Positions 1 to 64,000 of a stretch of 64,000 nucleotides of DNA are shown here, one piece after another. Origin of the DNA: Arcobacter sp. CECT 8983 (lineage in GTDB: Bacteria; Campylobacterota; Campylobacteria; Campylobacterales; Arcobacteraceae); NCBI RefSeq assembly GCF_004118855.1, contig NZ_PDKF01000005.1, forward strand, positions 62,001-126,000. Reading direction: 5' to 3'. Both the position numbers and the translations under genes were made by a program. How positions within the stretch are numbered: position 1 is the stretch's first letter; each line of letters opens with the position of its first letter. The notes under the pieces were generated by a model, which saw only the letters and a list, made by a program, of their open reading frames with translations, ran no database searches and was not told the origin of the DNA.

Positions 1-864
1 ATATTTTTCAAACTTTGTGAAGAAACAAATCTTTCAAATGTGGCAAAAAAAATAAATATGACACAGTCAGCTATTTCAATTAGCCTTAATTCCCTTGAAA
101 AAAAACTGGAGGAAAAACTCTTTGATAGAATAGGAAGAAAACTTATTTTAAATGAAAGAGGAAGAATCTTTAAAGAGAAATCTTATAAGCCTTTTTTAGA
201 GTTACTTTATGCAAAGGAAAGTTTTAGTTCAGATAGATTAAAAGGTAATTTAAAAATTGCTGCAAGTAAAACTTTTAACAGTATAAACCTATCACAGTGT
301 ATCTATAAGTTTATCTCAAACCATGAGATTCATATTACTAAACATTCTATAAATACCAAAGAGATTTTAGAGTCTATTTTAAATTCAAATATTGATATAG
401 GTTTTGTAGAAAGTGATTTTAATGAAGCAAATATTATAAAAGAAAAAGTTGCAAATGATTCACTTATAATTGTTTCATCAAATAAAGAACTTACAACAAA
501 AAGTTATTACATAGACCAACTATATAAATATAATTGGCTTCTAAGAGAAAAAGGCTCTGCTACAAGAGAAGTGTTTTTAAGTAAATTAAAATACCAAGAT
601 GAAATGAATATTTCAATGGAAATATCAAACTTTGAGGAAATAAAAAATATCCTTTTAAATAATAAAGAAACTATAACTTGTATCTCCAAACTTGCGGTAA
701 AAGAAGAGTTAGAAAATAAAAAACTCTTTGAGGTTAAAATAAAAAAATTAAACTTTGAAAGGGAGCTATTTATGGTTTACCATAAAGACAAATATCAAAG
801 TAAACTATTTTTAGAGTTTACCTCATATATTAAAAACTGCTTTTTAGAAGGATTAAAAATATAG
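1..864 (+). CDS. LysR-family transcriptional regulator (5' truncated by the window edge)
   Basis: The reading frame is open from base 1, so the true start lies upstream. An internal GTG at 40 is in frame but falls inside the helix-turn-helix and is not a convincing start. The N-terminal part reads as a LysR winged helix-turn-helix (VAKKINMTQSAISISLNSLE, then LFDRIGRKLILNERG). The remainder fits a LysR effector-binding domain of periplasmic-binding fold. These proteins bind DNA as tetramers and respond to a small co-inducer. The ligand and target genes cannot be told, because the usual divergent partner would lie outside the window. Confidence 0.88.
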   Translation: MFFKLCEETNLSNVAKKINMTQSAISISLNSLEKKLEEKLFDRIGRKLILNERGRIFKEKSYKPFLELLYAKESFSSDRLKGNLKIAASKTFNSINLSQCIYKFISNHEIHITKHSINTKEILESILNSNIDIGFVESDFNEANIIKEKVANDSLIIVSSNKELTTKSYYIDQLYKYNWLLREKGSATREVFLSKLKYQDEMNISMEISNFEEIKNILLNNKETITCISKLAVKEELENKKLFEVKIKKLNFERELFMVYHKDKYQSKLFLEFTSYIKNCFLEGLKI

Positions 865-947
865 TTACAAAATGGTAACACAAAAACCTATATTTACTAA
901 GTGTTTTTTTGTCATTATTCCATAAATTTTTATTTTGGAGAATATAA

Positions 948-1160
948 ATGACATTTATCCCTGCATCTACTCAACTTTTACAAGCAATAAAAACAAACAA
1001 TGCATTAAAAGTTGAAGAACTAATTTTAGACTCAGATACAAAAAGAGATTTAATATTAAATCATATAAATGAACATGGAAAAGAGTCTTTACTAAACTTA
1101 ATTCCACGTTTTAGAAGTAAGGGGTTAATAGTAAGCATAGAAAATATAATTAATATCTAA
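948..1160 (+). CDS. small hypothetical protein, 70 aa
   Basis: I do not recognise this gene. It starts with ATG behind a good ribosome-binding site (TTGGAGAATATAAATG) and encodes a soluble, mostly helical 70-residue protein with no signal peptide or cysteines. It ends two bases before the stop of the convergent DUF2059 gene. The clear Shine-Dalgarno and tight packing make it likely to be real, but no function can be proposed. Confidence 0.55.
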   Translation: MTFIPASTQLLQAIKTNNALKVEELILDSDTKRDLILNHINEHGKESLLNLIPRFRSKGLIVSIENIINI

Positions 1161-1161
1161 A

Positions 1162-1602
1162 TTATATTTCTACTGGCTTATAGCCCTTTGCAATTATCTT
1201 ATCATAGATTTTTTTTGCAGTAAGTTTTCCCCACATCGCACCTATTTGCATACTTTTACTCAATACAATAGGCATTTTTTTAATAATGCTTTGCCCTTCT
1301 TCACTCGAATAAAAAGTAAGTAAAGCATCTATTTCTTTTTCAGTATAATTATGATCATAAAGTTTAATTAAAAGTGCTTCAAAATCTTTATTTGTAATCT
1401 CTTTTGCAAATTCATCCCACATTTCGTTTGGAACAGTAGGAAACATCTTTTTATACTGGACTATAATTTGATCAGCATACTGTTTGCTAATATCAATAGT
1501 ATTAGTAGTTTTTAGAAGCTCTTTTATTTTATTATTTTTAAGTTCATCTGCACTAACAAAAGAGATAAGTAAACAGAAGAAAAAGAAAATACTTTTTTTC
1601 AT
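1162..1602 (-). CDS. DUF2059 family secreted protein
   Basis: The 146-residue product starts with a signal peptide (a Lys-Lys pair, a Phe-rich hydrophobic core, cleavage near SFVSA). The mature part matches the DUF2059 pattern: a helical domain in which acidic residues lead into YTEKEIDALLTFYSSEEGQS and then IIKKMP. It is probably periplasmic. The family's biochemical role is not established. It is monocistronic; its coding strand points toward the convergent 70-aa gene. Confidence 0.75.
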   Translation of the reverse strand: MKKSIFFFFCLLISFVSADELKNNKIKELLKTTNTIDISKQYADQIIVQYKKMFPTVPNEMWDEFAKEITNKDFEALLIKLYDHNYTEKEIDALLTFYSSEEGQSIIKKMPIVLSKSMQIGAMWGKLTAKKIYDKIIAKGYKPVEI

Positions 1603-1700
1603 TTTTTCACCTTTTATTTATATAATTATTATATTATTACAAACTACATTAAAAGCTTCAATATTAAAAGAAAAACAAATAAAAAAAATAATGAAGAATT

Positions 1701-1737
1701 AAAAAGAAAGAATTACCTTTAAGGTAATCTTTCTTTT
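1701..1737 (-). terminator. rho-independent terminator of purH
   Basis: A long hairpin has left arm AAAAGAAAGAATTACCTT and right arm TAAGGTAATCTTTCTTTT, paired except for one bulged A. It lies just downstream of the purH stop codon. A-rich and T-rich flanks on both sides could let it act in both directions. Confidence 0.7.
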
Positions 1738-1747
1738 ATAATATCAA

Positions 1748-3280
1748 TTAGTGTAAGAAGTGTCTAACACCTGTAAAGTATAAAGCCATTCCGTGCTCAT
1801 TTGCAGCTTCAATAACTTCATCATCTCTAACTGAACCACCTGGCTCAATCACACATTTAACACCAGCTTCAGCAGCTGCGTCAATTGAGTCTCTAAATGG
1901 GAAGAATGCTTCAGAAGCAAGAACTGAACCACTAACATCAATTCCCATGTCTTCTGCTTTTCTAAGTGCTGCTTTAGCTGCATCAACTCTTGAAGTCATA
2001 CCCATACCAATTGCAACTACTGCAGAATCTTTTACATAAACAACACAGTTAGATTTAGTTCCTGCTGCTACTTTAACAGCAATTTCCATATCTTTTTTCT
2101 CTTGTTCTGTTGCAGTTCTTTCAGTTTTTAACTCAGCATTTTTAACTTCATCAACACCTACTACATCAGAGTCTTGGTAAACAAATCCACCATCAACAAT
2201 TTTGAAGTTGAAATCATCATTTGCAAGGTCTAATTTTTGTGTACCTTGTTTGAATAGTTTAAGTCTTTTCTTCTTGTTAAACTCTTCAATTGCTTCATCA
2301 GTAAAATCTGCTGCAAATACAACTTCTAAGAAGATTTCGTTCATTTTAGCTGCTAGTTCACCATCAACTACACCGTTAACTGCTACAACTCCACCAAATG
2401 CAGACACAGGGTCACATTTAAGTGCTTCTGTATAAGACTCTAATAATGTGTCTTTAATAGCAAAACCACAAGGGTTACCATGTTTTACGATACATACAGC
2501 ATTATCATCACCAAAATTAGCAGCAATCTTTGCAGCTCCACTAATATCACCCATGTTATTGAAAGATGCTTCACCTTTTACTGGAATGAATTTTTCAGAT
2601 AAGTGTTTATCAAACTCATATAATGCACCTTTTTGGTGTGGATTTTCTCCATATCTTGTATCAAATACTTTCTCACCAACGATGAATTGTTTCTCACCCA
2701 TTCCACCATTGAATCTTTTGTTCATATAATTTGCAATCATTGAGTCATATGCAGCTGTGTGCTCATATGCTTTAATCATCATATCTCTTCTAAACTCTAC
2801 CGTATTTGTATCGTTTTTAAGATTATTTAATACAGTATCATAATCAGCAACATTAGTTACAATAATTACTGAATCAAAGTTCTTAGCAGCAGATCTAACC
2901 ATCGCAGGTCCACCAATATCAATATTTTCAATGATTTCTTCAAAGTCATCAGTTTTTTCAATAGTAGCTTTAAAAGGATATAGGTTTACACATACTAAAT
3001 CGATACCTTCTACACCTAATTCTTTTGCTTGATCAAGGTGAGATTGCTTATCACGTCTATGTAAAATACCACCATGAATATATGGGTTTAAAGTTTTTAC
3101 TCTTCCTTCAAAGCACTCAGGAAATTTTGTAACTTCATTTGCTTCAATTACTGCAATTCCTGCTTCTTGAAGTTTTTTATATGTACCACCAGTTGAGATG
3201 ATTTCATAACCTAATTCTACAAGCTCTTTTGCAAAATTTTCAACACCACTCTTATCACTTACACTAATTAATGCTCTCAA
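1748..3280 (-). CDS. purH: bifunctional AICAR transformylase / IMP cyclohydrolase
   Basis: PurH carries out the last two steps of de novo IMP synthesis: formylation of AICAR with 10-formyl-THF, then ring closure. The 510-residue length is normal for the family. The N-terminal MGS-like cyclohydrolase domain (about 1-130) begins [16 protein letters not shown]. The AICARFT domain (about 195-510) carries KHGNPCGFA and the KSNCVVY segment. Translation starts at TTG, preceded by GAGG eight bases upstream. A TATAAT -10 box lies about 30 bases upstream on the same strand. The gene appears monocistronic. Confidence 0.97.
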
Positions 3281-3310
3281 TTTATTTCCTCACTCGTAAT
3301 TGTAAACGTG

Positions 3311-3316
3311 ATTATA
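3311..3316 (-). promoter_or_regulatory. purH: probable -10 box of purH
   Basis: Read on the minus strand the sequence is TTTAGTATAAT, a consensus TATAAT, about 30 bases upstream of the TTG start of purH. No clear -35 is visible, which is usual for Campylobacterota vegetative promoters. Confidence 0.5.
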
Positions 3317-3399
3317 CTAAAAAAGTAATTATGTGTCGCTTGAGTAAAATTGTCTATTTTCTATATAAGTTATATACACTTTAAAGTTATTTTTGGTGC

Positions 3400-3405
3400 T
3401 ATAAT
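3400..3405 (+). promoter_or_regulatory. extended -10 promoter of the Amt-GGDEF gene
   Basis: TGCTATAAT is an extended -10 element ending 18 bases before the ATG at 3424. Transcription would start near 3412, leaving a very short leader made almost entirely of the Shine-Dalgarno sequence AAAGGAG. Confidence 0.55.
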
Positions 3406-3423
3406 TTTTCTAAAGGAGCGTTT

Positions 3424-5238
3424 ATGAGTAGTTTAGATTTATTGTGGATATTATTAAGTGCTTTTTTAGTTTTTTTAATGCAATTTGGTTTTTCTTTAAT
3501 TGAAACAGGAACAGTTAGAACAAAAAACACTATAAATGTAGCAATGAAAAACCTAATAGATACAGTCTTCGGGATTATGTTCTTTTGGCTATTAGGTTTT
3601 GGATTTATGTTTGGAAGCAGCTCTTTTGGCTTATTTGGAACTTCAAGTTTTTTAATAGATGGAACAAACTTAGAACAAAATGCAATTTTCTTTTTTCAAT
3701 CAATGTTTGCAGCAACGGCAATTACTATAGTTTCAGGTGCAGTTGCAGAAAGAATAAAATTCAATGCCTACATTATAGTTGCAATTTTTGTTGCAGCTTT
3801 TATTTATCCAATATTTGGACATTGGGCTTGGAATGAAAATGGTTGGTTAGCTAAATTAGGTTTCGTAGATTTTGCAGGCTCAACAGTAGTACACTCAGTT
3901 GGAGCTTGGATAGGTTTAGCTGGAACTTTAGTATTAGGACCAAGACTTGGAAAATTTAGAAAAGGGAAAATTAAATATTTTGCTCCATCAAATCACAACT
4001 TTATTGTATTTGGTGTTTTTATACTTTTTCTTGCATGGTTTGGTTTTAATGCAGGAAGTCTTTTAAAGTTTGATTTAAAGATTACATTAATACTTCTAAA
4101 TACTCTTATTTCTGCCATATTTGGTGGCTTTGCAGCTTGGCTTTTAACCTTTGTAAATAAAGAAAAAACCAAAGTAGAAATGTTTAGTTTTGGTATTATT
4201 GCAGGACTGGTAGGAATTACTGCTGGATGTCATTTATTTACTATTTATGAAGCAGCTGTTGTGGGATTTATTTCAACTTTAATTATGCATGTATCTAATG
4301 ATTTTATAACAAAAAAACTAAAAATAGATGATCCTTTAAGTGTCATTGGTATTCATGGTTTTGCTGGCGCTTGGGGAACTATAGCACTTGCTTTATTTAC
4401 TGCTTCACCAAAAGGTTTATCTTTTGTAGAGTTTTTTATAGTTCAATCTTTAGGTGTGATTGTTGCTTTTATTTTTTCATTTACCCTAGGTATTATTTTA
4501 TTTTTAATTCTTTATAAATACAAATTTTTAAGAGTTAAAAAAAGAAATGAAGTTATTGGTTTAAATACTAGTGAACATAATGCAAAGCTTCCTTGGGTAG
4601 AAACTATTGAAAGTATTGTTAGTATTATGAAAACAGGGAATCTTAACAAAAAAATATATGAAGAAAGAGATACAGAAGTAGGAATTGTTGCAAAATTTTT
4701 TAATTATCTTTTAAATATGTTAAAAGAAAGAAATGAAAACTTAAAAAAATCAAATCGCTCACTTCATAAAAAAGCTTATTTTGATTCTTTAACAAAGGTT
4801 CTAAACCGTAGAGGTTTTTTAGAAAAGATGAAACGCAAACCTTATGGAGATAATTACTCTGTTATTATTGCTGATATAGATAAGTTTAAAACAATAAATG
4901 ACACCTATGGGCATGATATTGGAGATATTATTTTAAGTGAATTTGCAGAAGTAATTGGTAATAAAATTAGACTTGATGATATCTTTGCAAGATGGGGTGG
5001 AGAAGAGTTTATATTAATTATAAATACATCAAGTTTAAATGCAGTACAAAATATTGCGGAAAAAATAAGACTTGACATTGAAAAAACAAAATTTACTAAA
5101 GTAGGAAAAGTTACAGCTTCATTTGGAGTGAGTAGCTTTAAAGCTTCAAATAACTCTTTTGATGATGTATTTAAAAATGCAGATGATGCACTATATCAAG
5201 CTAAAAAATTAGGGAGAAATAGGGTTTATTGCTATTAA
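3424..5238 (+). CDS. ammonium transporter (Amt) fused to a GGDEF diguanylate cyclase
   Basis: Residues 1-370 form an Amt/MEP/Rh ammonium transporter fold with about eleven membrane helices. The channel residues match AmtB: the DFAGSTVVH segment gives Asp149 and His157, and the second pore histidine is His311 in IGIHGFAGAWG. A linker of about 70 residues with a HAMP-like or coiled segment leads to a GGDEF domain (about 450-604). This has an intact GGEEF active site (525-529) and an inhibitory RLDD I-site (516-519) at the canonical five-residue spacing. The protein probably senses or moves ammonium and couples this to c-di-GMP synthesis. Amt fused to signalling domains is a known architecture; signalling by this protein is inferred. 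No GlnK gene is adjacent. Confidence 0.93.
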   Translation: MSSLDLLWILLSAFLVFLMQFGFSLIETGTVRTKNTINVAMKNLIDTVFGIMFFWLLGFGFMFGSSSFGLFGTSSFLIDGTNLEQNAIFFFQSMFAATAITIVSGAVAERIKFNAYIIVAIFVAAFIYPIFGHWAWNENGWLAKLGFVDFAGSTVVHSVGAWIGLAGTLVLGPRLGKFRKGKIKYFAPSNHNFIVFGVFILFLAWFGFNAGSLLKFDLKITLILLNTLISAIFGGFAAWLLTFVNKEKTKVEMFSFGIIAGLVGITAGCHLFTIYEAAVVGFISTLIMHVSNDFITKKLKIDDPLSVIGIHGFAGAWGTIALALFTASPKGLSFVEFFIVQSLGVIVAFIFSFTLGIILFLILYKYKFLRVKKRNEVIGLNTSEHNAKLPWVETIESIVSIMKTGNLNKKIYEERDTEVGIVAKFFNYLLNMLKERNENLKKSNRSLHKKAYFDSLTKVLNRRGFLEKMKRKPYGDNYSVIIADIDKFKTINDTYGHDIGDIILSEFAEVIGNKIRLDDIFARWGGEEFILIINTSSLNAVQNIAEKIRLDIEKTKFTKVGKVTASFGVSSFKASNNSFDDVFKNADDALYQAKKLGRNRVYCY

Positions 5239-5262
5239 ATATAATTTTTCCATTTTTCTTTA

Positions 5263-5276
5263 TTGATTGGCATCAA
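5263..5276 (+). promoter_or_regulatory. FNR/Crp-family operator upstream of the DUF2249 operon
   Basis: TTGATTGGCATCAA is a perfect match to the FNR-type dyad TTGAT-N4-ATCAA. It ends 50 bases before the start of the DUF2249 gene. The position suits activation by an FNR/DNR-type regulator that responds to oxygen limitation or nitric oxide. The regulator itself is not in the window. Confidence 0.65.
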
Positions 5277-5326
5277 TAAATCAAATCCTTAAAGAGGTTA
5301 AACTTCAAAAAACAAAAGGATGAAAA

Positions 5327-5665
5327 ATGGAAAAAATAGAAGTAATAGGAGCTAGTGTAGATTTTTTTAAATCTATTGAAAATGGATTAACAACTTATCA
5401 CTTTGATACAAGTAAATGTGCCCCTCCAGAGCCTATGGTAAATGCAATGGCAGGATTACAATTACTAGATGAAAATAGTCAATTAGTTATGATAAACCAC
5501 AAATCTCCTGCAGGACTTTTCCCAAGAATTGAACAAGATTTCACTTTTGATGTTGAAGAATTAGACAATGGTTTTGCAAAAGTTGTTTTTAGAAAAAAAA
5601 TAGATTCTAAGAATACAACTAATTTTACTCAAAATAGTTGTAGTGGTTCAGGGTGTAATCACTAA
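5327..5665 (+). CDS. DUF2249 domain protein
   Basis: The 112-residue soluble protein carries the DUF2249 signature: an acidic strand followed by CAPPEPMVNAM, then LVMINHKSPAGLFPRIEQ. It ends in an unusual Cys/His tail (CSGSGCNH) that could bind metal. DUF2249 proteins are often encoded with denitrification or nitric-oxide-response genes, which fits the FNR-type box upstream. It is the first of four genes joined by overlapping stop and start codons (TAATG at its 3' end). Its biochemical activity is unknown. Confidence 0.8.
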   Translation: MEKIEVIGASVDFFKSIENGLTTYHFDTSKCAPPEPMVNAMAGLQLLDENSQLVMINHKSPAGLFPRIEQDFTFDVEELDNGFAKVVFRKKIDSKNTTNFTQNSCSGSGCNH

Positions 5666-6915
5666 TGAATATCTCAACTGCTTTTGCTCCACCTTTTAAA
5701 CTTGTAGCACCTTTTTTTATCTTAGGTGTAATAACTTTTGCAATAAGTATTTTACTTATGTTTGGGTTTGAACTTGAAAATTTACACTACTTAAATAGCA
5801 GTACTTTAGCTTGGGTTCATATCTTTTTACTTTCATTTGTAATGCTTATTATTTTAGGAGCAATGGCTCAACTTGTTCCTGTGGTTTTAGAAGTTGGTCA
5901 TTGTGCAGTTGATTTGTATTATGCAATTTATCCTCTAATTATAGTAGGTACTATTTTAATGGCTTTTGGCTTTTATACTCTTCCTATTTTACTTCCCTTT
6001 GGAGGAACAGCTATTTTTATAGCAATGGCAATATTCTTACTTGAAACATTTTTAACAATCTTAAAAGTTAAGAAGATAAACTTTATTATAAGTACAATTA
6101 TCATCTCAAATATATTTTTACTATTTGGATTAATACTTGGAATTGCATTAGCCCTTAACCACTCTGGTATTGTATCTATTGATTCTTTTAAACTTTTAAA
6201 ATCACATATTTTCTTAGTCTTCTTTGGATATGTAGGAACTACTATTATGAGTATGAGTTTAATACTACTTCCAATGTTTTGGTTAAGTCATAGTTTTTCT
6301 TGGATTTACGTAAAAAGTGCTTTTTATATTTTATGTTCAAGTATTATTTCAATGCTAATTTTTAGTTTTTTAGATATTAATATTTTTGAAACTATAGCTT
6401 ATACATTTTGTATAATCTCACTACTTTTATATTTTGTTCAGATATTTGTAATCTATAAAAAAAGAGTAAGAGTTGAAGTTGATATCTATTTTAAAAGTAT
6501 GATTTTTTCATATCTTAGTTTACTTGTATCATTTATACTTTTTATTGCATACTTTTTTTATGGAAATGACAATCTATTAATTTCAGCCTCATGGCTTATT
6601 TTTATTGGTTTTATTGGCTTTTTAATTGCAGGACATCTGTATAAAATTGTTCCTTTTTTAGTTTGGTATGAAAGATTTTCAATATTTGTAGGAAAAAAGC
6701 AAGTACCTATGTTAACTGATTTAATACCCAAAAAAAGCTCAAGTTTCCAATTTATCTTATCTTCTTTTGGAACTATTATTGTAACCATAGGTTTAGTGAT
6801 GAATATAGATGAAATATATAAAAGTGGTTTGTGTTTTTTAACTATTGGTGTTATCTTTTTATTAAAAGATATCTTATATATGGCAACAATAAAGGAGGAA
6901 TCATATGTATTCTAA
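5665..6915 (+). CDS. polytopic membrane protein, heme-copper oxidase subunit I / NnrS-like
   Basis: The 416-residue protein has about twelve hydrophobic helices. Intramembrane histidines lie in patterns typical of heme-copper oxidase subunit I or NnrS-like proteins: His52 in AWVHIFLLSF, His79 after LVPVVLEVG, the H in KSHIFLVFFGYVG, and AGHLYKIVPFLVWYE near the C-terminus. It starts on the ATG that overlaps the preceding stop codon. Its position between DUF2249 and DUF59 genes under an FNR-type box suggests heme- or NO-related membrane chemistry. This is inferred; it is not a canonical oxidase, and no other oxidase subunit genes are nearby. Confidence 0.6.
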   Translation: MNISTAFAPPFKLVAPFFILGVITFAISILLMFGFELENLHYLNSSTLAWVHIFLLSFVMLIILGAMAQLVPVVLEVGHCAVDLYYAIYPLIIVGTILMAFGFYTLPILLPFGGTAIFIAMAIFLLETFLTILKVKKINFIISTIIISNIFLLFGLILGIALALNHSGIVSIDSFKLLKSHIFLVFFGYVGTTIMSMSLILLPMFWLSHSFSWIYVKSAFYILCSSIISMLIFSFLDINIFETIAYTFCIISLLLYFVQIFVIYKKRVRVEVDIYFKSMIFSYLSLLVSFILFIAYFFYGNDNLLISASWLIFIGFIGFLIAGHLYKIVPFLVWYERFSIFVGKKQVPMLTDLIPKKSSSFQFILSSFGTIIVTIGLVMNIDEIYKSGLCFLTIGVIFLLKDILYMATIKEESYVF

Positions 6916-7210
6916 AGAAGAAATTTTTGAAGCTATTTCAACTGTTATTGACCCTGAAGTTGGATTTAATCTTGTGGAAATGGGACTTATTTATGATGCA
7001 AAATGTAATGAGAAAATGGAAGTTCTTGTAACTATGACACTTAGTACAAAAGCTTGTCCTTTACATCAATTAATTGTTCAATGGGTAGAAGAAGCTGTTT
7101 TAAGAGAACTTCCTAAGGTTGAGCTTGTAAGTGTTGAGCTTGTTTGGGAGCCTGTATGGAACATATCAATGGCACAAGATCATGTAAAACAGAGGTTAGG
7201 TGGTTTCTAA
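6905..7210 (+). CDS. DUF59 / MIP18-family Fe-S cluster assembly factor
   Basis: The 101-residue protein is a single MIP18 (DUF59, PaaD/SufT-like) domain. It shows the IDPEVGFNLVEMGLIYDAK signature and the conserved cysteine in STKACPLHQ. Proteins of this family help mature iron-sulfur proteins. It overlaps the membrane-protein gene by 11 bases and the next gene by one base, so the products are probably made in fixed ratio. The context suggests it serves a metal-dependent partner in this operon (inference). Confidence 0.85.
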   Translation: MYSKEEIFEAISTVIDPEVGFNLVEMGLIYDAKCNEKMEVLVTMTLSTKACPLHQLIVQWVEEAVLRELPKVELVSVELVWEPVWNISMAQDHVKQRLGGF

Positions 7211-7632
7211 TGAGCTTTTTATTTGTAAAACTAATTCATATTTTTTCAGTATTTATCTATGCAGGTTTTTTATTTACAGATAATCTTATTTTAATGAGAA
7301 TGCAAAAAACTCTAAGTGAAGAAAAGTATAAAGAAGTTAGAGGATACTTTGCAAAACTAACACGGGCTATTGTTCCTAAAGCATTAATAGTAGCTGTAAT
7401 ATCAGGAATATATCTATTTTATATTAGCTTTGGAAGTATTCCACAAGATAGTAGTTTTTCAACTTTTCAAATCTTACTTTCTTTAAAAGCTTTTTTAGGA
7501 TTATGGTTAGGATTAAGAGGAGTTTTACAAGTATTTTTTGGTATTCAACCTTTTGTATTTAAAGGTCATAGATTACCATTTATTTTAGTTATTATGATTA
7601 TATTTATATCGCAGATTATGTATAGTGTTTAA
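7210..7632 (+). CDS. CopD-like four-helix membrane protein
   Basis: The chosen ATG at 7210 overlaps the stop of the DUF59 gene (TAATG). A longer in-frame start at 7144 would lie wholly inside that gene and is rejected. The 140-residue product has about four membrane helices and an early His in FVKLIHIFSVFIYAGFL. This resembles CopD-like or cytochrome b561-like small membrane proteins found with copper or heme functions. It closes the four-gene FNR-box operon. No substrate can be assigned. Confidence 0.65.
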   Translation: MSFLFVKLIHIFSVFIYAGFLFTDNLILMRMQKTLSEEKYKEVRGYFAKLTRAIVPKALIVAVISGIYLFYISFGSIPQDSSFSTFQILLSLKAFLGLWLGLRGVLQVFFGIQPFVFKGHRLPFILVIMIIFISQIMYSV

Positions 7633-7662
7633 TAGATAAAGCTTAGATAGCTTCATCTATTA
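7630..7662. terminator. hairpin between convergent genes
   Basis: TAATAGAT pairs with ATCTATTA, and inner AAGC pairs with GCTT. The structure sits over the stop codons of the CopD-like gene (plus) and the DUF302 gene (minus), so it probably terminates both. The U-tract is short on both sides. Confidence 0.45.
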
Positions 7663-8023
7663 ATTTATATAAAGTTTCTTGTGTTGTTTTTGCTATAGGT
7701 AAAACTGTTTCTTCTATTGGTCTAACTAAATCTTCAACAGGATTCATAACTACAGTAGTTTGTCCCTCTTTACTATAAACAGATATTTTACAAGGCATTA
7801 TTGCTGCTAAGTTTCTATTTGCAGTTAAAAAATCTTTTGCAACACCAGGATTACATACATCAAGAATTTGACACTCATCATCAAACTCTACACCCTTTGA
7901 GTTAAGAGTCTCTTTTACGTTATGAATATGTAAAACACCAAACTTATAGTTTGATGCTTTTTCACAAATTGTATCTACTACCTCTTGAACGCTTTTTGAA
8001 GAATCTTTAATATATTGTTCCAT
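7643..8023 (-). CDS. DUF302 family protein
   Basis: The start is taken at the ATG at 8023, which has AAAGG about seven bases upstream. The longer in-frame start at 8053 would overlap purL by 17 bases and lacks support. The 126-residue product is a DUF302 domain: FGVLHIHNVKETLNSKG, then CNPGVAKDFLTANRNLAAIMPCKISVY. The conserved Cys and the MPC segment are present. DUF302 proteins are small and soluble with no settled function. The gene begins 13 bases after purL stops, so it is probably cotranscribed with it. Confidence 0.78.
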   Translation of the reverse strand: MEQYIKDSSKSVQEVVDTICEKASNYKFGVLHIHNVKETLNSKGVEFDDECQILDVCNPGVAKDFLTANRNLAAIMPCKISVYSKEGQTTVVMNPVEDLVRPIEETVLPIAKTTQETLYKLIDEAI

Positions 8024-8036
8024 GTTAAAACCTTTA

Positions 8037-10250
8037 TTATAAGTCTTGCTCAATTACTTCTTTAAATCTATTGAAGTATATATTTTTAGCCTCAGATAAT
8101 TCTGTATAGATATCATTGATAGCAATTCTTCCACCACCAACTAATCCTAATTCAGTAACTTTCATTCCTTTAGAAGCACATAATTTTTCAAAGGCATCTT
8201 TATTTTCAGGAGTTACTTCAACAACAGCTCTACTTAATGTTTCAGAGAATAAATCTTTTTCATCAGCTAATTTAATATTTGCTTCTAAACCTTTGTTTCC
8301 AACAACTGCCATTTTTGCTAATGCGATAGCTAAACCACCAACATTAACATCTTTAGCTGCTTTAAGTAAACCTTGGTTATTTGCTTCAATTACTGTATTC
8401 CATAAGTTAAGCTCTTTTGCAAAATCGACTTCTGGATGAGCTCCTGCAACTTTTCCATATAACTTTTTAAGATATAAAGAAGCACCAAACTCTCCTTTAG
8501 TATCACCTAAAAGATATAAAGTGTTTCCATCTTCTTGTAAACAAGCAGGTAAAACTTTATTTGCATCATCATTTACACCAACCATTGCAATTGCTGGAGT
8601 TGGGAAAACACCTACTTCATTTGTTTCATTGTATAAAGATACATTTCCACCAATAACTGGAGTATTTAACTCTTTACAAGCAGATTTGATACCTTCACAA
8701 GCTTGAGCAAATTGCCACATTACTTCTGGGTTTTGAGGGTTACCAAAGTTTAGACAATCAGTAATTGCTTTTGGTGTAGCACCTGTCATTGCAACATTTC
8801 TTCCTGATTCCATAACAGCTGCTGCAGCTCCAAGTTCAGGGTTAACATAACACTGTCTTGTATTACAATCAGCAGACATAGCTAAAGCTTTTCCTGTCTC
8901 TTTAATTCTAATTACAGAACCATCATTTTTACCAGGTCCTTTTACAGTATTTGTTTGCACCATTGAGTCATATTGATTGTAAACCCAAGATTTATCAACT
9001 ACTTCCATATCTGAAAATAGTTTATCAAAGGCTTCTTGATTTGAAATATCTTTATCTAAAGAAATATTTTCAATATCATTTAAATATGCAGGTTTAGCAA
9101 CTGGTCTATCTAATACAGGAGATTGTTCAGAAACTGGTTGAACTGGAACTTCTGCACACTTTTCACCATGCCAGAATAATTCCATATTTCCAGTAGCAGT
9201 TACTTCACCAATAACAGCAACATCTAGTTCCCATTTTTCAAAAATATCAATAATTTTTTGTTCACTACCTTTTTTAGCACAAATAAGCATTCTCTCTTGT
9301 GATTCAGATAACATGAAGTCATAAGGAGTCATTCCCTCTTCTCTAGCTGGTACTTTATCTAAGTGCATAATCATACCACTTCCAGATCTACCTGCCATTT
9401 CAAATGAAGATGAAGTAAGTCCAGCAGCACCCATATCTTGAATACCAATAATTAAATCTTCTTTAAATAGTTCTAAACAAGCTTCTAATAATAGTTTTTC
9501 AGTAAAGGGATCACCAACTTGTACAGTTGGTCTTTTAGATTCAGAATCCTCATCAAATGAAGCTGAAGACATAACTGCTCCACCAAGTCCATCACGTCCA
9601 GTTTTAGAACCCACATACATTACTGGGTTTCCAATACCTTCTGCTTTTCCATAGAAGATTTCATCAGCTTTTGCAATACCTAAGTTAAATGCATTTACAA
9701 GGTTATTTCCTGCATAACACTCTTCAAAGTTAGTTTGTCCACCAATAGTTGGAACACCCATGCAGTTACCATATCCACCAATACCAGCAACAACACCTCT
9801 TAGTAAATATCTATGCTTTTTAGCAGTTTCACTATCACCTTCAATTCCAGCAAATTGAATTAAGTTCATACTTGCAACAGGTCTTGCACCCATTGTAAAT
9901 ACATCTCTCATAATTCCACCAACACCTGTTGCTGCTCCTTGATATGGTTCAATAAAAGATGGGTGATTATGTGATTCCATTTTAAATACAGCTGCATAAC
10001 CGTCACCAATATCAATAACACCAGCATTTTCACCTGGACCTTGGATAACCCATGGAGCTTTTGTTGGGAAACCTTTTAAATATTTTGTACTAGATTTATA
10101 TGAACAGTGTTCAGACCACATTGCAGAAAAAATACCAATTTCTACATAGTTTGGTTCTCTTCCTAAAATTTCTTTGATATTTTCTAATTCTTCAAGTGTT
10201 AAAGAGTGTGCAAGTGCTATCTCTTCAAGATTCATCTCTTCTTTTTGCAT
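8037..10250 (-). CDS. purL: phosphoribosylformylglycinamidine synthase, large subunit
   Basis: This is the small-type PurL (737 aa), which works with PurS and PurQ to convert FGAR to FGAM in purine synthesis. Visible family marks are [11 protein letters not shown] near the N-terminus, the ATP/Mg segment [20 protein letters not shown], and the glycine-rich C-terminal AIRS-like repeats. The ATG start has AAGGG about six bases upstream. An in-frame ATG 15 bases later is possible but less well placed. Neither purS nor purQ is adjacent. Confidence 0.97.
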
Positions 10251-10288
10251 CTTCGCCCTTAAATTTATGGTAGTTTTAATTAAAGGCG

Positions 10289-10294
10289 ATTATA
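10289..10294 (-). promoter_or_regulatory. purL: probable -10 box of purL
   Basis: On the minus strand the sequence reads TTTGTATAATCG, a consensus TATAAT with an adjacent TG, about 40 bases upstream of the purL start. Confidence 0.5.
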
Positions 10295-10318
10295 CAAAAA
10301 AAGCTCTTAGTATTAGTT

Positions 10319-11278
10319 TTAACCCTCTGCTAAGATTTGTACTTTATTATCTTTAAGTTCTATATATAATTCTTTCTTACCTACGAAAGTATAATATTTT
10401 GTTTTATAATCTTCATCCATAAGAATTTTATACATATTTTTATTTAGTGAGTTAGGATATGGTGCTATGTTTATATTTGTAAAGACAATCTTTTTTTCCT
10501 CTTTTTTAGCAAAAATTCTTTTTTTGTATTTTGCAAATTCCTCTAAACTCATTCCTCTTTCATTTTTAAAAGATTCAGAATAGAAGTTTAAATACTCTTC
10601 AATATCAGATTTTTTCCAAGCTTCTCGCCACTTATATATTGCAGCTAAAATTGTACTTATCTCTTCTTTCGAAGTTTTAGGAAGATGTTCATCACTTATA
10701 AGTAAAATAGACTTTTCATGGGAAATACTCTTGTCAATCTCTTGTAGCTGTTCATTATCTAAAGCAATACATCCTTGAGTAAACTTTTCTCTTTCTTCAT
10801 TTAAAGGCATACCATGAATCCATATTCCATGACCATTTTTATTTAAAGTCTTATCAAAAGTGTTTGGATATGAAGTTACTAAAGCAAGTGGTCCATAAAA
10901 TTCATCTAAATTTGTAAGTTTTTTAGTTAGCATATAAGCACCTTCAGGTGTTTTTAAATCACCTTCAACTTGTTTATCGCCCTCTTTTTCACCAACAATA
11001 ATATTATCTTTTAAAAGTAAGTTATATTTATCTTTTTCTACTTTAAATACTTTTATCTCTTTTTTTTGTTTTTCTGCAATTATTAAAAACTCTTTTGACT
11101 CATAATAACCATACTCAACATTTTTATTACTTAGATAATTTTCCCAGTATTCTTTCTTTGTAAGTTCTTTTTCTAATTCAGCTTTAACTGCTTCTAAGCC
11201 TTGATTTCTATAAATATCAACTAAATCTGCCAATAAATAAGTGGCCATAAAGAATAATAGAAGTAATAGTTTTTTCAT
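10319..11278 (-). CDS. pgp2: YkuD-fold peptidoglycan L,D-carboxypeptidase (Pgp2/Csd6-like)
   Basis: The ATG at 11278 has GGGGA five bases upstream. A TTG at 11290 would overlap that Shine-Dalgarno sequence and is rejected. The 319-residue product has a signal peptide and a YkuD catalytic domain. The motif is HGIWIHGMPLNEE followed by the Cys of TQGCIALDN. The C-terminal NTF2-like domain starts near residue 215. This domain pair and length match Campylobacter Pgp2 and Helicobacter Csd6, which trim peptidoglycan tetra- to tripeptides and set helical cell shape. It is divergent from an M23 peptidase of the same pathway. Confidence 0.85.
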   Translation of the reverse strand: MKKLLLLLFFMATYLLADLVDIYRNQGLEAVKAELEKELTKKEYWENYLSNKNVEYGYYESKEFLIIAEKQKKEIKVFKVEKDKYNLLLKDNIIVGEKEGDKQVEGDLKTPEGAYMLTKKLTNLDEFYGPLALVTSYPNTFDKTLNKNGHGIWIHGMPLNEEREKFTQGCIALDNEQLQEIDKSISHEKSILLISDEHLPKTSKEEISTILAAIYKWREAWKKSDIEEYLNFYSESFKNERGMSLEEFAKYKKRIFAKKEEKKIVFTNINIAPYPNSLNKNMYKILMDEDYKTKYYTFVGKKELYIELKDNKVQILAEG

Positions 11279-11321
11279 ACAATTCCCCAAATATTTTATT
11301 AACTCTTTAAGTTGCGGATTG

Positions 11322-11327
11322 TATAAT
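11322..11327 (+). promoter_or_regulatory. -10 box of the pgp3/mgtE transcript
   Basis: GATTGTATAAT gives a consensus TATAAT 31 bases before the GTG start of the M23 peptidase gene, in the 80-base divergent gap. Confidence 0.5.
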
Positions 11328-11358
11328 AATTTTTCTAATTTTAGTATAAAGAAGTCAT

Positions 11359-12549
11359 GTGAAGAAAATCATTTTATTAGTTTTTATATTTTTAAGTACT
11401 TTTGCATTTGCAAAAGAGGTGCAAGAATTGTCTTGGCCAAGAGGTGAAACATTTTTAACATTTTTAGAACAATATGGAATTTCACAGTCCTTGTATTATA
11501 ATTTACCCAAAGAAGATAAAGAGTTATGTTCAGAAATAAACGAAGGTACTTCTTTTCATTTATTGCTTGACGAAGACAATTCACTAAAACAAGTTTTAAT
11601 CCCAGTATCTGAAGATATTCAGCTACATATAGCAAAACAAAAAGATGGAACATACAAATTCCAAACTCTTCCTATTTCTTACCAAGAAATAGAAGAAACA
11701 TTAGTACTTGAAACCTCTCATTCTCCTTATCTTGATATTATGAATAAAACTAATAATAAAGATCTTGCAAATGAACTAATTCGTGCATTTAAATCAAGTG
11801 TAAACTTCAGAGGAATGCAAAAAGGTGATTTTGTAGTTATTAAATATAAACAAAAAATTAGACTTGGAAAATATTTTGGTCAACCAGAAATTATTGCAGC
11901 AATGGTTGAAGTAAATGGAGACAATAACTTTATATTTAGACATGAAAGAGATGGCCAATATTATGATATTCATGGGAAAAGCTTAACAAACTTTACATTT
12001 AAAACACCAGTTAGATATACAAGAATTTCAAGTAGATTTCAAAAAAGAAGATACCATCCAGTTTTAAAAAGATACAGAGCTCACTTAGGAGTAGATTACG
12101 CAGCTCCAAGAGGAAGAAAAATCTATGCAGCAGCAGATGGAAGAATCATTTTTAGAGGTAGAAAAGGTGGTTATGGAAACACTATTATTATTCAACATAA
12201 AAATGGATTAAGAACTCTTTATGCACACCAATACAAATTTAAAGGTGGATTAAGATCAGGAAGTAGAGTTAAAAAAGGTCAACACATTGGATATGTAGGA
12301 AGTACAGGACTTAGTTCTGGACCTCATTTACACTTAGGTCTTTATAGAAATGGTAGAGCTATTGATCCTTTAAAAATTATAAAGGTAACTAAGAGTAAAC
12401 TAAAAGGTAAAGAAAAAAGAGTATTCATTAACTATGCTAAAACTATGTCAAATAGACTTAAAAATAGTACAAAAGATTTAAATGTGTTAATTCCAACTAA
12501 ACTTGAAGACTCACTATCAAGTACACCAATTACAATTAGGAATATTTAA
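11359..12549 (+). CDS. pgp3: M23-family D,D-endopeptidase/carboxypeptidase (Pgp3/Csd3-like)
   Basis: The start is GTG with an AAGAAG ribosome-binding site; an overlapping out-of-frame ATG runs straight into a stop. The 396-residue product has a cleavable signal (FLSTFAFA), a regulatory N-terminal region and a C-terminal LytM/M23 domain (about 235-345). Zinc ligands are visible in HLGVDYAAPRG and SGPHLHLGLY, with the catalytic His in TLYAHQYKF. Csd3/Pgp3 trims cross-links and pentapeptides in helical epsilonproteobacteria. It overlaps mgtE by one base (TAATG). Confidence 0.85.
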   Translation: MKKIILLVFIFLSTFAFAKEVQELSWPRGETFLTFLEQYGISQSLYYNLPKEDKELCSEINEGTSFHLLLDEDNSLKQVLIPVSEDIQLHIAKQKDGTYKFQTLPISYQEIEETLVLETSHSPYLDIMNKTNNKDLANELIRAFKSSVNFRGMQKGDFVVIKYKQKIRLGKYFGQPEIIAAMVEVNGDNNFIFRHERDGQYYDIHGKSLTNFTFKTPVRYTRISSRFQKRRYHPVLKRYRAHLGVDYAAPRGRKIYAAADGRIIFRGRKGGYGNTIIIQHKNGLRTLYAHQYKFKGGLRSGSRVKKGQHIGYVGSTGLSSGPHLHLGLYRNGRAIDPLKIIKVTKSKLKGKEKRVFINYAKTMSNRLKNSTKDLNVLIPTKLEDSLSSTPITIRNI

Positions 12550-13901
12550 TGGCTGAAGAGATAGTTATAACAAACTCAGAAGAACTTCTAAAAAGAATTG
12601 AAGATCTTCACCCAAGTGATATAGCTTACTCTTTAAAAAAGATACATGCAGAAAACAATCAAGATTTTTTTGATACTGTAAAAAAAATCCCTGAAGACTA
12701 TTTAGGGGAAGTAATTCTTGAACTTCCTGAATATCTTAGAGAAGATGTTTATGAAGAACTGTCAATTAAAAAACTAACAGAAGCAGTAGATGAACTAGAA
12801 TCAGATGATGCAACAGATATTATTCAAGAAATTGAAGGAATAGACCAAGATAAAGCTAAAGAAGTTTTTGATGGGCTAGAAGAAGAATATCAAGAAGAGA
12901 TCACTTGGCTTAAAAGATATAACCAAGATGAAGCTGGTTCATACATGCAGACTGAGCTTTTTTCTGCAAATATCAAAGATACTATTCAAAGTTCAATTGA
13001 TAGATTAAAAGAAGGCAAAGAGAGTGATGAACTAGAAAATATTCATCAAGTTTTTATTATAAATGATGATAAAAAACTTCTTGCTTCAATATTACTTGAA
13101 GATTTAATTATTTTTGATTTTTCAAAAACGTATGAAGAGATTTTAAATTCCCATGAAGATAATAAATTTAAACCCTTTGTTGTACAAGATAAAGATGATA
13201 TTGATGATGTAGCAAAACAGTTTGAAAAATATGACTTATCAGTTGTTGCAGTTACTGGCTATCAAGGTATGTTAATGGGTAGGATTACATCTGATGATAT
13301 CTTAGATGTAATTGAAGATAATGCAACTGAACAAATGTACCAATTAGCAGGGGTTAATGATGAATTTGAGCAAGATGACAATCTATTAACTGTTGCTAAA
13401 AAAAGAGGCTTTTGGTTATTTTTAAATTTAGGAACTGCCATTTTAGCTTCATTGGTTATTGGTATATTTGATGAAACTATTCAATCATATGTTGCATTAG
13501 CTATTTTAATGCCTATAGTTGCCTCTATGGGTGGAAATGCAGGAACACAAACTTTAGCCGTTATGGTAAGACAGCTTGCCTTAGGTGATATTGATTTTGA
13601 CAATAGTAAAAGTGCAATTAAAAAAGAGGTTTTCATATCTATTTTTAATGGTATTGTTTTTGCAATTGTTATAGGACTAATTGCTTGGGTTTGGTTTGAT
13701 AAAGCTATGCTTGGGGTGGTCATTGCCATGGCCATGGTAATAAACTTATTTAGTGCTGGTTTTTTTGGAGCTTCAATTCCACTTTTTCTTAAAAAACTTG
13801 ATATTGATCCAGCTATAGGAAGTACAGTACTACTTACTACTGTTACTGATATTGTAGGTTTCTTTAGTTTCTTAATGCTTGCAAAGGTTATTTTACTTTA
13901 A
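12549..13901 (+). CDS. mgtE: magnesium transporter MgtE
   Basis: The 450 residues show the usual MgtE order. An acidic N domain rich in superhelical repeats (DELESDDATDIIQEIEGI) covers about 1-130, tandem CBS domains about 135-255, and a five-helix pore the C-terminus. Conserved pore segments are PIVASMGGNAGTQTLAVMVR and TTVTDIVGFFSF. MgtE is a Mg2+-gated Mg2+ channel. It is translationally coupled to the upstream M23 peptidase gene; the functional link is unclear. Confidence 0.96.
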   Translation: MAEEIVITNSEELLKRIEDLHPSDIAYSLKKIHAENNQDFFDTVKKIPEDYLGEVILELPEYLREDVYEELSIKKLTEAVDELESDDATDIIQEIEGIDQDKAKEVFDGLEEEYQEEITWLKRYNQDEAGSYMQTELFSANIKDTIQSSIDRLKEGKESDELENIHQVFIINDDKKLLASILLEDLIIFDFSKTYEEILNSHEDNKFKPFVVQDKDDIDDVAKQFEKYDLSVVAVTGYQGMLMGRITSDDILDVIEDNATEQMYQLAGVNDEFEQDDNLLTVAKKRGFWLFLNLGTAILASLVIGIFDETIQSYVALAILMPIVASMGGNAGTQTLAVMVRQLALGDIDFDNSKSAIKKEVFISIFNGIVFAIVIGLIAWVWFDKAMLGVVIAMAMVINLFSAGFFGASIPLFLKKLDIDPAIGSTVLLTTVTDIVGFFSFLMLAKVILL

Positions 13902-13926
13902 AAGTAAGCTTTAAAAGCCTACTTTT
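13900..13926. terminator. bidirectional terminator between mgtE and folE
   Basis: AAAAGTAAGC pairs with GCCTACTTTT with one mismatch, flanked by A and T tracts. It sits between two convergent genes. Confidence 0.6.
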
Positions 13927-14497
13927 ATTTATGCAAAGATTGAGCAACTATTGAAAGAAACTCATCTTTTGTTTTTTTATCTTTTTTAAATAATCCTCTT
14001 AGTGCAGAAGTAACAGTTGTTGAACAAATTTTTTCAACCCCTCTCATCTCCATACACATATGTCTTGCATCTATCATAACTGCAACACCTTTTGGATTTA
14101 AAGATTCGTGAAGTGCATCACAAATTTGTTCAGTCATTTGCTCTTGGATTTGTAATCTTCTGGCAAAAACATCTACAACTCTAGGAATTTTAGAAAGCCC
14201 AACTACCTTTCCATTTGGAATATATGCAATATGAGCTTTTCCAATAATTGGTAACATATGATGCTCACACATTGAATAAAACTCAATATCTTTAATAACT
14301 ACCATCTCATCATTTGAACTTGTAAAAAGTGCAGAATTTATAATCTCTTCTGGATTTTGTTTATATCCACCACACATAAATTCAAAAGCTTTTCTAACTC
14401 TACTAGGTGTTTTTTCAAGACCTTCCCTAGTTACATCTTCACCTATATACTCTAAAATATTTTTAACTGAGTTCTCAAACTCTAGCTCATTACTCAT
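13925..14497 (-). CDS. folE: GTP cyclohydrolase I
   Basis: FolE makes dihydroneopterin triphosphate from GTP, the first step toward tetrahydrofolate. The start at 14497 has AGAGGA at good spacing and gives a 190-residue protein of normal length. An in-frame start 24 codons upstream would overlap the GspF-like gene and is rejected. Zinc-binding residues are visible in [14 protein letters not shown] and in the Cys of EKICSTTV. The gene lies 11 bases after the GspF-like gene and may be the last gene of that operon. Confidence 0.96.
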
Positions 14498-14508
14498 AAA
14501 AATTCCTC

Positions 14509-15693
14509 TTATATTTTTAAAATATCTCCTATACTCCATAAAGGAACAAATATAGCCATAATTATCCAAACAATTAATAACATAATCAATATAAAAAATA
14601 TAGGCTCAATTAATATAGAAAATATTTCTACTTTTTCATTAAATCTTTTTTTATAGATAGTTCTTATTTCATAACTTGTTTTTTCTATTGAGTTTGATAT
14701 TTCGGCTGTTCTAATTATATTTAAAACAAGCTCATCAAAAATACCACTCTTTTCAAAACTATGATAAATAGACTTACCACTTTTTAGTGAACTATCAATT
14801 CGTGTAATTTTATCTAAAAAGTATTTGTTGTTTATTAAAGTTTTACTCTTAATAATAGTTTCATGAAACTCATATCTTCCTTGTAACAAACTATTTACTA
14901 TATAAAAAAATCTATACATCAACCTATATCTATAAATTTTACTTATTAAAAATAGATTTTCAAAAAGTATCTTATGAACAATAATTTTTATTTTCTTACT
15001 TCTTGAATAAAGCAAATATACAAAAAAGATTACAGTAACCACTAGTGCCAAAATTAAAAAAAGGTAGTTTTCAAATATATTTTTTACTAAAAATAGTGAC
15101 TTTGTAGCAAGATTTAATTTCATGTCATTTTGTAAAAACATATTCTCAAACTTTGGTACAACAAAATTAAAAATACCAATAAGTGCAAATAAAAAAGAAC
15201 TTACTAAAATCAAAGGATATGCAAAAACTTTTTTAATCTGTTTTTTTACTTCATCTTCTTCTTTTAATATTTCATATAAAGTTTTAATATGCCTTTTGGG
15301 TTCTCCACTATTTTGTATAATTTTAAATAATGAGATAACAAAACTATCAACTCTAAACTCTTTTAAACTTTGTTCTAAGTCTAAATGATTAGAAAAAGAG
15401 TATTTAATCTTATTTAAAAACTCTTTTATATTTTTGTCATTATTAGAATTTATTAAAATATCAAAAGCTTCATCAAATAAAATATTTGATTCAAGCATTA
15501 GATTTAATTCATTTAAGATATTTAATAAAGCTTTCTTAGAAATAGTTTTTTTAGATTTAAATAGATTTGTTAAATCAAGACATTTTTTTATACTTATAAT
15601 ATTTTCAGGAAACTTATTTTTTAGATATTCACTTTCACTTAAAACTAAAGTTTTTACTTTTTTATCTTGTTGATATTTTATTTTATACTTCAT
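14509..15693 (-). CDS. type II secretion / transformation inner-membrane protein, GspF/PilC family (CtsF-like)
   Basis: The 394-residue protein has two copies of the GspF helical domain, each followed by membrane helices. One is near residues 160-185 and the other near 210-230, with a final hydrophobic helix at the C-terminus (about 360-385). GspF/PilC is the platform protein of pilus-like secretion machines. It starts one base after the stop of the GspE-like gene. In Campylobacter the equivalent ctsE-ctsF pair is needed for DNA uptake; the Cts assignment here rests on gene order and on comM nearby. Confidence 0.82.
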
Positions 15694-15694
15694 C

Positions 15695-17035
15695 TTAAGA
15701 ATTTACTACTTTATAGAGCTCTTTTAATGTAGTTTTTTTCTCTTGTACTTTTTTTAAACCATCATCTAAAATAGTTTTATAATTATTTTGTTTTAAATAG
15801 TTTTCAATTTGAATTAAAAAATCATCTTTCATTAAAAAGCTTTTTATATTTTTATCACAAGCTAAACTTTCAGCAATACAAACTCTTCCTAAAAAACCTT
15901 TATAATTGCAAAGTTCACAACCACTCTTACAAGTACAAAGTTTTAATACTAATCTTTGGGAAATAATATACTTTAAAGTACTTGCTAATAAAAATCTATC
16001 TGCTTTTAAATCAATAAGTCTTGAAATTGTATCAATGCTTGAATTTGCATGAATAGAAGCTAATACTAAATGACCTGTTAAAGATGCTTGTAAAGCAATA
16101 GACAAAGAAAAGGCATCTCTAATCTCTCCTATAAGAATCACATCAGGGTCTTGACGTAAAATATTTTTAAGTACACTATTAAAACCAAGTTCAATATCTT
16201 CATTTATATTTACTTGTTGAACTTGTTCAATTTTATACTCAACAGGATCTTCAATTGTTATTATCTTTTTGTCTTCACTATTTAACTGTTTAATTAAAGA
16301 GTATAAAGTTGTACTTTTACCACTTCCTGTTGGTCCAGTTATTAAAACTAAACCCTCTTTTAGTGTAATTATATTTTCAAAAGAATCTATTAGATGAGAA
16401 GAAAAACTCATACTTTGTAAATCATCTGTTACATTTAGATTATCTAAGATTCTAATTACTATTGATTCCCCATGAATTGTTGGCATAGTAGAAACTCTAA
16501 AGTCAACATTTACAAAAGAAAATCTTCCATCTTGAGGGTTTCTAATCTTTGTTACATCAAGTTTTGATAACATCTTTATATATGAGCTTATAGTTTTAAA
16601 AAACTCCTTTTTAAAAATATAAAAAGAGTTAAGTTCTCCATCTATTCTAAATCTTATTACCATTGAGTTTTCTAAAGATTCAAAATGTAAATCACTAGCT
16701 TTACAAAATAAAGCTTTATTTAAAAGCTTATTAAAAAACTCTTCCATCAATTTTGGATTTATCTCTTTTTGTTTTATTAATTTTTCACTACTATTATATA
16801 AATCAAGTCTTATATTAAAATCACTTAAAAAAAACTCTATTTTATTTCGGGGCAGTTCTATCTTTTCTATTATTAAACTTAAATCAAGTAACTTTAAATT
16901 TGACTCTTCACAAACAAAAAATTTACAATATATTCCATCTGCTTTTATAGGTAATACCAATGCCTTTTTTAAAACTTCTATATTAAAAGAATTTACATAA
17001 TTATAATCAATAAGATATTTATATAGTTTCATCAT
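15695..17035 (-). CDS. type II secretion / transformation ATPase, GspE/PilB family (CtsE-like)
   Basis: The 446-residue hexameric-ATPase family protein has Walker A GPTGSGKS (234-241), an Asp box RQDPDVILIGEIRD and a His box LTGHLVLASIHAN. A zinc-binding cluster is present with cysteines 367, 369, 373 and 376. The first pair is CxC rather than the usual CxxC. The protein would power assembly of a pseudopilus or DNA-uptake apparatus. It overlaps the preceding gene by 17 bases. It is shorter than typical GspE because the N-terminal domain is reduced. Confidence 0.88.
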   Translation of the reverse strand: MMKLYKYLIDYNYVNSFNIEVLKKALVLPIKADGIYCKFFVCEESNLKLLDLSLIIEKIELPRNKIEFFLSDFNIRLDLYNSSEKLIKQKEINPKLMEEFFNKLLNKALFCKASDLHFESLENSMVIRFRIDGELNSFYIFKKEFFKTISSYIKMLSKLDVTKIRNPQDGRFSFVNVDFRVSTMPTIHGESIVIRILDNLNVTDDLQSMSFSSHLIDSFENIITLKEGLVLITGPTGSGKSTTLYSLIKQLNSEDKKIITIEDPVEYKIEQVQQVNINEDIELGFNSVLKNILRQDPDVILIGEIRDAFSLSIALQASLTGHLVLASIHANSSIDTISRLIDLKADRFLLASTLKYIISQRLVLKLCTCKSGCELCNYKGFLGRVCIAESLACDKNIKSFLMKDDFLIQIENYLKQNNYKTILDDGLKKVQEKKTTLKELYKVVNS

Positions 17036-17681
17036 AAAGCCTTAATATCATTTGAATATTTTCACTTTTTATTAAAACCGAATCTTTATTTATCTTTGAG
17101 ACTTTAAATTCACTATTTATACTATCACCTAAGCTTAGCCATTTATCATTTATTAAAACACTATTACCTACTATTGCTTTTAAAGTATATCTTTTTCTTT
17201 GATTCTCATGTTTTTTTAAGAATTCAAGTTTTGATTGTACTTTTTTATTGCTAGTTTTTATATATAATTTATTAAAAGTTATAGTTAAAAAAAGATTATC
17301 CTCTTCCATTTTTAGGGATTCAATGGAAGAAAAATTATTATATTCTTCAATAAATTTTATTAATTTCAAACTTGAAAGAGTAGTTGCTTTTGCTTTAATT
17401 TGAATTTTTTCATTTATATTTGATATTTCTATTAACTCAATAGAGTTTTTCGAAAGATAAGATTCTATATCTTTAATTATATCAATCAAAGATTTTTCCA
17501 TAGATTTTTTTTGAATAAAAACATTGCCACTAAAAAGATTTACTTTTGAGCCTTCTACTTTAGTTTGTTCTAAAAAAAATATTAAAGCACCTATGAGAAA
17601 AAGAGGAAAAAGAAAAAGCTCTATTTTTATTCTTTTAGATGCTTTTTCAAAACTATTTTCTAATAAAGCTAATATTTGCAT
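17019..17681 (-). CDS. single-pass membrane protein of the Cts-like cluster
   Basis: The 220-residue protein has one N-terminal membrane helix (about 20-38) and a periplasmic part that looks like a small alpha/beta pilus-assembly domain. A C-terminal region (YTLKAIVGNSVLIND...WLSLGDSI) resembles the beta-strand repeat of GspC/PilP-type proteins. Position just before the ATPase gene and overlap with both neighbours make it a structural part of the same machine. It could be the counterpart of Campylobacter CtsX or CtsR, but sequence reading alone cannot decide. Confidence 0.6.
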   Translation of the reverse strand: MQILALLENSFEKASKRIKIELFLFPLFLIGALIFFLEQTKVEGSKVNLFSGNVFIQKKSMEKSLIDIIKDIESYLSKNSIELIEISNINEKIQIKAKATTLSSLKLIKFIEEYNNFSSIESLKMEEDNLFLTITFNKLYIKTSNKKVQSKLEFLKKHENQRKRYTLKAIVGNSVLINDKWLSLGDSINSEFKVSKINKDSVLIKSENIQMILRLYDETI

Positions 17682-18459
17682 TTACTTTATAACCTCCTAT
17701 TAATTCATCATATTTAAAACTATTAATTGAAGTTTTATAGTTATTAAAAAACTCATAAATACTCTTTTTTTGTAAAGAGGACAATTCTAATAAAAAGGAT
17801 TTATTCTGTAGTTGTATGGAAAGGATTTTTATATCTTTTTGTTTAGCATGATAAAATAAATCTACAATCTTTGAAGAAACAAATGAATAAGCACTATTTT
17901 GTTTTTGTGTTTCAATTCTTTTTTTTAGATTTTCTATTGATAGTTTATCTTCTACTTTATTATTTGAAGAAAAATAACAAAGTAACACAAGAAACAAAAC
18001 TAAAATATATAAAAGAAAAAATTTAAATAAATGACTCTTTTTATATCCTATAAAACTATATTGTTTTTCTTGTTTTTTATTTTTATTTATTTCATTTGTT
18101 ATAGAGAGTTTTTCAATATTAAAACTACTTTTTACAAATTCTAAAATCTGTTTTTCATTTAATTTTTCTTTTATTTCTTGATAAAAATATACTTTTTTTT
18201 CTTTATATAAACAAAAATATCTTTCTGTAATTAGAAGTTCATTATCATTTTTACATTTATGAGAAAATATTTCAGGAATATTAGTACTATTTTTATCAAA
18301 AACAATCAGTTGATAACTATTTAATTCTTTTAAAAATGAAGCGTATATATAAGAATTTGATGAAAGGAGAATTTCTTCTTTTTCTAAATTTGTAAGAATA
18401 AAGTTTTTTAAATGGTTTTGTGAAATTTCTTCAGTAGATTTTATTTCATAAGTTTCCAT
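17653..18459 (-). CDS. membrane protein of the Cts-like cluster, first gene
   Basis: The 268-residue protein has a cytoplasmic N-terminal part (about 1-145), one membrane helix (about 147-168: FKFFLLYILVLFLVLLCYF) and a coiled periplasmic tail. This layout is like PilN/GspL. Its last 29 bases overlap the next gene. It is the first gene of a probable five-gene operon (this gene, the GspC-like gene, GspE, GspF, folE). I do not recognise a specific family. Confidence 0.55.
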   Translation of the reverse strand: METYEIKSTEEISQNHLKNFILTNLEKEEILLSSNSYIYASFLKELNSYQLIVFDKNSTNIPEIFSHKCKNDNELLITERYFCLYKEKKVYFYQEIKEKLNEKQILEFVKSSFNIEKLSITNEINKNKKQEKQYSFIGYKKSHLFKFFLLYILVLFLVLLCYFSSNNKVEDKLSIENLKKRIETQKQNSAYSFVSSKIVDLFYHAKQKDIKILSIQLQNKSFLLELSSLQKKSIYEFFNNYKTSINSFKYDELIGGYKVNANISFIRK

Positions 18460-18545
18460 ATTAAACCTTTAATAACAAAATATAATATATCTTATTATTA
18501 AAAAGATTTAATAAAGTTTAATTAAATGTTATTTTTTATTATTTT

Positions 18546-19430
18546 TTAAAAAGTTACGTCGTACCCTAACTCTTTTAGACCTTTTTTATCTTTAGTCCAG
18601 CCTTTTCTAATAGAAACAAATAGTTCTAAATAACACTTTCTTCCAGTAAGTTTTTCAATTTTGATTCTTGCGTCTTTACCTATTCTTTTAATGGCAGTTG
18701 CACCTTTTCCAATAATCATACCCTTTTGAGTTGATTTTTGAACAATAATTGTAGCTTTAACAACATCAATATCTTTTTTCTCTTCAACTCTATTTACAAT
18801 AACATCAGTCTCATAAGGAATTTCATCTGAGATATTATCAAAAATAGACTCTCGAATAAACTCTTTAAAAATATCTCTTAGATGTTCTGTAGTCATAATT
18901 TCTGGGTCAAATAAATATGGATGTTCTGGTAAGTGTTTTGTTACAACATCTAAAATATCTTCATGTCTTGTTTGCTTTTTGATTGAAACTGGAATTACTG
19001 CTTCATATTTGTTGGCATATTGTTCGTACTCTTTCATCTTTTCTAATACTTCATTATTTGAAACATTGTCAATTTTTGTTAAAAGTAAAATATGCTTTGT
19101 ATTCTTTTTATTTTTTTCTAAAAAGTTTTCATAGTGAGTAAGTTTATCTGTAACTGGAGCTAAGAATAGAATTAAATCACAATCACCAATTGCTTTTAAT
19201 GCTTCATCAAGCATAAATTGATTTAGAAGTTTTTCTGTTTCATGGATACCTGGAGTATCTACAAAAACAATTTGGTTATCTTCATGCATTACAATTATAT
19301 TTGATCTTTTTCTTGTCGCATTAGCTTTGTGAGAAACCATTGCAATTTTTTCACCAACTAGCCAGTTTAAAAGTGAGCTCTTTCCTGCATTTGGTCTTCC
19401 AACTACAGATACATAACCACATTTAGTCAT
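18546..19430 (-). CDS. era: GTPase Era
   Basis: Era binds the 3' end of 16S rRNA and is needed for 30S subunit maturation. The 294-residue protein has G1 GRPNAGKSS (11-19), the G3 DTPG region in VFVDTPGIHE, G4 LLTKID, and a C-terminal KH RNA-binding domain (KGMIIGKGATAIKRIGKDAR). Length and domain order are normal. Confidence 0.97.
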   Translation of the reverse strand: MTKCGYVSVVGRPNAGKSSLLNWLVGEKIAMVSHKANATRKRSNIIVMHEDNQIVFVDTPGIHETEKLLNQFMLDEALKAIGDCDLILFLAPVTDKLTHYENFLEKNKKNTKHILLLTKIDNVSNNEVLEKMKEYEQYANKYEAVIPVSIKKQTRHEDILDVVTKHLPEHPYLFDPEIMTTEHLRDIFKEFIRESIFDNISDEIPYETDVIVNRVEEKKDIDVVKATIIVQKSTQKGMIIGKGATAIKRIGKDARIKIEKLTGRKCYLELFVSIRKGWTKDKKGLKELGYDVTF

Positions 19431-19474
19431 ACAAATCCTTACTATTTTTTTGGATTATAACATATCTAAGCTAC

Positions 19475-20977
19475 TTATCTTCTTCTATAATTTAAGCTTT
19501 CTAAAATATGTTGCTTTTTTATACTTGCAGAACTTTCTAAGTCTGCAATTGTTCTTGCCACTTTTAAAACTTTATTTATACTTCTAAATGAAAGGTTGAA
19601 ATTATTTGTAGCTTTATGTAAAATAGTTCTTGAATCTTCATCTAAAGAGCAAAATTTATTTACTTGTTTATCATTAAGCTTTCCATTTAATTCATTTTGA
19701 CCTCTTAAAATTTGCATTTTAAATGCATTAATAACCTGTTCATGTAATTTTTTTGAATCTACACTTGGTTTATCATTTATATTTGTTTCATTCATAACTA
19801 CATACAAATCAATCCTATCTAGAAAGGGTTCACTTAAACGATTTTTATATCTTTTTATTTCTAAGTCATTACATCTACAAGATTTATTTGTAGATAGTAA
19901 ATTTCCACAAGGGCAAGGGTTCATTGCACCTATAAATAAAAATTTAGTGTTATACTTTACTTTTGAATTTGCTCGACTTATTAATAAACAATTATCTTCT
20001 AAGGGTTCTCTCAATGACTCTAAGATAGAACTTGGGAAATGTGGTAGTTCATCAAAAAAAAGTGCTCCTGCATTGGCAAGTGCAATTTCACCTAAACTAT
20101 TACTACTTCCAACTATTGAAGCTTTTGTTGAGGAACAATGGGGTGACCTTGATACACGTACTGGTTTAAAGTTTGGCTCTTTTAAATCTAAGGCTTGTAA
20201 TTTTGCAATTTCTAAAATTTCATCTAAACTCATAGGAGCCATTATATAAGGTAGTCTTTTTGCTATCATAGATTTCCCACAACCAGGACTTCCTTCAAGT
20301 AAGATATTATGATTACCTGCTGCTGCAATAAGTGCAGCTCTTTTTGCATTTTCTTGTCCTTTTATATCAAAAAAATCATTTTCATAATAGTTTTCAAAAT
20401 AGAACTCTTTTCCATTTATATTTATTTTTTCATACTTTAACATCTCTTTTTTGTATAAATATTTGTTTTTATTTTCTTCATGGAAAAACTCTATTGCTTC
20501 TAAAAGGTTTTTTACACAGTAAATATTTATATTAGGTATTTTACTTATCTTTTTTGCACTATCTTTGCAAACCAAAACATTTGTTATTTTACTTTGTTTT
20601 GCAAGGGACAAAATTATAGGAAAAATATTATTGCTATCTTTTATTTCACCATTTAAAGATAATTCTCCAAAGACATGAATATCTTTAAAATCTATTTTTT
20701 TCTCTTCATATAAAGCTATTAAAAGTGAAATTGGTAAATCAAAATGTGTTCCGGTTTTTTTGATTTCACTTGGTGATAAATTAATTGTGATTTTCTTTGG
20801 AGGAAATTTATAATCATTTGTAAGAAGTGCTGACTTTACTCTATCTTTTGACTCTTTTATTTGATCAGAAGGTAAACCAACTATTGTAAAACTAGGAAGC
20901 CCTTTTGTAAAGGTTGATTCTACACTTACTTCACTTGCATCTATATTTGCCAATGTTGCAGATTTTATTATCTTCAT
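19475..20977 (-). CDS. comM: YifB/ComM family AAA+ ATPase
   Basis: The 500-residue protein starts with the ComM N-terminal domain, including SFTIVGLPSDQIKESKDRVKSAL. It has Walker A GSPGCGKS (229-236), the Walker B region ALFFDELPHF and a zinc-like Cys cluster (CPCGNLL...SCRC). ComM is a helicase that promotes branch migration during natural transformation. Its place within 4 kb of the Cts-like cluster supports a DNA-uptake role for the region. Confidence 0.93.
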   Translation of the reverse strand: MKIIKSATLANIDASEVSVESTFTKGLPSFTIVGLPSDQIKESKDRVKSALLTNDYKFPPKKITINLSPSEIKKTGTHFDLPISLLIALYEEKKIDFKDIHVFGELSLNGEIKDSNNIFPIILSLAKQSKITNVLVCKDSAKKISKIPNINIYCVKNLLEAIEFFHEENKNKYLYKKEMLKYEKININGKEFYFENYYENDFFDIKGQENAKRAALIAAAGNHNILLEGSPGCGKSMIAKRLPYIMAPMSLDEILEIAKLQALDLKEPNFKPVRVSRSPHCSSTKASIVGSSNSLGEIALANAGALFFDELPHFPSSILESLREPLEDNCLLISRANSKVKYNTKFLFIGAMNPCPCGNLLSTNKSCRCNDLEIKRYKNRLSEPFLDRIDLYVVMNETNINDKPSVDSKKLHEQVINAFKMQILRGQNELNGKLNDKQVNKFCSLDEDSRTILHKATNNFNLSFRSINKVLKVARTIADLESSASIKKQHILESLNYRRR

Positions 20978-21041
20978 ATATACTCTTTAAAATAATTTTA
21001 TAGATTATATAAAAAGTACTATAAAATAAAATTTAATATTA

Positions 21042-21545
21042 TTAAAAATATATATTATCTTCTTTATCTAAAATCTCATGAACTATATCAGATGTTTTTT
21101 TTGCATCTGTTATATCAAACCTAATAGATTTAAAACCTTCGATTTCATCATCTTTATTTAAAATAGGAAAAATAATACTATCAACCCAATAATATCCACC
21201 ATTTTTTTTTAGATTTTTAATTTCTCCACGCCAAACTTTTTTAGATATAATATTTTTCCACATATTTTCAAATACTCTGTCTTCCATATCAGGATGTCTC
21301 ACTATTCTATGATTTTGACCTAACAACTCTTCTTCAGTATAACCAGATATATCTATAAATGGTTTACTAACATAAGTTATATTTCCATCAATATTTGTTT
21401 CTGAAGTAATTGCATACTTATTAAAAAAACTATAAACATAATCTAATCTAAAAAGTTGTTCTTTTAGTGATTTATTTTCTTGTGAAAGTTTTTCTATCTT
21501 TTCTTGTAGTTGTAGAATTTGAGGTTGTTTATTTTCAGGGTTCAT
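21042..21545 (-). CDS. stand-alone PAS-domain protein (Aer-like PAS)
   Basis: The 167-residue protein has a short coiled-coil N-terminus (about 8-33) followed by one PAS domain of the Aer/redox type. It reads ISGYTEEELLGQNHRIVRHPDM, then WRGEIKNLKKNGGYYWVDS. There is no transmembrane segment, kinase, GGDEF or chemoreceptor domain. It may be a soluble redox or ligand sensor that pairs with a separate signalling protein (inference). Confidence 0.8.
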   Translation of the reverse strand: MNPENKQPQILQLQEKIEKLSQENKSLKEQLFRLDYVYSFFNKYAITSETNIDGNITYVSKPFIDISGYTEEELLGQNHRIVRHPDMEDRVFENMWKNIISKKVWRGEIKNLKKNGGYYWVDSIIFPILNKDDEIEGFKSIRFDITDAKKTSDIVHEILDKEDNIYF

Positions 21546-21591
21546 AACATACTCCTTAAAGGAGTATTATATTATGAAATACATAATATTT

Positions 21592-22107
21592 TTATTTTTT
21601 TGATTTGAGTTTCTTTTTCCACTCTTTTTCAAATTTTTTTCGTTTTGTAATTGATAAGTTTTCAATAAATAAATGTCCAGTTAAATGTTCCATCTCATGT
21701 TGCCATGCTACAGCTAAAAAGTCTTCACACTCCATAGTCTGCTTTTCACCAGCTCTATTGTAATACTCTACAATAATATGTTGTGCTCTTTTTACTTCTT
21801 CATTAAACCCAGGAACACTTAAACAACCTTCAACAAAAACTTGTTCGCCATCTTTGTGAGTAATTACAGGATTAATTGCTTCAATTAAATCTTCTTTATC
21901 TTGAATATCTTCTTCATTTGGAAGGTTAATAATTAAAACATTTAAAGGAATGCCAACTTGTATCGCAGCAAGTCCTACGCCATTTTCCGCAATCATTGTA
22001 TCATACATATCATCAAGTAATGTATGAAGTTCATTATCGAACTTCTCTACATCACTAGACTTTGTTCTAAGTAGTTTATTTGGATATGTTAAAACTTCTC
22101 TAATCAT
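21592..22107 (-). CDS. def: peptide deformylase
   Basis: Def removes the formyl group from nascent proteins. The 171-residue protein has all three motifs: GVGLAAIQ (43-50), EGCLS (93-97, metal ligand Cys95) and QHEMEHLTGHLF (metal ligands His137 and His141, with Glu138). It lies 5 bases after clpP stops, in a tig-clpP-def gene order. Confidence 0.97.
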   Translation of the reverse strand: MIREVLTYPNKLLRTKSSDVEKFDNELHTLLDDMYDTMIAENGVGLAAIQVGIPLNVLIINLPNEEDIQDKEDLIEAINPVITHKDGEQVFVEGCLSVPGFNEEVKRAQHIIVEYYNRAGEKQTMECEDFLAVAWQHEMEHLTGHLFIENLSITKRKKFEKEWKKKLKSKK

Positions 22108-22112
22108 TTTAT

Positions 22113-22697
22113 TTACTTATGACTTGAAATCACTTCATCAACTAAACCATATTTGCAAGCTTCAGTTGCACTCATAAAGTTATCTCTATCTGTATCTTTT
22201 TCAACTACCTCTAGAGGTTGTCCTGTTTGCTCTGAAATCATTCTATTTAAATCATCTTTCATTCTTTGGATCTCTTTAGCTTGAATCTGAATATCAGTAG
22301 CTTGACCTTGAGCTCCACCTAATGGTTGGTGAATCATGATTCTAGAGTTAGGTAAAGAGTATCTCTTTCCTTTTACTCCAGATGATAATAAAAATGCACC
22401 CATAGAAGCAGCTTGTCCTACACAAATAGTACAAACATCAGGCTTAATATAGTTCATCGTATCATAAATAGACATACCACTTGTAATTACCCCACCTGGA
22501 GAGTTGATATATAAATAGATATCTTTATCTGGATCTTCAGCTTCTAAGAATAAAAGCTGAGCAACAACTGTAGATGCTACTTGATCATTAATTTCACCAC
22601 TTAGCATAATAATTCTATCTTTTAGAAGTCTTGAATAAATATCATAACTTCTTTCGCCTCTTCCACTTTTTTCAACTACATATGGTATATAACTCAT
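22113..22697 (-). CDS. clpP: ATP-dependent Clp protease proteolytic subunit
   Basis: The 194-residue serine protease has its catalytic triad visible: Ser98 in GQAASMGA, His123 in MIHQPLGG and Asp172 in DTDRDNFM. ClpP forms a double heptamer used by ClpX or ClpA. It sits between tig and def in a protein-quality operon. Confidence 0.98.
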
Positions 22698-22716
22698 TTT
22701 TAATCCTATTTAGGTT

Positions 22717-24018
22717 TTAGTTTCCTGCTTTTTCGTCTAATAATTTAGTAATTACTTTTTCTTCAATCATAGACATTTTAATTGCTGGTAAATAACCTGC
22801 ATTTTGGTATTGTTTTAATACTTCTTGAGGGTTTTGACCAGTTTGCATTGCTTCATAATAAATTACTTGTGTAACTTCTTGATCAGTTACATCAATTTCT
22901 TCTGCTTTTGCTAATGCATCAACAATAAAAGTAGCTTTAACTGATTTTTCAGCATCTGCTTTTAACTCATCTCTAATTGCTTCAACTTTAGAAGCATCTT
23001 CTTGTAATTCTTTAATTTCATCTTCAGACATAGTTCTTACTTTGTTATTTAAAGAGTAGTTAACTTCTTGATCAACAACAGAAGAAGGTAATGCAAAATT
23101 GATTTTTTCAACTAATTTATCTAAGAATGCAGGTTTTAATTCATCTCTATAATAAATAGCTTTAGCTTCACCAGTGATTTGTTCAGCAATTTTTTCTTTT
23201 AAAGTTTCAATTGTTGCATCTTCTTCACCTGGTAACATTTTCTTAGCTAATTCGTCATTTAATTCAGGAGCAACTTTTTCTTGAATTTCATGTAAAGTTA
23301 CTTTAAATGTAGCTTCTTTACCAGCTAAATCTTTTTGTTGGTAAGATTCTGGGAAAGTTACAACAACATCTTTTTGCTCTTCATATTTCATACCAATGAT
23401 TTGCTCTTCAAATCCTGGGATAAATGCACCAGAACCAATTTCTAATGGGTACTTTTCAGCTTTTCCACCTTCAAATGCAACACCATCTACGAAACCTTCA
23501 AAGTCGATAACTGCGAAGTCACCTTCTCTAACCATTCTTTTTCTTTTGATTTTTTCTAATGGTGCAGATTGTTTAGCAATCTCTTCTAATCTTGCTTCAA
23601 CTTCTTTAGCATCAGCTTCTTTTTTATCAACTGCTGGAACTAATGATTTATAATCACCTAATTCAACTGCTGGTTTGCAAGCAACTTTGATTTCTACATC
23701 AATAGAACCATCTTCTTTTTTATCATATTTACCAAAAGTTGGCTCACCAATTAAATCTGCATTTTCAATTTTTAACTCTGCTAAAGCATCAGTTAATACA
23801 GCTCTAACTGCTTCACCTTCTGCATCTTCTGTTAATTTATCTGCATATCTTTGTTTTACAACAGAAACTGGTACTTTACCTTTTCTAAAACCTTGAATAT
23901 CCATAGTTTTAGCAGCTTGTTTAGCTACTTTATCTACGTTTTTTTCAATTGTTTCTTTAGAGATTGTTGAAGTGATAACTGCATTAGCTTCGTCAACTCT
24001 TTGTGCGTTAAATTCCAT
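22717..24018 (-). CDS. tig: trigger factor chaperone
   Basis: The 433-residue ribosome-associated chaperone shows the ribosome-binding loop GFRKGKVP near residue 43. A FKBP-type prolyl isomerase domain covers about 155-240 (VREGDFAVIDFEGFVDGVAF), followed by a long helical C-terminal domain. It is the first gene of tig-clpP-def. Confidence 0.97.
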   Translation of the reverse strand: MEFNAQRVDEANAVITSTISKETIEKNVDKVAKQAAKTMDIQGFRKGKVPVSVVKQRYADKLTEDAEGEAVRAVLTDALAELKIENADLIGEPTFGKYDKKEDGSIDVEIKVACKPAVELGDYKSLVPAVDKKEADAKEVEARLEEIAKQSAPLEKIKRKRMVREGDFAVIDFEGFVDGVAFEGGKAEKYPLEIGSGAFIPGFEEQIIGMKYEEQKDVVVTFPESYQQKDLAGKEATFKVTLHEIQEKVAPELNDELAKKMLPGEEDATIETLKEKIAEQITGEAKAIYYRDELKPAFLDKLVEKINFALPSSVVDQEVNYSLNNKVRTMSEDEIKELQEDASKVEAIRDELKADAEKSVKATFIVDALAKAEEIDVTDQEVTQVIYYEAMQTGQNPQEVLKQYQNAGYLPAIKMSMIEEKVITKLLDEKAGN

Positions 24019-24118
24019 TAAATCTACTCCGATTATTTTAATTTTAGTCGTGATTTTATCTAAAAGTTACTTGGGATAATATAAAATATAAAAACTAAGA
24101 TTTTATGAGGACTCACAA

Positions 24119-25840
24119 TTGCAATTTCTTTATCCAAATGTACTATTTTTTATGTTAATTCCAATTATAATTTTAATGTTTCTAATAACAACAAATAAAG
24201 ATAAATTTCAAAAGTTTTTTGACAAAGAAGCATTAGCAAAACTATCTATTAAAAATAAATATATGACAAAAACAACAAGAAATATTCTCTTTTTCATAAC
24301 ACTTATACTGATGACTATTGCCCTTGCACGACCTGTAATAAATGAAAAAGAACATAAAATAGACCAAGAAACAGTCTCTTTTGTAATAGCATTAGATGTT
24401 TCAAAATCTATGCTTGCAACTGATATTTATCCAAATAGATTAAGTCTTGGGAAAAAGAAGATTCTTGATATTATTGATTATGCAAAACAAAACTCTATTG
24501 CAGTAGTACTTTTTGCTAAATCTGCTTTTATACTTTCACCTATTACTAAAGATTACAACTCCTTAAAAATACTTGTAAATAGGCTTGATACTGGACTTAA
24601 TTTTGACAATGGTTCAAATATTTTTTCAACTTTAGAAGTAAGTAAAAAGCTTTTAAAAAAAATAAAAGATAAAAATCTAATATTGATAACTGATGGAGCA
24701 AATAAATCAAACTATGAAAAAGAAATTGAATATGCAAAGGAAAACAATATTAGAATATATACTTTAGGATTAGCTACAAATAATCCAACTCCTATTAAAT
24801 TACAAGATGGAAGTTTTCTTTCTAAAAAAGATGGTTCAATCGTAACAGTTAAACTAAATGAAGATATCAAGCAACTTTCATTGAATACAGATGCTGCATA
24901 TATAAAATACTCAAATTCAAATGACGATATTAAACAACTTGTTGATGATATAAATATTACATCAAAAAAACAAAAGCAAGAATCTAGAAACTTTAAAACC
25001 TACACTGAACTTTTTTATTATCCTTTAGGATTAGCTCTTTTTATTTTATTAATAGCATTTTCATCTAGACCAAAGTTATCTGAAATATTTAAAAAAAATA
25101 AAAACTCTGTACTTTTAGCTTTAGTTCTAATCTTTTCAAATAATTCGTTAAAAGCTTTTGAATTTGATTTTGAAACAATAAATAAAGCAAATGAATATTA
25201 TGAAAATAAAGAGTTTAAAGAAGCTTCTAAAGAGTTTAGAAAGGTAGCTAAAACACCTGAGTCTCACTACAATTTAGGAAACGCTTTATACAAACAAGGT
25301 GAATATAAAAAAGCTTTAATGCACTATAGAAATGTAGTCACTTCCAATCAAGACTTAGAGTACAAAAAACTTCATAATATGGGTAACTCATACGTAAAAC
25401 TAAATGACCTACAAAATGCAAAAAGAGTTTATGAAAAAGCTTTAAAAATAAAAGATGATAAAGATACTAAAGAAAATCTAGAAGCAGTTTTAAAAGCCCT
25501 TGAAAATAAAGACAAAAAACAAGACCAACAAAATAAAAATGAGCAAAACAAGTCTCAAGATGAAAATAAAGATAAAAAACAAAAAAATAAAAATTCAAAA
25601 GATAAGCAAGATAAAGATAAAAAAAATAAAGACTCAAAAAATAGTCAAGAAAAAAGCGAAGATAAAAACAAACAAAAAAGTAAAAAAGATAAACAAGAAA
25701 ATGCAGATAAACAAAATCAATTAAGTGATGCAGAAGAAAAGAAATGGCTTAAAAAGTTAGAACAATCTAAAGAAGTACCTGTTATGCTTAAAAAGTTTGA
25801 TTCCAAGGAGCAAAGTGGAGATACTTCAACTCCTTGGTAA
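24119..25840 (+). CDS. von Willebrand A / TPR fusion membrane protein (BatA/B-BatC type)
   Basis: Translation starts at TTG behind GAGG. The 573-residue protein has two N-terminal membrane helices and a VWA domain (about 87-290) with an intact MIDAS DVSKS (93-97). A further helix lies near 302-325. TPR repeats (about 355-460) are followed by a Lys/Asp/Asn-rich low-complexity tail (about 470-545). In many bacteria BatA, BatB and BatC are separate proteins beside a MoxR ATPase. Here the VWA and TPR parts are one chain and no moxR is seen. Roles in envelope stress are described for the family. Confidence 0.82.
   Translation: MQFLYPNVLFFMLIPIIILMFLITTNKDKFQKFFDKEALAKLSIKNKYMTKTTRNILFFITLILMTIALARPVINEKEHKIDQETVSFVIALDVSKSMLATDIYPNRLSLGKKKILDIIDYAKQNSIAVVLFAKSAFILSPITKDYNSLKILVNRLDTGLNFDNGSNIFSTLEVSKKLLKKIKDKNLILITDGANKSNYEKEIEYAKENNIRIYTLGLATNNPTPIKLQDGSFLSKKDGSIVTVKLNEDIKQLSLNTDAAYIKYSNSNDDIKQLVDDINITSKKQKQESRNFKTYTELFYYPLGLALFILLIAFSSRPKLSEIFKKNKNSVLLALVLIFSNNSLKAFEFDFETINKANEYYENKEFKEASKEFRKVAKTPESHYNLGNALYKQGEYKKALMHYRNVVTSNQDLEYKKLHNMGNSYVKLNDLQNAKRVYEKALKIKDDKDTKENLEAVLKALENKDKKQDQQNKNEQNKSQDENKDKKQKNKNSKDKQDKDKKNKDSKNSQEKSEDKNKQKSKKDKQENADKQNQLSDAEEKKWLKKLEQSKEVPVMLKKFDSKEQSGDTSTPW
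25500..25724 (+). repeat. Lys-codon-rich low-complexity tract in the VWA-TPR gene
   Basis: About 225 bases are dominated by short irregular repeats of GATAAAGATAAAAAA type, encoding a Lys/Asp/Gln/Asn-rich disordered segment. The units vary in length and sequence. This is coding low complexity that may be prone to slippage. Confidence 0.6.
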
Positions 25841-25846
25841 AGGGGT

Positions 25847-26962
25847 TTAATAGTTAGCTGTTTTTCTCATTTGCATTAATTCTCTTTGTACTGAGATATT
25901 AATATTTTCATCAGCATCAAAGTTTAAAGCATAGTTTCTTCCATCATAATCTACAGAATTTAAAATAATTTTCATAGCTTCAAGTCTTGCTTTATGTTTA
26001 TCATCACTTCTAACAATATGCCATGGAGCAGCTCTTGAAGATGTACGTCTAAGCATCTCATATTTTTTCTCAGAAAACTCTGACCATAAATCTTGAGCTT
26101 GCATATCTACTTCTGAAAATTTCCATTGTCTTAGAGGATCATTGATTCTTCTATCAAATCTTCTTTTTTGTTCATCTTTAGAAACAGAGAAATAAAGTTT
26201 GATTAAAATCATTCCTTGTCTTACTAAATCTTGCTCAAAATTCACAACGTCTTCCATAAAAATTTCATACTCTTCTTTTGTACAAAATCCAAAAATTGGT
26301 TCAACCATAGCTCTGTTGTACCAAGATCTATCAAATAATACCATTTCTCCACCAGTTGGGAAGTGTTGAATATATCTTTGTAAAAACCATTGATTTCTTT
26401 GCGTTTCAGTTGGTTTACCTAAAGCAACAACTCTATAGTGTTTGTTATTCATATATCTAGTAATTCGTCTAATCGCCCCACCCTTACCTGAAGCATCTCT
26501 TCCTTCAAAAAGAATAATCATTCTTTTGTTTTCTGCTTCAAGATAATTTTGTAGTTTAATTAACTCAATTTGATATTTTTTTAACTCTTCTAAATCATAA
26601 ATTTTTTGTACACCATCTTTTAAAGTCTCTGGGTCTAAATCTTTGAAATCACCTAAAATAGCTTTTAAGTTTTTATTCTCTTCTAATAATTGTTGGTATT
26701 TTTTATCAAAGTTTTTTTCTGTAATTGGTTTCTCTACAGTTGTTTCTTCTTTTTCAACTACTATTGAGTCTTTGAATTTTTGCATTAAAGTAAGTGCAGT
26801 TTTTTTTGTAAGATTATCTTTTTTTGTATAACCTAATACTTTTACATATCTTTTTTTATTATATTGAAACCTTGCAATATATTTTTTCCCAAAAGTTGGG
26901 TGTGCAGCCTTTGAAATATATAAACCACTATATTCAGTTTTATCAAAATCACTTAAATTCAT
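25847..26962 (-). CDS. polyphosphate kinase 2 family protein with an extra N-terminal domain
   Basis: The PPK2 catalytic domain (about 120-350) has Walker A EGRDASGKGG, the lid-side GKPTETQRNQWFLQRY and Walker B DRSWYNR. PPK2 enzymes move phosphate between polyphosphate and nucleotides. Residues 1-70 are not part of the family: a beta-rich segment (AHPTFGKKYIARFQYNKKRY) followed by a helix (KKTALTLMQKFKDSI). This resembles the Arm/AP2-like DNA-binding domain at the start of tyrosine integrases. The gene starts 5 bases after the other PPK2 gene ends. Confidence 0.9.
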   Translation of the reverse strand: MNLSDFDKTEYSGLYISKAAHPTFGKKYIARFQYNKKRYVKVLGYTKKDNLTKKTALTLMQKFKDSIVVEKEETTVEKPITEKNFDKKYQQLLEENKNLKAILGDFKDLDPETLKDGVQKIYDLEELKKYQIELIKLQNYLEAENKRMIILFEGRDASGKGGAIRRITRYMNNKHYRVVALGKPTETQRNQWFLQRYIQHFPTGGEMVLFDRSWYNRAMVEPIFGFCTKEEYEIFMEDVVNFEQDLVRQGMILIKLYFSVSKDEQKRRFDRRINDPLRQWKFSEVDMQAQDLWSEFSEKKYEMLRRTSSRAAPWHIVRSDDKHKARLEAMKIILNSVDYDGRNYALNFDADENINISVQRELMQMRKTANY

Positions 26963-26967
26963 TACAA

Positions 26968-27888
26968 CTACGCCTTTGCAAATTTATTTTGTTTTTCCAT
27001 ATATTCTAACTCTTTTTTCCCTGGAACTAGAATATTACTATCAGTTTTAAACTCTTTATTTTCTATTTTATTTGGATAATTAACTTGTGATAAAATATGC
27101 TTAATACAGTTAATTCTAGCTCTTTTTTTATTATCACTTCTTATTATTGTCCATGGTGCAAAATCTGTATTTGAAGACATAAGCATTGAAAATTTAGCTA
27201 CTGTATATTTATCCCAATATTTTTGAGACTCTTTATCAACAGGAGAAAGTTTATATTGTTTTAAAGGGTCAACTTCTCTTTTCTTAAATCTTCTTGCTTG
27301 CTCTTTTTTTGATACTGAAAAATAAAACTTAAGAAGAATAATTCCAGATTTTACAAGCATTTGCTCAAACTCTGGAACTTCTCTTAAAAACTCATGATGC
27401 TCTTCAGAAGTACAAAATCCCATAACTGGTTCAACACCAGCTCTGTTGTACCAAGACCTGTCAAAAAGTACAATTTCACCTGCACTAGGTAGATGTTTAG
27501 TATACCTTTGAAAATACCATTGTGTTTTTTCTACATCACTTGGTTTTTCTAAAGCAACTACTCTTGCACCCCTTGGATTTAAATGTTCTGTAATTCTTTT
27601 GATAGTACCACCTTTTCCAGCAGCATCTCTACCTTCAAAAATCATAAGAACTTTTAATCCTTTGTCTTTTACATGATTTTGAAATTTTAGTAACTCAATT
27701 TGAAGTTTTGTTAACTCTTTTTCGTACTCTAAAGTCTCTTTTTTTACCCAAATTTGAACTTTTTTACTTTTAGTTTTTAACTCTTCTTTTTTCTCTGGGT
27801 CACTAATTGATACTTGATTCTCATCTTTTTTTGTATCTATTTCTTCGTCTTTAGTCTTTTCATTTTCTATAGTTTTATCTTGCGCCAT
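26968..27888 (-). CDS. polyphosphate kinase 2 family protein
   Basis: The 306-residue PPK2 (class I-like) has EGRDAAGKGG, EKPSDVEKTQWYFQRY and DRSWYNRAGVEP. About 45 highly charged residues precede the domain and are probably disordered. It is the upstream member of a tandem pair that probably arose by duplication, since the catalytic cores are visibly alike. It could recharge ADP or GDP from polyphosphate, or the reverse; direction cannot be read from sequence. Confidence 0.92.
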   Translation of the reverse strand: MAQDKTIENEKTKDEEIDTKKDENQVSISDPEKKEELKTKSKKVQIWVKKETLEYEKELTKLQIELLKFQNHVKDKGLKVLMIFEGRDAAGKGGTIKRITEHLNPRGARVVALEKPSDVEKTQWYFQRYTKHLPSAGEIVLFDRSWYNRAGVEPVMGFCTSEEHHEFLREVPEFEQMLVKSGIILLKFYFSVSKKEQARRFKKREVDPLKQYKLSPVDKESQKYWDKYTVAKFSMLMSSNTDFAPWTIIRSDNKKRARINCIKHILSQVNYPNKIENKEFKTDSNILVPGKKELEYMEKQNKFAKA

Positions 27889-27906
27889 TATTTTTCCAAT
27901 TTGTAA

Positions 27907-29046
27907 TTATAATCTTGATTTGTATGCATTATACCCAAAATTATTTACAATTTGGTAACAGCCCTTCTTATTTTTTATTACTTGAGATGGTAACTTAATT
28001 CCATTAAAGGTCGTAGTCTTTACCATCGTATAGTGAATCATATCTTCTAAAATAATTTTATCGCCTACTTTTAGGGGCTTATCAAAGGAATAATCACCGA
28101 TAATATCACCTGCTAAGCAAGTATTTCCTCCTAGACGATAAGTGTATTTTTTTTCATTGGCAAGACCTGAATTTCTAATATCTGCACGGTATGGCATAGC
28201 TAAAGTATCAGGCATATGAGCCTCAGCTGAAGTATCTAAAATGGCTATTTGCATTTGATTTTCTACAATATCTAATACAGTTGCCATAAGGTAACCTGTT
28301 TGCCAACCTACTGCTTCACCTGGCTCTAGAAAAACATCCAAATGAGGATATCTTTCTTTAAACTCTTTTAATAATTTTATTAAACCTTCAACATCATAAT
28401 CAGCTCTTGTGATATGATGTCCTCCACCAAAGTTTACCCATTTCATCCCTACTAAATATTCACCAAAGTTTTCTTCAAAGTTTGCTAATGCCCCTTGAAG
28501 TGCATCTACATTTTGCTCACAAAGAGCATGAAAGTGTAAACCTTCAATTAAATCTAGTTTATCTGCTTGAAAATTTTTCTTTGTAATTCCAAGTCTTGAA
28601 TATGTACCACAAGGATTATATAAATCAACTTCTACAGAGGAGTATTCAGGATTTACTCTAAGTCCAATAGAAGTTTTTCCATAAGCTTTTTTACCATATC
28701 TTTCAAGTTGAGAAAATGAGTTAAATACTAAGTGATTAGAAATATCTATAATCTCATCTATCTCTTCATCTTTAAAAGCAGGACTATAAGTATGAACTTC
28801 TTTTTGAAATTCCTCTTTTGCTAAAAGTGCTTCATGTAATCCACTTGCACAACAACCGTAAAGATACTTTCTACAAAGTTCAAAACTAGACTTTAATGCA
28901 AAACCTTTTAAAGCTAGTAAGATTTTTACATCTGCTTCATCTTGAACTTTTTTTAAAAGTTTTAAATTGTTTTCTAAAAGCTCTTCTTCACATATAAATG
29001 CTGGACTTGGTAACTCTTCTAGTGACTTAAAAGTTTGTTTTTCCAT
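27907..29046 (-). CDS. nspC: carboxynorspermidine decarboxylase
   Basis: The 379-residue fold III PLP-dependent decarboxylase has the PLP lysine in ILLALKGFAL (Lys47), a glycine-rich phosphate loop NFGGGHH and a catalytic Cys in GGNTCLAGDI. It makes norspermidine or spermidine by decarboxylating the carboxy-polyamine formed by the dehydrogenase encoded just upstream in the same operon. This is the usual polyamine route in Campylobacterota. Confidence 0.94.
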   Translation of the reverse strand: MEKQTFKSLEELPSPAFICEEELLENNLKLLKKVQDEADVKILLALKGFALKSSFELCRKYLYGCCASGLHEALLAKEEFQKEVHTYSPAFKDEEIDEIIDISNHLVFNSFSQLERYGKKAYGKTSIGLRVNPEYSSVEVDLYNPCGTYSRLGITKKNFQADKLDLIEGLHFHALCEQNVDALQGALANFEENFGEYLVGMKWVNFGGGHHITRADYDVEGLIKLLKEFKERYPHLDVFLEPGEAVGWQTGYLMATVLDIVENQMQIAILDTSAEAHMPDTLAMPYRADIRNSGLANEKKYTYRLGGNTCLAGDIIGDYSFDKPLKVGDKIILEDMIHYTMVKTTTFNGIKLPSQVIKNKKGCYQIVNNFGYNAYKSRL

Positions 29047-29132
29047 TTGATTGTTTCCTATGAAATAGTAAGTTTTGTTTTTTCTTGTTTCTGAAGATTA
29101 AGATATTTTATTCTAAAACAAGGCTTGAAAAG

Positions 29133-29175
29133 TATAAAGGGAGGAATTTACTCTTAGTAAATGACTCTCTTTATA
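29133..29175. terminator. long nested hairpin between the carboxynorspermidine genes
   Basis: The outer arms TATAAAGGGAG and CTCTCTTTATA enclose a perfect inner stem, ATTTACT with AGTAAAT, around a three-base loop. A CTTTTTG-like run follows on the plus strand. It lies in the 160-base gap between the dehydrogenase and nspC. It may be a terminator or attenuator that uncouples the two genes. Confidence 0.5.
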
Positions 29176-29208
29176 TCTTTTTGTAAACGAAGTTTTTGGA
29201 AAAAAGAA

Positions 29209-30402
29209 TTAATCTAGCTCTAATATCTTCCAAGGAAGACCTTGAGTCATTAATTCATCCATAAATGGTTTTGCATCAAACTCTTCAATGTTGAACACAC
29301 CTTTTGAATCCCAAATACCTTTGTATAACATTTTAGTTCCAATCATCGCTGGAACTCCTGTAGTATAACTTACAGCTTGTGCTCCTGTCTCTTTGTAACA
29401 CTCTTGGTGGTCACAAACATTGTAGATATAAACTTTCTTTTTCTTTCCATCTTTAATACCTTCAATGATACAACCAATATTTGTTTTACCAACTGTTCTT
29501 GGTCCTAATGAAGCTGGGTCTGGTAATAATGTAGTTAAAAACTCTATTGGAGTAATTTCTACACCTTTGTGCATTACAGGTTCAATACCTAACATACCTA
29601 CATTTTGTAAACAATTCATATGTTGGATATAAGAATCACCAAATGTCATAAAGAATCTAATTCTTTTTAAACCTTTGATATTTTTAGAAAGACTCTCTAA
29701 CTCTTCATGATATAAAAGATAAGATGGTTTTACACCAACTTCTGGATAATCATGTTCAACTTTTATTTCTAATGGTTTTGTTTCAATCCATTTACCATCT
29801 TCCCAGTATCTACCATTTGCAGATACTTCTCTTAAGTTGATTTCTGGGTTAAAGTTTGTAGCAAAAGGATATCCATGGTCACCTGCATTACAATCCATGA
29901 TATCAATATAGTGAATCTCATCAAATAAATTTTGTTGAGCATAAGCACAAAATACACCTGTAACACCTGGGTCAAATCCAGAACCTAAAAGTCCCATTAT
30001 TCCAGCTTTTTTAAACTGTTCATCTCTTGCCCATTGCTCTTTGTACTCAAACTTAGCTTCATCTGGGTGCTCATAATTTGCAGTATCTACGTAATCAACA
30101 CCTGCTTGTGTACAAGCATCCATAATTGTTAAATCTTGATAAGGTAAAGCTACATTTAAAACAACTTTTGGATTAACTTCTTTGATTAAATCCACTAATT
30201 GAGGAATATTATCAGCATCAACTTGTGCAGTTTGAATTTCAACTCCAAGTTTTTCTTTAATATCCATTGCAATTGAATCACACTTTTTAATTGTTCTTGA
30301 CGCTAGTGTAATTTTTTCAAATGTATCAATATTCATAGCACACTTAACTGTGGCAACTCTACTTACTCCACCTGCACCAATGATTAAAATACCTTTTTTC
30401 AT
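29209..30402 (-). CDS. carboxynorspermidine synthase (saccharopine dehydrogenase-like)
   Basis: The 397-residue protein starts with an NAD(P)-binding Rossmann loop (IIGAGGVSRVATVKC) and follows the saccharopine dehydrogenase-like fold through to GTKMLYKGIW. In this branch it condenses aspartate semialdehyde with a diamine to give carboxynorspermidine or carboxyspermidine, the substrate of NspC. The start directly abuts the bioA stop, so the two are cotranscribed. The lysine-pathway alternative is unlikely given nspC next door. Confidence 0.92.
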   Translation of the reverse strand: MKKGILIIGAGGVSRVATVKCAMNIDTFEKITLASRTIKKCDSIAMDIKEKLGVEIQTAQVDADNIPQLVDLIKEVNPKVVLNVALPYQDLTIMDACTQAGVDYVDTANYEHPDEAKFEYKEQWARDEQFKKAGIMGLLGSGFDPGVTGVFCAYAQQNLFDEIHYIDIMDCNAGDHGYPFATNFNPEINLREVSANGRYWEDGKWIETKPLEIKVEHDYPEVGVKPSYLLYHEELESLSKNIKGLKRIRFFMTFGDSYIQHMNCLQNVGMLGIEPVMHKGVEITPIEFLTTLLPDPASLGPRTVGKTNIGCIIEGIKDGKKKKVYIYNVCDHQECYKETGAQAVSYTTGVPAMIGTKMLYKGIWDSKGVFNIEEFDAKPFMDELMTQGLPWKILELD

Positions 30403-31653
30403 CTATTTCTGCTCCATATTTTTAAATTGAATGTTTATTTTTTTAATTGCGTTTATCATTGCATCACATATCTTATTTAATTCTTCATTAGTAATTGTAT
30501 AAGCAACGATTGAATAAATCAGTTTTCCAAATGGTCTTATCCATACACCTTGATTTTGACACTCATCTTGTATATCTTGAGCGAAATGGGGACTATGAAG
30601 TTCTACAACACCAATTGCACCAATTGTTCTAATATCTTTTACGATTTCTACTTCTTCTAAAGTCTTTAGTTTTTGAGTAAATATTTTATTGATATTTGAA
30701 ACTTTTTCTTGCCAGTTTGATTCTAAAAGTAAATCAATACTAGCATTTGCCACACTACAAGCTAAAGGATTTCCCATAAATGTTGGACCATGCATAAGTA
30801 CACCTATTTCAGAGTTCGAAATAGTATCACTTATGTGTTTTGTTGTACACATTGCAGCAAGTGTCATCATGCCACCTGTTAGACATTTTCCAATAGTTAT
30901 AATATCTGGTACCACATCTGCATGTTCACAAGCCCACATTTTACCTGTGTGACCAAAGCCTGTTGCTATCTCATCAGCAATGAAAATTATATCATATTTT
31001 GTACATAATTCACGCACTTTTTTTAGATAACTAGGATTGTGAATTCTCATACCACCTGCACCTTGAACCACTGGTTCTAGTACAATACCTGCTACTTCAT
31101 GGTGATGTTTTTCTATTGTTTTTTTAATATTTTCAATACTTGTAAAGATATTGTTTGGTAAATAGTTTCCATATAGTGAGTGCATACTATTATTTGGGTC
31201 ACACACTCCCATACAACCTAAGGTATCTCCATGGTAAGCATTTTCTAAAGATATAAACTTATCTACATTTTTACCTTTTGCTTTTTGGTATAAAATAGCT
31301 GTTTTTAATGCAACTTCAATACTAACACTTCCACTGTCTGCTAAAAATACACTAGGTAATCCAGTAAGTTTTGCTAACTTTTCACAAAGTAAAGCTGCTG
31401 GTTCGTGTGTAAGTCCACCAAACATCACATGGGGCATGATTTTTGCTTGGTTTTGTAAAGCCTCTACTAGCTTTGGATGGTTATATCCATGGATAGCGCT
31501 CCACCATGAACTCATGGCATCTATTAGTTCAGTATCATCTTCTAAGACAATAGTTTGTCCAAAAGTTTTCTTTACTGGCAATATTTTTGTTTTCGTTGGC
31601 AAGGAGTTATAAGGGTGCCAAGCATGCTTTTTGTCTAATTCTATATAATTCAT
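30403..31653 (-). CDS. bioA: adenosylmethionine-8-amino-7-oxononanoate aminotransferase
   Basis: BioA makes 7,8-diaminononanoate for biotin. The 416-residue class III aminotransferase has the family opening HAWHPYNS, MSSWWSAIHGYNHP, an Asp in FIADEIATGFGHTG and the PLP lysine in TIGKCLTGG. It heads a bioA-dehydrogenase-nspC gene order. No other biotin gene is in the window. Confidence 0.96.
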   Translation of the reverse strand: MNYIELDKKHAWHPYNSLPTKTKILPVKKTFGQTIVLEDDTELIDAMSSWWSAIHGYNHPKLVEALQNQAKIMPHVMFGGLTHEPAALLCEKLAKLTGLPSVFLADSGSVSIEVALKTAILYQKAKGKNVDKFISLENAYHGDTLGCMGVCDPNNSMHSLYGNYLPNNIFTSIENIKKTIEKHHHEVAGIVLEPVVQGAGGMRIHNPSYLKKVRELCTKYDIIFIADEIATGFGHTGKMWACEHADVVPDIITIGKCLTGGMMTLAAMCTTKHISDTISNSEIGVLMHGPTFMGNPLACSVANASIDLLLESNWQEKVSNINKIFTQKLKTLEEVEIVKDIRTIGAIGVVELHSPHFAQDIQDECQNQGVWIRPFGKLIYSIVAYTITNEELNKICDAMINAIKKINIQFKNMEQK

Positions 31654-31678
31654 AAGTAATATTATATAAAAAAAGTGC

Positions 31679-31684
31679 TATGAT
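31679..31684 (+). promoter_or_regulatory. ssrA: extended -10 promoter of ssrA
   Basis: TGCTATGAT is an extended -10 element 15 bases before the mature tmRNA 5' end, in the gap divergent from bioA. Confidence 0.5.
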
Positions 31685-31699
31685 TCCACTTTATTTAAT

Positions 31700-32099
31700 G
31701 GGGATGACTTGGTATCGATTAGAGCAGTGAGGATCAGTTGCATGTCGGCCTGAACATGCCGTTACGCGGTTCATTTTTTTTAGACGCAAACAATACTGAT
31801 TACGCTCCAGCTTACGCAAAAGCTGCGTAAGTTTAACAACTTATAGGACTCGCCTTAGGGCTTGAGACCTCGGAGGCTCACACTACTGATTCTATCTAAG
31901 TAGATTTTAGTGGGTTCACCCAAGATAGATTATCATCTTAGAGTTGATTTGGCTAATTTGAGACACTTTTAAATCTTAGCTTCGCAATTGTTTTTGCGGG
32001 TTGAGCTATTGTGAAGTGAAATTTTTCAACCCTTCTAAGCATGTAGACGCTGGTAGTAGCTGTTTTAAGACTGGAGTTCGATTCTCCACATCTCCACCA
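31700..32099 (+). ncRNA. ssrA: transfer-messenger RNA (tmRNA)
   Basis: The 5' end GGGGATG pairs with 3' CATCTCC, followed by ACCA, forming the tRNA-like acceptor with one G-U pair. The T-arm GGAGTTCGATTCTCC is intact. The tag reading frame runs 31786-31830 and encodes ANNTDYAPAYAKAA, close to tags of other Campylobacterota. tmRNA frees stalled ribosomes and marks their products for ClpP and other proteases. Its 3' end is a common integration site for mobile elements, which matters for the DNA that follows. Confidence 0.97.
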
Positions 32100-32103
32100 A
32101 TAT
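32077..32103 (+). repeat. putative attL: tmRNA 3' end
   Basis: These 27 bases of the tmRNA T-arm and acceptor end, plus the first bases beyond it, recur in degenerate form at 36077-36102. The copies differ at three positions and by one missing base, and share an exact CCACCAATAT. This is the pattern expected of an element that integrated at ssrA and restored the gene at one edge. Confidence 0.5.
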
Positions 32104-32431
32104 TAATAATTATACTTTCTATTTTATTCTAAAAGGTTCGATATAATCGAACTTTAACATTCTAAATTATTCTATCTCATTCTTATAGTTTTTAATAATT
32201 TCTAAGATTTATTACGGTAATTGCTAAAGTTCAAAAATGGATACCGTATAAATGATAAAATAAGTATCAATTTCCTTTATTTAAAAAAGAATTTAAAAAA
32301 TTTATAATATAATTTAATGAAATAGTGTTATAAGTATCTATTTTATGGTATATTTAATCTAATAAAAGATTTAAAAAATAATTTAAAAAAAGTATAGATA
32401 ATCTATACTTTTTTATATAAAAAGGTTACGA
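32100..32431. other. 332-base gene-free stretch after tmRNA
   Basis: It is very AT-rich and no credible gene is seen. It holds a small perfect hairpin (GTTCGAT-ATA-ATCGAAC, extended by wobble pairing, 32133-32155) that may terminate ssrA. An inverted repeat TACGGTA/TACCGTA lies at 32213 and 32242. A strong terminator-like hairpin sits just before fic (listed separately). Confidence 0.6.
32386..32414 (+). terminator. terminator-like hairpin in the fic leader
   Basis: GTATAGA-TAA-TCTATAC extends through A and T runs to a stem of about 12 bp and ends in TTTTTT. It is placed 17 bases before the fic start codon. It may shield fic from ssrA read-through, or attenuate fic. Confidence 0.65.
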
Positions 32432-33622
32432 ATGTATACAACTCCAACTATACCACAAACTGAACATTATCCTTTAAAGCAAGAGATACTTAATAAAGCA
32501 GAGCGTATTATAATTGAAAGTGCTAAGTTAACAGGAAATTTAAATATACATATAATTAATGCAATAAAAGAAAATTTACGGACTATAAACTCTTATTACT
32601 CAAATAAAATTGAATCAGAAGGTACTCATCCTATTGATATTGAACGTGCAATGAAAAATGAATTTTCACAAGATGATAAAAAGAAAAGTATGCAACAATT
32701 GTCATTGGTACATATTGAAGTACAAAAATATTTAGAAACAACACTAGATATCTCATCTAAAGCATATTCATTAGAAAAAATACTAGAGATTCATAAAGAA
32801 TTTTATAGTAAAGAAGAAATGAAATATGCACTAAATATTAAAAATGGTGAGTTAGAAGTAGAAATGATACCTGGGAAACTAAGAGAAGGTTATGTACGAG
32901 TTGGAGAACATATCCCACCTCAAAGTGATGAATTAATAGCTTGCTTCAATGAATTTGAGATGTTATATAATCAATCTAGGAACTCTACACACACAATGAA
33001 ACTAATCTATGCTTTATGTTCTCATCATAGATTAACATATATACATCCATTTTATGATGGAAATGGAAGAGTATCTAGACTTTATTTAGATTACTTATTG
33101 TATCACTCTGATATCCAAGGTTATGGATTATGGAATATATCAAGAGGACTTGCTAGAAATCAAAAAGAGTATAGGAAGTTTCTGTCTTTAGCAGATGAAA
33201 AGTTTAGTGGATATAATGATGGAAGAGGACCATTAACATTAAAAGGACTTGAAAACTTTTTAGAATTTATGTTAGATATTGCATTAGATCAAGTATTATT
33301 TATGAGTGAATATTTAAAATTAGATTCTATGGCAACAAAGATAAAAGCTTATGTTGAGCTTTCACAAAAAAAACTAATTCATAATGTCAAGCCTCTACCA
33401 AAAAATTCAAATAAACTATTAGAATATTTATTGGTTCATGGAGAAGTAACTAGAGGTGATGCACAAGAAATCTTAGGTGTAAGTGCTCCTAAGGCTATAG
33501 CTATTGTAAAAGAGTTACTAGAAGAAGATTACTTACAAACAGATAGTCCTAGAGGAAAATTAAGATTTAAATTAAATAGTAAATTATCTAACTATCTTGT
33601 ACCTGATTTATTTGAAAATTAA
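32432..33622 (+). CDS. Fic family protein with C-terminal winged helix
   Basis: Fic proteins usually move AMP from ATP onto target proteins. The 396-residue protein has an intact active-site motif HPFYDGNGRVSR (205-216). An N-terminal helical region has SNKIES (57-62), close to the class II inhibitory motif (S/T)xxxE(G/N) but with Ser in the last place. A C-terminal winged helix-turn-helix (about 320-385) is present. It lies in the island next to ssrA. No small antitoxin gene is adjacent, which fits a self-inhibited enzyme. Confidence 0.92.
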   Translation: MYTTPTIPQTEHYPLKQEILNKAERIIIESAKLTGNLNIHIINAIKENLRTINSYYSNKIESEGTHPIDIERAMKNEFSQDDKKKSMQQLSLVHIEVQKYLETTLDISSKAYSLEKILEIHKEFYSKEEMKYALNIKNGELEVEMIPGKLREGYVRVGEHIPPQSDELIACFNEFEMLYNQSRNSTHTMKLIYALCSHHRLTYIHPFYDGNGRVSRLYLDYLLYHSDIQGYGLWNISRGLARNQKEYRKFLSLADEKFSGYNDGRGPLTLKGLENFLEFMLDIALDQVLFMSEYLKLDSMATKIKAYVELSQKKLIHNVKPLPKNSNKLLEYLLVHGEVTRGDAQEILGVSAPKAIAIVKELLEEDYLQTDSPRGKLRFKLNSKLSNYLVPDLFEN

Positions 33623-33749
33623 ATAAATAGACCCATTCTTAAAATATACCTCATAATTGAATATTCATTATTATTCAAAAAATGATTCCTTTTAGTTTCA
33701 CTATATAGTAAGTAATTATTTTATAAATTTATAATACAAAAGGAAATAA

Positions 33750-34017
33750 ATGGCAATAAAAAATTTAATTTTAGTTGCAATTGCAGTATGTTTAATGATT
33801 ACTGGATGTACAAGAAAATCAACAGTACAAAAAGAAACATTTAATAAAACATTCAAATATAAAAGGTTCTATAGCTCTTTTAACTGGTTAATTTGGAGAT
33901 GAAGCTGGACAGCATATTTATTAAAGAGAAGAGTATATTACATTACAAACTGCATTAGGAAAAGTAGTTAAAGACTTAGGACATATATCTGTTAATTATA
34001 TGATGGAACAAGTTTAA
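33750..34017 (+). pseudogene. broken lipoprotein gene
   Basis: A good ribosome-binding site (AAAAGGAAATAA) and ATG start a lipoprotein signal ending in the lipobox ITGC. The frame stops after 50 codons at TGA 33900. In the other frame the text continues from KGSIALLTG through FGDEAGQHIY and REEYITLQTALGKVVKDLG to a stop at 34015, interrupted by two TAA codons. This is best read as one lipoprotein of about 88 residues broken by a frameshift and two stops. The original family is not recognised. Confidence 0.6.
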
Positions 34018-34028
34018 TAACAACATAG

Positions 34029-34050
34029 GTAAGGATATATATGTCCTTAC
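34029..34050. terminator. bidirectional terminator
   Basis: GTAAGGA pairs with TCCTTAC around an AT loop, followed by TTTATTT on the plus strand. It separates the broken lipoprotein gene from the convergent two-gene module. Confidence 0.65.
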
Positions 34051-34051
34051 T

Positions 34052-34627
34052 TTATTTACAATTAACATTATATGTATAATCTATATAATCTCGATCTTTA
34101 TCTTTATATGATAATTCAATAAAATGCTTAAAAAGTTCAAACTCATTACTGTCTAAAATTAAGTATTGAGGCTTATTATTCAAAAAATCTATATTCCATT
34201 TAAACAATTCTGGATATTTAGAATCAAACCACATTAAAAAAGTTAATGTTTCAGGAGTATGTTTATGACCTAATCTACTTAATAGAATAACTGAATCTAT
34301 AATATGATAATGATTCATAATAGGATCAAAGTTTATTGTTTTATCATGATCTTTATCAGCATGTTTAAAAAAGTTTTTAAACGCATTAATAAAAGTAAAT
34401 ACTTCTTTTTTACTCATTCTTTTTGTATGATTATTTTCTAGCATAGTGTTTGAAATATCCTTTTCTTGCACTTTTACTAACGTTCTTAATATTTCATTAG
34501 TAGCACCAACAATAGTATGAATTGATATATCATCTTTTCTTTCAAAAAACATATATATTGATGTGTTTAATTGATTTATTGCAGCAGTAAGTTTATTTAT
34601 TGTAGTTATATTTTCAAGTTTTACCAT
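34052..34627 (-). CDS. hypothetical protein of island module, 191 aa, HEPN-like motif
   Basis: I do not recognise a named family. The protein is mostly helical and soluble, with no signal or membrane segment. Residues 84-89, KNFFKH followed by AD, have the spacing of an Rx4H HEPN motif with Lys in place of Arg. The start has AAAGGTG upstream. It follows its partner gene by 20 bases and is surely in the same operon. The HEPN reading is an inference from a short motif. Confidence 0.6.
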   Translation of the reverse strand: MVKLENITTINKLTAAINQLNTSIYMFFERKDDISIHTIVGATNEILRTLVKVQEKDISNTMLENNHTKRMSKKEVFTFINAFKNFFKHADKDHDKTINFDPIMNHYHIIDSVILLSRLGHKHTPETLTFLMWFDSKYPELFKWNIDFLNNKPQYLILDSNEFELFKHFIELSYKDKDRDYIDYTYNVNCK

Positions 34628-34647
34628 TACTTATCACCTTTTATTAT

Positions 34648-35760
34648 TTATATAGAATGTTTTAAAATCTCATCATTAAACTCTTGAAAGTTTTCAATAA
34701 AATGTTCTTTTGTCCTTTCTGTTGTATGAAGTGATATTCTAGTATCTCCATTATTTAGATAAGGTCTATAATCGACATAATGATTTTGCCAAACTGTTTT
34801 AAAATCATTTAATTCAATAGTTCTAGTAAGTTTGAAAAAACTTTTAAATTCAATATGTTGAAATAAAATAGCCATTGTCTTTATAAATAAATAAGAAGTC
34901 GAATTTATAAGTTTTTGTGCAGTTTGAATGATTGGTAAATCATCAATAATATGATCTAAATATAACTTACCTTGAGTTGTAATATAAACACAAAACAAAT
35001 CACTATTTAATGATAATATATTTCTATTGTGTGCAAATTCATTTCGCAAGTTTGTTTTACCACTAGCTAGATTAATCAATACTCCATCAAAAAAATGTTT
35101 ACATTCTTCAAAAGCTTCTAAGATCTTAACCGATTCTAAAGATGAACTATCCCTTAATCTTTTTTCAAAATTACTAAAATATCCTTTTTCTTCATAAATA
35201 GGTAAAACCCTTTTTAGGACCTTTCCACATTCTTGATCCACTTTTTCATTATTACTACCATTATATAAAGCTTTAAATCTATTTGTTACATACTTTCTAT
35301 CAGTTGAGTTTGTTCTTTCCATTATATACTTATCATTATACTCAATAAGTCCTACAGTTAGTTTATCCAATATTGCAGAACTTTCTAAAATTAAAGATTG
35401 AAAATCAAAATATATTTCTGATGGAGCAAATCTATATTCAACATTTCCACCATTTAAATTTCGATATTCATGATGAGGTCTTTTATTGCCAAATGTATAA
35501 TCACTATATTCATATGTACTTATAACACTTATTCCAAATCTATGTGCAGCAAATAAAAAATATTGAAAGCTTCTAAGTAAATCTTGTAATATCATCATTC
35601 TTGATTCTGTAAGAATAGGTGCATTTGTTATATTAGTTCTGATCTTTTGTTCCAGTTCAAAATAAAAATTTAATACTGTTTGATTGTTATAAACCTCATT
35701 GATACGATCATTAAACATACTTTCCCCGGTATAGTAAATAATTGATTCTCCATCAGACAT
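34648..35760 (-). CDS. hypothetical protein of island module, 370 aa, candidate HEPN domain
   Basis: The ATG at 35760 has GAGAAG eight bases upstream, better than the in-frame TTG at 35766. The protein is soluble and largely helical. Residues 239-244 read RNEFAH, an exact Rx4H motif with the polar residue after Arg that is common in HEPN ribonucleases. It lies in a helical stretch after HFFDGVLINLASGKTNL. HEPN proteins cut RNA in many toxin-antitoxin and phage-defence systems. Fold and activity are not proven here. It is the first gene of a two-gene operon in the ssrA island. Confidence 0.6.
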   Translation of the reverse strand: MSDGESIIYYTGESMFNDRINEVYNNQTVLNFYFELEQKIRTNITNAPILTESRMMILQDLLRSFQYFLFAAHRFGISVISTYEYSDYTFGNKRPHHEYRNLNGGNVEYRFAPSEIYFDFQSLILESSAILDKLTVGLIEYNDKYIMERTNSTDRKYVTNRFKALYNGSNNEKVDQECGKVLKRVLPIYEEKGYFSNFEKRLRDSSSLESVKILEAFEECKHFFDGVLINLASGKTNLRNEFAHNRNILSLNSDLFCVYITTQGKLYLDHIIDDLPIIQTAQKLINSTSYLFIKTMAILFQHIEFKSFFKLTRTIELNDFKTVWQNHYVDYRPYLNNGDTRISLHTTERTKEHFIENFQEFNDEILKHSI

Positions 35761-36304
35761 AATCAATACTTCTCATTCTTTCTTTTCACTATTTAAAAAT
35801 AATGATTATAATGATAACTATATAATACTTAATAAGATAATATTGCATTTTAATGTATTATTATATAGAAATAAATAAGACAACAAGGCTATTTTTCATT
35901 AAAAAATAGTAGTTAGTTTTATTTTTTGGTAGATTAATTGATACTTTATAAATTTCAATAATCCCTTAAATAATAGGGTTTAGAAGCATTACTTAGGAGT
36001 CTGGAGAAAGTACCTTATCTTTTTTATCAAAATTTTTTAATGGGTATTATATAATAATTACTATTTTATAGTATTCTTCAATTCCCCAGATCCCACCAAT
36101 ATAAAATCTAAAATTAAAGACTTTACTTTAGTCTTCATATTACACTATCATTTAATTTTTATAATGTATACATTTATTCAAATATTATCTAATAAGATAT
36201 TCTTTCTAACCCACCCAAATTTCTTAAAAACAATTTTAAATTCTGCAAGTTTTAAGCCAGACTTCTTAGCTATCATAATCAAAAATGTCTACAAAGGGTA
36301 AGTA
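35761..36304. other. 544-base intergenic region at the right edge of the island
   Basis: It is extremely AT-rich with no credible reading frame. It contains an imperfect hairpin (AATCCCT with AGGGTTT, about 35963-35984) and the degenerate tmRNA-end repeat at 36077-36102. The promoter of the chemoreceptor gene must lie in the last part, but no box stands out. Confidence 0.6.
36077..36102 (+). repeat. putative attR: degenerate copy of the tmRNA 3' end
   Basis: It matches tmRNA positions 32077-32103 with three mismatches and one deleted base, and ends in the exact shared CCACCAATAT. There is no T-arm pairing and no acceptor partner, so it is not a functional RNA gene. It marks the probable right end of a 4.0 kb inserted segment. 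Confidence 0.5.
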
Positions 36305-38617
36305 ATGTTCAATAATATTAATATAAAAACAAAAATCATAATGATTTCTGTTGTTGGTTTGTTAATAATGTCAACAATACTTGGTTTTATTTCTGTAAAT
36401 GAAGCAAAAGATGCTTTAATGCAAAAAAGTCATGATAGCTTGACTTTTTCAAGAGATAATAAGCTTCAGCAGATTCAGAAATTTTTTAAAAGAGCTTCTA
36501 ATGATATAAAAGTTTTATCAAAAAGTAAAAATGTCGATCAATTAGCATATGAGTTAAAAAGTCTTTATTATCAAATTAATATCAAAAAAGATGACAAATT
36601 CCCTATTGATGATTCTATGTTTATTGATACAATTTCTTCATCTGAAAGATTTTTCAAAAACTACATCAAAGGATATAATTATGAAGATATATATTTAATT
36701 GATGCAAAAAAAGGTCATGTATATTATAGCGTTACTAAAAAATCTGACTTTGGTGAAAACCTTAAAAGTGGTAAATTAAAAGATAGTGCTTTAGCCTTAG
36801 TTTGGAAGAATACTATTGAAAATAAAAGTATAACTTTTATTGATATGAAAACTTATGCTCCAAGTGACAACAAACCTACAATGTTTTTAGGAATTCCAAT
36901 ATATGAAGATGGTTACGAAGATGGAACAATGCTATCAGTTTTAGTTATTCAAATAAAGACTGAAGATATAAATAAAATCATGCAATCAAGACAAGGGTAT
37001 GGTACTTCTCAAGAAGATTATTTAGTTGGAGCTGACTATCTTATGAGAAGTGATAGTTTTCTTAATCCAAAAACCCACAATGTAAAAGCATCTTTTTTAA
37101 ATCCTAATTCTAATAATAAAAAAACTAAAGCTGTTAAAAATGCTTTTTCAGATTTATCAAAAACTGAGGTTATAGATAAAAAGCTCGTATCTTATACAAC
37201 AGTAAAAATATCAAAAAATATAAAGTGGGCTATAATTTCTGAAATAGATGAATCTGAAGTTTTAGAAACCCCTACTTTATTAAAGAATAAAATTGCAATT
37301 ATCTCTTTTGTACTATTATTATTTATTTCTTTTATTATTTATGTGTTTATCAACAAAGGAATTATTGCTCCATTAAATGCTTTTCAAAATGGATTATTAC
37401 AGTTTTTTAAATATTTAAACAGAGAAAATTTGGAAATACAGCTATTAAATGAAAAAAGTAATGATGAAATAGGAAAGATGTCCAAAGTTGTTAATGAAAA
37501 CATTAAAAATGTTAATCAAAAAATGAAAGAAGATAGAGAAGTAATAGAAGAAACAATTACAGTACTAAAAGAGTTTGAAAGAGGAGACTTAAATCAAAGA
37601 GTAACCTTAACAACACAAAACCCAGAGTTAAAAGAACTAACAAAGCTTTTAAACAATATGGCTAAAAACTTAAGTTTTAATATTGATAATATATTAGATG
37701 TATTAGATGAATACACAAACTACAATTATTTAGACAAAGTTGACACAAAAGGGATAAAAGAGCATTTATTAAGACTTGCAAATGGAATAAACTCTGTAAG
37801 AGATTCTATTACAGAAACTTTAATTGAAAATGAACAAAATGGAACTACTTTAGACAAAAGTAGCAATATATTAATTGAAAATGTATCAATTTTAAATACT
37901 AACGCCAATCAGTCAGCTGTAGCATTAGAAGAAACAGCTGCTGCAATAAATGAGATAAGAAGTAATATTTCAAATAGTACAGAAAATATTATTCAAATGT
38001 CACTAAATGCAAAAGAATTAACTTCTTCAGTAAAAGAAGGTGAAAAATTAGCTAGTAAAACTACAGTAGCAATGAGTGAGATAAATGAACAAGTTAGTGA
38101 AATTACTAATGCAATAGGAATTATTGATCAAATTGCATTTCAAACAAATATCTTATCATTAAATGCTGCAGTAGAAGCAGCAACAGCAGGTGAAGCAGGA
38201 AAAGGTTTTGCAGTGGTTGCACAAGAAGTAAGAAATCTTGCAAGTAGAAGTGCAACAGCTGCCAATGAAATAAAAATAATAGTAGAAAATGCAACACAAA
38301 AAGCAAATGAAGGAAAACAAATTGCTTCAAAAATGATAGATGGTTATAGTGGATTAAATGAAAATATTGAAAGAACATTGTCTCTTATTTCAAGTGTTGA
38401 AACTGCAAGCAAAGAACAAAATCTTGGTATTGAGCAAATTGACAATGCAATAAATTCTTTAGATGAACAAACCCAACAAAATGCTGCTATTTCAAATAAA
38501 ACAAATGAAATTGCTATTGAAACAGATAGTATTGCAAAAAAGATTGTTTCAACAGTTGCTAAAAAAAAGTTTCATGATAAAAATGATTTAAAAGAAGAGC
38601 TTGAAATTAAAAATTAA
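36305..38617 (+). CDS. methyl-accepting chemotaxis protein with Cache sensor domain
   Basis: The 770-residue chemoreceptor has a membrane helix at about 9-30, a large periplasmic Cache-type sensor (about 35-325) and a second helix at about 329-350. HAMP segments and a signalling domain follow. The kinase-contact tip (around residue 605) reads [20 protein letters not shown]. It would report an extracellular ligand to CheA/CheW; the ligand is unknown. It is the first gene after the island and looks like core genome. Confidence 0.95.
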
Positions 38618-38697
38618 ATAATAACTATATAAAGTCATTTCACTATATCTTCACAAAATTTTGATAAAATAAAAAAAATAAAAAAGAAAGATATATT

Positions 38698-39258
38698 ATG
38701 AATAAAAAAATATTTTTAAATTCACTTGCAATATTAGCAATACTTAATTTCACAGCTTGCTCTTCTAAAAAAGAGGCTTACACTCCTAAAAAATTAGAAG
38801 TTGAATGTACTATTCAAGGAGAAAAAGCTCCTGCTTGGGTTTGTGGTTCATATGAAGAAGAAAATAGATTTGTAGCAGTTGGTTCAGCACCGTATTCAAA
38901 GCTAGGTCATAATTTTACTAGAAATGAAGCCGTTTTAAATGCAAAAACAAATCTTGTAAATAAAATAAAAGCTACTTTACAAACAAACGCAGATTCATAT
39001 ATGAGATCAGCAGGACTAAAAGAGCAAGAAGAAGTTGAAAAAGTTGTAACTACAGTTACTAAACAAACTTCAAATATGACACTTTCGGATTCTAAACAAA
39101 TAAGTTATTGGCAAAGTTCAAAAGATAATTCTATTTTTGTATTAGTAGCAGTTGATAAAGAAAGCGTAAATAGTTATGTTGCAAATAGTTTTAAAAAAGC
39201 AATTGACAATGAGATTCAAATAAGAAACTCAGAAGATGCTTTAAATAATATTCAATAA
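38698..39258 (+). CDS. LPP20-family lipoprotein
   Basis: The 186-residue protein has a lipoprotein signal with lipobox NFTAC. The mature part resembles Helicobacter LPP20: APAWVCGSYEEENRFVAVGSAP, then an Ala/Asn-rich helical region. It is probably an outer-membrane lipoprotein. It lies 2 bases before the CsgG-like gene in a three-gene lipoprotein operon. Confidence 0.8.
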   Translation: MNKKIFLNSLAILAILNFTACSSKKEAYTPKKLEVECTIQGEKAPAWVCGSYEEENRFVAVGSAPYSKLGHNFTRNEAVLNAKTNLVNKIKATLQTNADSYMRSAGLKEQEEVEKVVTTVTKQTSNMTLSDSKQISYWQSSKDNSIFVLVAVDKESVNSYVANSFKKAIDNEIQIRNSEDALNNIQ

Positions 39259-39260
39259 AA

Positions 39261-40256
39261 ATGAAAAATATATTTATACTTATTTTTATCAGTATTTTTT
39301 TTATAGGTTGTGCACAAAAAGTAAATGTGAAAATGATTGAACCTGCAAATATTCAAAGAGCAGCGGATGTAAAAAAAATTGCAGTACTTAGATTCAAAAA
39401 TGATTCAATTGGATTTGCAAGTAAACTTGAAACTCAATTATCTAAAAAAAATGTTTTAGGTTCACAATATTTTACAGTTATGAATAGAGAAGAAATTGAT
39501 AAAATTATTGATGAACAAAAATTACAATATTCTGGATTAGTAGATGAAAAAACTGCTGTAAAAGTTGGTAAATTAATTGGAGTAGAAGGTATTATTTCAG
39601 GAACAGTTGCTGATTCAAGTATGAATAGAAACTATTACAGAACCTTAAGAAGTAAATGTATTGATAAAGAGTGTAAAAGAAGTAGAACGTATTATGTTTC
39701 TTGTACAAGAACAAACTACAACTTAAGTGTAAATATAAAACTTACAGATGTACAGTTTGGAGATATTATTTATGCTGATTCAATTTCTCAAGATAGAACT
39801 TACTCAAACTGCGTTGATAGATTTAATAATATTCCTACAAAAGGATATATTATGGATAAGTTATCAGATACAATTGTTCAAAGATTTATCTCAAAGATTT
39901 CTCCAAACAAAAGATATGTAAGTATTGAATTACTAGACAGTCCAGAAATAGATTATACTGATGAACAAGAAAAATTACTTGAATATTCCCTGCAATACAT
40001 TAAAAATGGAAGATTAGATAAAGCAGAAGAACTCTTAAGTAACTTACTTACAAGTACAAAAGACAAATGTTTTGTTGCTGCTTATAATTTAGGTGTAGTA
40101 AAAGAAGCTCAAGGAGAATACTCCTTAGCCAAACAATTATATGAGCAAGCAGATGATTTAGTTCTTGAACCAAATGAAGCTATAGACAAAGCTATTTTAA
40201 GAATAAAAGAACAAATCACAAACAATAAAATAGTTAAAGAGCAAGTGCAAAATTAG
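39261..40256 (+). CDS. CsgG-like lipoprotein with C-terminal TPR
   Basis: The 331-residue protein has a lipobox FFIGC and a CsgG/FlgO-type domain: VKKIAVLRFKND, FTVMNREEIDKIIDEQKLQ, then KLIGVEGIISGTV. A C-terminal TPR-like segment reads KAEELLSNLL and AAYNLGVVKEAQGEYSLAKQLYEQA. CsgG-type lipoproteins form outer-membrane channels or accessory rings. With LPP20 proteins on both sides it may form an envelope or flagellar-base assembly like the FlgO/FlgP/FlgT group (inference). Confidence 0.8.
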   Translation: MKNIFILIFISIFFIGCAQKVNVKMIEPANIQRAADVKKIAVLRFKNDSIGFASKLETQLSKKNVLGSQYFTVMNREEIDKIIDEQKLQYSGLVDEKTAVKVGKLIGVEGIISGTVADSSMNRNYYRTLRSKCIDKECKRSRTYYVSCTRTNYNLSVNIKLTDVQFGDIIYADSISQDRTYSNCVDRFNNIPTKGYIMDKLSDTIVQRFISKISPNKRYVSIELLDSPEIDYTDEQEKLLEYSLQYIKNGRLDKAEELLSNLLTSTKDKCFVAAYNLGVVKEAQGEYSLAKQLYEQADDLVLEPNEAIDKAILRIKEQITNNKIVKEQVQN

Positions 40257-41207
40257 ATGAAAAAAAACTTTTTATTTATTATATTTGCATCATTTCTTTT
40301 TATTGCTTGTTCTTCTAAAGAAAAAATAGAGTTAAAAACAAATAATAAACTTCCTTCTTGGTATGTTAAACCTTCTGCAAATAATTCATTGTACCTTTAT
40401 GCAGTAGCAGAAGGTGAGAATTTAGATGAAGCTATAAAATCAGCACTAATATCTATCTCATCTAAACTCTCTTTATCAATAAAAAGTAACTCTACACTTG
40501 AAAAAAAATCTATCTTCAAATATAGAGAATATATTTCAAAAGAGTATATTGAAAATATTAATAGTTCAACACAAGAATTAATTTTTCAAGATTATAAGGT
40601 TAAGAATATTTATAATGACTACAAAAATGTCTTTGTAGAAGTAGAAATAAAAAAATCAAACTTAATTGAAACACTAAAAACACAGATAAAACAACTTATA
40701 AGTAACTACTACATAAAAAAGAGTTCTTTAGAAAACAAAGACCCCTACTCAAAATATCTTAACTACAAAAAAACAAACAAAAACTTAACAAAATATATAA
40801 ATAAAGTTCAAATTTTAAAAACTCTTGACTCTTCATATAAAGAGGAATCCTTTTATAAAATATTGAAAGAATCAAAAATAAAACAAGAAGAATTTAAAAA
40901 TAAAACAAGCTTTTATATTGTAAATGAAGGCTCTTACCCACTAATTTCATCAAAAATAAAATCTTTTCTAACAAAAGAAGGCTTTATATTTAAAAAGAAT
41001 GGAAACTACAAAATAAAAATTGATTCATTTTTGCAAACGAAAGATGCAAGAGGAATTTTTATTACTGAAAATAGTATTACTATAGATTTTATATATAAAA
41101 ATAGAACTATAAAATCTTACAGTTCTATTATAAAAGGTATTTCAAGTAATAGCATTAAAGATTCAGTAGATAAATCTTTTCAAAATTTTGATTACAATTT
41201 TAAATAA
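40257..41207 (+). CDS. LPP20-like lipoprotein, 316 aa
   Basis: A lipobox FIACSS ends the signal peptide. The mature N-terminal region (LPSWYVKPSANNSLYLYAVAEG, then a helical stretch) resembles the LPP20/FlgP fold. The rest is Lys-rich and unassigned. The gene directly abuts the CsgG-like gene, so the three lipoproteins are made together. Confidence 0.7.
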   Translation: MKKNFLFIIFASFLFIACSSKEKIELKTNNKLPSWYVKPSANNSLYLYAVAEGENLDEAIKSALISISSKLSLSIKSNSTLEKKSIFKYREYISKEYIENINSSTQELIFQDYKVKNIYNDYKNVFVEVEIKKSNLIETLKTQIKQLISNYYIKKSSLENKDPYSKYLNYKKTNKNLTKYINKVQILKTLDSSYKEESFYKILKESKIKQEEFKNKTSFYIVNEGSYPLISSKIKSFLTKEGFIFKKNGNYKIKIDSFLQTKDARGIFITENSITIDFIYKNRTIKSYSSIIKGISSNSIKDSVDKSFQNFDYNFK

Positions 41208-41336
41208 TTATTTCTTTTTTATTAGATTTTTATCATTTTTTCTACTTCTTAAATGCTAAACTAACCTAAATATAAACTGTTTAAGAGTATTTTAAAGTGA
41301 AAAAACATATATTACATTTAGTGTGTAGGAGTAAAA

Positions 41337-42239
41337 TTGATTATGAAAATTAAAAAGTTAATTGATTCATTAAATTTAATATATTACGAATATGACCCAA
41401 AAACAAATATTATCAAACCTGACCATAAATACTGCAACCAACACACCCAAAGAGAATTCACAAAAATCACATTCTATTTATCAAAAAAACACATTCAATT
41501 TGATGTTTTACCTGATAAAGCTATTATTGTAAATGGAAAAAACTCAATTATGTCAAGAATAAAAAGAGCCTACAATTCAATTTCAGAAGATATTAAAAAT
41601 AGTAGAAAAAATATCTTTGTACTTAGCAATAAAAAAGTAAAATGGGCTAAAAATATTCCATTATTTGAAATTAAATTTATTAAAAAAGATATAGATTTAG
41701 AAAAATACGATGCCTTAGTTTTTACTTCTAAAAATGCAATTGAGTCTATAAACTCTTTTAACAAATCATGGAAAAAGATTCCTGCTTATGTTATCTCACC
41801 ACAAAGTGCAAAACTTGTAAGAAGCCTAAATGGTAGATTAGAATTTATTGGAAAAGAAAAACATGGAGATAAGTTTGCCGAAGAGATTGCCCAAGATTTA
41901 AAGGATAAAAAAGTTTTATACTTAAGAGGAGAAAAAACCATTTCAAATTTAGTTGATATTTTAAGAGAAAAAGGTATTAACTGTGATGAAGAATCAATTT
42001 ATGAAAATAATTTTAAAAAAATTGATAAAAAAATAAATATCCCAAAAGGTTCTAAGATAATTTTTTCTTCTCCTTCAACTATTGAATACTTTTTCAAAAA
42101 CTTTGAATGGGATAGTAGTTTTTATGCTATTTCTATTGGACAAACTACTGCAAAACATTTTCCAAAAGACATAAAACCACTTATTGCAGATGATACTTCA
42201 ATAGAAGCTTGTGTGCAAAAAGCTATTGAAGTTGAATAA
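41337..42239 (+). CDS. hemD: uroporphyrinogen-III synthase with N-terminal extension
   Basis: Residues about 90-300 follow the two-lobed HemD fold (VFTSKNAIESINSF, PAYVISPQSAKLVR, KVLYLRGEKTISNLVDILREKG, IIFSSPSTIEYFF). HemD closes the tetrapyrrole ring toward heme. Residues 1-85 are extra: a compact alpha/beta segment with a Cys/His pair (YCNQHTQ) not needed by HemD. The start is TTG at 41337 (AGGAG five bases upstream) or ATG at 41343. The extension may be a fused small domain of unknown role. Confidence 0.75.
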   Translation: MIMKIKKLIDSLNLIYYEYDPKTNIIKPDHKYCNQHTQREFTKITFYLSKKHIQFDVLPDKAIIVNGKNSIMSRIKRAYNSISEDIKNSRKNIFVLSNKKVKWAKNIPLFEIKFIKKDIDLEKYDALVFTSKNAIESINSFNKSWKKIPAYVISPQSAKLVRSLNGRLEFIGKEKHGDKFAEEIAQDLKDKKVLYLRGEKTISNLVDILREKGINCDEESIYENNFKKIDKKINIPKGSKIIFSSPSTIEYFFKNFEWDSSFYAISIGQTTAKHFPKDIKPLIADDTSIEACVQKAIEVE

Positions 42240-43131
42240 TTCTATTCTTCAAGGTCACCTTTATATTCTACTAGCCACAATTTTAATTGGTGGTTCTTTT
42301 ATAGCTGTGGAAAATCTTGCAGGTCTTATTGACCCATTTTCACTTATCTTACTTAGATTCATAGTATCTGCTATCATATTAGCTCCTTTTGTTTTAACAA
42401 GTAAAAAAAATAGAGCTATGATAATACCAAGTTTAGGAAAAGGTGCCATACTAAGCTTCTTTTATGCAGGTTTCTTTGTTTTACAACTTGTTGCCTTAGA
42501 AACAACAACAGCTTTAAATACAGGTGCTTTATATACACTTATGCCTTTATTAACAGCACTTCTTAGTATTTTTTTCTTTAAAGACAAAATTAGTTTAAGG
42601 CAATATGCTATTTTCTTTTTAGCTGCTATAAGTACTTGTGGAGTTATTTTTAAAGGTAGTTTAGATTTACTTCTTTCTTTTTCTTTAAACAATGGTGACC
42701 TTGTATTTTTTTCAAGTATGTTTTTAATGGCTTTTTATTCAATTTTCTTAAAGATTCTTCAAAAAGATGAAAAACCTATTGTTATGGTGTTTTCTATTTT
42801 ACTTGGTGGTTCTTTTTGGATGGCTATTATTTTGTTAGTATTTGATATACCTTTAAACTGGCACTTAGTAAAAGGAGAATTTGCTATAAACATAGCTTAT
42901 TTAATAGTTATGACAACACTATTTACTCTATATTTATATCAAAAAGCAACTGTAGTTTTAAATCCTAAAATTATCATGTCATATACTTATATAAATCCTG
43001 CTGTGGTTGCTATTTTAGTCTCTATTTTAAAAGATGTTAATTTTGGGTTCAAGGTTTGGTTTTTTATTATAATCTCTTGCTTAGTAACGGTATTATTACA
43101 ATACATTCTTCATAAAGAGAAGAAAATCTAA
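42211..43131 (+). CDS. EamA/DMT-family permease
   Basis: The protein has ten predicted membrane helices in two EamA repeats (IGGSFIAVENLAGLIDPFSLILLRF near the N-terminus). These carry metabolites out of the cell or exchange them. The start is uncertain: GTG at 42211 overlaps hemD by 29 bases, and TTG at 42232 overlaps by 8 and is equally possible. Its end overlaps the convergent pgi by 4 bases. Confidence 0.85.
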   Translation: MCKKLLKLNNSILQGHLYILLATILIGGSFIAVENLAGLIDPFSLILLRFIVSAIILAPFVLTSKKNRAMIIPSLGKGAILSFFYAGFFVLQLVALETTTALNTGALYTLMPLLTALLSIFFFKDKISLRQYAIFFLAAISTCGVIFKGSLDLLLSFSLNNGDLVFFSSMFLMAFYSIFLKILQKDEKPIVMVFSILLGGSFWMAIILLVFDIPLNWHLVKGEFAINIAYLIVMTTLFTLYLYQKATVVLNPKIIMSYTYINPAVVAILVSILKDVNFGFKVWFFIIISCLVTVLLQYILHKEKKI

Positions 43132-44399
43132 GCTTGTTGCTTAAACTTTTTAACTAACTTTTGTTTTCCAAGTTCTACCCCTGGTTGATTGTATGCATTT
43201 ATCATAAGCATTTGACCAACACTTGAAGTTAGAAGTTCATAGTAAGCAATAAGTATTCCTATGTTTTTGGCTGTAATTCTATCTAAGACTATCATATCAG
43301 CTGGAATATTATTTTCTAAAATTGTCTCATAAGTGGCATTGCACTCTTCATTTAATAGTTCATTAAAAGAGTGCTTGTTTACATAGTCTGTTTCTTCTAA
43401 ATATTTTAATTTTATATCTGGAATTTTAGCTCTTTTTTTAAAGTCCTCTACTTTTATAACTGTTACTGTTTTATCTTTTGGACCTTGTAAAATAAGTTGT
43501 AAAAAAGAGTGTTGATCAACAGATCCTACAAGATGTACAGGTGTTAGCCCTACACTTTTTCCTAACATATCATGTTTTCCTAAAGATTCACCCCAAAGTT
43601 GAACATACCATTGATTAAAATAAGTAAATAAAGAGGAATAAGAAAACAAGACATTAATAGGATATTTTTTTGCAAGTTTTGAATAAAAGTAGGCTTTTTT
43701 AAGTATTTTTTTCTCTTTAAACTCAAAAAAAGAGTCAATCAAACCTTTTGCTCCATCTAAAAGTTCTTTTACATCAATTCCTAATAAAGCTAAAGGTACA
43801 ATTGCTACAGCAGAGAGTACAGAAAATCTTCCTCCTACATTTTTAGGAATATTAAACTGTTTTATTTCATAGTTAGTTGCAAGTTTAGATAAAGAGGAGT
43901 TTTTATCTGTAATAAAAGCAAATCTATTTGCATCTTTTTTTAGTGATAAATCAAACTTGTACTTCTCAATAATATACTTGAAAATAGAAGTTGTCTCAAT
44001 AGTAGTTCCAGATTTTGAGATAATTAAAAATAGACTAGTTTCTTTTTTAATTTCTCGCAGAGTTTCACCAATAATTATTGGGTCAACATTTTCTAGAAAA
44101 TGTAATTTTATTTTACTCTTAGTTTTAAATTTCAAAAGCTCATAGACTGCTTTAGTACCTAAACTAGAGCCACCAATTCCTACTACAACAATATTTTTAA
44201 TAGAATCCTTTTTTAAATAAGGATTCTCTTCTTGATAAGTTTTGACTTCTTTTATGGTTCTTAAACCATTTGTTGGAAGTTCATAGTACCCTACTTTTTT
44301 AGACTCTTTTTCTTTTTTTAAGGCTTCAAAACTATTTTTTAAAGTCTGCTTGCCTGTTTTAGAAATTTTCGGATAAAAATTTTGTTCAAAACTTACCAT
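43128..44399 (-). CDS. pgi: glucose-6-phosphate isomerase
   Basis: The 423-residue protein has VVGIGGSSLGTKAV and LIISKSGTTIETTS, the sugar-phosphate-binding signatures of Pgi, and a C-terminal motif VGQMLMINAYNQPGVE. It interconverts glucose-6-phosphate and fructose-6-phosphate. As the last gene of the operon it would supply hexose phosphate toward UDP-glucose. A perfect hairpin covers its ribosome-binding site. Confidence 0.95.
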   Translation of the reverse strand: MVSFEQNFYPKISKTGKQTLKNSFEALKKEKESKKVGYYELPTNGLRTIKEVKTYQEENPYLKKDSIKNIVVVGIGGSSLGTKAVYELLKFKTKSKIKLHFLENVDPIIIGETLREIKKETSLFLIISKSGTTIETTSIFKYIIEKYKFDLSLKKDANRFAFITDKNSSLSKLATNYEIKQFNIPKNVGGRFSVLSAVAIVPLALLGIDVKELLDGAKGLIDSFFEFKEKKILKKAYFYSKLAKKYPINVLFSYSSLFTYFNQWYVQLWGESLGKHDMLGKSVGLTPVHLVGSVDQHSFLQLILQGPKDKTVTVIKVEDFKKRAKIPDIKLKYLEETDYVNKHSFNELLNEECNATYETILENNIPADMIVLDRITAKNIGILIAYYELLTSSVGQMLMINAYNQPGVELGKQKLVKKFKQQA

Positions 44400-44405
44400 C
44401 TTTTT

Positions 44406-44435
44406 ACCTTTATTTATATTTTTGTAAATAAAGGT
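44406..44435 (-). promoter_or_regulatory. pgi: hairpin covering the pgi ribosome-binding site
   Basis: On the mRNA strand, ACCTTTATTTA is followed by an eight-base loop and TAAATAAAGGT, a perfect 11-bp stem. The AAAGG of the 3' arm is the Shine-Dalgarno of pgi, seven bases before its ATG. Translation would need the stem to open. Confidence 0.5.
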
Positions 44436-44448
44436 TTTGAGAGTTAAA

Positions 44449-45282
44449 CTATTTTTTCTTTTTCTCTAAATCATAAAAATAGTTAGTAGCCTCAACAAAA
44501 CCATCTACACTACCACAATCAAATCTTTTTCCTTTGAATTTGTATGCCATTACCATGCCATTTTTAGCTTGTGTACAAAGTGCATCAGTAATTTGTAATT
44601 CACCATTTTTCCCAGGCTTTGTATTTTTAATAATATCAAAGATATCTGGAGTTAAAACATATCTTCCAATAACAGCTAGATTTGAAGGAGCTTTATCATT
44701 ATCTGGTTTTTCAACCATATTTGAAACCATAAATACACCATCTTCTATCTCATTTCCTTCGATAACTCCATACTTATGAACCTCATCTTGAGGAACTTCC
44801 ATACAAGCTACAATACAACACTTATATTTTTCATATAGTTTTACCATTTGAGCTAATATTCCATCACCATCTGGATTTACACATAGGTCATCTGCTAAGA
44901 TTACTGCAAAAGGATCTTGTTCACTTAAAAGTGCTTTCCCTTTATAGATTGCATCACCTAAACCTTTCATCTCATTTTGTCTTGTGTATGTAAAAGTACA
45001 CTTATCAATAATATGTCTGATATCAGCAAGCATCTTCTCTTTTGATGAACCTTGAATTTGATGTTCTAACTCATAAGAAATATCAAAGTGATCTGTAATA
45101 GCTCTTTTTCCACGTCCAGTAATAATAGCCATAACATCACATCCAGCATCCATAGCCTCTTCTACACCATATTGAATTAAGGGTTTAGTCAAAATTGGTA
45201 ACATCTCTTTTGGCATTGCTTTTGTTGCTGGTAAAAACCTAGTTCCATATCCTGCTGCTGGAAATAAACACTTCTTTATCAC
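44449..45282 (-). CDS. galU: UTP-glucose-1-phosphate uridylyltransferase
   Basis: The 277-residue nucleotidyltransferase has the opening loop FPAAGYGTRFLPATKAMPKE, the metal-binding region in ILADDLCVN and VEKPDNDKAPSNLAVIGRYV. It makes UDP-glucose from UTP and glucose-1-phosphate, supplying the sugar donor for the synthase two genes upstream in the operon. Confidence 0.96.
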   Translation of the reverse strand: MIKKCLFPAAGYGTRFLPATKAMPKEMLPILTKPLIQYGVEEAMDAGCDVMAIITGRGKRAITDHFDISYELEHQIQGSSKEKMLADIRHIIDKCTFTYTRQNEMKGLGDAIYKGKALLSEQDPFAVILADDLCVNPDGDGILAQMVKLYEKYKCCIVACMEVPQDEVHKYGVIEGNEIEDGVFMVSNMVEKPDNDKAPSNLAVIGRYVLTPDIFDIIKNTKPGKNGELQITDALCTQAKNGMVMAYKFKGKRFDCGSVDGFVEATNYFYDLEKKKK

Positions 45283-45297
45283 TTCTTTTTTCTCCTT

Positions 45298-47022
45298 TTA
45301 TACATTTCCCTTAAGCCATACTATTTGATAAGGCTCAAGATATATATCTTTATTATCTTTTATTGTAACTGTAAAATTTGATGAAAGTATATCATATAAA
45401 GGCAATGATATATCTTCAGGAATAGTGCAAGTAACCCTTTCATTTGAAAAATTATGAATAGCTAAGACTCTTTGTTCACACTCTGTACAAGTTTGCTCTA
45501 GGGCAAAAAGTTTAGAACCTAAATCTAAAAATCTAAATGAACCAAAAGGGTCAAAGGCTTTTTCACTAATTCTAATTGAAATCAATCTTTTATAACTATC
45601 AAACATAGTTTTTACAGAACTTCCTTGTTTTGCTAACTTTGTTTCTAGCCAATCAATGTTCAGTTTCTCTCTATTTATTGTTCTATTTTGTCCACTATGT
45701 TTTACTCCATCATGGTAGTTTCTTGAACCTACAAGGGAATGAAAATAAATTCCAGGAACTCCAGGCATAACCAAAGCTGTAGCTTGAGCTACTAACATTC
45801 TTTTTAATCTTATATTACTATCTTCATCTGGATGAGTTAAGGCATCTATATATGAACAGTTTAATTCATATGGACTTTCAACACCATTTTCATCTGTTCT
45901 ATATGAGACTAAACCTTTATGTTCTTTTACAGTTTTAACTAAATTTTCTATTTCTTTTTTATTTAAAATCCCATTTACAGGTCTTAATCCTATTCCATCA
46001 TGACTTGCCGTAAAGTTAAAAAAGCAAACTTTATCACTAGGTAAACTCAAAGTTTTTGCCCAAGAAGTAAGTTTTTTGGTATTTTGATTTAAAATTGAGT
46101 GTATTAGTAAAGGTGGCAAGGCAAAGTTATAAACCATTTGTGCTTCATCATCTCCACTTCCAAAGTATGAAACATTTTCATTGTGGGGTACATTTGTTTC
46201 AGTTATTATTATAACTTCAGGAGCAACTTCATGGATAACTTCTCTTATTAGTTGTATTAGTTCATGGGTTTGGGGAAGATGAACACAAGTCGTTCCAATC
46301 TCTTTCCAAATAAAAGCAATGGCATCTAGTCTTATTATTCTTGCACCTTTTTCTATATAATAAAAAAGCGAATCAAGAACATTTCTTAAAACCCTATGAC
46401 TTCTGTAGTTTAAATCAACTTGGTCTCTACTAAAGGTAGTCCAAATATTTTTTACTCTTCCATTTACATCAATAAACTCACTAAGCAAAGGAGTTGACCT
46501 TGGTCTAACTACTTTTCTTAAATCAGCACTTGGATCAACTTCTATAAAAAAATCTTTAAAATACTCATCATTTTCTAAATAAGCTTTAAACCAATCAGAA
46601 AACTGTGATACATGATTTATAACTCCATCAACCATAAGTCTATAATCATGACTTATTTGTTCAATCTCTCTCCATGAACCCATATGTGGATCAACTGTAT
46701 TATAGTTTACAACTGAAAAGCCATCATCTGAAGAGTATGGATAAAAGGGCAAAATATGTATTGAGTTTATTATGCCTTTTAAGTGTTTATCCATAAACTC
46801 TTTTAGAGTTTGAAGAGAAGGTTCACTCTCCCTTGTAACTTGGTTTCCATAAGTTATCAAAATAACGTCTTTTTGACTTAATTTGTACTCTTTTGAATGT
46901 ACTCTTGATTTATATTTAAATATTAAATCTATGATACTATTTACTGCTTTTTGGGCAATCTCAGGAGGATAAAGTCTATTTAACCTTTTATTAATAGTAT
47001 GTTTTTCATTTGATATATGCAT
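45298..47022 (-). CDS. GH13_18 sucrose/glucosylglycerate phosphorylase-like enzyme
   Basis: The 574-residue alpha-amylase-fold enzyme has the nucleophile Asp233 in RLDAIAFIWKE, the acid/base Glu275 in ITETNVPH and the transition-state Asp342 in SHDGIG. The SDDGFSVVNY segment is typical of subfamily 18. Such enzymes split sucrose or glucosylglycerate with phosphate to glucose-1-phosphate. The adjacent synthase, phosphatase and glycerate kinase favour glucosylglycerate. It overlaps the synthase gene by one base. Confidence 0.85.
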   Translation of the reverse strand: MHISNEKHTINKRLNRLYPPEIAQKAVNSIIDLIFKYKSRVHSKEYKLSQKDVILITYGNQVTRESEPSLQTLKEFMDKHLKGIINSIHILPFYPYSSDDGFSVVNYNTVDPHMGSWREIEQISHDYRLMVDGVINHVSQFSDWFKAYLENDEYFKDFFIEVDPSADLRKVVRPRSTPLLSEFIDVNGRVKNIWTTFSRDQVDLNYRSHRVLRNVLDSLFYYIEKGARIIRLDAIAFIWKEIGTTCVHLPQTHELIQLIREVIHEVAPEVIIITETNVPHNENVSYFGSGDDEAQMVYNFALPPLLIHSILNQNTKKLTSWAKTLSLPSDKVCFFNFTASHDGIGLRPVNGILNKKEIENLVKTVKEHKGLVSYRTDENGVESPYELNCSYIDALTHPDEDSNIRLKRMLVAQATALVMPGVPGIYFHSLVGSRNYHDGVKHSGQNRTINREKLNIDWLETKLAKQGSSVKTMFDSYKRLISIRISEKAFDPFGSFRFLDLGSKLFALEQTCTECEQRVLAIHNFSNERVTCTIPEDISLPLYDILSSNFTVTIKDNKDIYLEPYQIVWLKGNV

Positions 47023-48233
47023 TATTTATTATCTTCTTGTACTGCAAAATAAAATTTATCAGAAAAGTCTGGTAATACAGACCTAACTGTAATCCACGGT
47101 GGAAGAGATGGTACTCCCATTGGGTCTTCATAAAACTCTAAAGAGGCTTGTTTAATAGCTTCTTGAAAAGCTTCAACTGCTTTTATCTCTTTTTCTCTAT
47201 TGTATTCAAGACCATTTATTTTACTTAGGGCATTGTATTTTGAAATTTCAAACCTTGACTCTTGGAAATATGTAGCAAGTAAGGTTTTAAAAGAAGCTTC
47301 AGAAAAGACAACTCCTTCTTGAGCTAAAACCCTAAATAAAGTTTTCGCAATGTCATTTGCCATTTTGTATATTCCATCACCACTTTGGGAACTTCCTAAA
47401 TCTTGATGTTTATGTTCATATGTTTCCATAATCTCAGTTTGGCAGATTCTTTTATTTGAAGTATTTTTGTAAACTTCACTTAAAGTTGAAACCTCTAATC
47501 CCCAAGTAGGAGAAATACCAATACCTCTACCAAGTGACCTTATAAATGAGAATTCCCCTGATAAAGAATATCTAAAGCTTGCCATATATTCTAAATATCT
47601 ATTACTTCCAAAAACTTTTACAAGGGAGTTTACTAAAGGAGTAAAAAGAAGTCTTGTTGCTCGTCCATGAAGTTTTGTTGTAACCCTTGAATAAAAGCCT
47701 TTGTTAAACTCAAAGTCTAAGGCAGAGTGAACAATAGGATAAAATAGTCTAGCAGGTATTTCTTTACTATAATTTACAATGTCACAATCATGTAAAGCAA
47801 AAGCGTAGGCATCTTTATCTGTAAGTCCATATCCTATCATAGTCCAAACGTTTCTTCCTTTTCCTGGGTCTTGAAGCCCAAGAAAACCTTCTTCTTCGAG
47901 TTTTTTATATAAGTTTTGAATATTCGGTCCATCATTCCATAAAACATCAACCCTACAAGGTAAAACTGACATTAACTCTTTTACCTCTTCAAATTGTTCT
48001 TTTGTTGCTTTATCTAAACCTAAAATAATTTTATAAAGATATTTAACACTTTTTAACTCTTCAATAATCTTTGCCATTGCTGGAGTTTGAAACTCAGAGT
48101 AAAGTGCAGGCAAAAGCAATACCATTCTTCTTCTTTTACTAAACTTTACAAGTTCATTTTCTATACTTTCTAAACTTCTATTACCTAAATTTTGTAAAGT
48201 AGTTATTGCCCCATTTTGAAAAAAATCTGCCAT
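47022..48233 (-). CDS. gpgS: GT81-like glycosyltransferase, probable glucosyl-3-phosphoglycerate synthase
   Basis: The 403-residue GT-A enzyme has a nucleotide-sugar metal motif DCD (149-151) in AFALHDCDIVNY, a preceding GKGRNVW (124-130), and YSRVTTKLHGRATRLLFTPLVN with LSGEFSF and WGLEVSTLSEVY. This order of segments matches GpgS/MpgS-type enzymes. It would join UDP-glucose to 3-phosphoglycerate. Mannosyl donor use cannot be excluded, but galU in the operon favours glucose. Confidence 0.78.
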   Translation of the reverse strand: MADFFQNGAITTLQNLGNRSLESIENELVKFSKRRRMVLLLPALYSEFQTPAMAKIIEELKSVKYLYKIILGLDKATKEQFEEVKELMSVLPCRVDVLWNDGPNIQNLYKKLEEEGFLGLQDPGKGRNVWTMIGYGLTDKDAYAFALHDCDIVNYSKEIPARLFYPIVHSALDFEFNKGFYSRVTTKLHGRATRLLFTPLVNSLVKVFGSNRYLEYMASFRYSLSGEFSFIRSLGRGIGISPTWGLEVSTLSEVYKNTSNKRICQTEIMETYEHKHQDLGSSQSGDGIYKMANDIAKTLFRVLAQEGVVFSEASFKTLLATYFQESRFEISKYNALSKINGLEYNREKEIKAVEAFQEAIKQASLEFYEDPMGVPSLPPWITVRSVLPDFSDKFYFAVQEDNK

Positions 48234-49393
48234 TATACACCTCCATTTTTTAGTACAAAGATAAAATCCATCACATTTGTTCCAGTCTTTCCTATAGTAA
48301 AATCATATTTTAGTTTTTTGAAAAAACTATTACTATCACAATTTTCTAAATACTCTTTTGCGTCAAGTTTTTGTTTTTGGATTTTTTCATAGATTTTATT
48401 ATCTAAAAAAGCTCCCGTTGAATTGCTATTTCCATCAATACCATCACTTCCTGCACATAAAATAGTTGTTTTATCTTTTGTTGCACCATTTAATAAAAGC
48501 TTTAATGCTAGCTCTTGGTTTCTTCCACCTACTCCATTTGCTTTTACTTCCGTAGTAGTTTCTCCACCAAAAAATAGTGCATAAGAGTCAAACTTTTTAT
48601 CATACTTTTGTATTGTTTCTTTTATAAATTGAGCTGCTTTACTTGTGTCTTTATTTAAAACAGTAGTTACTATCTTTGCTTTTTTTACTTTAGTTTCAAT
48701 ACTTTTTTTAGCTTTTTGCAAAGCTATTTTATTGCTTCCAATGATATAATTATCTACTTTTTCGTTATACATAAGTCCTGAACCAATAGTCGATAAATCA
48801 TTTCCTACAACATCACTTAAGACAAGATTCACACATTTTGCTTCTGTATAGTTTGCTAGTTTTCCACCTTTTATTTGTGAAATAGATTTCCTAACAGAGT
48901 TTAAAGCTTTTATATCAACTCCACTTTTCAAAACAGCCGTTGAGACTTTTTCAAAATCTTGAAAATTTAATCCTTCAATTGGCTTTTCAATCATAGCAGA
49001 AGCTCCACCTGAGAGTAAAAAAATTACTAAATCATTTTTATTTAGAGTTTCAAATTTTTCTATTAACTTATTTGCAGCTTTAAAACTTTTTCTTGAAACT
49101 ATTGGATGGGATGATTTAAAGGTCTCAATATATTTTAATTTTTTATCATCTAAAGAGATACTCAAGCCACCATTAATCTTATCTTTTAAAATTTTTTCAC
49201 ACTCTTTTGCCATAAGGTAAGAGGCTTTTCCAACGGCAAATACATATATATTTTTATATTTATCAAGGTTATACTCTTTATCTACTATTTTTATACTCTT
49301 CAGTAATAATTTGATATTTTTATTTATCAAAGCTTTTGCTTTTACTTCATTTATACTTGTAAAATAAAGCTCTTTTAGTAATTTTCTAGACAT
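48233..49393 (-). CDS. glycerate kinase (MOFRL/GckA type)
   Basis: The 386-residue protein has the GckA N-terminal domain (FAVGKASYLMAKECEKIL, LLSGGASAMIEKP) and the C-terminal MOFRL domain (GGETTTEVKANGVGGRNQELAL, then AGSDGIDGNSNSTGAF). It phosphorylates glycerate, probably to 2-phosphoglycerate, returning the aglycone freed by the phosphorylase to central metabolism. It overlaps both neighbours. Confidence 0.9.
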   Translation of the reverse strand: MSRKLLKELYFTSINEVKAKALINKNIKLLLKSIKIVDKEYNLDKYKNIYVFAVGKASYLMAKECEKILKDKINGGLSISLDDKKLKYIETFKSSHPIVSRKSFKAANKLIEKFETLNKNDLVIFLLSGGASAMIEKPIEGLNFQDFEKVSTAVLKSGVDIKALNSVRKSISQIKGGKLANYTEAKCVNLVLSDVVGNDLSTIGSGLMYNEKVDNYIIGSNKIALQKAKKSIETKVKKAKIVTTVLNKDTSKAAQFIKETIQKYDKKFDSYALFFGGETTTEVKANGVGGRNQELALKLLLNGATKDKTTILCAGSDGIDGNSNSTGAFLDNKIYEKIQKQKLDAKEYLENCDSNSFFKKLKYDFTIGKTGTNVMDFIFVLKNGGV

Positions 49394-50181
49394 TTTGTAA
49401 TCATCTCCTTAAAACCTTTTGCGCCCTTATATGTAGATTTTAAAATCTTTTTGTTTTTTGTTTCTACAAATAAACCTTTATGATTTTTAATTGCTATTGG
49501 TAAATCTACAACTTCAAGCATGGGCAAATCATTTTCCCCATCTCCTAAAGCAATGGAAAAAAGTTTTGAATTAAACTCTTTCTCAAAAATTTCTATTGCT
49601 TTTTTTACTGCTTTGCCTTTATCCTGTTTTGCCCCAATTATATGATAAAACCTACCACCTTTTGTAAGAGTTAAGCCATGAACTATTGCCTTTTCTTTTA
49701 AAAGTTCAACTTTTTTTTCATCCTTTATAATAAAAGGTTCTGTAAAATCTCTCTTTGCAGCAAGGCTTGCTTTTTTATAGTCAAGTAAAGTTAACTCTTG
49801 AATTTGTTCAATAGACATAGAAGAAAAACCTATAAGATTAAACTCATCTTTGTACTTTTTGTAAAATTGTGACACAAGAGAATAAGCTTCACCAATCTTA
49901 CAATAATAATATTTGTCATTGAAACTTTCTAAAAAAGATAAATTTAAATTTTTATAACCTTTTGGAATAAATAAAGCAGCTCCATTTTCAACAATAAAAG
50001 GTTCATCTATTGCCAATTGTTTATGTAGTTCTTCAACTTCACTTCTTGTTTTACTTGTTGTAAAGATTACTGGAATATCATACTTAATTAATCTATTTAA
50101 TGAGTTCAAAGACTCTTTATAGGAATAGTCATGGTGATTTAAAAATGTACCATCTAAGTCTGTAAATATAATTTTTTTCAT
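49375..50181 (-). CDS. HAD-IIB phosphatase, probable glucosyl/mannosyl-3-phosphoglycerate phosphatase
   Basis: The 268-residue HAD phosphatase has motif I FTDLDGTFL with the nucleophile Asp, motif II TTSK, and motif IV ALGDGENDLPML. The cap and length fit the MpgP/GpgP group. It would remove phosphate from glucosyl-3-phosphoglycerate to give glucosylglycerate. It is the first gene of the operon and overlaps the glycerate kinase gene by 19 bases. Confidence 0.88.
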   Translation of the reverse strand: MKKIIFTDLDGTFLNHHDYSYKESLNSLNRLIKYDIPVIFTTSKTRSEVEELHKQLAIDEPFIVENGAALFIPKGYKNLNLSFLESFNDKYYYCKIGEAYSLVSQFYKKYKDEFNLIGFSSMSIEQIQELTLLDYKKASLAAKRDFTEPFIIKDEKKVELLKEKAIVHGLTLTKGGRFYHIIGAKQDKGKAVKKAIEIFEKEFNSKLFSIALGDGENDLPMLEVVDLPIAIKNHKGLFVETKNKKILKSTYKGAKGFKEMITKCLENY

Positions 50182-50243
50182 AATAGTTTATTTTAACATC
50201 TTTTTTTTCAATATTTATTGTACAAATGAATAATTACTATCCA

Positions 50244-50298
50244 GTGACAAAAATAATTTGTAAATGAACTTTATCATTTTTGTGATTTATGTGACAAA
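50244..50298. promoter_or_regulatory. candidate operator: repeated GTGACAAA and inverted repeat
   Basis: GTGACAAA occurs at 50244 and again at 50291. The second copy forms an inverted repeat, TTTGTGA-N6-TGACAAA (50279-50298, one mismatch). It lies in the divergent gap between the glucosylglycerate operon and a small DNA-binding protein gene. This is a likely binding site for that regulator. Confidence 0.4.
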
Positions 50299-50344
50299 TT
50301 TTAAAATTTTATTCTATTTTAAACTTTTAAATATTGATTTATGT

Positions 50345-50350
50345 TACAAT
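50345..50350 (+). promoter_or_regulatory. extended -10 promoter of the RHH/wHTH regulator
   Basis: ATGTTACAAT has the TGN-TACAAT form of an extended -10 box, 35 bases before the regulator start and downstream of the inverted repeat. Confidence 0.45.
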
Positions 50351-50385
50351 AATAATTATATTTTAATTGTATTATGAGGAAAAAA

Positions 50386-50802
50386 ATGAGCAAAGATATA
50401 ACTATTAAGTTATCTAAAGAGATGGAAGAGTTTTTAACTGAAAAATCACAAGAAGTCGAACTTCCACTTGAAGAAACTATTGAACAATTAATTAATGAAC
50501 AAATAAATAGTAAGGTTATGTTTGAAGAAGGTTTTTATTATGACAAAATAAAAAATTGTCTTTTTGATAAAAATGGTAAAGCAATTCAATTTACTAAACT
50601 ACAACATGGTCTATTTAACCTGCTTCTACAAAATAAAGGTGAAATTATAGATTTCGAAACAATTCACAAAGAAGTTTGGAAAAATAAAAAAATGTCTATC
50701 TTTACAATGAGAAATATTGTAAAAAGAATTAGAGACTTAACATATTATGGAATTATAATAAATCATTCAAATAAAGGTTACTCTTTAGGAAACACTTTTT
50801 AA
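50386..50802 (+). CDS. small regulator with ribbon-helix-helix-like N-terminus and OmpR-type winged helix
   Basis: The ATG at 50386 has GAGG six bases upstream; an ATG at 50374 overlaps that site and is rejected. The 138-residue protein opens with a strand and two helices (DITIKLSKEMEEFLTEKSQE, then LEETIEQLINEQI) like a CopG/MetJ ribbon-helix-helix. It continues with an OmpR/PhoB-type winged helix (IQFTKLQHGLFNLLLQNKGE, then IVKRIRDL and HSNKGYSLG). There is no receiver domain. It is divergent from the glucosylglycerate operon and just before a diguanylate cyclase; either could be its target. Confidence 0.8.
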   Translation: MSKDITIKLSKEMEEFLTEKSQEVELPLEETIEQLINEQINSKVMFEEGFYYDKIKNCLFDKNGKAIQFTKLQHGLFNLLLQNKGEIIDFETIHKEVWKNKKMSIFTMRNIVKRIRDLTYYGIIINHSNKGYSLGNTF

Positions 50803-50848
50803 TAAGTTTTTATTATACTTTTTCAACAGATAAAAAGTATTTTCACGC

Positions 50849-50854
50849 TATAAT
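50849..50854 (+). promoter_or_regulatory. -10 box of the PAS-GGDEF gene
   Basis: CACGCTATAAT gives a consensus TATAAT 12 bases before the ATG at 50867, so any leader is very short. Confidence 0.45.
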
Positions 50855-50866
50855 TAATAAAAAGAA

Positions 50867-53539
50867 ATGTTATTAAATATGAATAATAATTTGAAGATAC
50901 TTTTTATAGCCTTTATTTTGACAACTGTCACTTTTGTGACTATTATTGTTTATTTGACAAATAATAAAATTGAACAGCAACTAGAATCAGAAAAAGAGAT
51001 TTTAGATGTGACATACAAAACTATTATAGACTCTTATAAAACCAATGCAAATATTATATACTTCAACAAACTTGATACTAAAGAAGTTAAAAAGCTATTA
51101 TTTAATGCTTATGAAAGTAATGATTTCCAAAAAAGTAAGATAAGAGAAAAACTTTACAAAAAACTTATTTATATGTATGAAAATATGTATAGTTTTAAAA
51201 TCAAACAACTTCACTTTCATCTAAAAAACAATGATAGTTTTCTAAGATTTCACCGTCCAGAAAAATTTGGAGATAACTTATCAAATATTAGAGCTACAGT
51301 AAAATATACAAATGAAAAGCAACAAGCTATTCAAGGTTTTGAAGAAGGTAGAATCTTCAATGGATATAGATTTGTTTATCCTCTTAGCTACAAAATGAAA
51401 TATTTAGGTAGTGTTGAAATTTCAGTTTCTATGGATGCAATTATTAAATCTTTAAATAAAGAGTTAAAAGCAGATATTGACTTTATTATTAAAAAAGATG
51501 TTGTAGATAACAAAGTATTTAATTCTGAAAAATCTAATTATAGAGTTTGCGAAACAAATAGTGATTACTATCATGAGAAGAATATCAGTAAGAAGAAAAA
51601 TATTATAATAGAAGATATCACTGCAAACTATATAAATACAAATAAAGAAAAATTTTTAGCAAAAAAGAATAGTGACAAAATATTTAATTTCACTTCAACA
51701 TATGAAGACAAAAGATATATAACTACATACTTGCCTATTAAAAATGCAATTTCAAAAGAAAAAGTTGCCTACTTAATAATAACAAGAGAACATGCTAACT
51801 TACAAGGTGCAATAAATAAACTTAATATATCAATGATATTTTTTATAGTTTTAAACTCTTTATTCTTTTATTTTCTATTTAAATCAGAAAAAAGAAAAAT
51901 ATTATTAAAACATAAAGATGAAATTTTAAGTGAACTTCAAGAGATGGGGCATATTGGATATTGGGAAAGAGACAATATAAAAGAAAAACTTACTTGGAGT
52001 AAAGAGTTATTTGAAATTCTTGAAATAAGAAAAGATGAAGTAAAACCTTCTTATAAAAACTTTATGAAATTTATTCACAAAGATGATTTAAAAAGAATAA
52101 ATACCATTTATAAAGAGTTTTTAAAGAACTTAATTGATTATAAAACTGAATTCAAAATTACAACAACAACTGGGAAAGTAAAGTTTATAGAACAAGAAGC
52201 CCATCACATAATAAATGATGAAGGTAAAGCAATTCGTTCAATTGGTACATTAAGGGATGTAACAGAAGTAAAAAAATTCCAAATTGAAGCAGAACATTCA
52301 AAAAAAGAGTTTGAAATTTTAGTATCAAATATACCTGATATTGTTTATAAAAGAGAGATTGATAAACAACAAACTATTACATACTTAAACAATAGTTTAA
52401 AAAGCATCCTAGGCTATGAAAATGAAGATTTACTTTTTAATAATAAAATCTCATTTAGTCAAATAGTTGATGAAGAAGACTTACCTCATGTAGAGTATTC
52501 TTTAAAAAACCTTGCTAAAAGTAATACTACAAAACCTATTACTTTAAAATATAGATTAAAACAGAAATCTGGTGACTTAATTTGGGTAAGCGATAGATTT
52601 AAAATTATGAAAAAAGATAATAAAAAATATCTTGAAGGTATTATTAGTGATATAAATTCACAAAAAAATGCCTATGACAAGCTATATAAATTTATCGATT
52701 TACAACAAAATATTGTGATACTTACAGATGGGAAAAAACTTCAATTTGCAAATAAAAGTTTCTTTCAGTTTTTTAATTATAGAAACTTGTCTCATTTTTT
52801 ACAAGACTACAACTGTATATGTGAGCTATTTTTAGAAGATAATAACTACTTTAATCTAACAAAAATAGAAAATCATAATGAGTGGGTACAAGAACTACAA
52901 AAACTTCCTCAAACAAGTAGAATTGTAGCTATAAATGATAATAATGGAAGAAAGAAATCTTTTTCTGTAACTATTAATAGTTTTGAAACTTCTTTATATA
53001 TAGTTAGCTTTACTGATATCACAGAAACTATTTTAATGAATCAAGAGTTACAACAAAAAACTATTCATGATAAACTAACAAATGCCTATAATAGAGAATA
53101 CTTTGAAATTATAAATAATAAGTTTATCCATGATGCAAATAAAAATCCATCTAGCAGTTTTGCTTTATGCCTTATTGATATTGACTTTTTTAAAAAAGTC
53201 AATGATACCTATGGGCACGATGTTGGAGACATTACCTTAATAGCCTTAGTAAAAATTATTAACTCTTCCATTAGAAAAGATGATGTTTTAGTTAGATGGG
53301 GAGGAGAAGAGTTTATTTTACTGATGAAAAATCTTAGCGATGAAACTCTAAAAAACTCACTAGAGCACATTAAAAGTGTAATTGAAAAATATGAATTTGA
53401 GACAATAAAAAAATTAACTTGTAGTTTTGGAGCAACAATCTATAAAAAAGATGAAAATATAAAAAATACAATCAAAAGAGCTGATATAAATCTATACACG
53501 GCAAAGAAAACCGGGCGAAATAAAATAGTTATATCATAA
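50867..53539 (+). CDS. membrane-bound PAS-PAS-GGDEF diguanylate cyclase
   Basis: The 890-residue protein has a membrane helix at about 8-28, a periplasmic sensor domain (about 30-315) and a second helix at about 318-337. Two or three PAS domains follow (about 355-720, including VKFIEQEAHHIINDEGKAIR). The GGDEF domain (about 725-885) has an intact GGEEF (812-816) and an RKDD I-site five residues before it. No EAL domain is present. It should make c-di-GMP in response to an outside signal. A later in-frame ATG four codons downstream is possible. Confidence 0.93.
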   Translation: MLLNMNNNLKILFIAFILTTVTFVTIIVYLTNNKIEQQLESEKEILDVTYKTIIDSYKTNANIIYFNKLDTKEVKKLLFNAYESNDFQKSKIREKLYKKLIYMYENMYSFKIKQLHFHLKNNDSFLRFHRPEKFGDNLSNIRATVKYTNEKQQAIQGFEEGRIFNGYRFVYPLSYKMKYLGSVEISVSMDAIIKSLNKELKADIDFIIKKDVVDNKVFNSEKSNYRVCETNSDYYHEKNISKKKNIIIEDITANYINTNKEKFLAKKNSDKIFNFTSTYEDKRYITTYLPIKNAISKEKVAYLIITREHANLQGAINKLNISMIFFIVLNSLFFYFLFKSEKRKILLKHKDEILSELQEMGHIGYWERDNIKEKLTWSKELFEILEIRKDEVKPSYKNFMKFIHKDDLKRINTIYKEFLKNLIDYKTEFKITTTTGKVKFIEQEAHHIINDEGKAIRSIGTLRDVTEVKKFQIEAEHSKKEFEILVSNIPDIVYKREIDKQQTITYLNNSLKSILGYENEDLLFNNKISFSQIVDEEDLPHVEYSLKNLAKSNTTKPITLKYRLKQKSGDLIWVSDRFKIMKKDNKKYLEGIISDINSQKNAYDKLYKFIDLQQNIVILTDGKKLQFANKSFFQFFNYRNLSHFLQDYNCICELFLEDNNYFNLTKIENHNEWVQELQKLPQTSRIVAINDNNGRKKSFSVTINSFETSLYIVSFTDITETILMNQELQQKTIHDKLTNAYNREYFEIINNKFIHDANKNPSSSFALCLIDIDFFKKVNDTYGHDVGDITLIALVKIINSSIRKDDVLVRWGGEEFILLMKNLSDETLKNSLEHIKSVIEKYEFETIKKLTCSFGATIYKKDENIKNTIKRADINLYTAKKTGRNKIVIS

Positions 53540-53592
53540 GGGTTTAAGTAATATATACATACAATATTCCATAAATTATTTTAAGGACTTTT

Positions 53593-53892
53593 ATGGAACC
53601 GAACTATGATAAAATCATTGTATTAATCATTGTATTTACAGCTTCGTTTATAACTTGGAAAATAATCAAGGATTTCTATAAACAACGTTTTCACATGATT
53701 TTTGCACACCTAATTGCTATCGTAACTTCTTCATTTATGTTACTATCTACAATGTTTTTATTTATGCCTAAAAACTACCAAAGAGGTGCGGGTCCAGAAG
53801 TTGAGTTAAGTTTCAACTCTATTGCAATTGTATTTGTAATGGTGTTTGTGATTTATATGCTATTTAGCTATCTTCCAAATAGAAAAAGATAA
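53593..53892 (+). CDS. small membrane protein, 99 aa
   Basis: I do not recognise a family. The protein has three hydrophobic helices (about 8-24, 36-58 and 75-93) and a short GAGPEVE loop between the second and third. The ATG follows a weak AAGGAC site. It lies just after the diguanylate cyclase and converges on mfd. Confidence 0.6.
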   Translation: MEPNYDKIIVLIIVFTASFITWKIIKDFYKQRFHMIFAHLIAIVTSSFMLLSTMFLFMPKNYQRGAGPEVELSFNSIAIVFVMVFVIYMLFSYLPNRKR

Positions 53893-53900
53893 GGTTTCCC

Positions 53901-56894
53901 TTACTTTTTCTTATTTAAAAACTTTAATGTAGCATCTATGATATCGTCATCATCTTTGCTTGAACTTTTTATTGTTTCTTTTATATCATCTAGTTTTGTA
54001 AATGTTATATTCATCTCATAAGATGAGATAGTTTTAATTCCTTGCCCTAAAGCGAGTATTTTTATAATGATTAATTCTAAGAACTGTTTTGTTGGAATAT
54101 CTGGCTTACCAAATCTATCTTCCATCTCTTCTTCTATTTCATAAACTTCTTGTTTACTGTGACATTTAGAAAGTCTTCTATATAGTTCAAGTCTTACTCT
54201 ATCTTCAACTATATAATCACTTGAGATAAATGCAGAAATTGCTAATTTGATATCAACAGTTTTAGCTTCTTCTTTTGTTTCTCCACTTAAACTAGCAAGT
54301 GCGTCTTCTAGCATTTTTAAATATAAACCATAACCGATTTGTTTGATATGTCCACTTTGAGCTTCACCAATAATATTTCCACCACCTCTGATTTCTAAAT
54401 CCTGATGTGCTAATGCTGTACCACTTCCTAAGTAAGAGTTAGATTCTAAGGCAACTAATCTTTTAATGGCATCATTAGTGATTTGTTTTTTATCTTCAAC
54501 AACGTAGTAACAGAAACCTTCTTTATCACTTCGTCCAACTCTACCACGCAGTTGATGTAAATCAGCAATACCAAATCTATCTGCTCCATCAATAATAATA
54601 GAGTTTGCATTTGGTAAGTGAAGTCCTGATTCTACAATTGATGTAGCAAGTAAGATATCAAACTCTTTATTATCAAATTTCTCGATTATCTCTTCTGCTT
54701 CTTTTGGTTTGATTTTAGAATGAATTACCTCTATTTTAATATTTGGAACAATCTCTTCTATATCAGCTTTTTTAGCTTCAATTGAAGCAATATTATTATG
54801 CACATAGAAAAGTTGACCTCCACGTCTCTTTTCCCTTAAAACAATCTCTTTAATAAGTTTATCACTATACTCTTTTACATAAGTTCTAACCCCTAGTCTC
54901 TCGCTTGGGGGAGTAAGAAGTGAACTCATACCTTTTAGTTTACTAAGTGCTAAGTTTAGTGTTCTAGGAATTGGAGTTGCAGACATTGAGAATATATGAA
55001 CATCTTCTCTAAGCTCTTTTAATTTCTCTTTTTGTTTTACCCCAAACTTATGCTCTTCATCAATAATTACAAGGGCTAAATCATTTGTTTTTACACTAAG
55101 TAGTGAGTGAGTTCCAACTACTAAGTCTAGGCTTCCATCTTCAAGACTTTTTTTAACTTGATTTTTCTCTTTTGTTGTTGATTTTCCATCAAGTTTAGCC
55201 ATTTTTATACCAAATTGTTCAAACCTTTTTTGCATTCCATGAAAATGTTGTGAGGCAAGCAGTGTTGTAGGACACACAAAAATAGCCTGGTGTCCATCTA
55301 AAACTGTGGTTAAAATTGCATTCATAGCAACCTCTGTTTTACCAAAACCAACGTCTCCTGAAAGAAGTCTATCCATAACTCTTCCAGAACTTAAGTCTTC
55401 AAAAATTTCTCTTACACTTCTAGTTTGGTCTTTTGTGTATTCAAAACCAGCACTATTTTGAAAATCTTGTAATACTTTCTTATCAGTATTTATTTTAATT
55501 CCATTTATAAGTTCTCTAGCAGCTGCAATTTTGATAATATCATTTGCAATAGCAAATAGTTTGTCTTTTACTTTCTCTTTTAGTTTTGCAAAACTTCCTT
55601 TACCTAACTTATCAACTACTGCGTAAGAACTTCCATCACTAACATATCTATCAATTAAATCAATATTTTCCACAGGAATTAGTAATTTATCATCTCCTGC
55701 ATAAGTTACAACAACAAAGTCTCTTTTTGCTCCCATAACTACAACTGGATCTATGCCTTTATATTGTCCAATACCATGGGTTTCATGTACTACAAAATCC
55801 CCTACTTGAAGCTCATCAAGTACAAGTTTTACTTTCTTTTTTCTTCTTTTTTTAATCTCTTTATTTAATGAAATGATTATTTCATCACTTCCAATTAAAT
55901 TAATAATATAGTTTTCAAAGACATAATTTATATTTGAGTTTGAAAGTTGTAAATCAAAAGATTTAACTTTTGCTTCTGAAGATGAAATAATAGTTACTTT
56001 TTTATCTTCATGGAAAGTTAAAAACTCTTTTATATTTGCAGGAGCTATTTCTTGATAAGTTTTTGAATTAAATATTTGAGGAAGAGTTAAAAATTTATCT
56101 TTATTTATTCTTTTATCTTCAAATACATAAACCTCTTCTAATTCATCTAAAGCTTCTAGAGTAACATATGAATTTAGTTTTTTAGGTAAATATTCACCAA
56201 GTTCACCTAAATACCAAAAACCTAAAGAGTGAATATCTTTAATAAAAGCATCACTCTGTACTGTTTCTATTTGCTCATTTATCTCTTCCATTGAAGTTTC
56301 ATCAAGGGCTAAAAAAGCAGGAGTAATTTTAAAACTTTCAATCTCATCTTTTGATGATTTTTGGTCTTCAATATCAAACTCTCTAATACTTTCAACTTCA
56401 TCATCAAAAAGTGATACTCTATACCCAGTTTCACTTCCTAAAGGACAAATATCTAAAATATCTCCTCTAATGGAAACTTCTGCTTCACTGGTAACTATAT
56501 CTACAAAATAGTATCCCCAGTTATAAAGTTTTGTTTTTAACTCTTCTAAGTTTAAAGTATCTGCAAAGTTTATCTCAAATGAGTCAAAACACTTATCTTT
56601 AGGAAGAGGAAAAGATACTGTTCTAATTGGAGCAATTAATATTTTGTCTTGTTTTTTATATGAGTAATATTCATTTAAAACTTTTGTTATATCTTGAAGT
56701 TCAGTTGAAAAAGATAGTAAATCATCCCCATAATTTGCTCTAAAATCAGCCAAAGCAAAAGACTTAAATCCTAAGAAAGAGACAATATCACTTGCTACTT
56801 GAGCTTGTTTATCATCATTTACAATTAAAAGTTGACACTCTTTTAATCTTTTTTCATCCTTTAAATTCTTTAAATATTCATATATATTTTTCAC
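53901..56894 (-). CDS. mfd: transcription-repair coupling factor
   Basis: Mfd removes stalled RNA polymerase and recruits UvrA. The 997-residue protein has the UvrB-homology region, the RNA-polymerase-interaction domain (VGDFVVHETHGIGQYKGI), a RecG-like translocase with GDVGFGKTE and DEEH, and the C-terminal TRCF domain. It is somewhat shorter than the E. coli protein. The start is GTG and overlaps the stop of the upstream small gene (TAGTG). Confidence 0.97.
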   Translation of the reverse strand: MKNIYEYLKNLKDEKRLKECQLLIVNDDKQAQVASDIVSFLGFKSFALADFRANYGDDLLSFSTELQDITKVLNEYYSYKKQDKILIAPIRTVSFPLPKDKCFDSFEINFADTLNLEELKTKLYNWGYYFVDIVTSEAEVSIRGDILDICPLGSETGYRVSLFDDEVESIREFDIEDQKSSKDEIESFKITPAFLALDETSMEEINEQIETVQSDAFIKDIHSLGFWYLGELGEYLPKKLNSYVTLEALDELEEVYVFEDKRINKDKFLTLPQIFNSKTYQEIAPANIKEFLTFHEDKKVTIISSSEAKVKSFDLQLSNSNINYVFENYIINLIGSDEIIISLNKEIKKRRKKKVKLVLDELQVGDFVVHETHGIGQYKGIDPVVVMGAKRDFVVVTYAGDDKLLIPVENIDLIDRYVSDGSSYAVVDKLGKGSFAKLKEKVKDKLFAIANDIIKIAAARELINGIKINTDKKVLQDFQNSAGFEYTKDQTRSVREIFEDLSSGRVMDRLLSGDVGFGKTEVAMNAILTTVLDGHQAIFVCPTTLLASQHFHGMQKRFEQFGIKMAKLDGKSTTKEKNQVKKSLEDGSLDLVVGTHSLLSVKTNDLALVIIDEEHKFGVKQKEKLKELREDVHIFSMSATPIPRTLNLALSKLKGMSSLLTPPSERLGVRTYVKEYSDKLIKEIVLREKRRGGQLFYVHNNIASIEAKKADIEEIVPNIKIEVIHSKIKPKEAEEIIEKFDNKEFDILLATSIVESGLHLPNANSIIIDGADRFGIADLHQLRGRVGRSDKEGFCYYVVEDKKQITNDAIKRLVALESNSYLGSGTALAHQDLEIRGGGNIIGEAQSGHIKQIGYGLYLKMLEDALASLSGETKEEAKTVDIKLAISAFISSDYIVEDRVRLELYRRLSKCHSKQEVYEIEEEMEDRFGKPDIPTKQFLELIIIKILALGQGIKTISSYEMNITFTKLDDIKETIKSSSKDDDDIIDATLKFLNKKK

Positions 56895-57199
56895 TATTTT
56901 TCTTCTTTTACTTCTTCAAAGTCATTTGTTTGTTTATCATAATAATATGCTGGGTAAGGTGTCTCGTTAAGTAAGAAAATCAAGTTTGCATCCGTGAAAC
57001 TGTTTTTTTGAAGCCCTTTTTTAAATACTTCTAAAATATATGCTTTTGTAGAAAATGTTGTCGTTGTAGATTTTGCGGTATAAACAAAATCTTCACCTTC
57101 AACAGTAGAAAAACCTTCTCTTTTTACATGTTTTTCAAATTTTTCTTTATTTTCTAGTCCTGATACATCAAGTAATACTAAAACATCTAATTCTTCCAT
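56894..57199 (-). CDS. small conserved-looking hypothetical protein upstream of mfd
   Basis: The 101-residue soluble protein has an alpha/beta pattern (MEELDVLVLLDVSGLENKEK at the start). Near the C-terminus is a YYYDKQTNDFEEV segment. No named family is recognised. It is translationally coupled to mfd by a one-base overlap, which suggests they are expressed together. Confidence 0.65.
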   Translation of the reverse strand: MEELDVLVLLDVSGLENKEKFEKHVKREGFSTVEGEDFVYTAKSTTTTFSTKAYILEVFKKGLQKNSFTDANLIFLLNETPYPAYYYDKQTNDFEEVKEEK

Positions 57200-57243
57200 T
57201 TTTATCCTATTTAATTTTATAGTGATTTAAAAATGTATTGTAT

Positions 57244-59136
57244 TTAAATTAGCTTTTCTATTACCTTACCTGATATAAGATTTATATTTTTATTTTCTAA
57301 ACTTTTTAAATCCTCTTCATTATTTATAGAAGTAGCAATTATTTTTATTCCTAGAGAGTTTTTAATCATATTTATAGCATCTAAACTTTCTAAAGAATGT
57401 AAGAATCTTTTATTTACTTTTATATATTCAGGTTTTTTTATTTTTAAATAGTCATATTCTTCACTTATTCCCATAAAATTAAAAATTGCAATATCAAAAC
57501 CATAATCATCAAGCATATTTAAAAAGACTATACAGTTAAATTCATATTTTGTAAAAGATTCTTCTTCTAATTCAAATATTATATTTTTATTAAAACTTTT
57601 TTGATCTTCAAAAATCTTTCTTAACTTTTCAAAAGGCATATTCGCAATAAAATCACTAGGTATTTGTATTGCGACTTTTTTATCAAAAATATTTTGCCTT
57701 AAAACTTTTTCTATAACTTTTAAATATATTTCTTCTAAAAGATCTAACTCTAATACTGTTCCTATAAACTCTCCATATGAATAAACTTTATCTTTATTTT
57801 TTATTTCAAAACTAATAGTTTTGTATTCACTTTGTTTTGTATCTAAATTAACAATATCACGATATAAGATATTAAACTCTTCTTTTTCTTTTGCTAAATT
57901 TATTATTTCTCTAAAGCTTCTTTTAGGTTCATGAATTTCACTATTATTTAAATAATAAGAATCATTTCCTTGAAATACTTTTGATTGATTTAATGTATAA
58001 TCAATTTTAGCTAATAATTCACTATGATTCTTTTCATCTTTATAATGACAAACTCCTAAATATAGTTCTATTTCTTCATCCAGAACATCTTCTAATAAGT
58101 TATTTAAATCTATAGATAATTGTCTTGCAATTGTTTTTACCTCTTTCTCATTTACCCTAGGTAAAATTATAATAAACTCGGCGGCATTTGTTCTTGCTAT
58201 AATATTTGCATCTTGAAATGAAGTTTCATCTGTTATGATATTCGCTGCTTTTAAAAACAATTTATCTACATTGTCATATCCAATTTTTTTATTTAGTAAA
58301 TCAATTTTTGTAATGATAATAGAGATAATATATCCTTTATTATTCATACTATTCTCTTCTAAATATTCACTTGTTTTTAAAATAAGATACTTACGATTAT
58401 AAAGTTTTGTTAACTCATCAATATAAAGTAATTCTCTATTTCTTTTAAGTATTTCATTTGCATGATTAAACATATTTTGAATCTTTTCAATCATACTATT
58501 TATACTAATTGTTACAGATTTAAACTCTTTAGTAAAAGGTATTTTTTCTTGGTAAATAAACTTATTTTCAAGTGCCATATCACTTTGTTTTTTGATAGTA
58601 AGTAAAGGTTTTAGAATAGTTCTAAAAAGTAATGAAATTATGGCTAAAGTAAAGATAAATAAACTTACCAAAGTAATAGATAGATTTATAAATATTTTAT
58701 AAAGTTGTAAATAAAGAGTTTCTCTATCTGCAAAAACTTCTAAATTTCCCAATACAGACCAACCTTGAGATACAGTTGATGAAGATGAGACTTCATTAAT
58801 TTGAACGAAATCTAAAAACCAAGAAGGTATAGAGTTTTCAATTTCTTCTTCTTTTTTTATTCTTTCATATACAATACTTTCATCTAAGTTTTTAAATACT
58901 ATTTTTTCATAATTTCCGTTATCAAAACTCGCATTTAATACTGTTTTGATAGTACTTTCATCCGCATTTGCATTTGTAATAGAAAGGCTAATATTTGATA
59001 CACTATTTTGAACATTTTCATAAAGTGATTCTTTGGCTGAGTTTTTTATTTCATTAAAACTTATACTTAAAATCAAAATAAAAAGTAATGTGAAAACCAC
59101 TAAAAGTAAAATTGAAATTTGTCTAAATAGGCTCAT
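57244..59136 (-). CDS. lapD: LapD-like c-di-GMP receptor (degenerate GGDEF-EAL)
   Basis: The 630-residue protein has a membrane helix at about 7-25, a LapD/MoxY-type periplasmic domain (about 28-148) with the output-loop segment GWSVLGNLEVFAD, and a second helix at about 150-171. HAMP, a GGDEF domain with NAAEF (317-321) in place of GGDEF, and an EAL domain with EIK (444-446) in place of EAL follow. Both catalytic sites are lost, as in LapD, which binds c-di-GMP and then traps LapG outside the inner membrane. It overlaps lapG by four bases (ATGA). Confidence 0.88.
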   Translation of the reverse strand: MSLFRQISILLLVVFTLLFILILSISFNEIKNSAKESLYENVQNSVSNISLSITNANADESTIKTVLNASFDNGNYEKIVFKNLDESIVYERIKKEEEIENSIPSWFLDFVQINEVSSSSTVSQGWSVLGNLEVFADRETLYLQLYKIFINLSITLVSLFIFTLAIISLLFRTILKPLLTIKKQSDMALENKFIYQEKIPFTKEFKSVTISINSMIEKIQNMFNHANEILKRNRELLYIDELTKLYNRKYLILKTSEYLEENSMNNKGYIISIIITKIDLLNKKIGYDNVDKLFLKAANIITDETSFQDANIIARTNAAEFIIILPRVNEKEVKTIARQLSIDLNNLLEDVLDEEIELYLGVCHYKDEKNHSELLAKIDYTLNQSKVFQGNDSYYLNNSEIHEPKRSFREIINLAKEKEEFNILYRDIVNLDTKQSEYKTISFEIKNKDKVYSYGEFIGTVLELDLLEEIYLKVIEKVLRQNIFDKKVAIQIPSDFIANMPFEKLRKIFEDQKSFNKNIIFELEEESFTKYEFNCIVFLNMLDDYGFDIAIFNFMGISEEYDYLKIKKPEYIKVNKRFLHSLESLDAINMIKNSLGIKIIATSINNEEDLKSLENKNINLISGKVIEKLI

Positions 59137-59735
59137 ATTTTATTCTCCCTAAAATTTTTCATTAATCTATCCCATTTTTTGTGAGCAGATGTTCTTTTTC
59201 CATTTTTTAATATATTTGGATTGAAATTATAAATTGGTGTTAAATCAGTTCTTTTTGAAGCTTTAAAAATTCTTTTATTTACACTATCTAAAATCAAAGG
59301 TTCTGAACTAGGTGTTTTAAAATATGAAAGTACCATATGTGCTTCTTTTGATCCTTTGAGTCGAACATAAGAAAGAAACATCTTTTTAGAAGATATACCT
59401 AAATACTTCAAAACAAGATATTTTGCAATAACATAATCTTCACAATCACCTTTATCCCGTGCTAAAAACTCATAAGGAGTTGCCCAATAATCATTTACAC
59501 CATAAATATCTTTATCACTTCCATAAGGTACATAATTAAAAAAATCATTGATCATCTCTAATTTTTTTTCTTCACTCTTTTTTGAAGCTCTTTTGATAAT
59601 TCGTTCTAAAGCTATAAATCTATTTTTTGCAAAGCGTTTATATTTTTTTTCCACTTCTTTTATTAGATTAGAACTAGAAAAATTTGCAGAAGAACTAGAA
59701 AAAACCAGAAATAAAATTATAATAAATACTTTCAT
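59133..59735 (-). CDS. lapG: LapG-like periplasmic cysteine protease
   Basis: The 200-residue protein has a signal peptide and a bacterial transglutaminase-like cysteine protease domain. Catalytic Cys98 (GDCEDYVIAKY), His133 (EAHMVLSY) and Asp150 (LILDS) are all present. LapG cuts the N-terminal part of LapA-type adhesins and so releases them from the cell surface. It lies between its likely substrate gene and its likely inhibitor gene. Confidence 0.9.
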   Translation of the reverse strand: MKVFIIILFLVFSSSSANFSSSNLIKEVEKKYKRFAKNRFIALERIIKRASKKSEEKKLEMINDFFNYVPYGSDKDIYGVNDYWATPYEFLARDKGDCEDYVIAKYLVLKYLGISSKKMFLSYVRLKGSKEAHMVLSYFKTPSSEPLILDSVNKRIFKASKRTDLTPIYNFNPNILKNGKRTSAHKKWDRLMKNFRENKI

Positions 59736-59756
59736 ACATATATTGTATCTAAAAAT

Positions 59757-59785
59757 AAAAGAGATAAAATAAACTTATCTCTTTT
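59757..59785 (-). terminator. terminator after the adhesin gene
   Basis: AAAAGAGATAA pairs perfectly with TTATCTCTTTT over 11 bp around a seven-base loop. On the minus strand it is followed by ATTTTT. It lies between the adhesin stop and the lapG start, so the adhesin and lapG-lapD may be separate transcripts. Confidence 0.65.
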
Positions 59786-59791
59786 ACCTTT

Positions 59792-62700
59792 TTATACTAT
59801 TTGGTCACTTATATTCTGTTCAATTTTAACTTTAACAGAAGGATCATCTGAGTTTGTGTAAATATCATATCCGCTATCAGCTCCTGTTCCAGCTTTAGTT
59901 GTCCAAGTATTACCATCATTTTTAAATGAAACTGTATCAGAACTATCACCTTTAATAACTAACTCATTCTTACTATCTGTCATATCAATTACATCTTGTA
60001 AAGATAGATTTGCTAAAGTATTATCACCTGATACACTTAAATCAATTTCATTTAGATTTTTTGCACTTGTTATAGTATCAATTTTGTCAAAGTCTAAATT
60101 CATTCCTTCATCAAGTTTGAACGTACCTGAAACATCTGAAAGTTTTAATTCAAATGAACTAGTAACTTCATTAGAAGAAATATCAGGACTAAATGGATTT
60201 CCATTTTCATCTACTTCTTGTGTCCATGCTTTTACAGTTACATTATTCACTGATTTGTCATGGGACAACTGAATATTATTAATCTCATCATAAGTAATAC
60301 CTTCTATTACCCAATTAGAACCATCCCATGTTGCTTTTGAACTTAAATCTGTACCATCTTCTAATTGGAATTGTGCAGATTCATTTAATCCACCAAGCTC
60401 TAAACTCATAGTTTCACTTCCATCTACATCTGCCATATTTGCATTCAGATTTAAATCAACCCAAGAAAATGCATCTCCAAATGTCATTGTTGGATCTATT
60501 GTCATATCATCGGCAACAGATTCAATTTTTCCAGTTACTTCGACTGTTTGTTGCTCAAAGGTAGATAAGTTTTCTTCTTTTATAATAAACTTAGCATCAA
60601 AATCAAACTCACCTGACCAATTTTCTGGAGCATTAATATATATTTCAGGTAAAGTTCCATCACTTACAGGAATTAACCATTTATTTCTATGCACATCAGT
60701 ATCACCATTAATATTTGGTGTTAAATCAAAATCACTTCCACTTGTTTCACCTACATTAGTAGCCATAACTAAAGAACCATTCTCTACATACCAAACAGTA
60801 AAATTATTTGGAACCTCATCTAAAATGATATTTCCAAGACTTTCAGAACCATCATCAAAGGCACTAGAATTTACTTCTAATTTTACAGGATTAGCTAATG
60901 TTGTACCACCAATTGTTGTTGGGTCATCTTCAATACCAGTAGCTGTTACAACTGTCGCATCAAGTTGCACATCTACTATAGGAGTAACGTTAATTGTTTT
61001 ACTTCCTGTTGAGTCAAGAGTCACACTACTTCCAGTTTCTTTATTTTGAACACTTACCTCAAATTTCACACTTCCATCTCTATTAGATGCAGAAGTATAT
61101 TCTAAACCTGTAATTGGTGAATCAACTTCAAATGCAGGTTGTCCAGCTTTTGGTGTAATTGTATATGTACCATTTCCATTATCTACAATGTCATAATTTC
61201 CAGAAGTATCAATTAATGTTCCAGTAGTTCCATTTACTCCATTAGACTCTGTATCATTCCAAGTTTCAGTTATAGTTATAGTAATACTATTTCCTACAAG
61301 CTCTGTTTTACTTGCATCATTTGGATTTGATAATGTGATAGTAAGAGGTGTTGTACCATCTTCATCTACATTATTTGCAGAAATATCTATAGTCATTTCA
61401 TCTGTAAGAGGTGTAATATCTTGTGTAGAATTTACTTGATTACCACTATTAAAACCTCCATTATCTTGTGTCGCTATATCAGCAGTAAAAGTAAAGTCAC
61501 CTTTTAAAGTTCCATCTTGATCTGAATTTACATCTTTTGTAGTTGTGATTTTTACATTTGCTAATTCTGTATTCATATCAGCAGCATTTCCATTTCCAAC
61601 TATAACATAGAAAGTTTTTCCACCTTCGACATATGAATAATCATACCCTGAAATTGATGTTCCCTCTGCTAAATCGGTAATTGTAATAACTGCATTTCCA
61701 CTACCTTGTGAACCACCTGATTCAAGATTTACTTCTAATACATCAGCAAGACTAAATTCAGTATCTTCTTGAATAGCTGCTTGCTTAACTGCTAGTTCTA
61801 AATCAGCTGGAGTTCCTGGTCCTGAACCTGAAGCAGTATAATTTTTTTCAATCGTTACAGTTTGAGAAGCACTTTTTACTTCTGCATTGGTATCTTTAGT
61901 ATAAGTTGTAATTGTAATTGGTCTAGTTGCAAAGTCTGCACCTTGATTTACTATAAACTTAATACTTTCAAGTGCACCATTCATATCTAAAGTACCATCA
62001 GCAGGAGCAGTTATTACCCAAATATTATTATGCTCACTACCACTATATCCATAGTATGTAGCACCTTCAATTGATACTCCCATAGGTACACCAGTAATTA
62101 TAATTTCTTGTACTGTTTCACTGCTATCTTTATCATCACTTGAAGTTGTCACAGAAACTGTAAATTTAGAGTCTTCTTGATTTACTTTTACAGTTGAACC
62201 TGAAATCGTTACATCTCCTGAGTCTTCTGAAATACTATTTATTGCTAAACTTGGAGCATCTGTAACTGCTTGTACATTTACTGTATGAGTATGAGTGAAG
62301 TCTTTTATATCTGTTTCACTTCCATTTGTATCTTTTACAGTGTAAGTAACTTCTAAATCAAAACTTGTTTTGCCATTTAAGTCATGTTCTGTTGTATTTT
62401 TTGCATAAATACTAGCTGCTTGTGCTTTTGTTAACACATAATAACCATTATCTAATGTTGAGCTTATATTTTGAGTCATATCTGAATCTAAATATAATTC
62501 ATAACCAGCAGGAACACCATCGGCTTTGATTTTAACTACAGTAATTGTTTCTGTTCCATTTCCATCATTATCAGTTAAACTTGGAGAAATATTTATTTTA
62601 TTTGTTCCACCATCAACATCTTCATAAATAGTTGAAGAACTTGAAACTGATACATCATCTGCAATTGGATTTACAAAGAAGTTTACAGTTTGAGTATTAT

Positions 62701-64000
62701 GTGTTTTACTATCTCCTTCACCTGCTTTTTCAGTTGTTACATATGTTAAATCAAAACTTGCATCTCCACTGAAGTCTTTAGGAATATTTATCTTAATACT
62801 TCCTGCTTTTATATCACTTGCTTTTACTACATATTGTCCATCTTCTACATAGTATTGACTTCCATTCTCTATTGTAAGACCAGAAGTTAAATTATCAATT
62901 CTAATTGTTAACTCTTCACTATCATCTAAACCATCAAGTGCAGTTGCATCTAAATAAATATCTTTTATATCTAACTGATTAGCTTCATCTACAGTGATAC
63001 TACTTTTTAATGTTGTTCCTTCTGGTGCATCGGCAATATTTTTTACAATAACATCTATATCTTTTTCAGTCCAAGCTGTTTGATTACTTCCATCTTCTGT
63101 TTGAGCTTCAACTTTTAAAGTAAAATCACTATCATCATTATATGGTGGTACAATAACTAATGCAGTGTCATTATCAAAATCATTTATTTGAATTTCACCT
63201 TTACCACCTACTATATTAGTTAAATCTATTTTTGTTTCACCATAATAAATCTCTGCATCTTCAGGTATATCCTTAATTCTTACATTAAAGATTTCAGAAC
63301 CATCTTTATCATCAGAACTTACTTTGATATTTAATGGGATTCCACCTGTTCCATTTGAATTTACTGTATCACTTGGATTACTAGAACTATTTCCATCATC
63401 TCTACCTGCGTCTTCAAACCCTACTGATTGTTCCACTTTAATGGTTGCTAAGTTTGCCACTGGTGTTACTGTTACTTCAAAGTTAACACTATCTTCTTCT
63501 ACACTTCCTTTAGTATCGCTACTATCTACACCTTTATCTTGTGATTTTAATGTTATTGTTCCAGTTACTTTTCCACTCCAGTAATCAGGAAACTTCATAC
63601 TAAATGCTGGGTCAGGTAATTTATTGTCATTTTTATCAAAATCTACACTATAGTTTCCATTGCCATCATTATAAACTTTCACATCAGTTTTACTTCCAAT
63701 TGTAATATAGATAAAGTCTGGAAGAGTAGTTCCATTTTCTGGTGTTAAGCTAATAGTATAACTTCTTTCTTCAGAACCGTCTAAATCAAAAGTAGAATCT
63801 GTATTACCTACACTTGATGTTCCACTTGTTGCAGTTAATAATGCTTTTAAATCTAAAGAAGTATCTGATGCTACTTCACCTGTTTTTGGATTAGTATTAT
63901 TTTCTACAATATCATTAAATACTACAGTTTTTGTATTTACATCTACTGTATCAACTTGAGCATTATTTGTTCCATCCCAATTTAATGTAAATTCATCAGT
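59792..64000 (-). CDS. giant LapA-type repetitive adhesin, type I secreted (N-terminus outside window)
   Basis: The frame is open to the window edge, giving the last 1,402 residues. The GTG-led reading that starts at 63682 is only an internal codon. The protein is acidic, Thr/Ser/Asp-rich and has almost no Cys. It contains at least seven irregular beta-sandwich-like modules marked by DxDGSE-type calcium motifs (for example DKDGSEIF, DVDGSETMSL). The C-terminal 100 residues (NLSLQDVIDMTDSKNELVIKG onward) match the type I secretion signal region of large adhesins. Neighbouring lapG and lapD indicate a retained, protease-releasable adhesin. The cleavage site and ABC exporter genes would be upstream, out of view. 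Confidence 0.88.
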   Translation of the reverse strand, partial: TDEFTLNWDGTNNAQVDTVDVNTKTVVFNDIVENNTNPKTGEVASDTSLDLKALLTATSGTSSVGNTDSTFDLDGSEERSYTISLTPENGTTLPDFIYITIGSKTDVKVYNDGNGNYSVDFDKNDNKLPDPAFSMKFPDYWSGKVTGTITLKSQDKGVDSSDTKGSVEEDSVNFEVTVTPVANLATIKVEQSVGFEDAGRDDGNSSSNPSDTVNSNGTGGIPLNIKVSSDDKDGSEIFNVRIKDIPEDAEIYYGETKIDLTNIVGGKGEIQINDFDNDTALVIVPPYNDDSDFTLKVEAQTEDGSNQTAWTEKDIDVIVKNIADAPEGTTLKSSITVDEANQLDIKDIYLDATALDGLDDSEELTIRIDNLTSGLTIENGSQYYVEDGQYVVKASDIKAGSIKINIPKDFSGDASFDLTYVTTEKAGEGDSKTHNTQTVNFFVNPIADDVSVSSSSTIYEDVDGGTNKINISPSLTDNDGNGTETITVVKIKADGVPAGYELYLDSDMTQNISSTLDNGYYVLTKAQAASIYAKNTTEHDLNGKTSFDLEVTYTVKDTNGSETDIKDFTHTHTVNVQAVTDAPSLAINSISEDSGDVTISGSTVKVNQEDSKFTVSVTTSSDDKDSSETVQEIIITGVPMGVSIEGATYYGYSGSEHNNIWVITAPADGTLDMNGALESIKFIVNQGADFATRPITITTYTKDTNAEVKSASQTVTIEKNYTASGSGPGTPADLELAVKQAAIQEDTEFSLADVLEVNLESGGSQGSGNAVITITDLAEGTSISGYDYSYVEGGKTFYVIVGNGNAADMNTELANVKITTTKDVNSDQDGTLKGDFTFTADIATQDNGGFNSGNQVNSTQDITPLTDEMTIDISANNVDEDGTTPLTITLSNPNDASKTELVGNSITITITETWNDTESNGVNGTTGTLIDTSGNYDIVDNGNGTYTITPKAGQPAFEVDSPITGLEYTSASNRDGSVKFEVSVQNKETGSSVTLDSTGSKTINVTPIVDVQLDATVVTATGIEDDPTTIGGTTLANPVKLEVNSSAFDDGSESLGNIILDEVPNNFTVWYVENGSLVMATNVGETSGSDFDLTPNINGDTDVHRNKWLIPVSDGTLPEIYINAPENWSGEFDFDAKFIIKEENLSTFEQQTVEVTGKIESVADDMTIDPTMTFGDAFSWVDLNLNANMADVDGSETMSLELGGLNESAQFQLEDGTDLSSKATWDGSNWVIEGITYDEINNIQLSHDKSVNNVTVKAWTQEVDENGNPFSPDISSNEVTSSFELKLSDVSGTFKLDEGMNLDFDKIDTITSAKNLNEIDLSVSGDNTLANLSLQDVIDMTDSKNELVIKGDSSDTVSFKNDGNTWTTKAGTGADSGYDIYTNSDDPSVKVKIEQNISDQIV

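Follow-up and report, generated by a model that had tools for sequence, protein, structure and literature searches.

We analysed a 64-kb stretch of DNA from Arcobacter sp. CECT 8983 (the whole of which is called the window below) and describe an operon that we read, with a probability of roughly 0.55, as a nitrogen-oxide-regulon operon for the capture of NO and the protection of iron centres in nitrate/NO respiration. The parts of this reading differ in strength: the operon very probably belongs to an Nss/DNR-type regulon, an accessory role in nitrate/NO respiration can be assigned with good confidence, and the specific mechanism, i.e. NO binding together with iron protection, is put forward tentatively, at somewhat less than even odds. 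The observations that carry the argument are the gene layout, a conserved class II site, the company that the operon keeps within the regulon, a predicted fold and the conservation of particular residues.

The features of the operon are collected in Table 1. As an earlier, sequence-only reading of this DNA had described, the box lies 50 bases before the first ATG (that of the DUF2249 gene) and the four genes downstream of it overlap by 1, 11 and 1 base, in gene order; all of this agreed when the coordinates were checked. On the upstream side an ammonium-transporter/GGDEF fusion gene ends 24 bases before the box, and on the downstream side the operon is neighboured by a convergent DUF302 gene. 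A simple promoter scan gave no sigma-70 match at the operon start, and a simple terminator scan gave no terminator after the operon on the + strand.

Table 1. Features of the operon and its promoter, with positions counted from the first base of the window.
Feature	Position	Strand	Remarks
Predicted CRP/FNR-family (Nss/DNR-type) operator TTGATTGGCATCAA	5263..5276	+	from sequence; kept in relatives
Predicted -10 hexamer TAAACT	5299..5304	+	starts 29.5 bp from box centre; class II, about -41.5
DUF2249 protein, 112 aa	5327..5665	+	predicted TusA/SirA-like fold; PPEP where TusA has CPEP; disordered Cys/His tail
12-TM protein with predicted haem-copper-oxidase fold (HCO homologue), 416 aa	5665..6915	+	His52 and His181 invariant across three phyla
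DUF59/MIP18-type Fe-S assembly factor, 101 aa	6905..7210	+	Cys51 invariant
4-TM membrane protein, 140 aa	7210..7632	+	weakly HemJ/DUF2269-like; lineage-specific

The tight coupling of the genes stands, but the conserved unit is smaller than the four-gene operon that had been proposed: it comprises three genes (DUF2249, 12-TM protein and DUF59), whereas the fourth is lineage-specific. Among the 30 best loci, with the window included as L001, DUF2249 is present in 29 and DUF59 in all 30, and nearly all of them keep the order DUF2249 - membrane protein - DUF59. In 80 further loci from named genomes, which are mostly relatives of Arcobacter, Sulfurimonas, Sulfurovum and Hydrogenimonas, a DUF2249 gene is found just upstream of the membrane protein gene in 77 cases and a DUF59 gene just downstream in 73; some of the loci that lack one or the other are truncated at the end of a contig. 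Only two of these 80 loci, and two of the first 30, had a recognisable fourth gene.

At a threshold of E 1e-5 or better the membrane protein was found in 171 of the 298 genomes of the order that was searched, and the matches were grouped as strong (E 1e-80 or better, 82 genomes) and medium (67 genomes), with the 22 weaker ones of the 171 left out. The cytochrome c-type NO reductase (cNOR; E under 1e-60) is present in 107 of the 298 genomes, a number that leaves out eight qNOR-like matches and one contig-edge fragment (G181). It occurs in 69 of the 82 strong-match genomes vs 38 of the 216 others (Fisher 9.5e-27, a value that ignores kinship). The 13 strong-match genomes without cNOR include several incomplete assemblies, 13 genomes with cNOR belong to neither the strong nor the medium group, and trios at 33-37% identity are also found in genomes without cNOR. 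When the operon and NOR share a contig they lie within 50 kb of each other in 32 of 36 genomes (G181 counted here), and the same holds for 18 of the 20 genomes that consist of three contigs or fewer.

The neighbourhood of the operon has a similar flavour. Frequent neighbours in 79 loci are genes for FmdE (14), siroheme decarboxylase of the NirDL type (11), siroheme synthase of the N-terminal type (11), NapA-type proteins (10) and Rrf2 (6). In the sister genome G225 the four genes of the window are followed by a COX3-family gene, a COX4_pro-family gene, an Rrf2 gene and norC-norB, with NorD/NorQ-like genes alongside; we take the COX3 and COX4_pro proteins to be NorE-like and NorF-like, respectively, and the names norCB and NorD/NorQ are likewise our assignments. 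Homologous sets lie between norB/norQ/norD and nnrS/nirK in Ensifer canadensis, immediately after the nar operon and a pair of DUF2249 genes in Thermus, and on a plasmid of Aliarcobacter butzleri, where the set (membrane protein 61% identical) adjoins a Tn3 transposase and a recombinase. NrfA is encoded in only five of the 82 strong-match genomes, Arcobacter sp. CECT 8983 among them, and since model searches of the latter genome found neither NirS nor clade II NosZ, it is not a classical denitrifier. What these settings (nap, nar, nor, nirK, ammonifiers) share is nitrate respiration that forms NO as a product or by-product. The suggestion, made from the DNA alone, of a process used in low oxygen or with NO is supported in its link to nitrate/NO respiration, by the neighbours and by the co-occurrence with cNOR (69/82).

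In the case of the promoter, TTGATTGGCATCAA is the sole exact TTGAT-N4-ATCAA within the window, and 14 matches vs 10.3 expected are found there if up to one mismatch is allowed. Because the exact box occurs at 18 places in the whole genome (2.74 Mb) vs 11 for a reversed control, a single box taken alone is weak evidence, near chance; it is the conservation of the box across relatives, with a fixed spacing to the -10 hexamer, that lifts it above chance. In relatives it is found again at about -68. Its degenerate form (TTGAY-N4-RTCAA) precedes 66 of 82 non-redundant loci, a set from which near-identical upstream regions were removed and in which kinship between loci remains (shuffles: mean 0.32, maximum 3), and 85 of 101 loci when redundancy is kept. 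The exact box is present in 57 of the 101 loci (40/73 + 17/28, shuffles averaging 0.1 for either set), a count that takes in loci of related species and is based on loci with at least 200 bases upstream, and it is found before only 20 of the 717 other ORF upstream regions in the same loci. Nine of 110 loci were left out here, as they had no 12-TM match, no adjacent DUF2249 match, or fewer than 200 bases upstream.

The spacing is equally regular. Of the 67 boxes in the non-redundant set, 64 are followed by a TATAAT-like hexamer that begins 29.5 bp from the box centre, and the next commonest offset has 13; an earlier count, for which 73 box-bearing loci had been reduced to 49 by similarity, put the -10 hexamer at 29.5 bp in 46 of the 49. 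The box is therefore located at about -41.5, which is the position of a class II activator, and a class II site needs no -35 element.

Neither a degenerate nor a one-mismatch box was found in 15 of the 82 non-redundant loci. The sequence-only reading had named the absence of the box from relatives that keep the operon as evidence against itself; such relatives do exist, in the form of this minority (15/82). Two boxless loci, L047 and L060, have an Rrf2-family gene directly upstream, and another regulator may operate there. A search of the 250 bases upstream of 30 loci for TTAAC (NssR of C. jejuni) and CRP-type sites gave none that was consistent. For the more distant relatives, i.e. the medium-match group, 16 of the 67 genomes were sampled, 14 of which have a complete trio: nine loci have a class II box before the operon, two have a box without a hexamer at that offset and five have no box before it. 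The latter five (L142-L146) are all from genomes without cNOR, and some other genomes without cNOR do have the box.

As judged from the sequences, the regulator that acts on this site is likely to be an Nss/DNR-type protein rather than FNR. The "FNR-type" box of the earlier reading is a real site of the CRP/FNR family, and only its attribution to FNR itself had to be given up. FNR is characterized by an N-terminal cysteine cluster (the Fe-S ligands) and an ExxSR recognition helix. Four proteins encoded in the Arcobacter sp. CECT 8983 genome pass the HTH_Crp_2 cut-off. The recognition helix ETLSR is present in two of these, P0001 (whose gene is transcribed divergently from napA) and P0002, and is lacking in the other two. 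Despite that helix neither candidate has the N-terminal cysteine cluster, and they do not qualify as FNR. The accessible text of a review states that FNR orthologues are absent from Campylobacterota (PMC6682613). In 23 of the 79 loci the flanks encode CRP-family proteins (n=24); 14 of the genes lie immediately before the trio, and 23 of the 24 proteins have a P-E-T-[LF]-S-R helix.

The same type of site with class II geometry is found elsewhere in the genome before napA (TTGAC-N4-GTCAA), the P0001 gene, nnrS and the genes for an FmdE-like protein, a 113-aa protein and a cytochrome c, and class II geometry is also seen before an OB-fold protein gene. Most of the 18 exact boxes lack the geometry and several are inside genes; the genome's own norCB is located elsewhere, beside an Rrf2 regulator gene, and has no class II box. 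The operon itself has TTGA-N6-TCAA at class II spacing, the mark of an Nss/DNR-type site. In Nitrosophilus labii TTGA-N6-TCAA is the Nss consensus, and the first base of exact sites lies 48-49 nt before the TSS of napA, norE and nosB, according to the excerpts available (PMC11539149). In site, spacing and nap/nor targets the Nss regulon of Wolinella succinogenes and N. labii matches the operon described here; the text of that paper contains neither the term DUF nor NnrS, and the operon as an Nss target is a prediction of the present analysis (PMC11539149).

For the 12-TM protein a fold of the haem-copper oxidase/NO-reductase superfamily is predicted. Its AlphaFold2 model (built with 24 sequences; pLDDT 88.4, pTM 0.87, 12 TM helices) matches CcoN of cbb3 oxidase (8smr_E; Z 31.8, rmsd 3.5, 386 aligned residues, 12% identity) and NOR (4xyd_A; Z 30.7, rmsd 3.6, 374 aligned), and Foldseek gave an E of 4.9e-6. 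Searches of the PDB with the sequence and its profile gave no match, and the relation was found by fold comparison alone; Pfam, NCBIfam and PHROGs searches gave no match either, and nine of 24 relatives match COX1 weakly (best 1.2e-4). An hhalign comparison with the genome's own NorB and CcoN was not significant (probability 4.2% with alignment A4 and 0.3% with A1), so that an equivalence of residues to the oxidase histidines is without sequence support.

Only His52, 79, 181, 209 and 324 are invariant histidines in 24 Campylobacterales sequences (A1), and when the homologues of Thermus and Ensifer are added (seven sequences from three phyla) this number is reduced to His52 (TM2) and His181 (TM6); a GA-x-x-Q-x-V-P-V stretch and LYKI-x-PF-x-x-W are also kept in that alignment. 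Haem-copper oxidases and NORs have six metal-binding histidines, including a pair in TM7 and an HxH in TM10. In the protein studied here TM7 has no histidine and TM10 a single one, without HxH, which makes the active site of an oxidase or NOR improbable, and the protein was rejected as an enzyme of either kind. The intramembrane histidines had been taken to point to metal or heme, and the binding of a single haem is indeed plausible, judging from the fold and the histidines only, of which no more than His52 and His181 hold across phyla.

The earlier description as "oxidase/NnrS-like" survives in its first half (Z 31.8 to CcoN). NnrS, too, is a 12-TM HCO-like protein. The protein of the operon has no PF05940 match, none is listed for its 24 relatives, and hhalign gives 0.4% with the NnrS of the genome, which is a separate, true one (PF05940, 4.5e-35) with a box of its own. 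As is predicted for the operon here, NnrS is a member of NO/nitrite-responsive regulons, as stated in the available part of an earlier study (PMC1274295).

The DUF2249 protein matches its Pfam family with an E of 1.3e-6, just below the curated cut-off (28.6 vs 29.5 bits). The structural neighbours of its model (pLDDT 85.8; residues 105-112 under 50) are TsuB (Z 8.3), a SirA-like protein (7.5) and TusA (6.7), with unrelated folds at 6.6, and the predicted match to the TusA/SirA-like fold is thus a modest one. TusA sulphur carriers have the active-site cysteine of a CPxP motif; the corresponding position is P or H in 16 aligned DUF2249 sequences, and a role as TusA sulphur carrier was discarded. 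The idea of a metal site in the Cys/His tail was abandoned likewise (Cys pair in 3 of the 16 sequences, tail pLDDT <50). The DUF59 protein has the properties of a DUF59/MIP18 Fe-S factor, namely a match to FeS_assembly_P (PF01883) of 9.6e-15 and a cysteine, Cys51, presumably the reactive one, that is invariant in 16 sequences and in five cross-phylum ones (Thermus and Ensifer included). The fourth protein had been called CopD-like, yet no CopD match is listed by Pfam and weak ones to UPF0093/HemJ (3.2e-5) and DUF2269 (4e-4) appear instead, both under the cut-off; an identity as HemJ (UPF0093) was rejected at 24.7 vs 34.2 bits in Pfam and 12.9 vs 138 in NCBIfam.

HCO homologues (HCOH) with 12 TM helices, few conserved histidines and a link to DUF2249 and N-oxide metabolism were reportedly described by Pei et al. 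in 2014, and for that reason the kind of protein is already known. The likeness extends to the 12 TM helices, the HCO fold, the few conserved histidines, the association with DUF2249 and the denitrification context. HCOH proteins are recognised by a pair of conserved histidines within a 12-TM homologue of HCO, and the protein here has these in His52 and His181. COG4309 is, we assume, the equivalent of DUF2249. It was reported in 2005 to be co-transcribed with nor genes and possibly relevant to NOR function; that case concerns Proteobacteria, and the available part of the text describes no HCO-fold/DUF59 trio (PMC1274295). DUF2249 is induced under denitrification in Haloferax, as far as the accessible text goes (PMC11218638). 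With these precedents for DUF2249 the operon is not categorically new. The nitrate-respiration island of Thermus thermophilus encodes the DUF2249 proteins DrpA and DrpB, and after them homologues of the HCO-fold and DUF59 proteins; the DUF2249 protein of the operon differs from both, as in the available excerpts DrpB consists of DUF1858 and two DUF2249 domains and DrpA is periplasmic (PMC6282519). No description of the DUF2249/12-TM/DUF59 trio was found in the literature searched, which lay mostly outside subscription journals and was partly available as excerpts, nor did any paper in it mention two of DUF2249, NnrS and DUF59 together.

The mechanism that we propose would run as follows. An Nss/DNR-type activator of the CRP/FNR family, with FNR-like DNA specificity, would bind the box at about -41.5 and recruit RNA polymerase under nitrate respiration or NO, these being the putative regulator and signal. 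The products of the operon would be an HCO-fold protein that lacks the set of CuB ligands, a DUF2249 protein resembling TusA, and a DUF59 Fe-S factor. The membrane protein may hold one haem via His52 and His181 and, at the membrane, capture or sense NO. DUF59 may rebuild or protect iron centres in the nitrate/NO respiratory chain, and DUF2249 may be its adaptor. Since an HCO fold, a TusA-like protein and an Fe-S factor come together in the trio, NO capture with iron protection would fit better than catalysis; haem binding, NO as the ligand and Fe-S repair are our inferences. Points that speak against this reading are the boxless loci, the strong-match genomes and the trios without cNOR, and, in Arcobacter sp. 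CECT 8983 itself, the missing NirS and clade II NosZ and a norCB that is located elsewhere with no class II box. Oxidases leave a pseudo-symmetric pore between their first and second four-helix units empty. In a bolder, improbable version a NOR relative with one haem between these two units (His52 of TM2, His181 of TM6) would bind NO or feed NO or haem iron to a DUF2249/DUF59 repair pair and act as a widespread NO buffer; if true, this would be a membrane NO-buffering system of Campylobacterota, Thermus and rhizobia that is distinct from the known NO-detoxifying enzymes.

The main rival to NO capture and iron-centre protection, which we consider unlikely, is that the module is a maturation factor that delivers Fe-S or haem cofactors to nitrate/NO respiratory enzymes and does not itself act on NO. 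The DUF59 family is one of Fe-S assembly, and the linkage to the NOR region is conserved; moreover, the genes for the 12-TM and DUF59 homologues of Thermus lie just downstream of drpAB, and Thermus mutants without DrpA/DrpB make the nitrate reductase protein with little activity, according to the available excerpts (PMC6282519). However, maturation leaves the need for an HCO fold unexplained, the domain make-up of DrpA/DrpB is unlike that of the window DUF2249 protein, and the trio without cNOR as well as cNOR without the trio (13 genomes) imply that it would not be NOR-specific. Quite improbable is a sensor or regulator, in which nitrate or NO would be perceived by the HCO-fold and DUF2249 proteins, with feedback to the CRP/FNR regulators: the same excerpts propose DrpAB as nitrate sensors controlled by DnrT (PMC6282519), and CRP regulator genes are immediately upstream in 14 loci, but a DUF59 protein is unexpected in a sensor, most of the 79 loci have no regulator in the flank examined, and the homology of DrpA to the window DUF2249 protein is weak (22%). 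That these are ordinary genes under a chance FNR-like site has next to no likelihood, for although the genome has only 18 exact boxes against 11 in the reversed control, the conservation of box and spacing across divergent loci contradicts it.

The annotated records inspected name the members of the trio only as hypothetical protein, DUF2249 protein and metal-sulphur cluster factor. The trio is nevertheless widespread, with the membrane protein in 171 of the 298 genomes and the trio in nitrate/NO clusters of two other phyla, and the conserved promoter ties the operon to the nitrogen-oxide regulon, in a group that has no FNR according to the accessible part of the review cited above (PMC6682613).

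Two genes in the strain's own genome, encoding a 113-aa protein and a small cytochrome c, are each preceded by an exact copy of the CRP/FNR-family box in class II geometry and are likely additional members of the regulon; a Pfam search with the 113-aa protein gave no match above the cut-off, and by eye it has a cupin-like appearance. An FmdE-like gene, which lies in the flanks of the trio (the DUF2249, 12-TM membrane-protein and DUF59 genes) in 14 of 79 loci, is present at L080, L096 and L151 among others, and has its own class II box in this genome, may be an additional functional partner of the trio.

Coordinates of the features discussed
Locus	Position	Feature
Window	1748-3280	purH-like gene
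Window	3424-5238	Ammonium transporter-GGDEF gene
L119, own genome	2180-2770	FmdE-like gene
L124, own genome	2000-2338	113-aa protein gene
L126, own genome	1687-1959	Small cytochrome c gene
L136, Aliarcobacter butzleri plasmid	7844-10540	Trio
L150, distant family	4403-4858	Small membrane protein gene
L151, distant family	4060-4509	Small membrane protein gene
L157, distant family	2284-2727	Small membrane protein gene
L158, genome G043	3055-4287	Broken membrane-protein gene

In several distant families (L142, L143, L145, L146 and L156) the trio adjoins a gene that looks purH-like by eye, and a purH-like gene also lies close to it in the window, a neighbourhood that is apparently an old synteny. 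In three other such loci a gene for a small membrane protein of 147-151 aa lies immediately 5' of DUF2249; the protein has an early His, and in layout it resembles the window's fourth gene. Two of the three proteins were searched against Pfam, and neither gave a match. Upstream of the window's operon, a single gene encodes an ammonium transporter (Pfam 1.6e-107) joined to a diguanylate-cyclase domain of the GGDEF type (7.7e-39), possibly a c-di-GMP enzyme that senses ammonium.

Two records titled Helicobacter pylori and Candidatus Methylomirabilis (L033, L045), whose proteins are nearest to Arcobacter/Sulfurimonas-type ones, probably carry a wrong label or represent mixed bins. The membrane-protein gene of genome G043 is broken into two frames, with the box and neighbours retained. 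Since the trio is also carried by an 83-kb Aliarcobacter butzleri plasmid, where Tn3 transposase and recombinase genes adjoin it, it may be mobile.

Follow-up and report, generated by a model that had tools for sequence, protein, structure and literature searches.

The smaller protein of a two-gene operon behind ssrA in Arcobacter sp. CECT 8983 belongs to a real, unnamed protein family that is missing from Pfam, PADLOC, NCBIfam and PHROGs and is found in prophages and plasmids of unrelated bacteria. Together the two genes probably make up an anti-phage module that is new without being exotic: the small family is new, the kind of protein is already known and the mechanism is not surprising. The reading we favor, tentatively and at somewhat less than an even chance, is that the small protein represents a HEPN-like family of abortive-infection effectors and that the large protein is an orphan, Tha/ApeA-like companion, functions that we infer for both.

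A two-gene operon with HEPN-type motifs

We rechecked the ORFs and the sequence in the window, the 64,000-nucleotide stretch of DNA analyzed here. Both minus-strand ORFs lie where the preliminary description had placed them, as do the two HEPN-type motifs that it had reported, RNEFAH and KNFFKH.

34648-35760, minus strand: large gene, the operon's upstream gene; 370-aa orphan with one HEPN-like motif, R239-NEFA-H244
35029-35046, minus strand: RNEFAH codons (residues 239-244) of the large gene, from sequence
34052-34627, minus strand: small gene; 191 aa, ATG start; member of the unnamed HEPN-like family, KNFFKH at 84-89 (from ORF, homologues, alignment, model and fold matches)
34361-34378, minus strand: KNFFKH codons (residues 84-89) of the small gene, from sequence
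34029-34050, minus strand: terminator-like hairpin right after the small gene's stop (1 found, 0.2 expected)

Both genes are still open, intact reading frames. The large protein has 370 aa from its ATG, or 372 aa with an upstream TTG. In the operon the large gene comes first, separated by a 20 nt gap from the small gene, which is preceded by a good Shine-Dalgarno sequence, AGGTGA.

A cargo-swapping defense hot spot behind ssrA

The HEPN-like operon occupies a decayed, variable defense slot directly behind ssrA, and the mobile-island and defense context proposed for it was borne out by the genes that relatives carry at the same place.

31700-32099, plus strand: ssrA (tmRNA), anchor of the hot spot
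32261-36206, no strand: variable segment that G006, the closest relative, does not have (blastn junctions; cargo in relatives)
32432-33622, plus strand: Fic-domain protein; best PADLOC model SoFic, E 2e-29; a 97% identical copy lies beside an integrase in G004
33751-34018, plus strand: gene debris, a truncated lipoprotein start and then a stop-broken remnant; G004 has an intact 358-aa lipoprotein

The window and G006 differ exactly at 32261-36206 and share 93% DNA identity beyond it. Behind ssrA, G006 carries a DUF2290 protein and a UvrD-like helicase, both PADLOC-listed; G012 carries an integrase and a SIR2 protein (PDC-S25); G005 carries a BsuBI/PstI-type restriction-modification pair; and G004 carries an integrase, the same Fic gene (97%) and the intact lipoprotein, with NsnA-like and weakly TIR-like proteins farther along. 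The slot is a cargo-swapping defense hot spot in the genus, swapping having been noted at the window's 32261-36206 and at loci L050, L052, L055 and L056. As such, the ssrA site would be a productive place in the genus for finding further systems.

The window's insert has no integrase. At 32250-32262, next to ssrA, what is left stops at about the start codon of the lost integrase; G006 keeps the first integrase codons. The lipoprotein is cut off at 33864, and at 33751-34018 its decayed start is joined to a second stop-broken remnant (KGSIALLTG...VVKDLGHISVNYMMEQV), a fusion that marks a deletion junction. No repeat of the tmRNA 3' end was found within 3 mismatches as an island boundary.

The small protein belongs to a family with an invariant N-x-x-K-H

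By themselves, the bare motifs do not go beyond chance in either protein. Among composition-preserving shuffles of the large protein, 46% carry Rx4H and 9% carry R[NDH]x3H; among those of the small protein, 22% carry [RK][NDH]x3H. R[NDH]x3H also occurs in 2/52 window proteins and in 10/97 neighbor proteins at related loci (~10%). The small protein even contains a second, unrelated exact Rx4H, RLGHKH at 118, and the pattern is therefore loose. Two observations do go beyond chance: NFFKH is conserved throughout the small family, and the small protein has its predicted fold.

Relatives of the small protein were found by tblastn on Vibrio (E 4e-19) and Ilyobacter (3e-14) plasmids and, more weakly, in Burkholderia and Rhizobium. 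Profile-style scans added eight viral-contig loci (IMG/VR prophages), and phmmer with the window's protein as query recovers the relatives at all eight. Invariant in a nine-sequence alignment are K12, Q19, L20, I24, F28, D32, S35, N85-F-F-K-H89-A90, D93 and W133. Across the distinct members, counted with the window included and L012 and L015 left out as near-copies, N85, K88, H89 and D93 are kept in 11/11, and F86 also remains once the distant Rhizobium and Burkholderia members join the alignment. The residue that opens the motif is R in 7/11, K in 2/11 (the window and L016), Q in 1/11 and Y in 1/11. Because most of the family has the full Rx4H, K84 is ordinary variation; the contrast between one full and one altered motif, once read as toxin versus antitoxin, reduces to R/K/Q/Y variation at the level of the family.

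The small protein has no significant match in Pfam, PADLOC, NCBIfam, PHROGs or PDB sequences. Its only Pfam rows, to EF-hand (E 0.012, below the cut-off), we set aside, attributing them to a chance resemblance of the D/K-rich ADKDHD. HEPN_Apea (PF18739) gave sub-threshold matches over the motif in 3/9 family members (Vibrio at E 0.0038), the best of them scoring 18.1 bits, below the curated cut-off of 24.4. Profile comparison of the family with ApeA-like and AbiV-like sequences, from small alignments, was not significant, and a literature search for the string NFFKHA found nothing. A widespread HEPN-like family of prophages and plasmids with a clear N-x-x-K-H signature would give phage-defense catalogues a searchable effector, one for which there is now no PADLOC match.

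Relatives of the small protein are solitary genes

In their neighborhoods, the relatives are single genes. One setting is beside a plasmid resolvase; others are near a repressor and an integrase, or after tail genes. Some relatives lie between an antitermination-like zinc protein and the holin and lysozyme genes that follow, and at L013, L014 and L017 the gene lies by a lysis cassette or an antitermination-like gene. No partner recurs across these neighborhoods except the common prophage backbone of L013 and L014. The idea that the pair forms a system was not upheld: a partner comparable to the 370-aa protein is present in 0/10 neighborhoods, which makes a conserved toxin-antitoxin pair less likely.

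Two unnamed proteins with HEPN-type motifs and no Pfam match lie near small-gene relatives, at L018 6052-6654 (RNLVTH) and at L005 3977-5899 (RCDIVH). At the background rate of such motifs, neither is striking.

The best fold matches of the small protein's model are HEPN proteins

The AlphaFold2 model of the small protein, built with nine sequences, reached a pLDDT of 73.6 and a pTM of 0.73, with predicted helices at 12-28, 33-53, 73-88, 104-118, 125-137 and 162-178. KNFFKH forms the end of the predicted helix 3 and the first loop residue. In HEPN domains, too, the motif closes the third helix, and the variable insert is placed in the loop that links helices 2 and 3, which the model also has (PMC3710099).

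In VIA-align searches the model matched AbiV best (9bj7, Z 8.5, rmsd 3.5 over 120 residues; 9bj5, 8.2; 9bj6, 7.9), followed by Csm6 (6.5), an AMPylated HEPN toxin (5.8), HepT/SO_3166 (5.6) and AF_0298 (5.5); most of the rows that come next after AbiV are entries for Csm6, HEPN toxins and HepT. The best Foldseek match was also AbiV, at E 0.33, with all E-values 0.33 or worse, and a fold search of a viral structure library gave no meaningful match. A Z of about 8 may reflect a generic helical bundle. HEPN is nevertheless the best reading, because HEPN entries concentrate at the top of the matches and the motif is suitably positioned, and judged on fold alone we consider it fairly likely. The preliminary interpretation is supported in part, including its HEPN proposal for the small protein: the predicted helical bundle, the HEPN top matches, the motif ending helix 3 and the invariant N-x-x-K-H speak for it, and the Arg, which is not strictly conserved, and the Foldseek E of 0.33 speak against it.

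The large protein is an orphan

The large protein has no significant match in Pfam (up to E 10), PADLOC, NCBIfam, PHROGs or PDB sequences, and searches of 200 relatives, of a 397-genome phylum sample and of plasmids, phages, viral contigs and genome contigs turned up no relative of it. The viral- and genome-contig scans used a single sequence and reach close relatives only, so distant relatives may exist. The single genome-contig match, L007, and the weak phylum matches that we checked proved spurious, being on the opposite strand of another gene, in stop-broken frames or in a ClpB-like ORF. This large orphan illustrates how much island cargo is still without a detectable relative.

RNEFAH has the Rx4-6H form of HEPN motifs with a polar residue after the Arg, against the chance rate of 9% given above for R[NDH]x3H, and in context, LRNEFAHN, it looks like a textbook example. 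We base the putative HEPN assignment of the large protein on this one motif. Its single-sequence model (pLDDT 32.7) is unusable; a low-confidence helix is predicted before RNEFAH. Common ancestry of the large and small proteins was rejected (hhalign probability 0.5%).

Proposed mechanism and alternatives

Our analysis establishes the family with its conserved residues, a bundle as the predicted fold, how the operon is laid out and the hot spot that holds it. On this footing we propose that the small protein acts as an effector with a HEPN fold and probably an RNase-like activity, encoded by a stand-alone accessory (moron) gene mainly of prophages and plasmids. It would homodimerize, bringing the N-x-x-K-H residues of both copies together in one cleft. 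An infecting phage would trigger it, RNA would then be degraded or bound, and the cell would be stopped, as in abortive infection. In most hosts it would act alone; here it would be co-transcribed behind the 370-aa orphan, whose N-terminal part could sense phage and which carries RNEFAH towards its C-terminal part, a layout reminiscent of Tha and ApeA, as a possible sensor-effector companion. Any co-operation between the two proteins is putative, and a tighter form of it, in which the sensor-HEPN orphan and the small Lys-motif HEPN protein make a two-component abortive-infection system with a mixed RNase complex and a composite active site, strikes us as very unlikely.

In one alternative, RNEFAH would be a chance match, the large protein an unrelated, fast-evolving accessory protein and the small gene the only one that matters. 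The shuffle rates of 9% for R[NDH]x3H and 46% for Rx4H, the 10/97 neighbors elsewhere and the lack of a Pfam match up to E 10 all point that way, but the motif has the classic form, with a polar residue after the Arg and RN-x-x-A-H as in the ApeA-like CRNNLAHG, and a helix is predicted, at low confidence, ahead of it; on balance we think this somewhat unlikely. The small protein could instead be an RNA-binding regulator of prophages that is HEPN-like and non-catalytic, much as the motif-less MtlR, and that acts, for example, in late-gene or lysis control, with the operon as a relic of such cargo. Inactive HEPN regulators have been discussed (PMC3710099), the Arg gives way to K, Q or Y in some family members, and the lysis-cassette and antitermination-like neighbors at L013, L014 and L017 would suit such a role. 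The invariance of N, K and H, however, suggests a working site, and the neighbors of other relatives are an integrase, a plasmid resolvase or tail genes, which leaves no fixed link to lysis. We regard this regulator as unlikely.

A toxin-antitoxin pair, in which one protein is a HEPN RNase and the other its inhibitor, would account for the tight two-gene operon with its 20 nt gap, and two-gene systems, HEPN/MNT among them, are a common setting for HEPN toxins (PMC7641770). Against it, the relatives of the small protein are solitary, with the large-type partner in 0/10 neighborhoods; the two proteins are unlike each other by hhalign; and the large protein matches neither a nucleotidyltransferase nor any other family of known antitoxins. 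Such a pair seems to us distinctly improbable.

Comparison with known systems

Among characterized systems, Tha-1 of a Staphylococcus aureus prophage offers a tested precedent for the layout that we propose for the 370-aa protein: it has 301 aa, with an undefined N-terminus and a C-terminal HEPN carrying RNSIMH (PMC11087260). Tha-1 and Tha-2 are prophage-borne HEPN proteins, and the resemblance of Tha-1 to the large protein with its RNEFAH is an analogy of layout only. Tha has a cognate inhibitor, Ith; its RNase activity and trigger are proven, whereas for the window's proteins we infer both. ApeA-like HEPN proteins (PF18739) share the RN-x-x-A-H form with the large protein, and their weak matches to the motif region of three small-family members all fall below the curated cut-off. 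HEPN/MNT (HepT/MntA) is likewise a two-gene operon with a HEPN-type protein, and HepT structures are among the small protein's fold matches; it differs in its nucleotidyltransferase partner, which the window's operon lacks, and the relatives of the small protein have no partner.

AbiV (HEPN_AbiV, PF18728), a lactococcal abortive-infection RNase, is the best structural match of the small-protein model and of similar size. Like the proposed kind of the small protein, it is a small helical HEPN protein in phage defense, but the two share 5% identity in the structural alignment. PF18728 has no match in the small protein (up to E 10) and none in its genome. AbiV is typically without the motif His (PMC3710099), which is invariant in the small family. 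From the missing PF18728 match and the invariant His, we conclude that the small protein falls outside the AbiV family. A true AbiV-family protein (PF18728, E 1e-24) is encoded in a genome of the same taxonomic family, at L068:1261-1920 on the minus strand, downstream of a 442-aa type I restriction/helicase-like ORF on the same strand.
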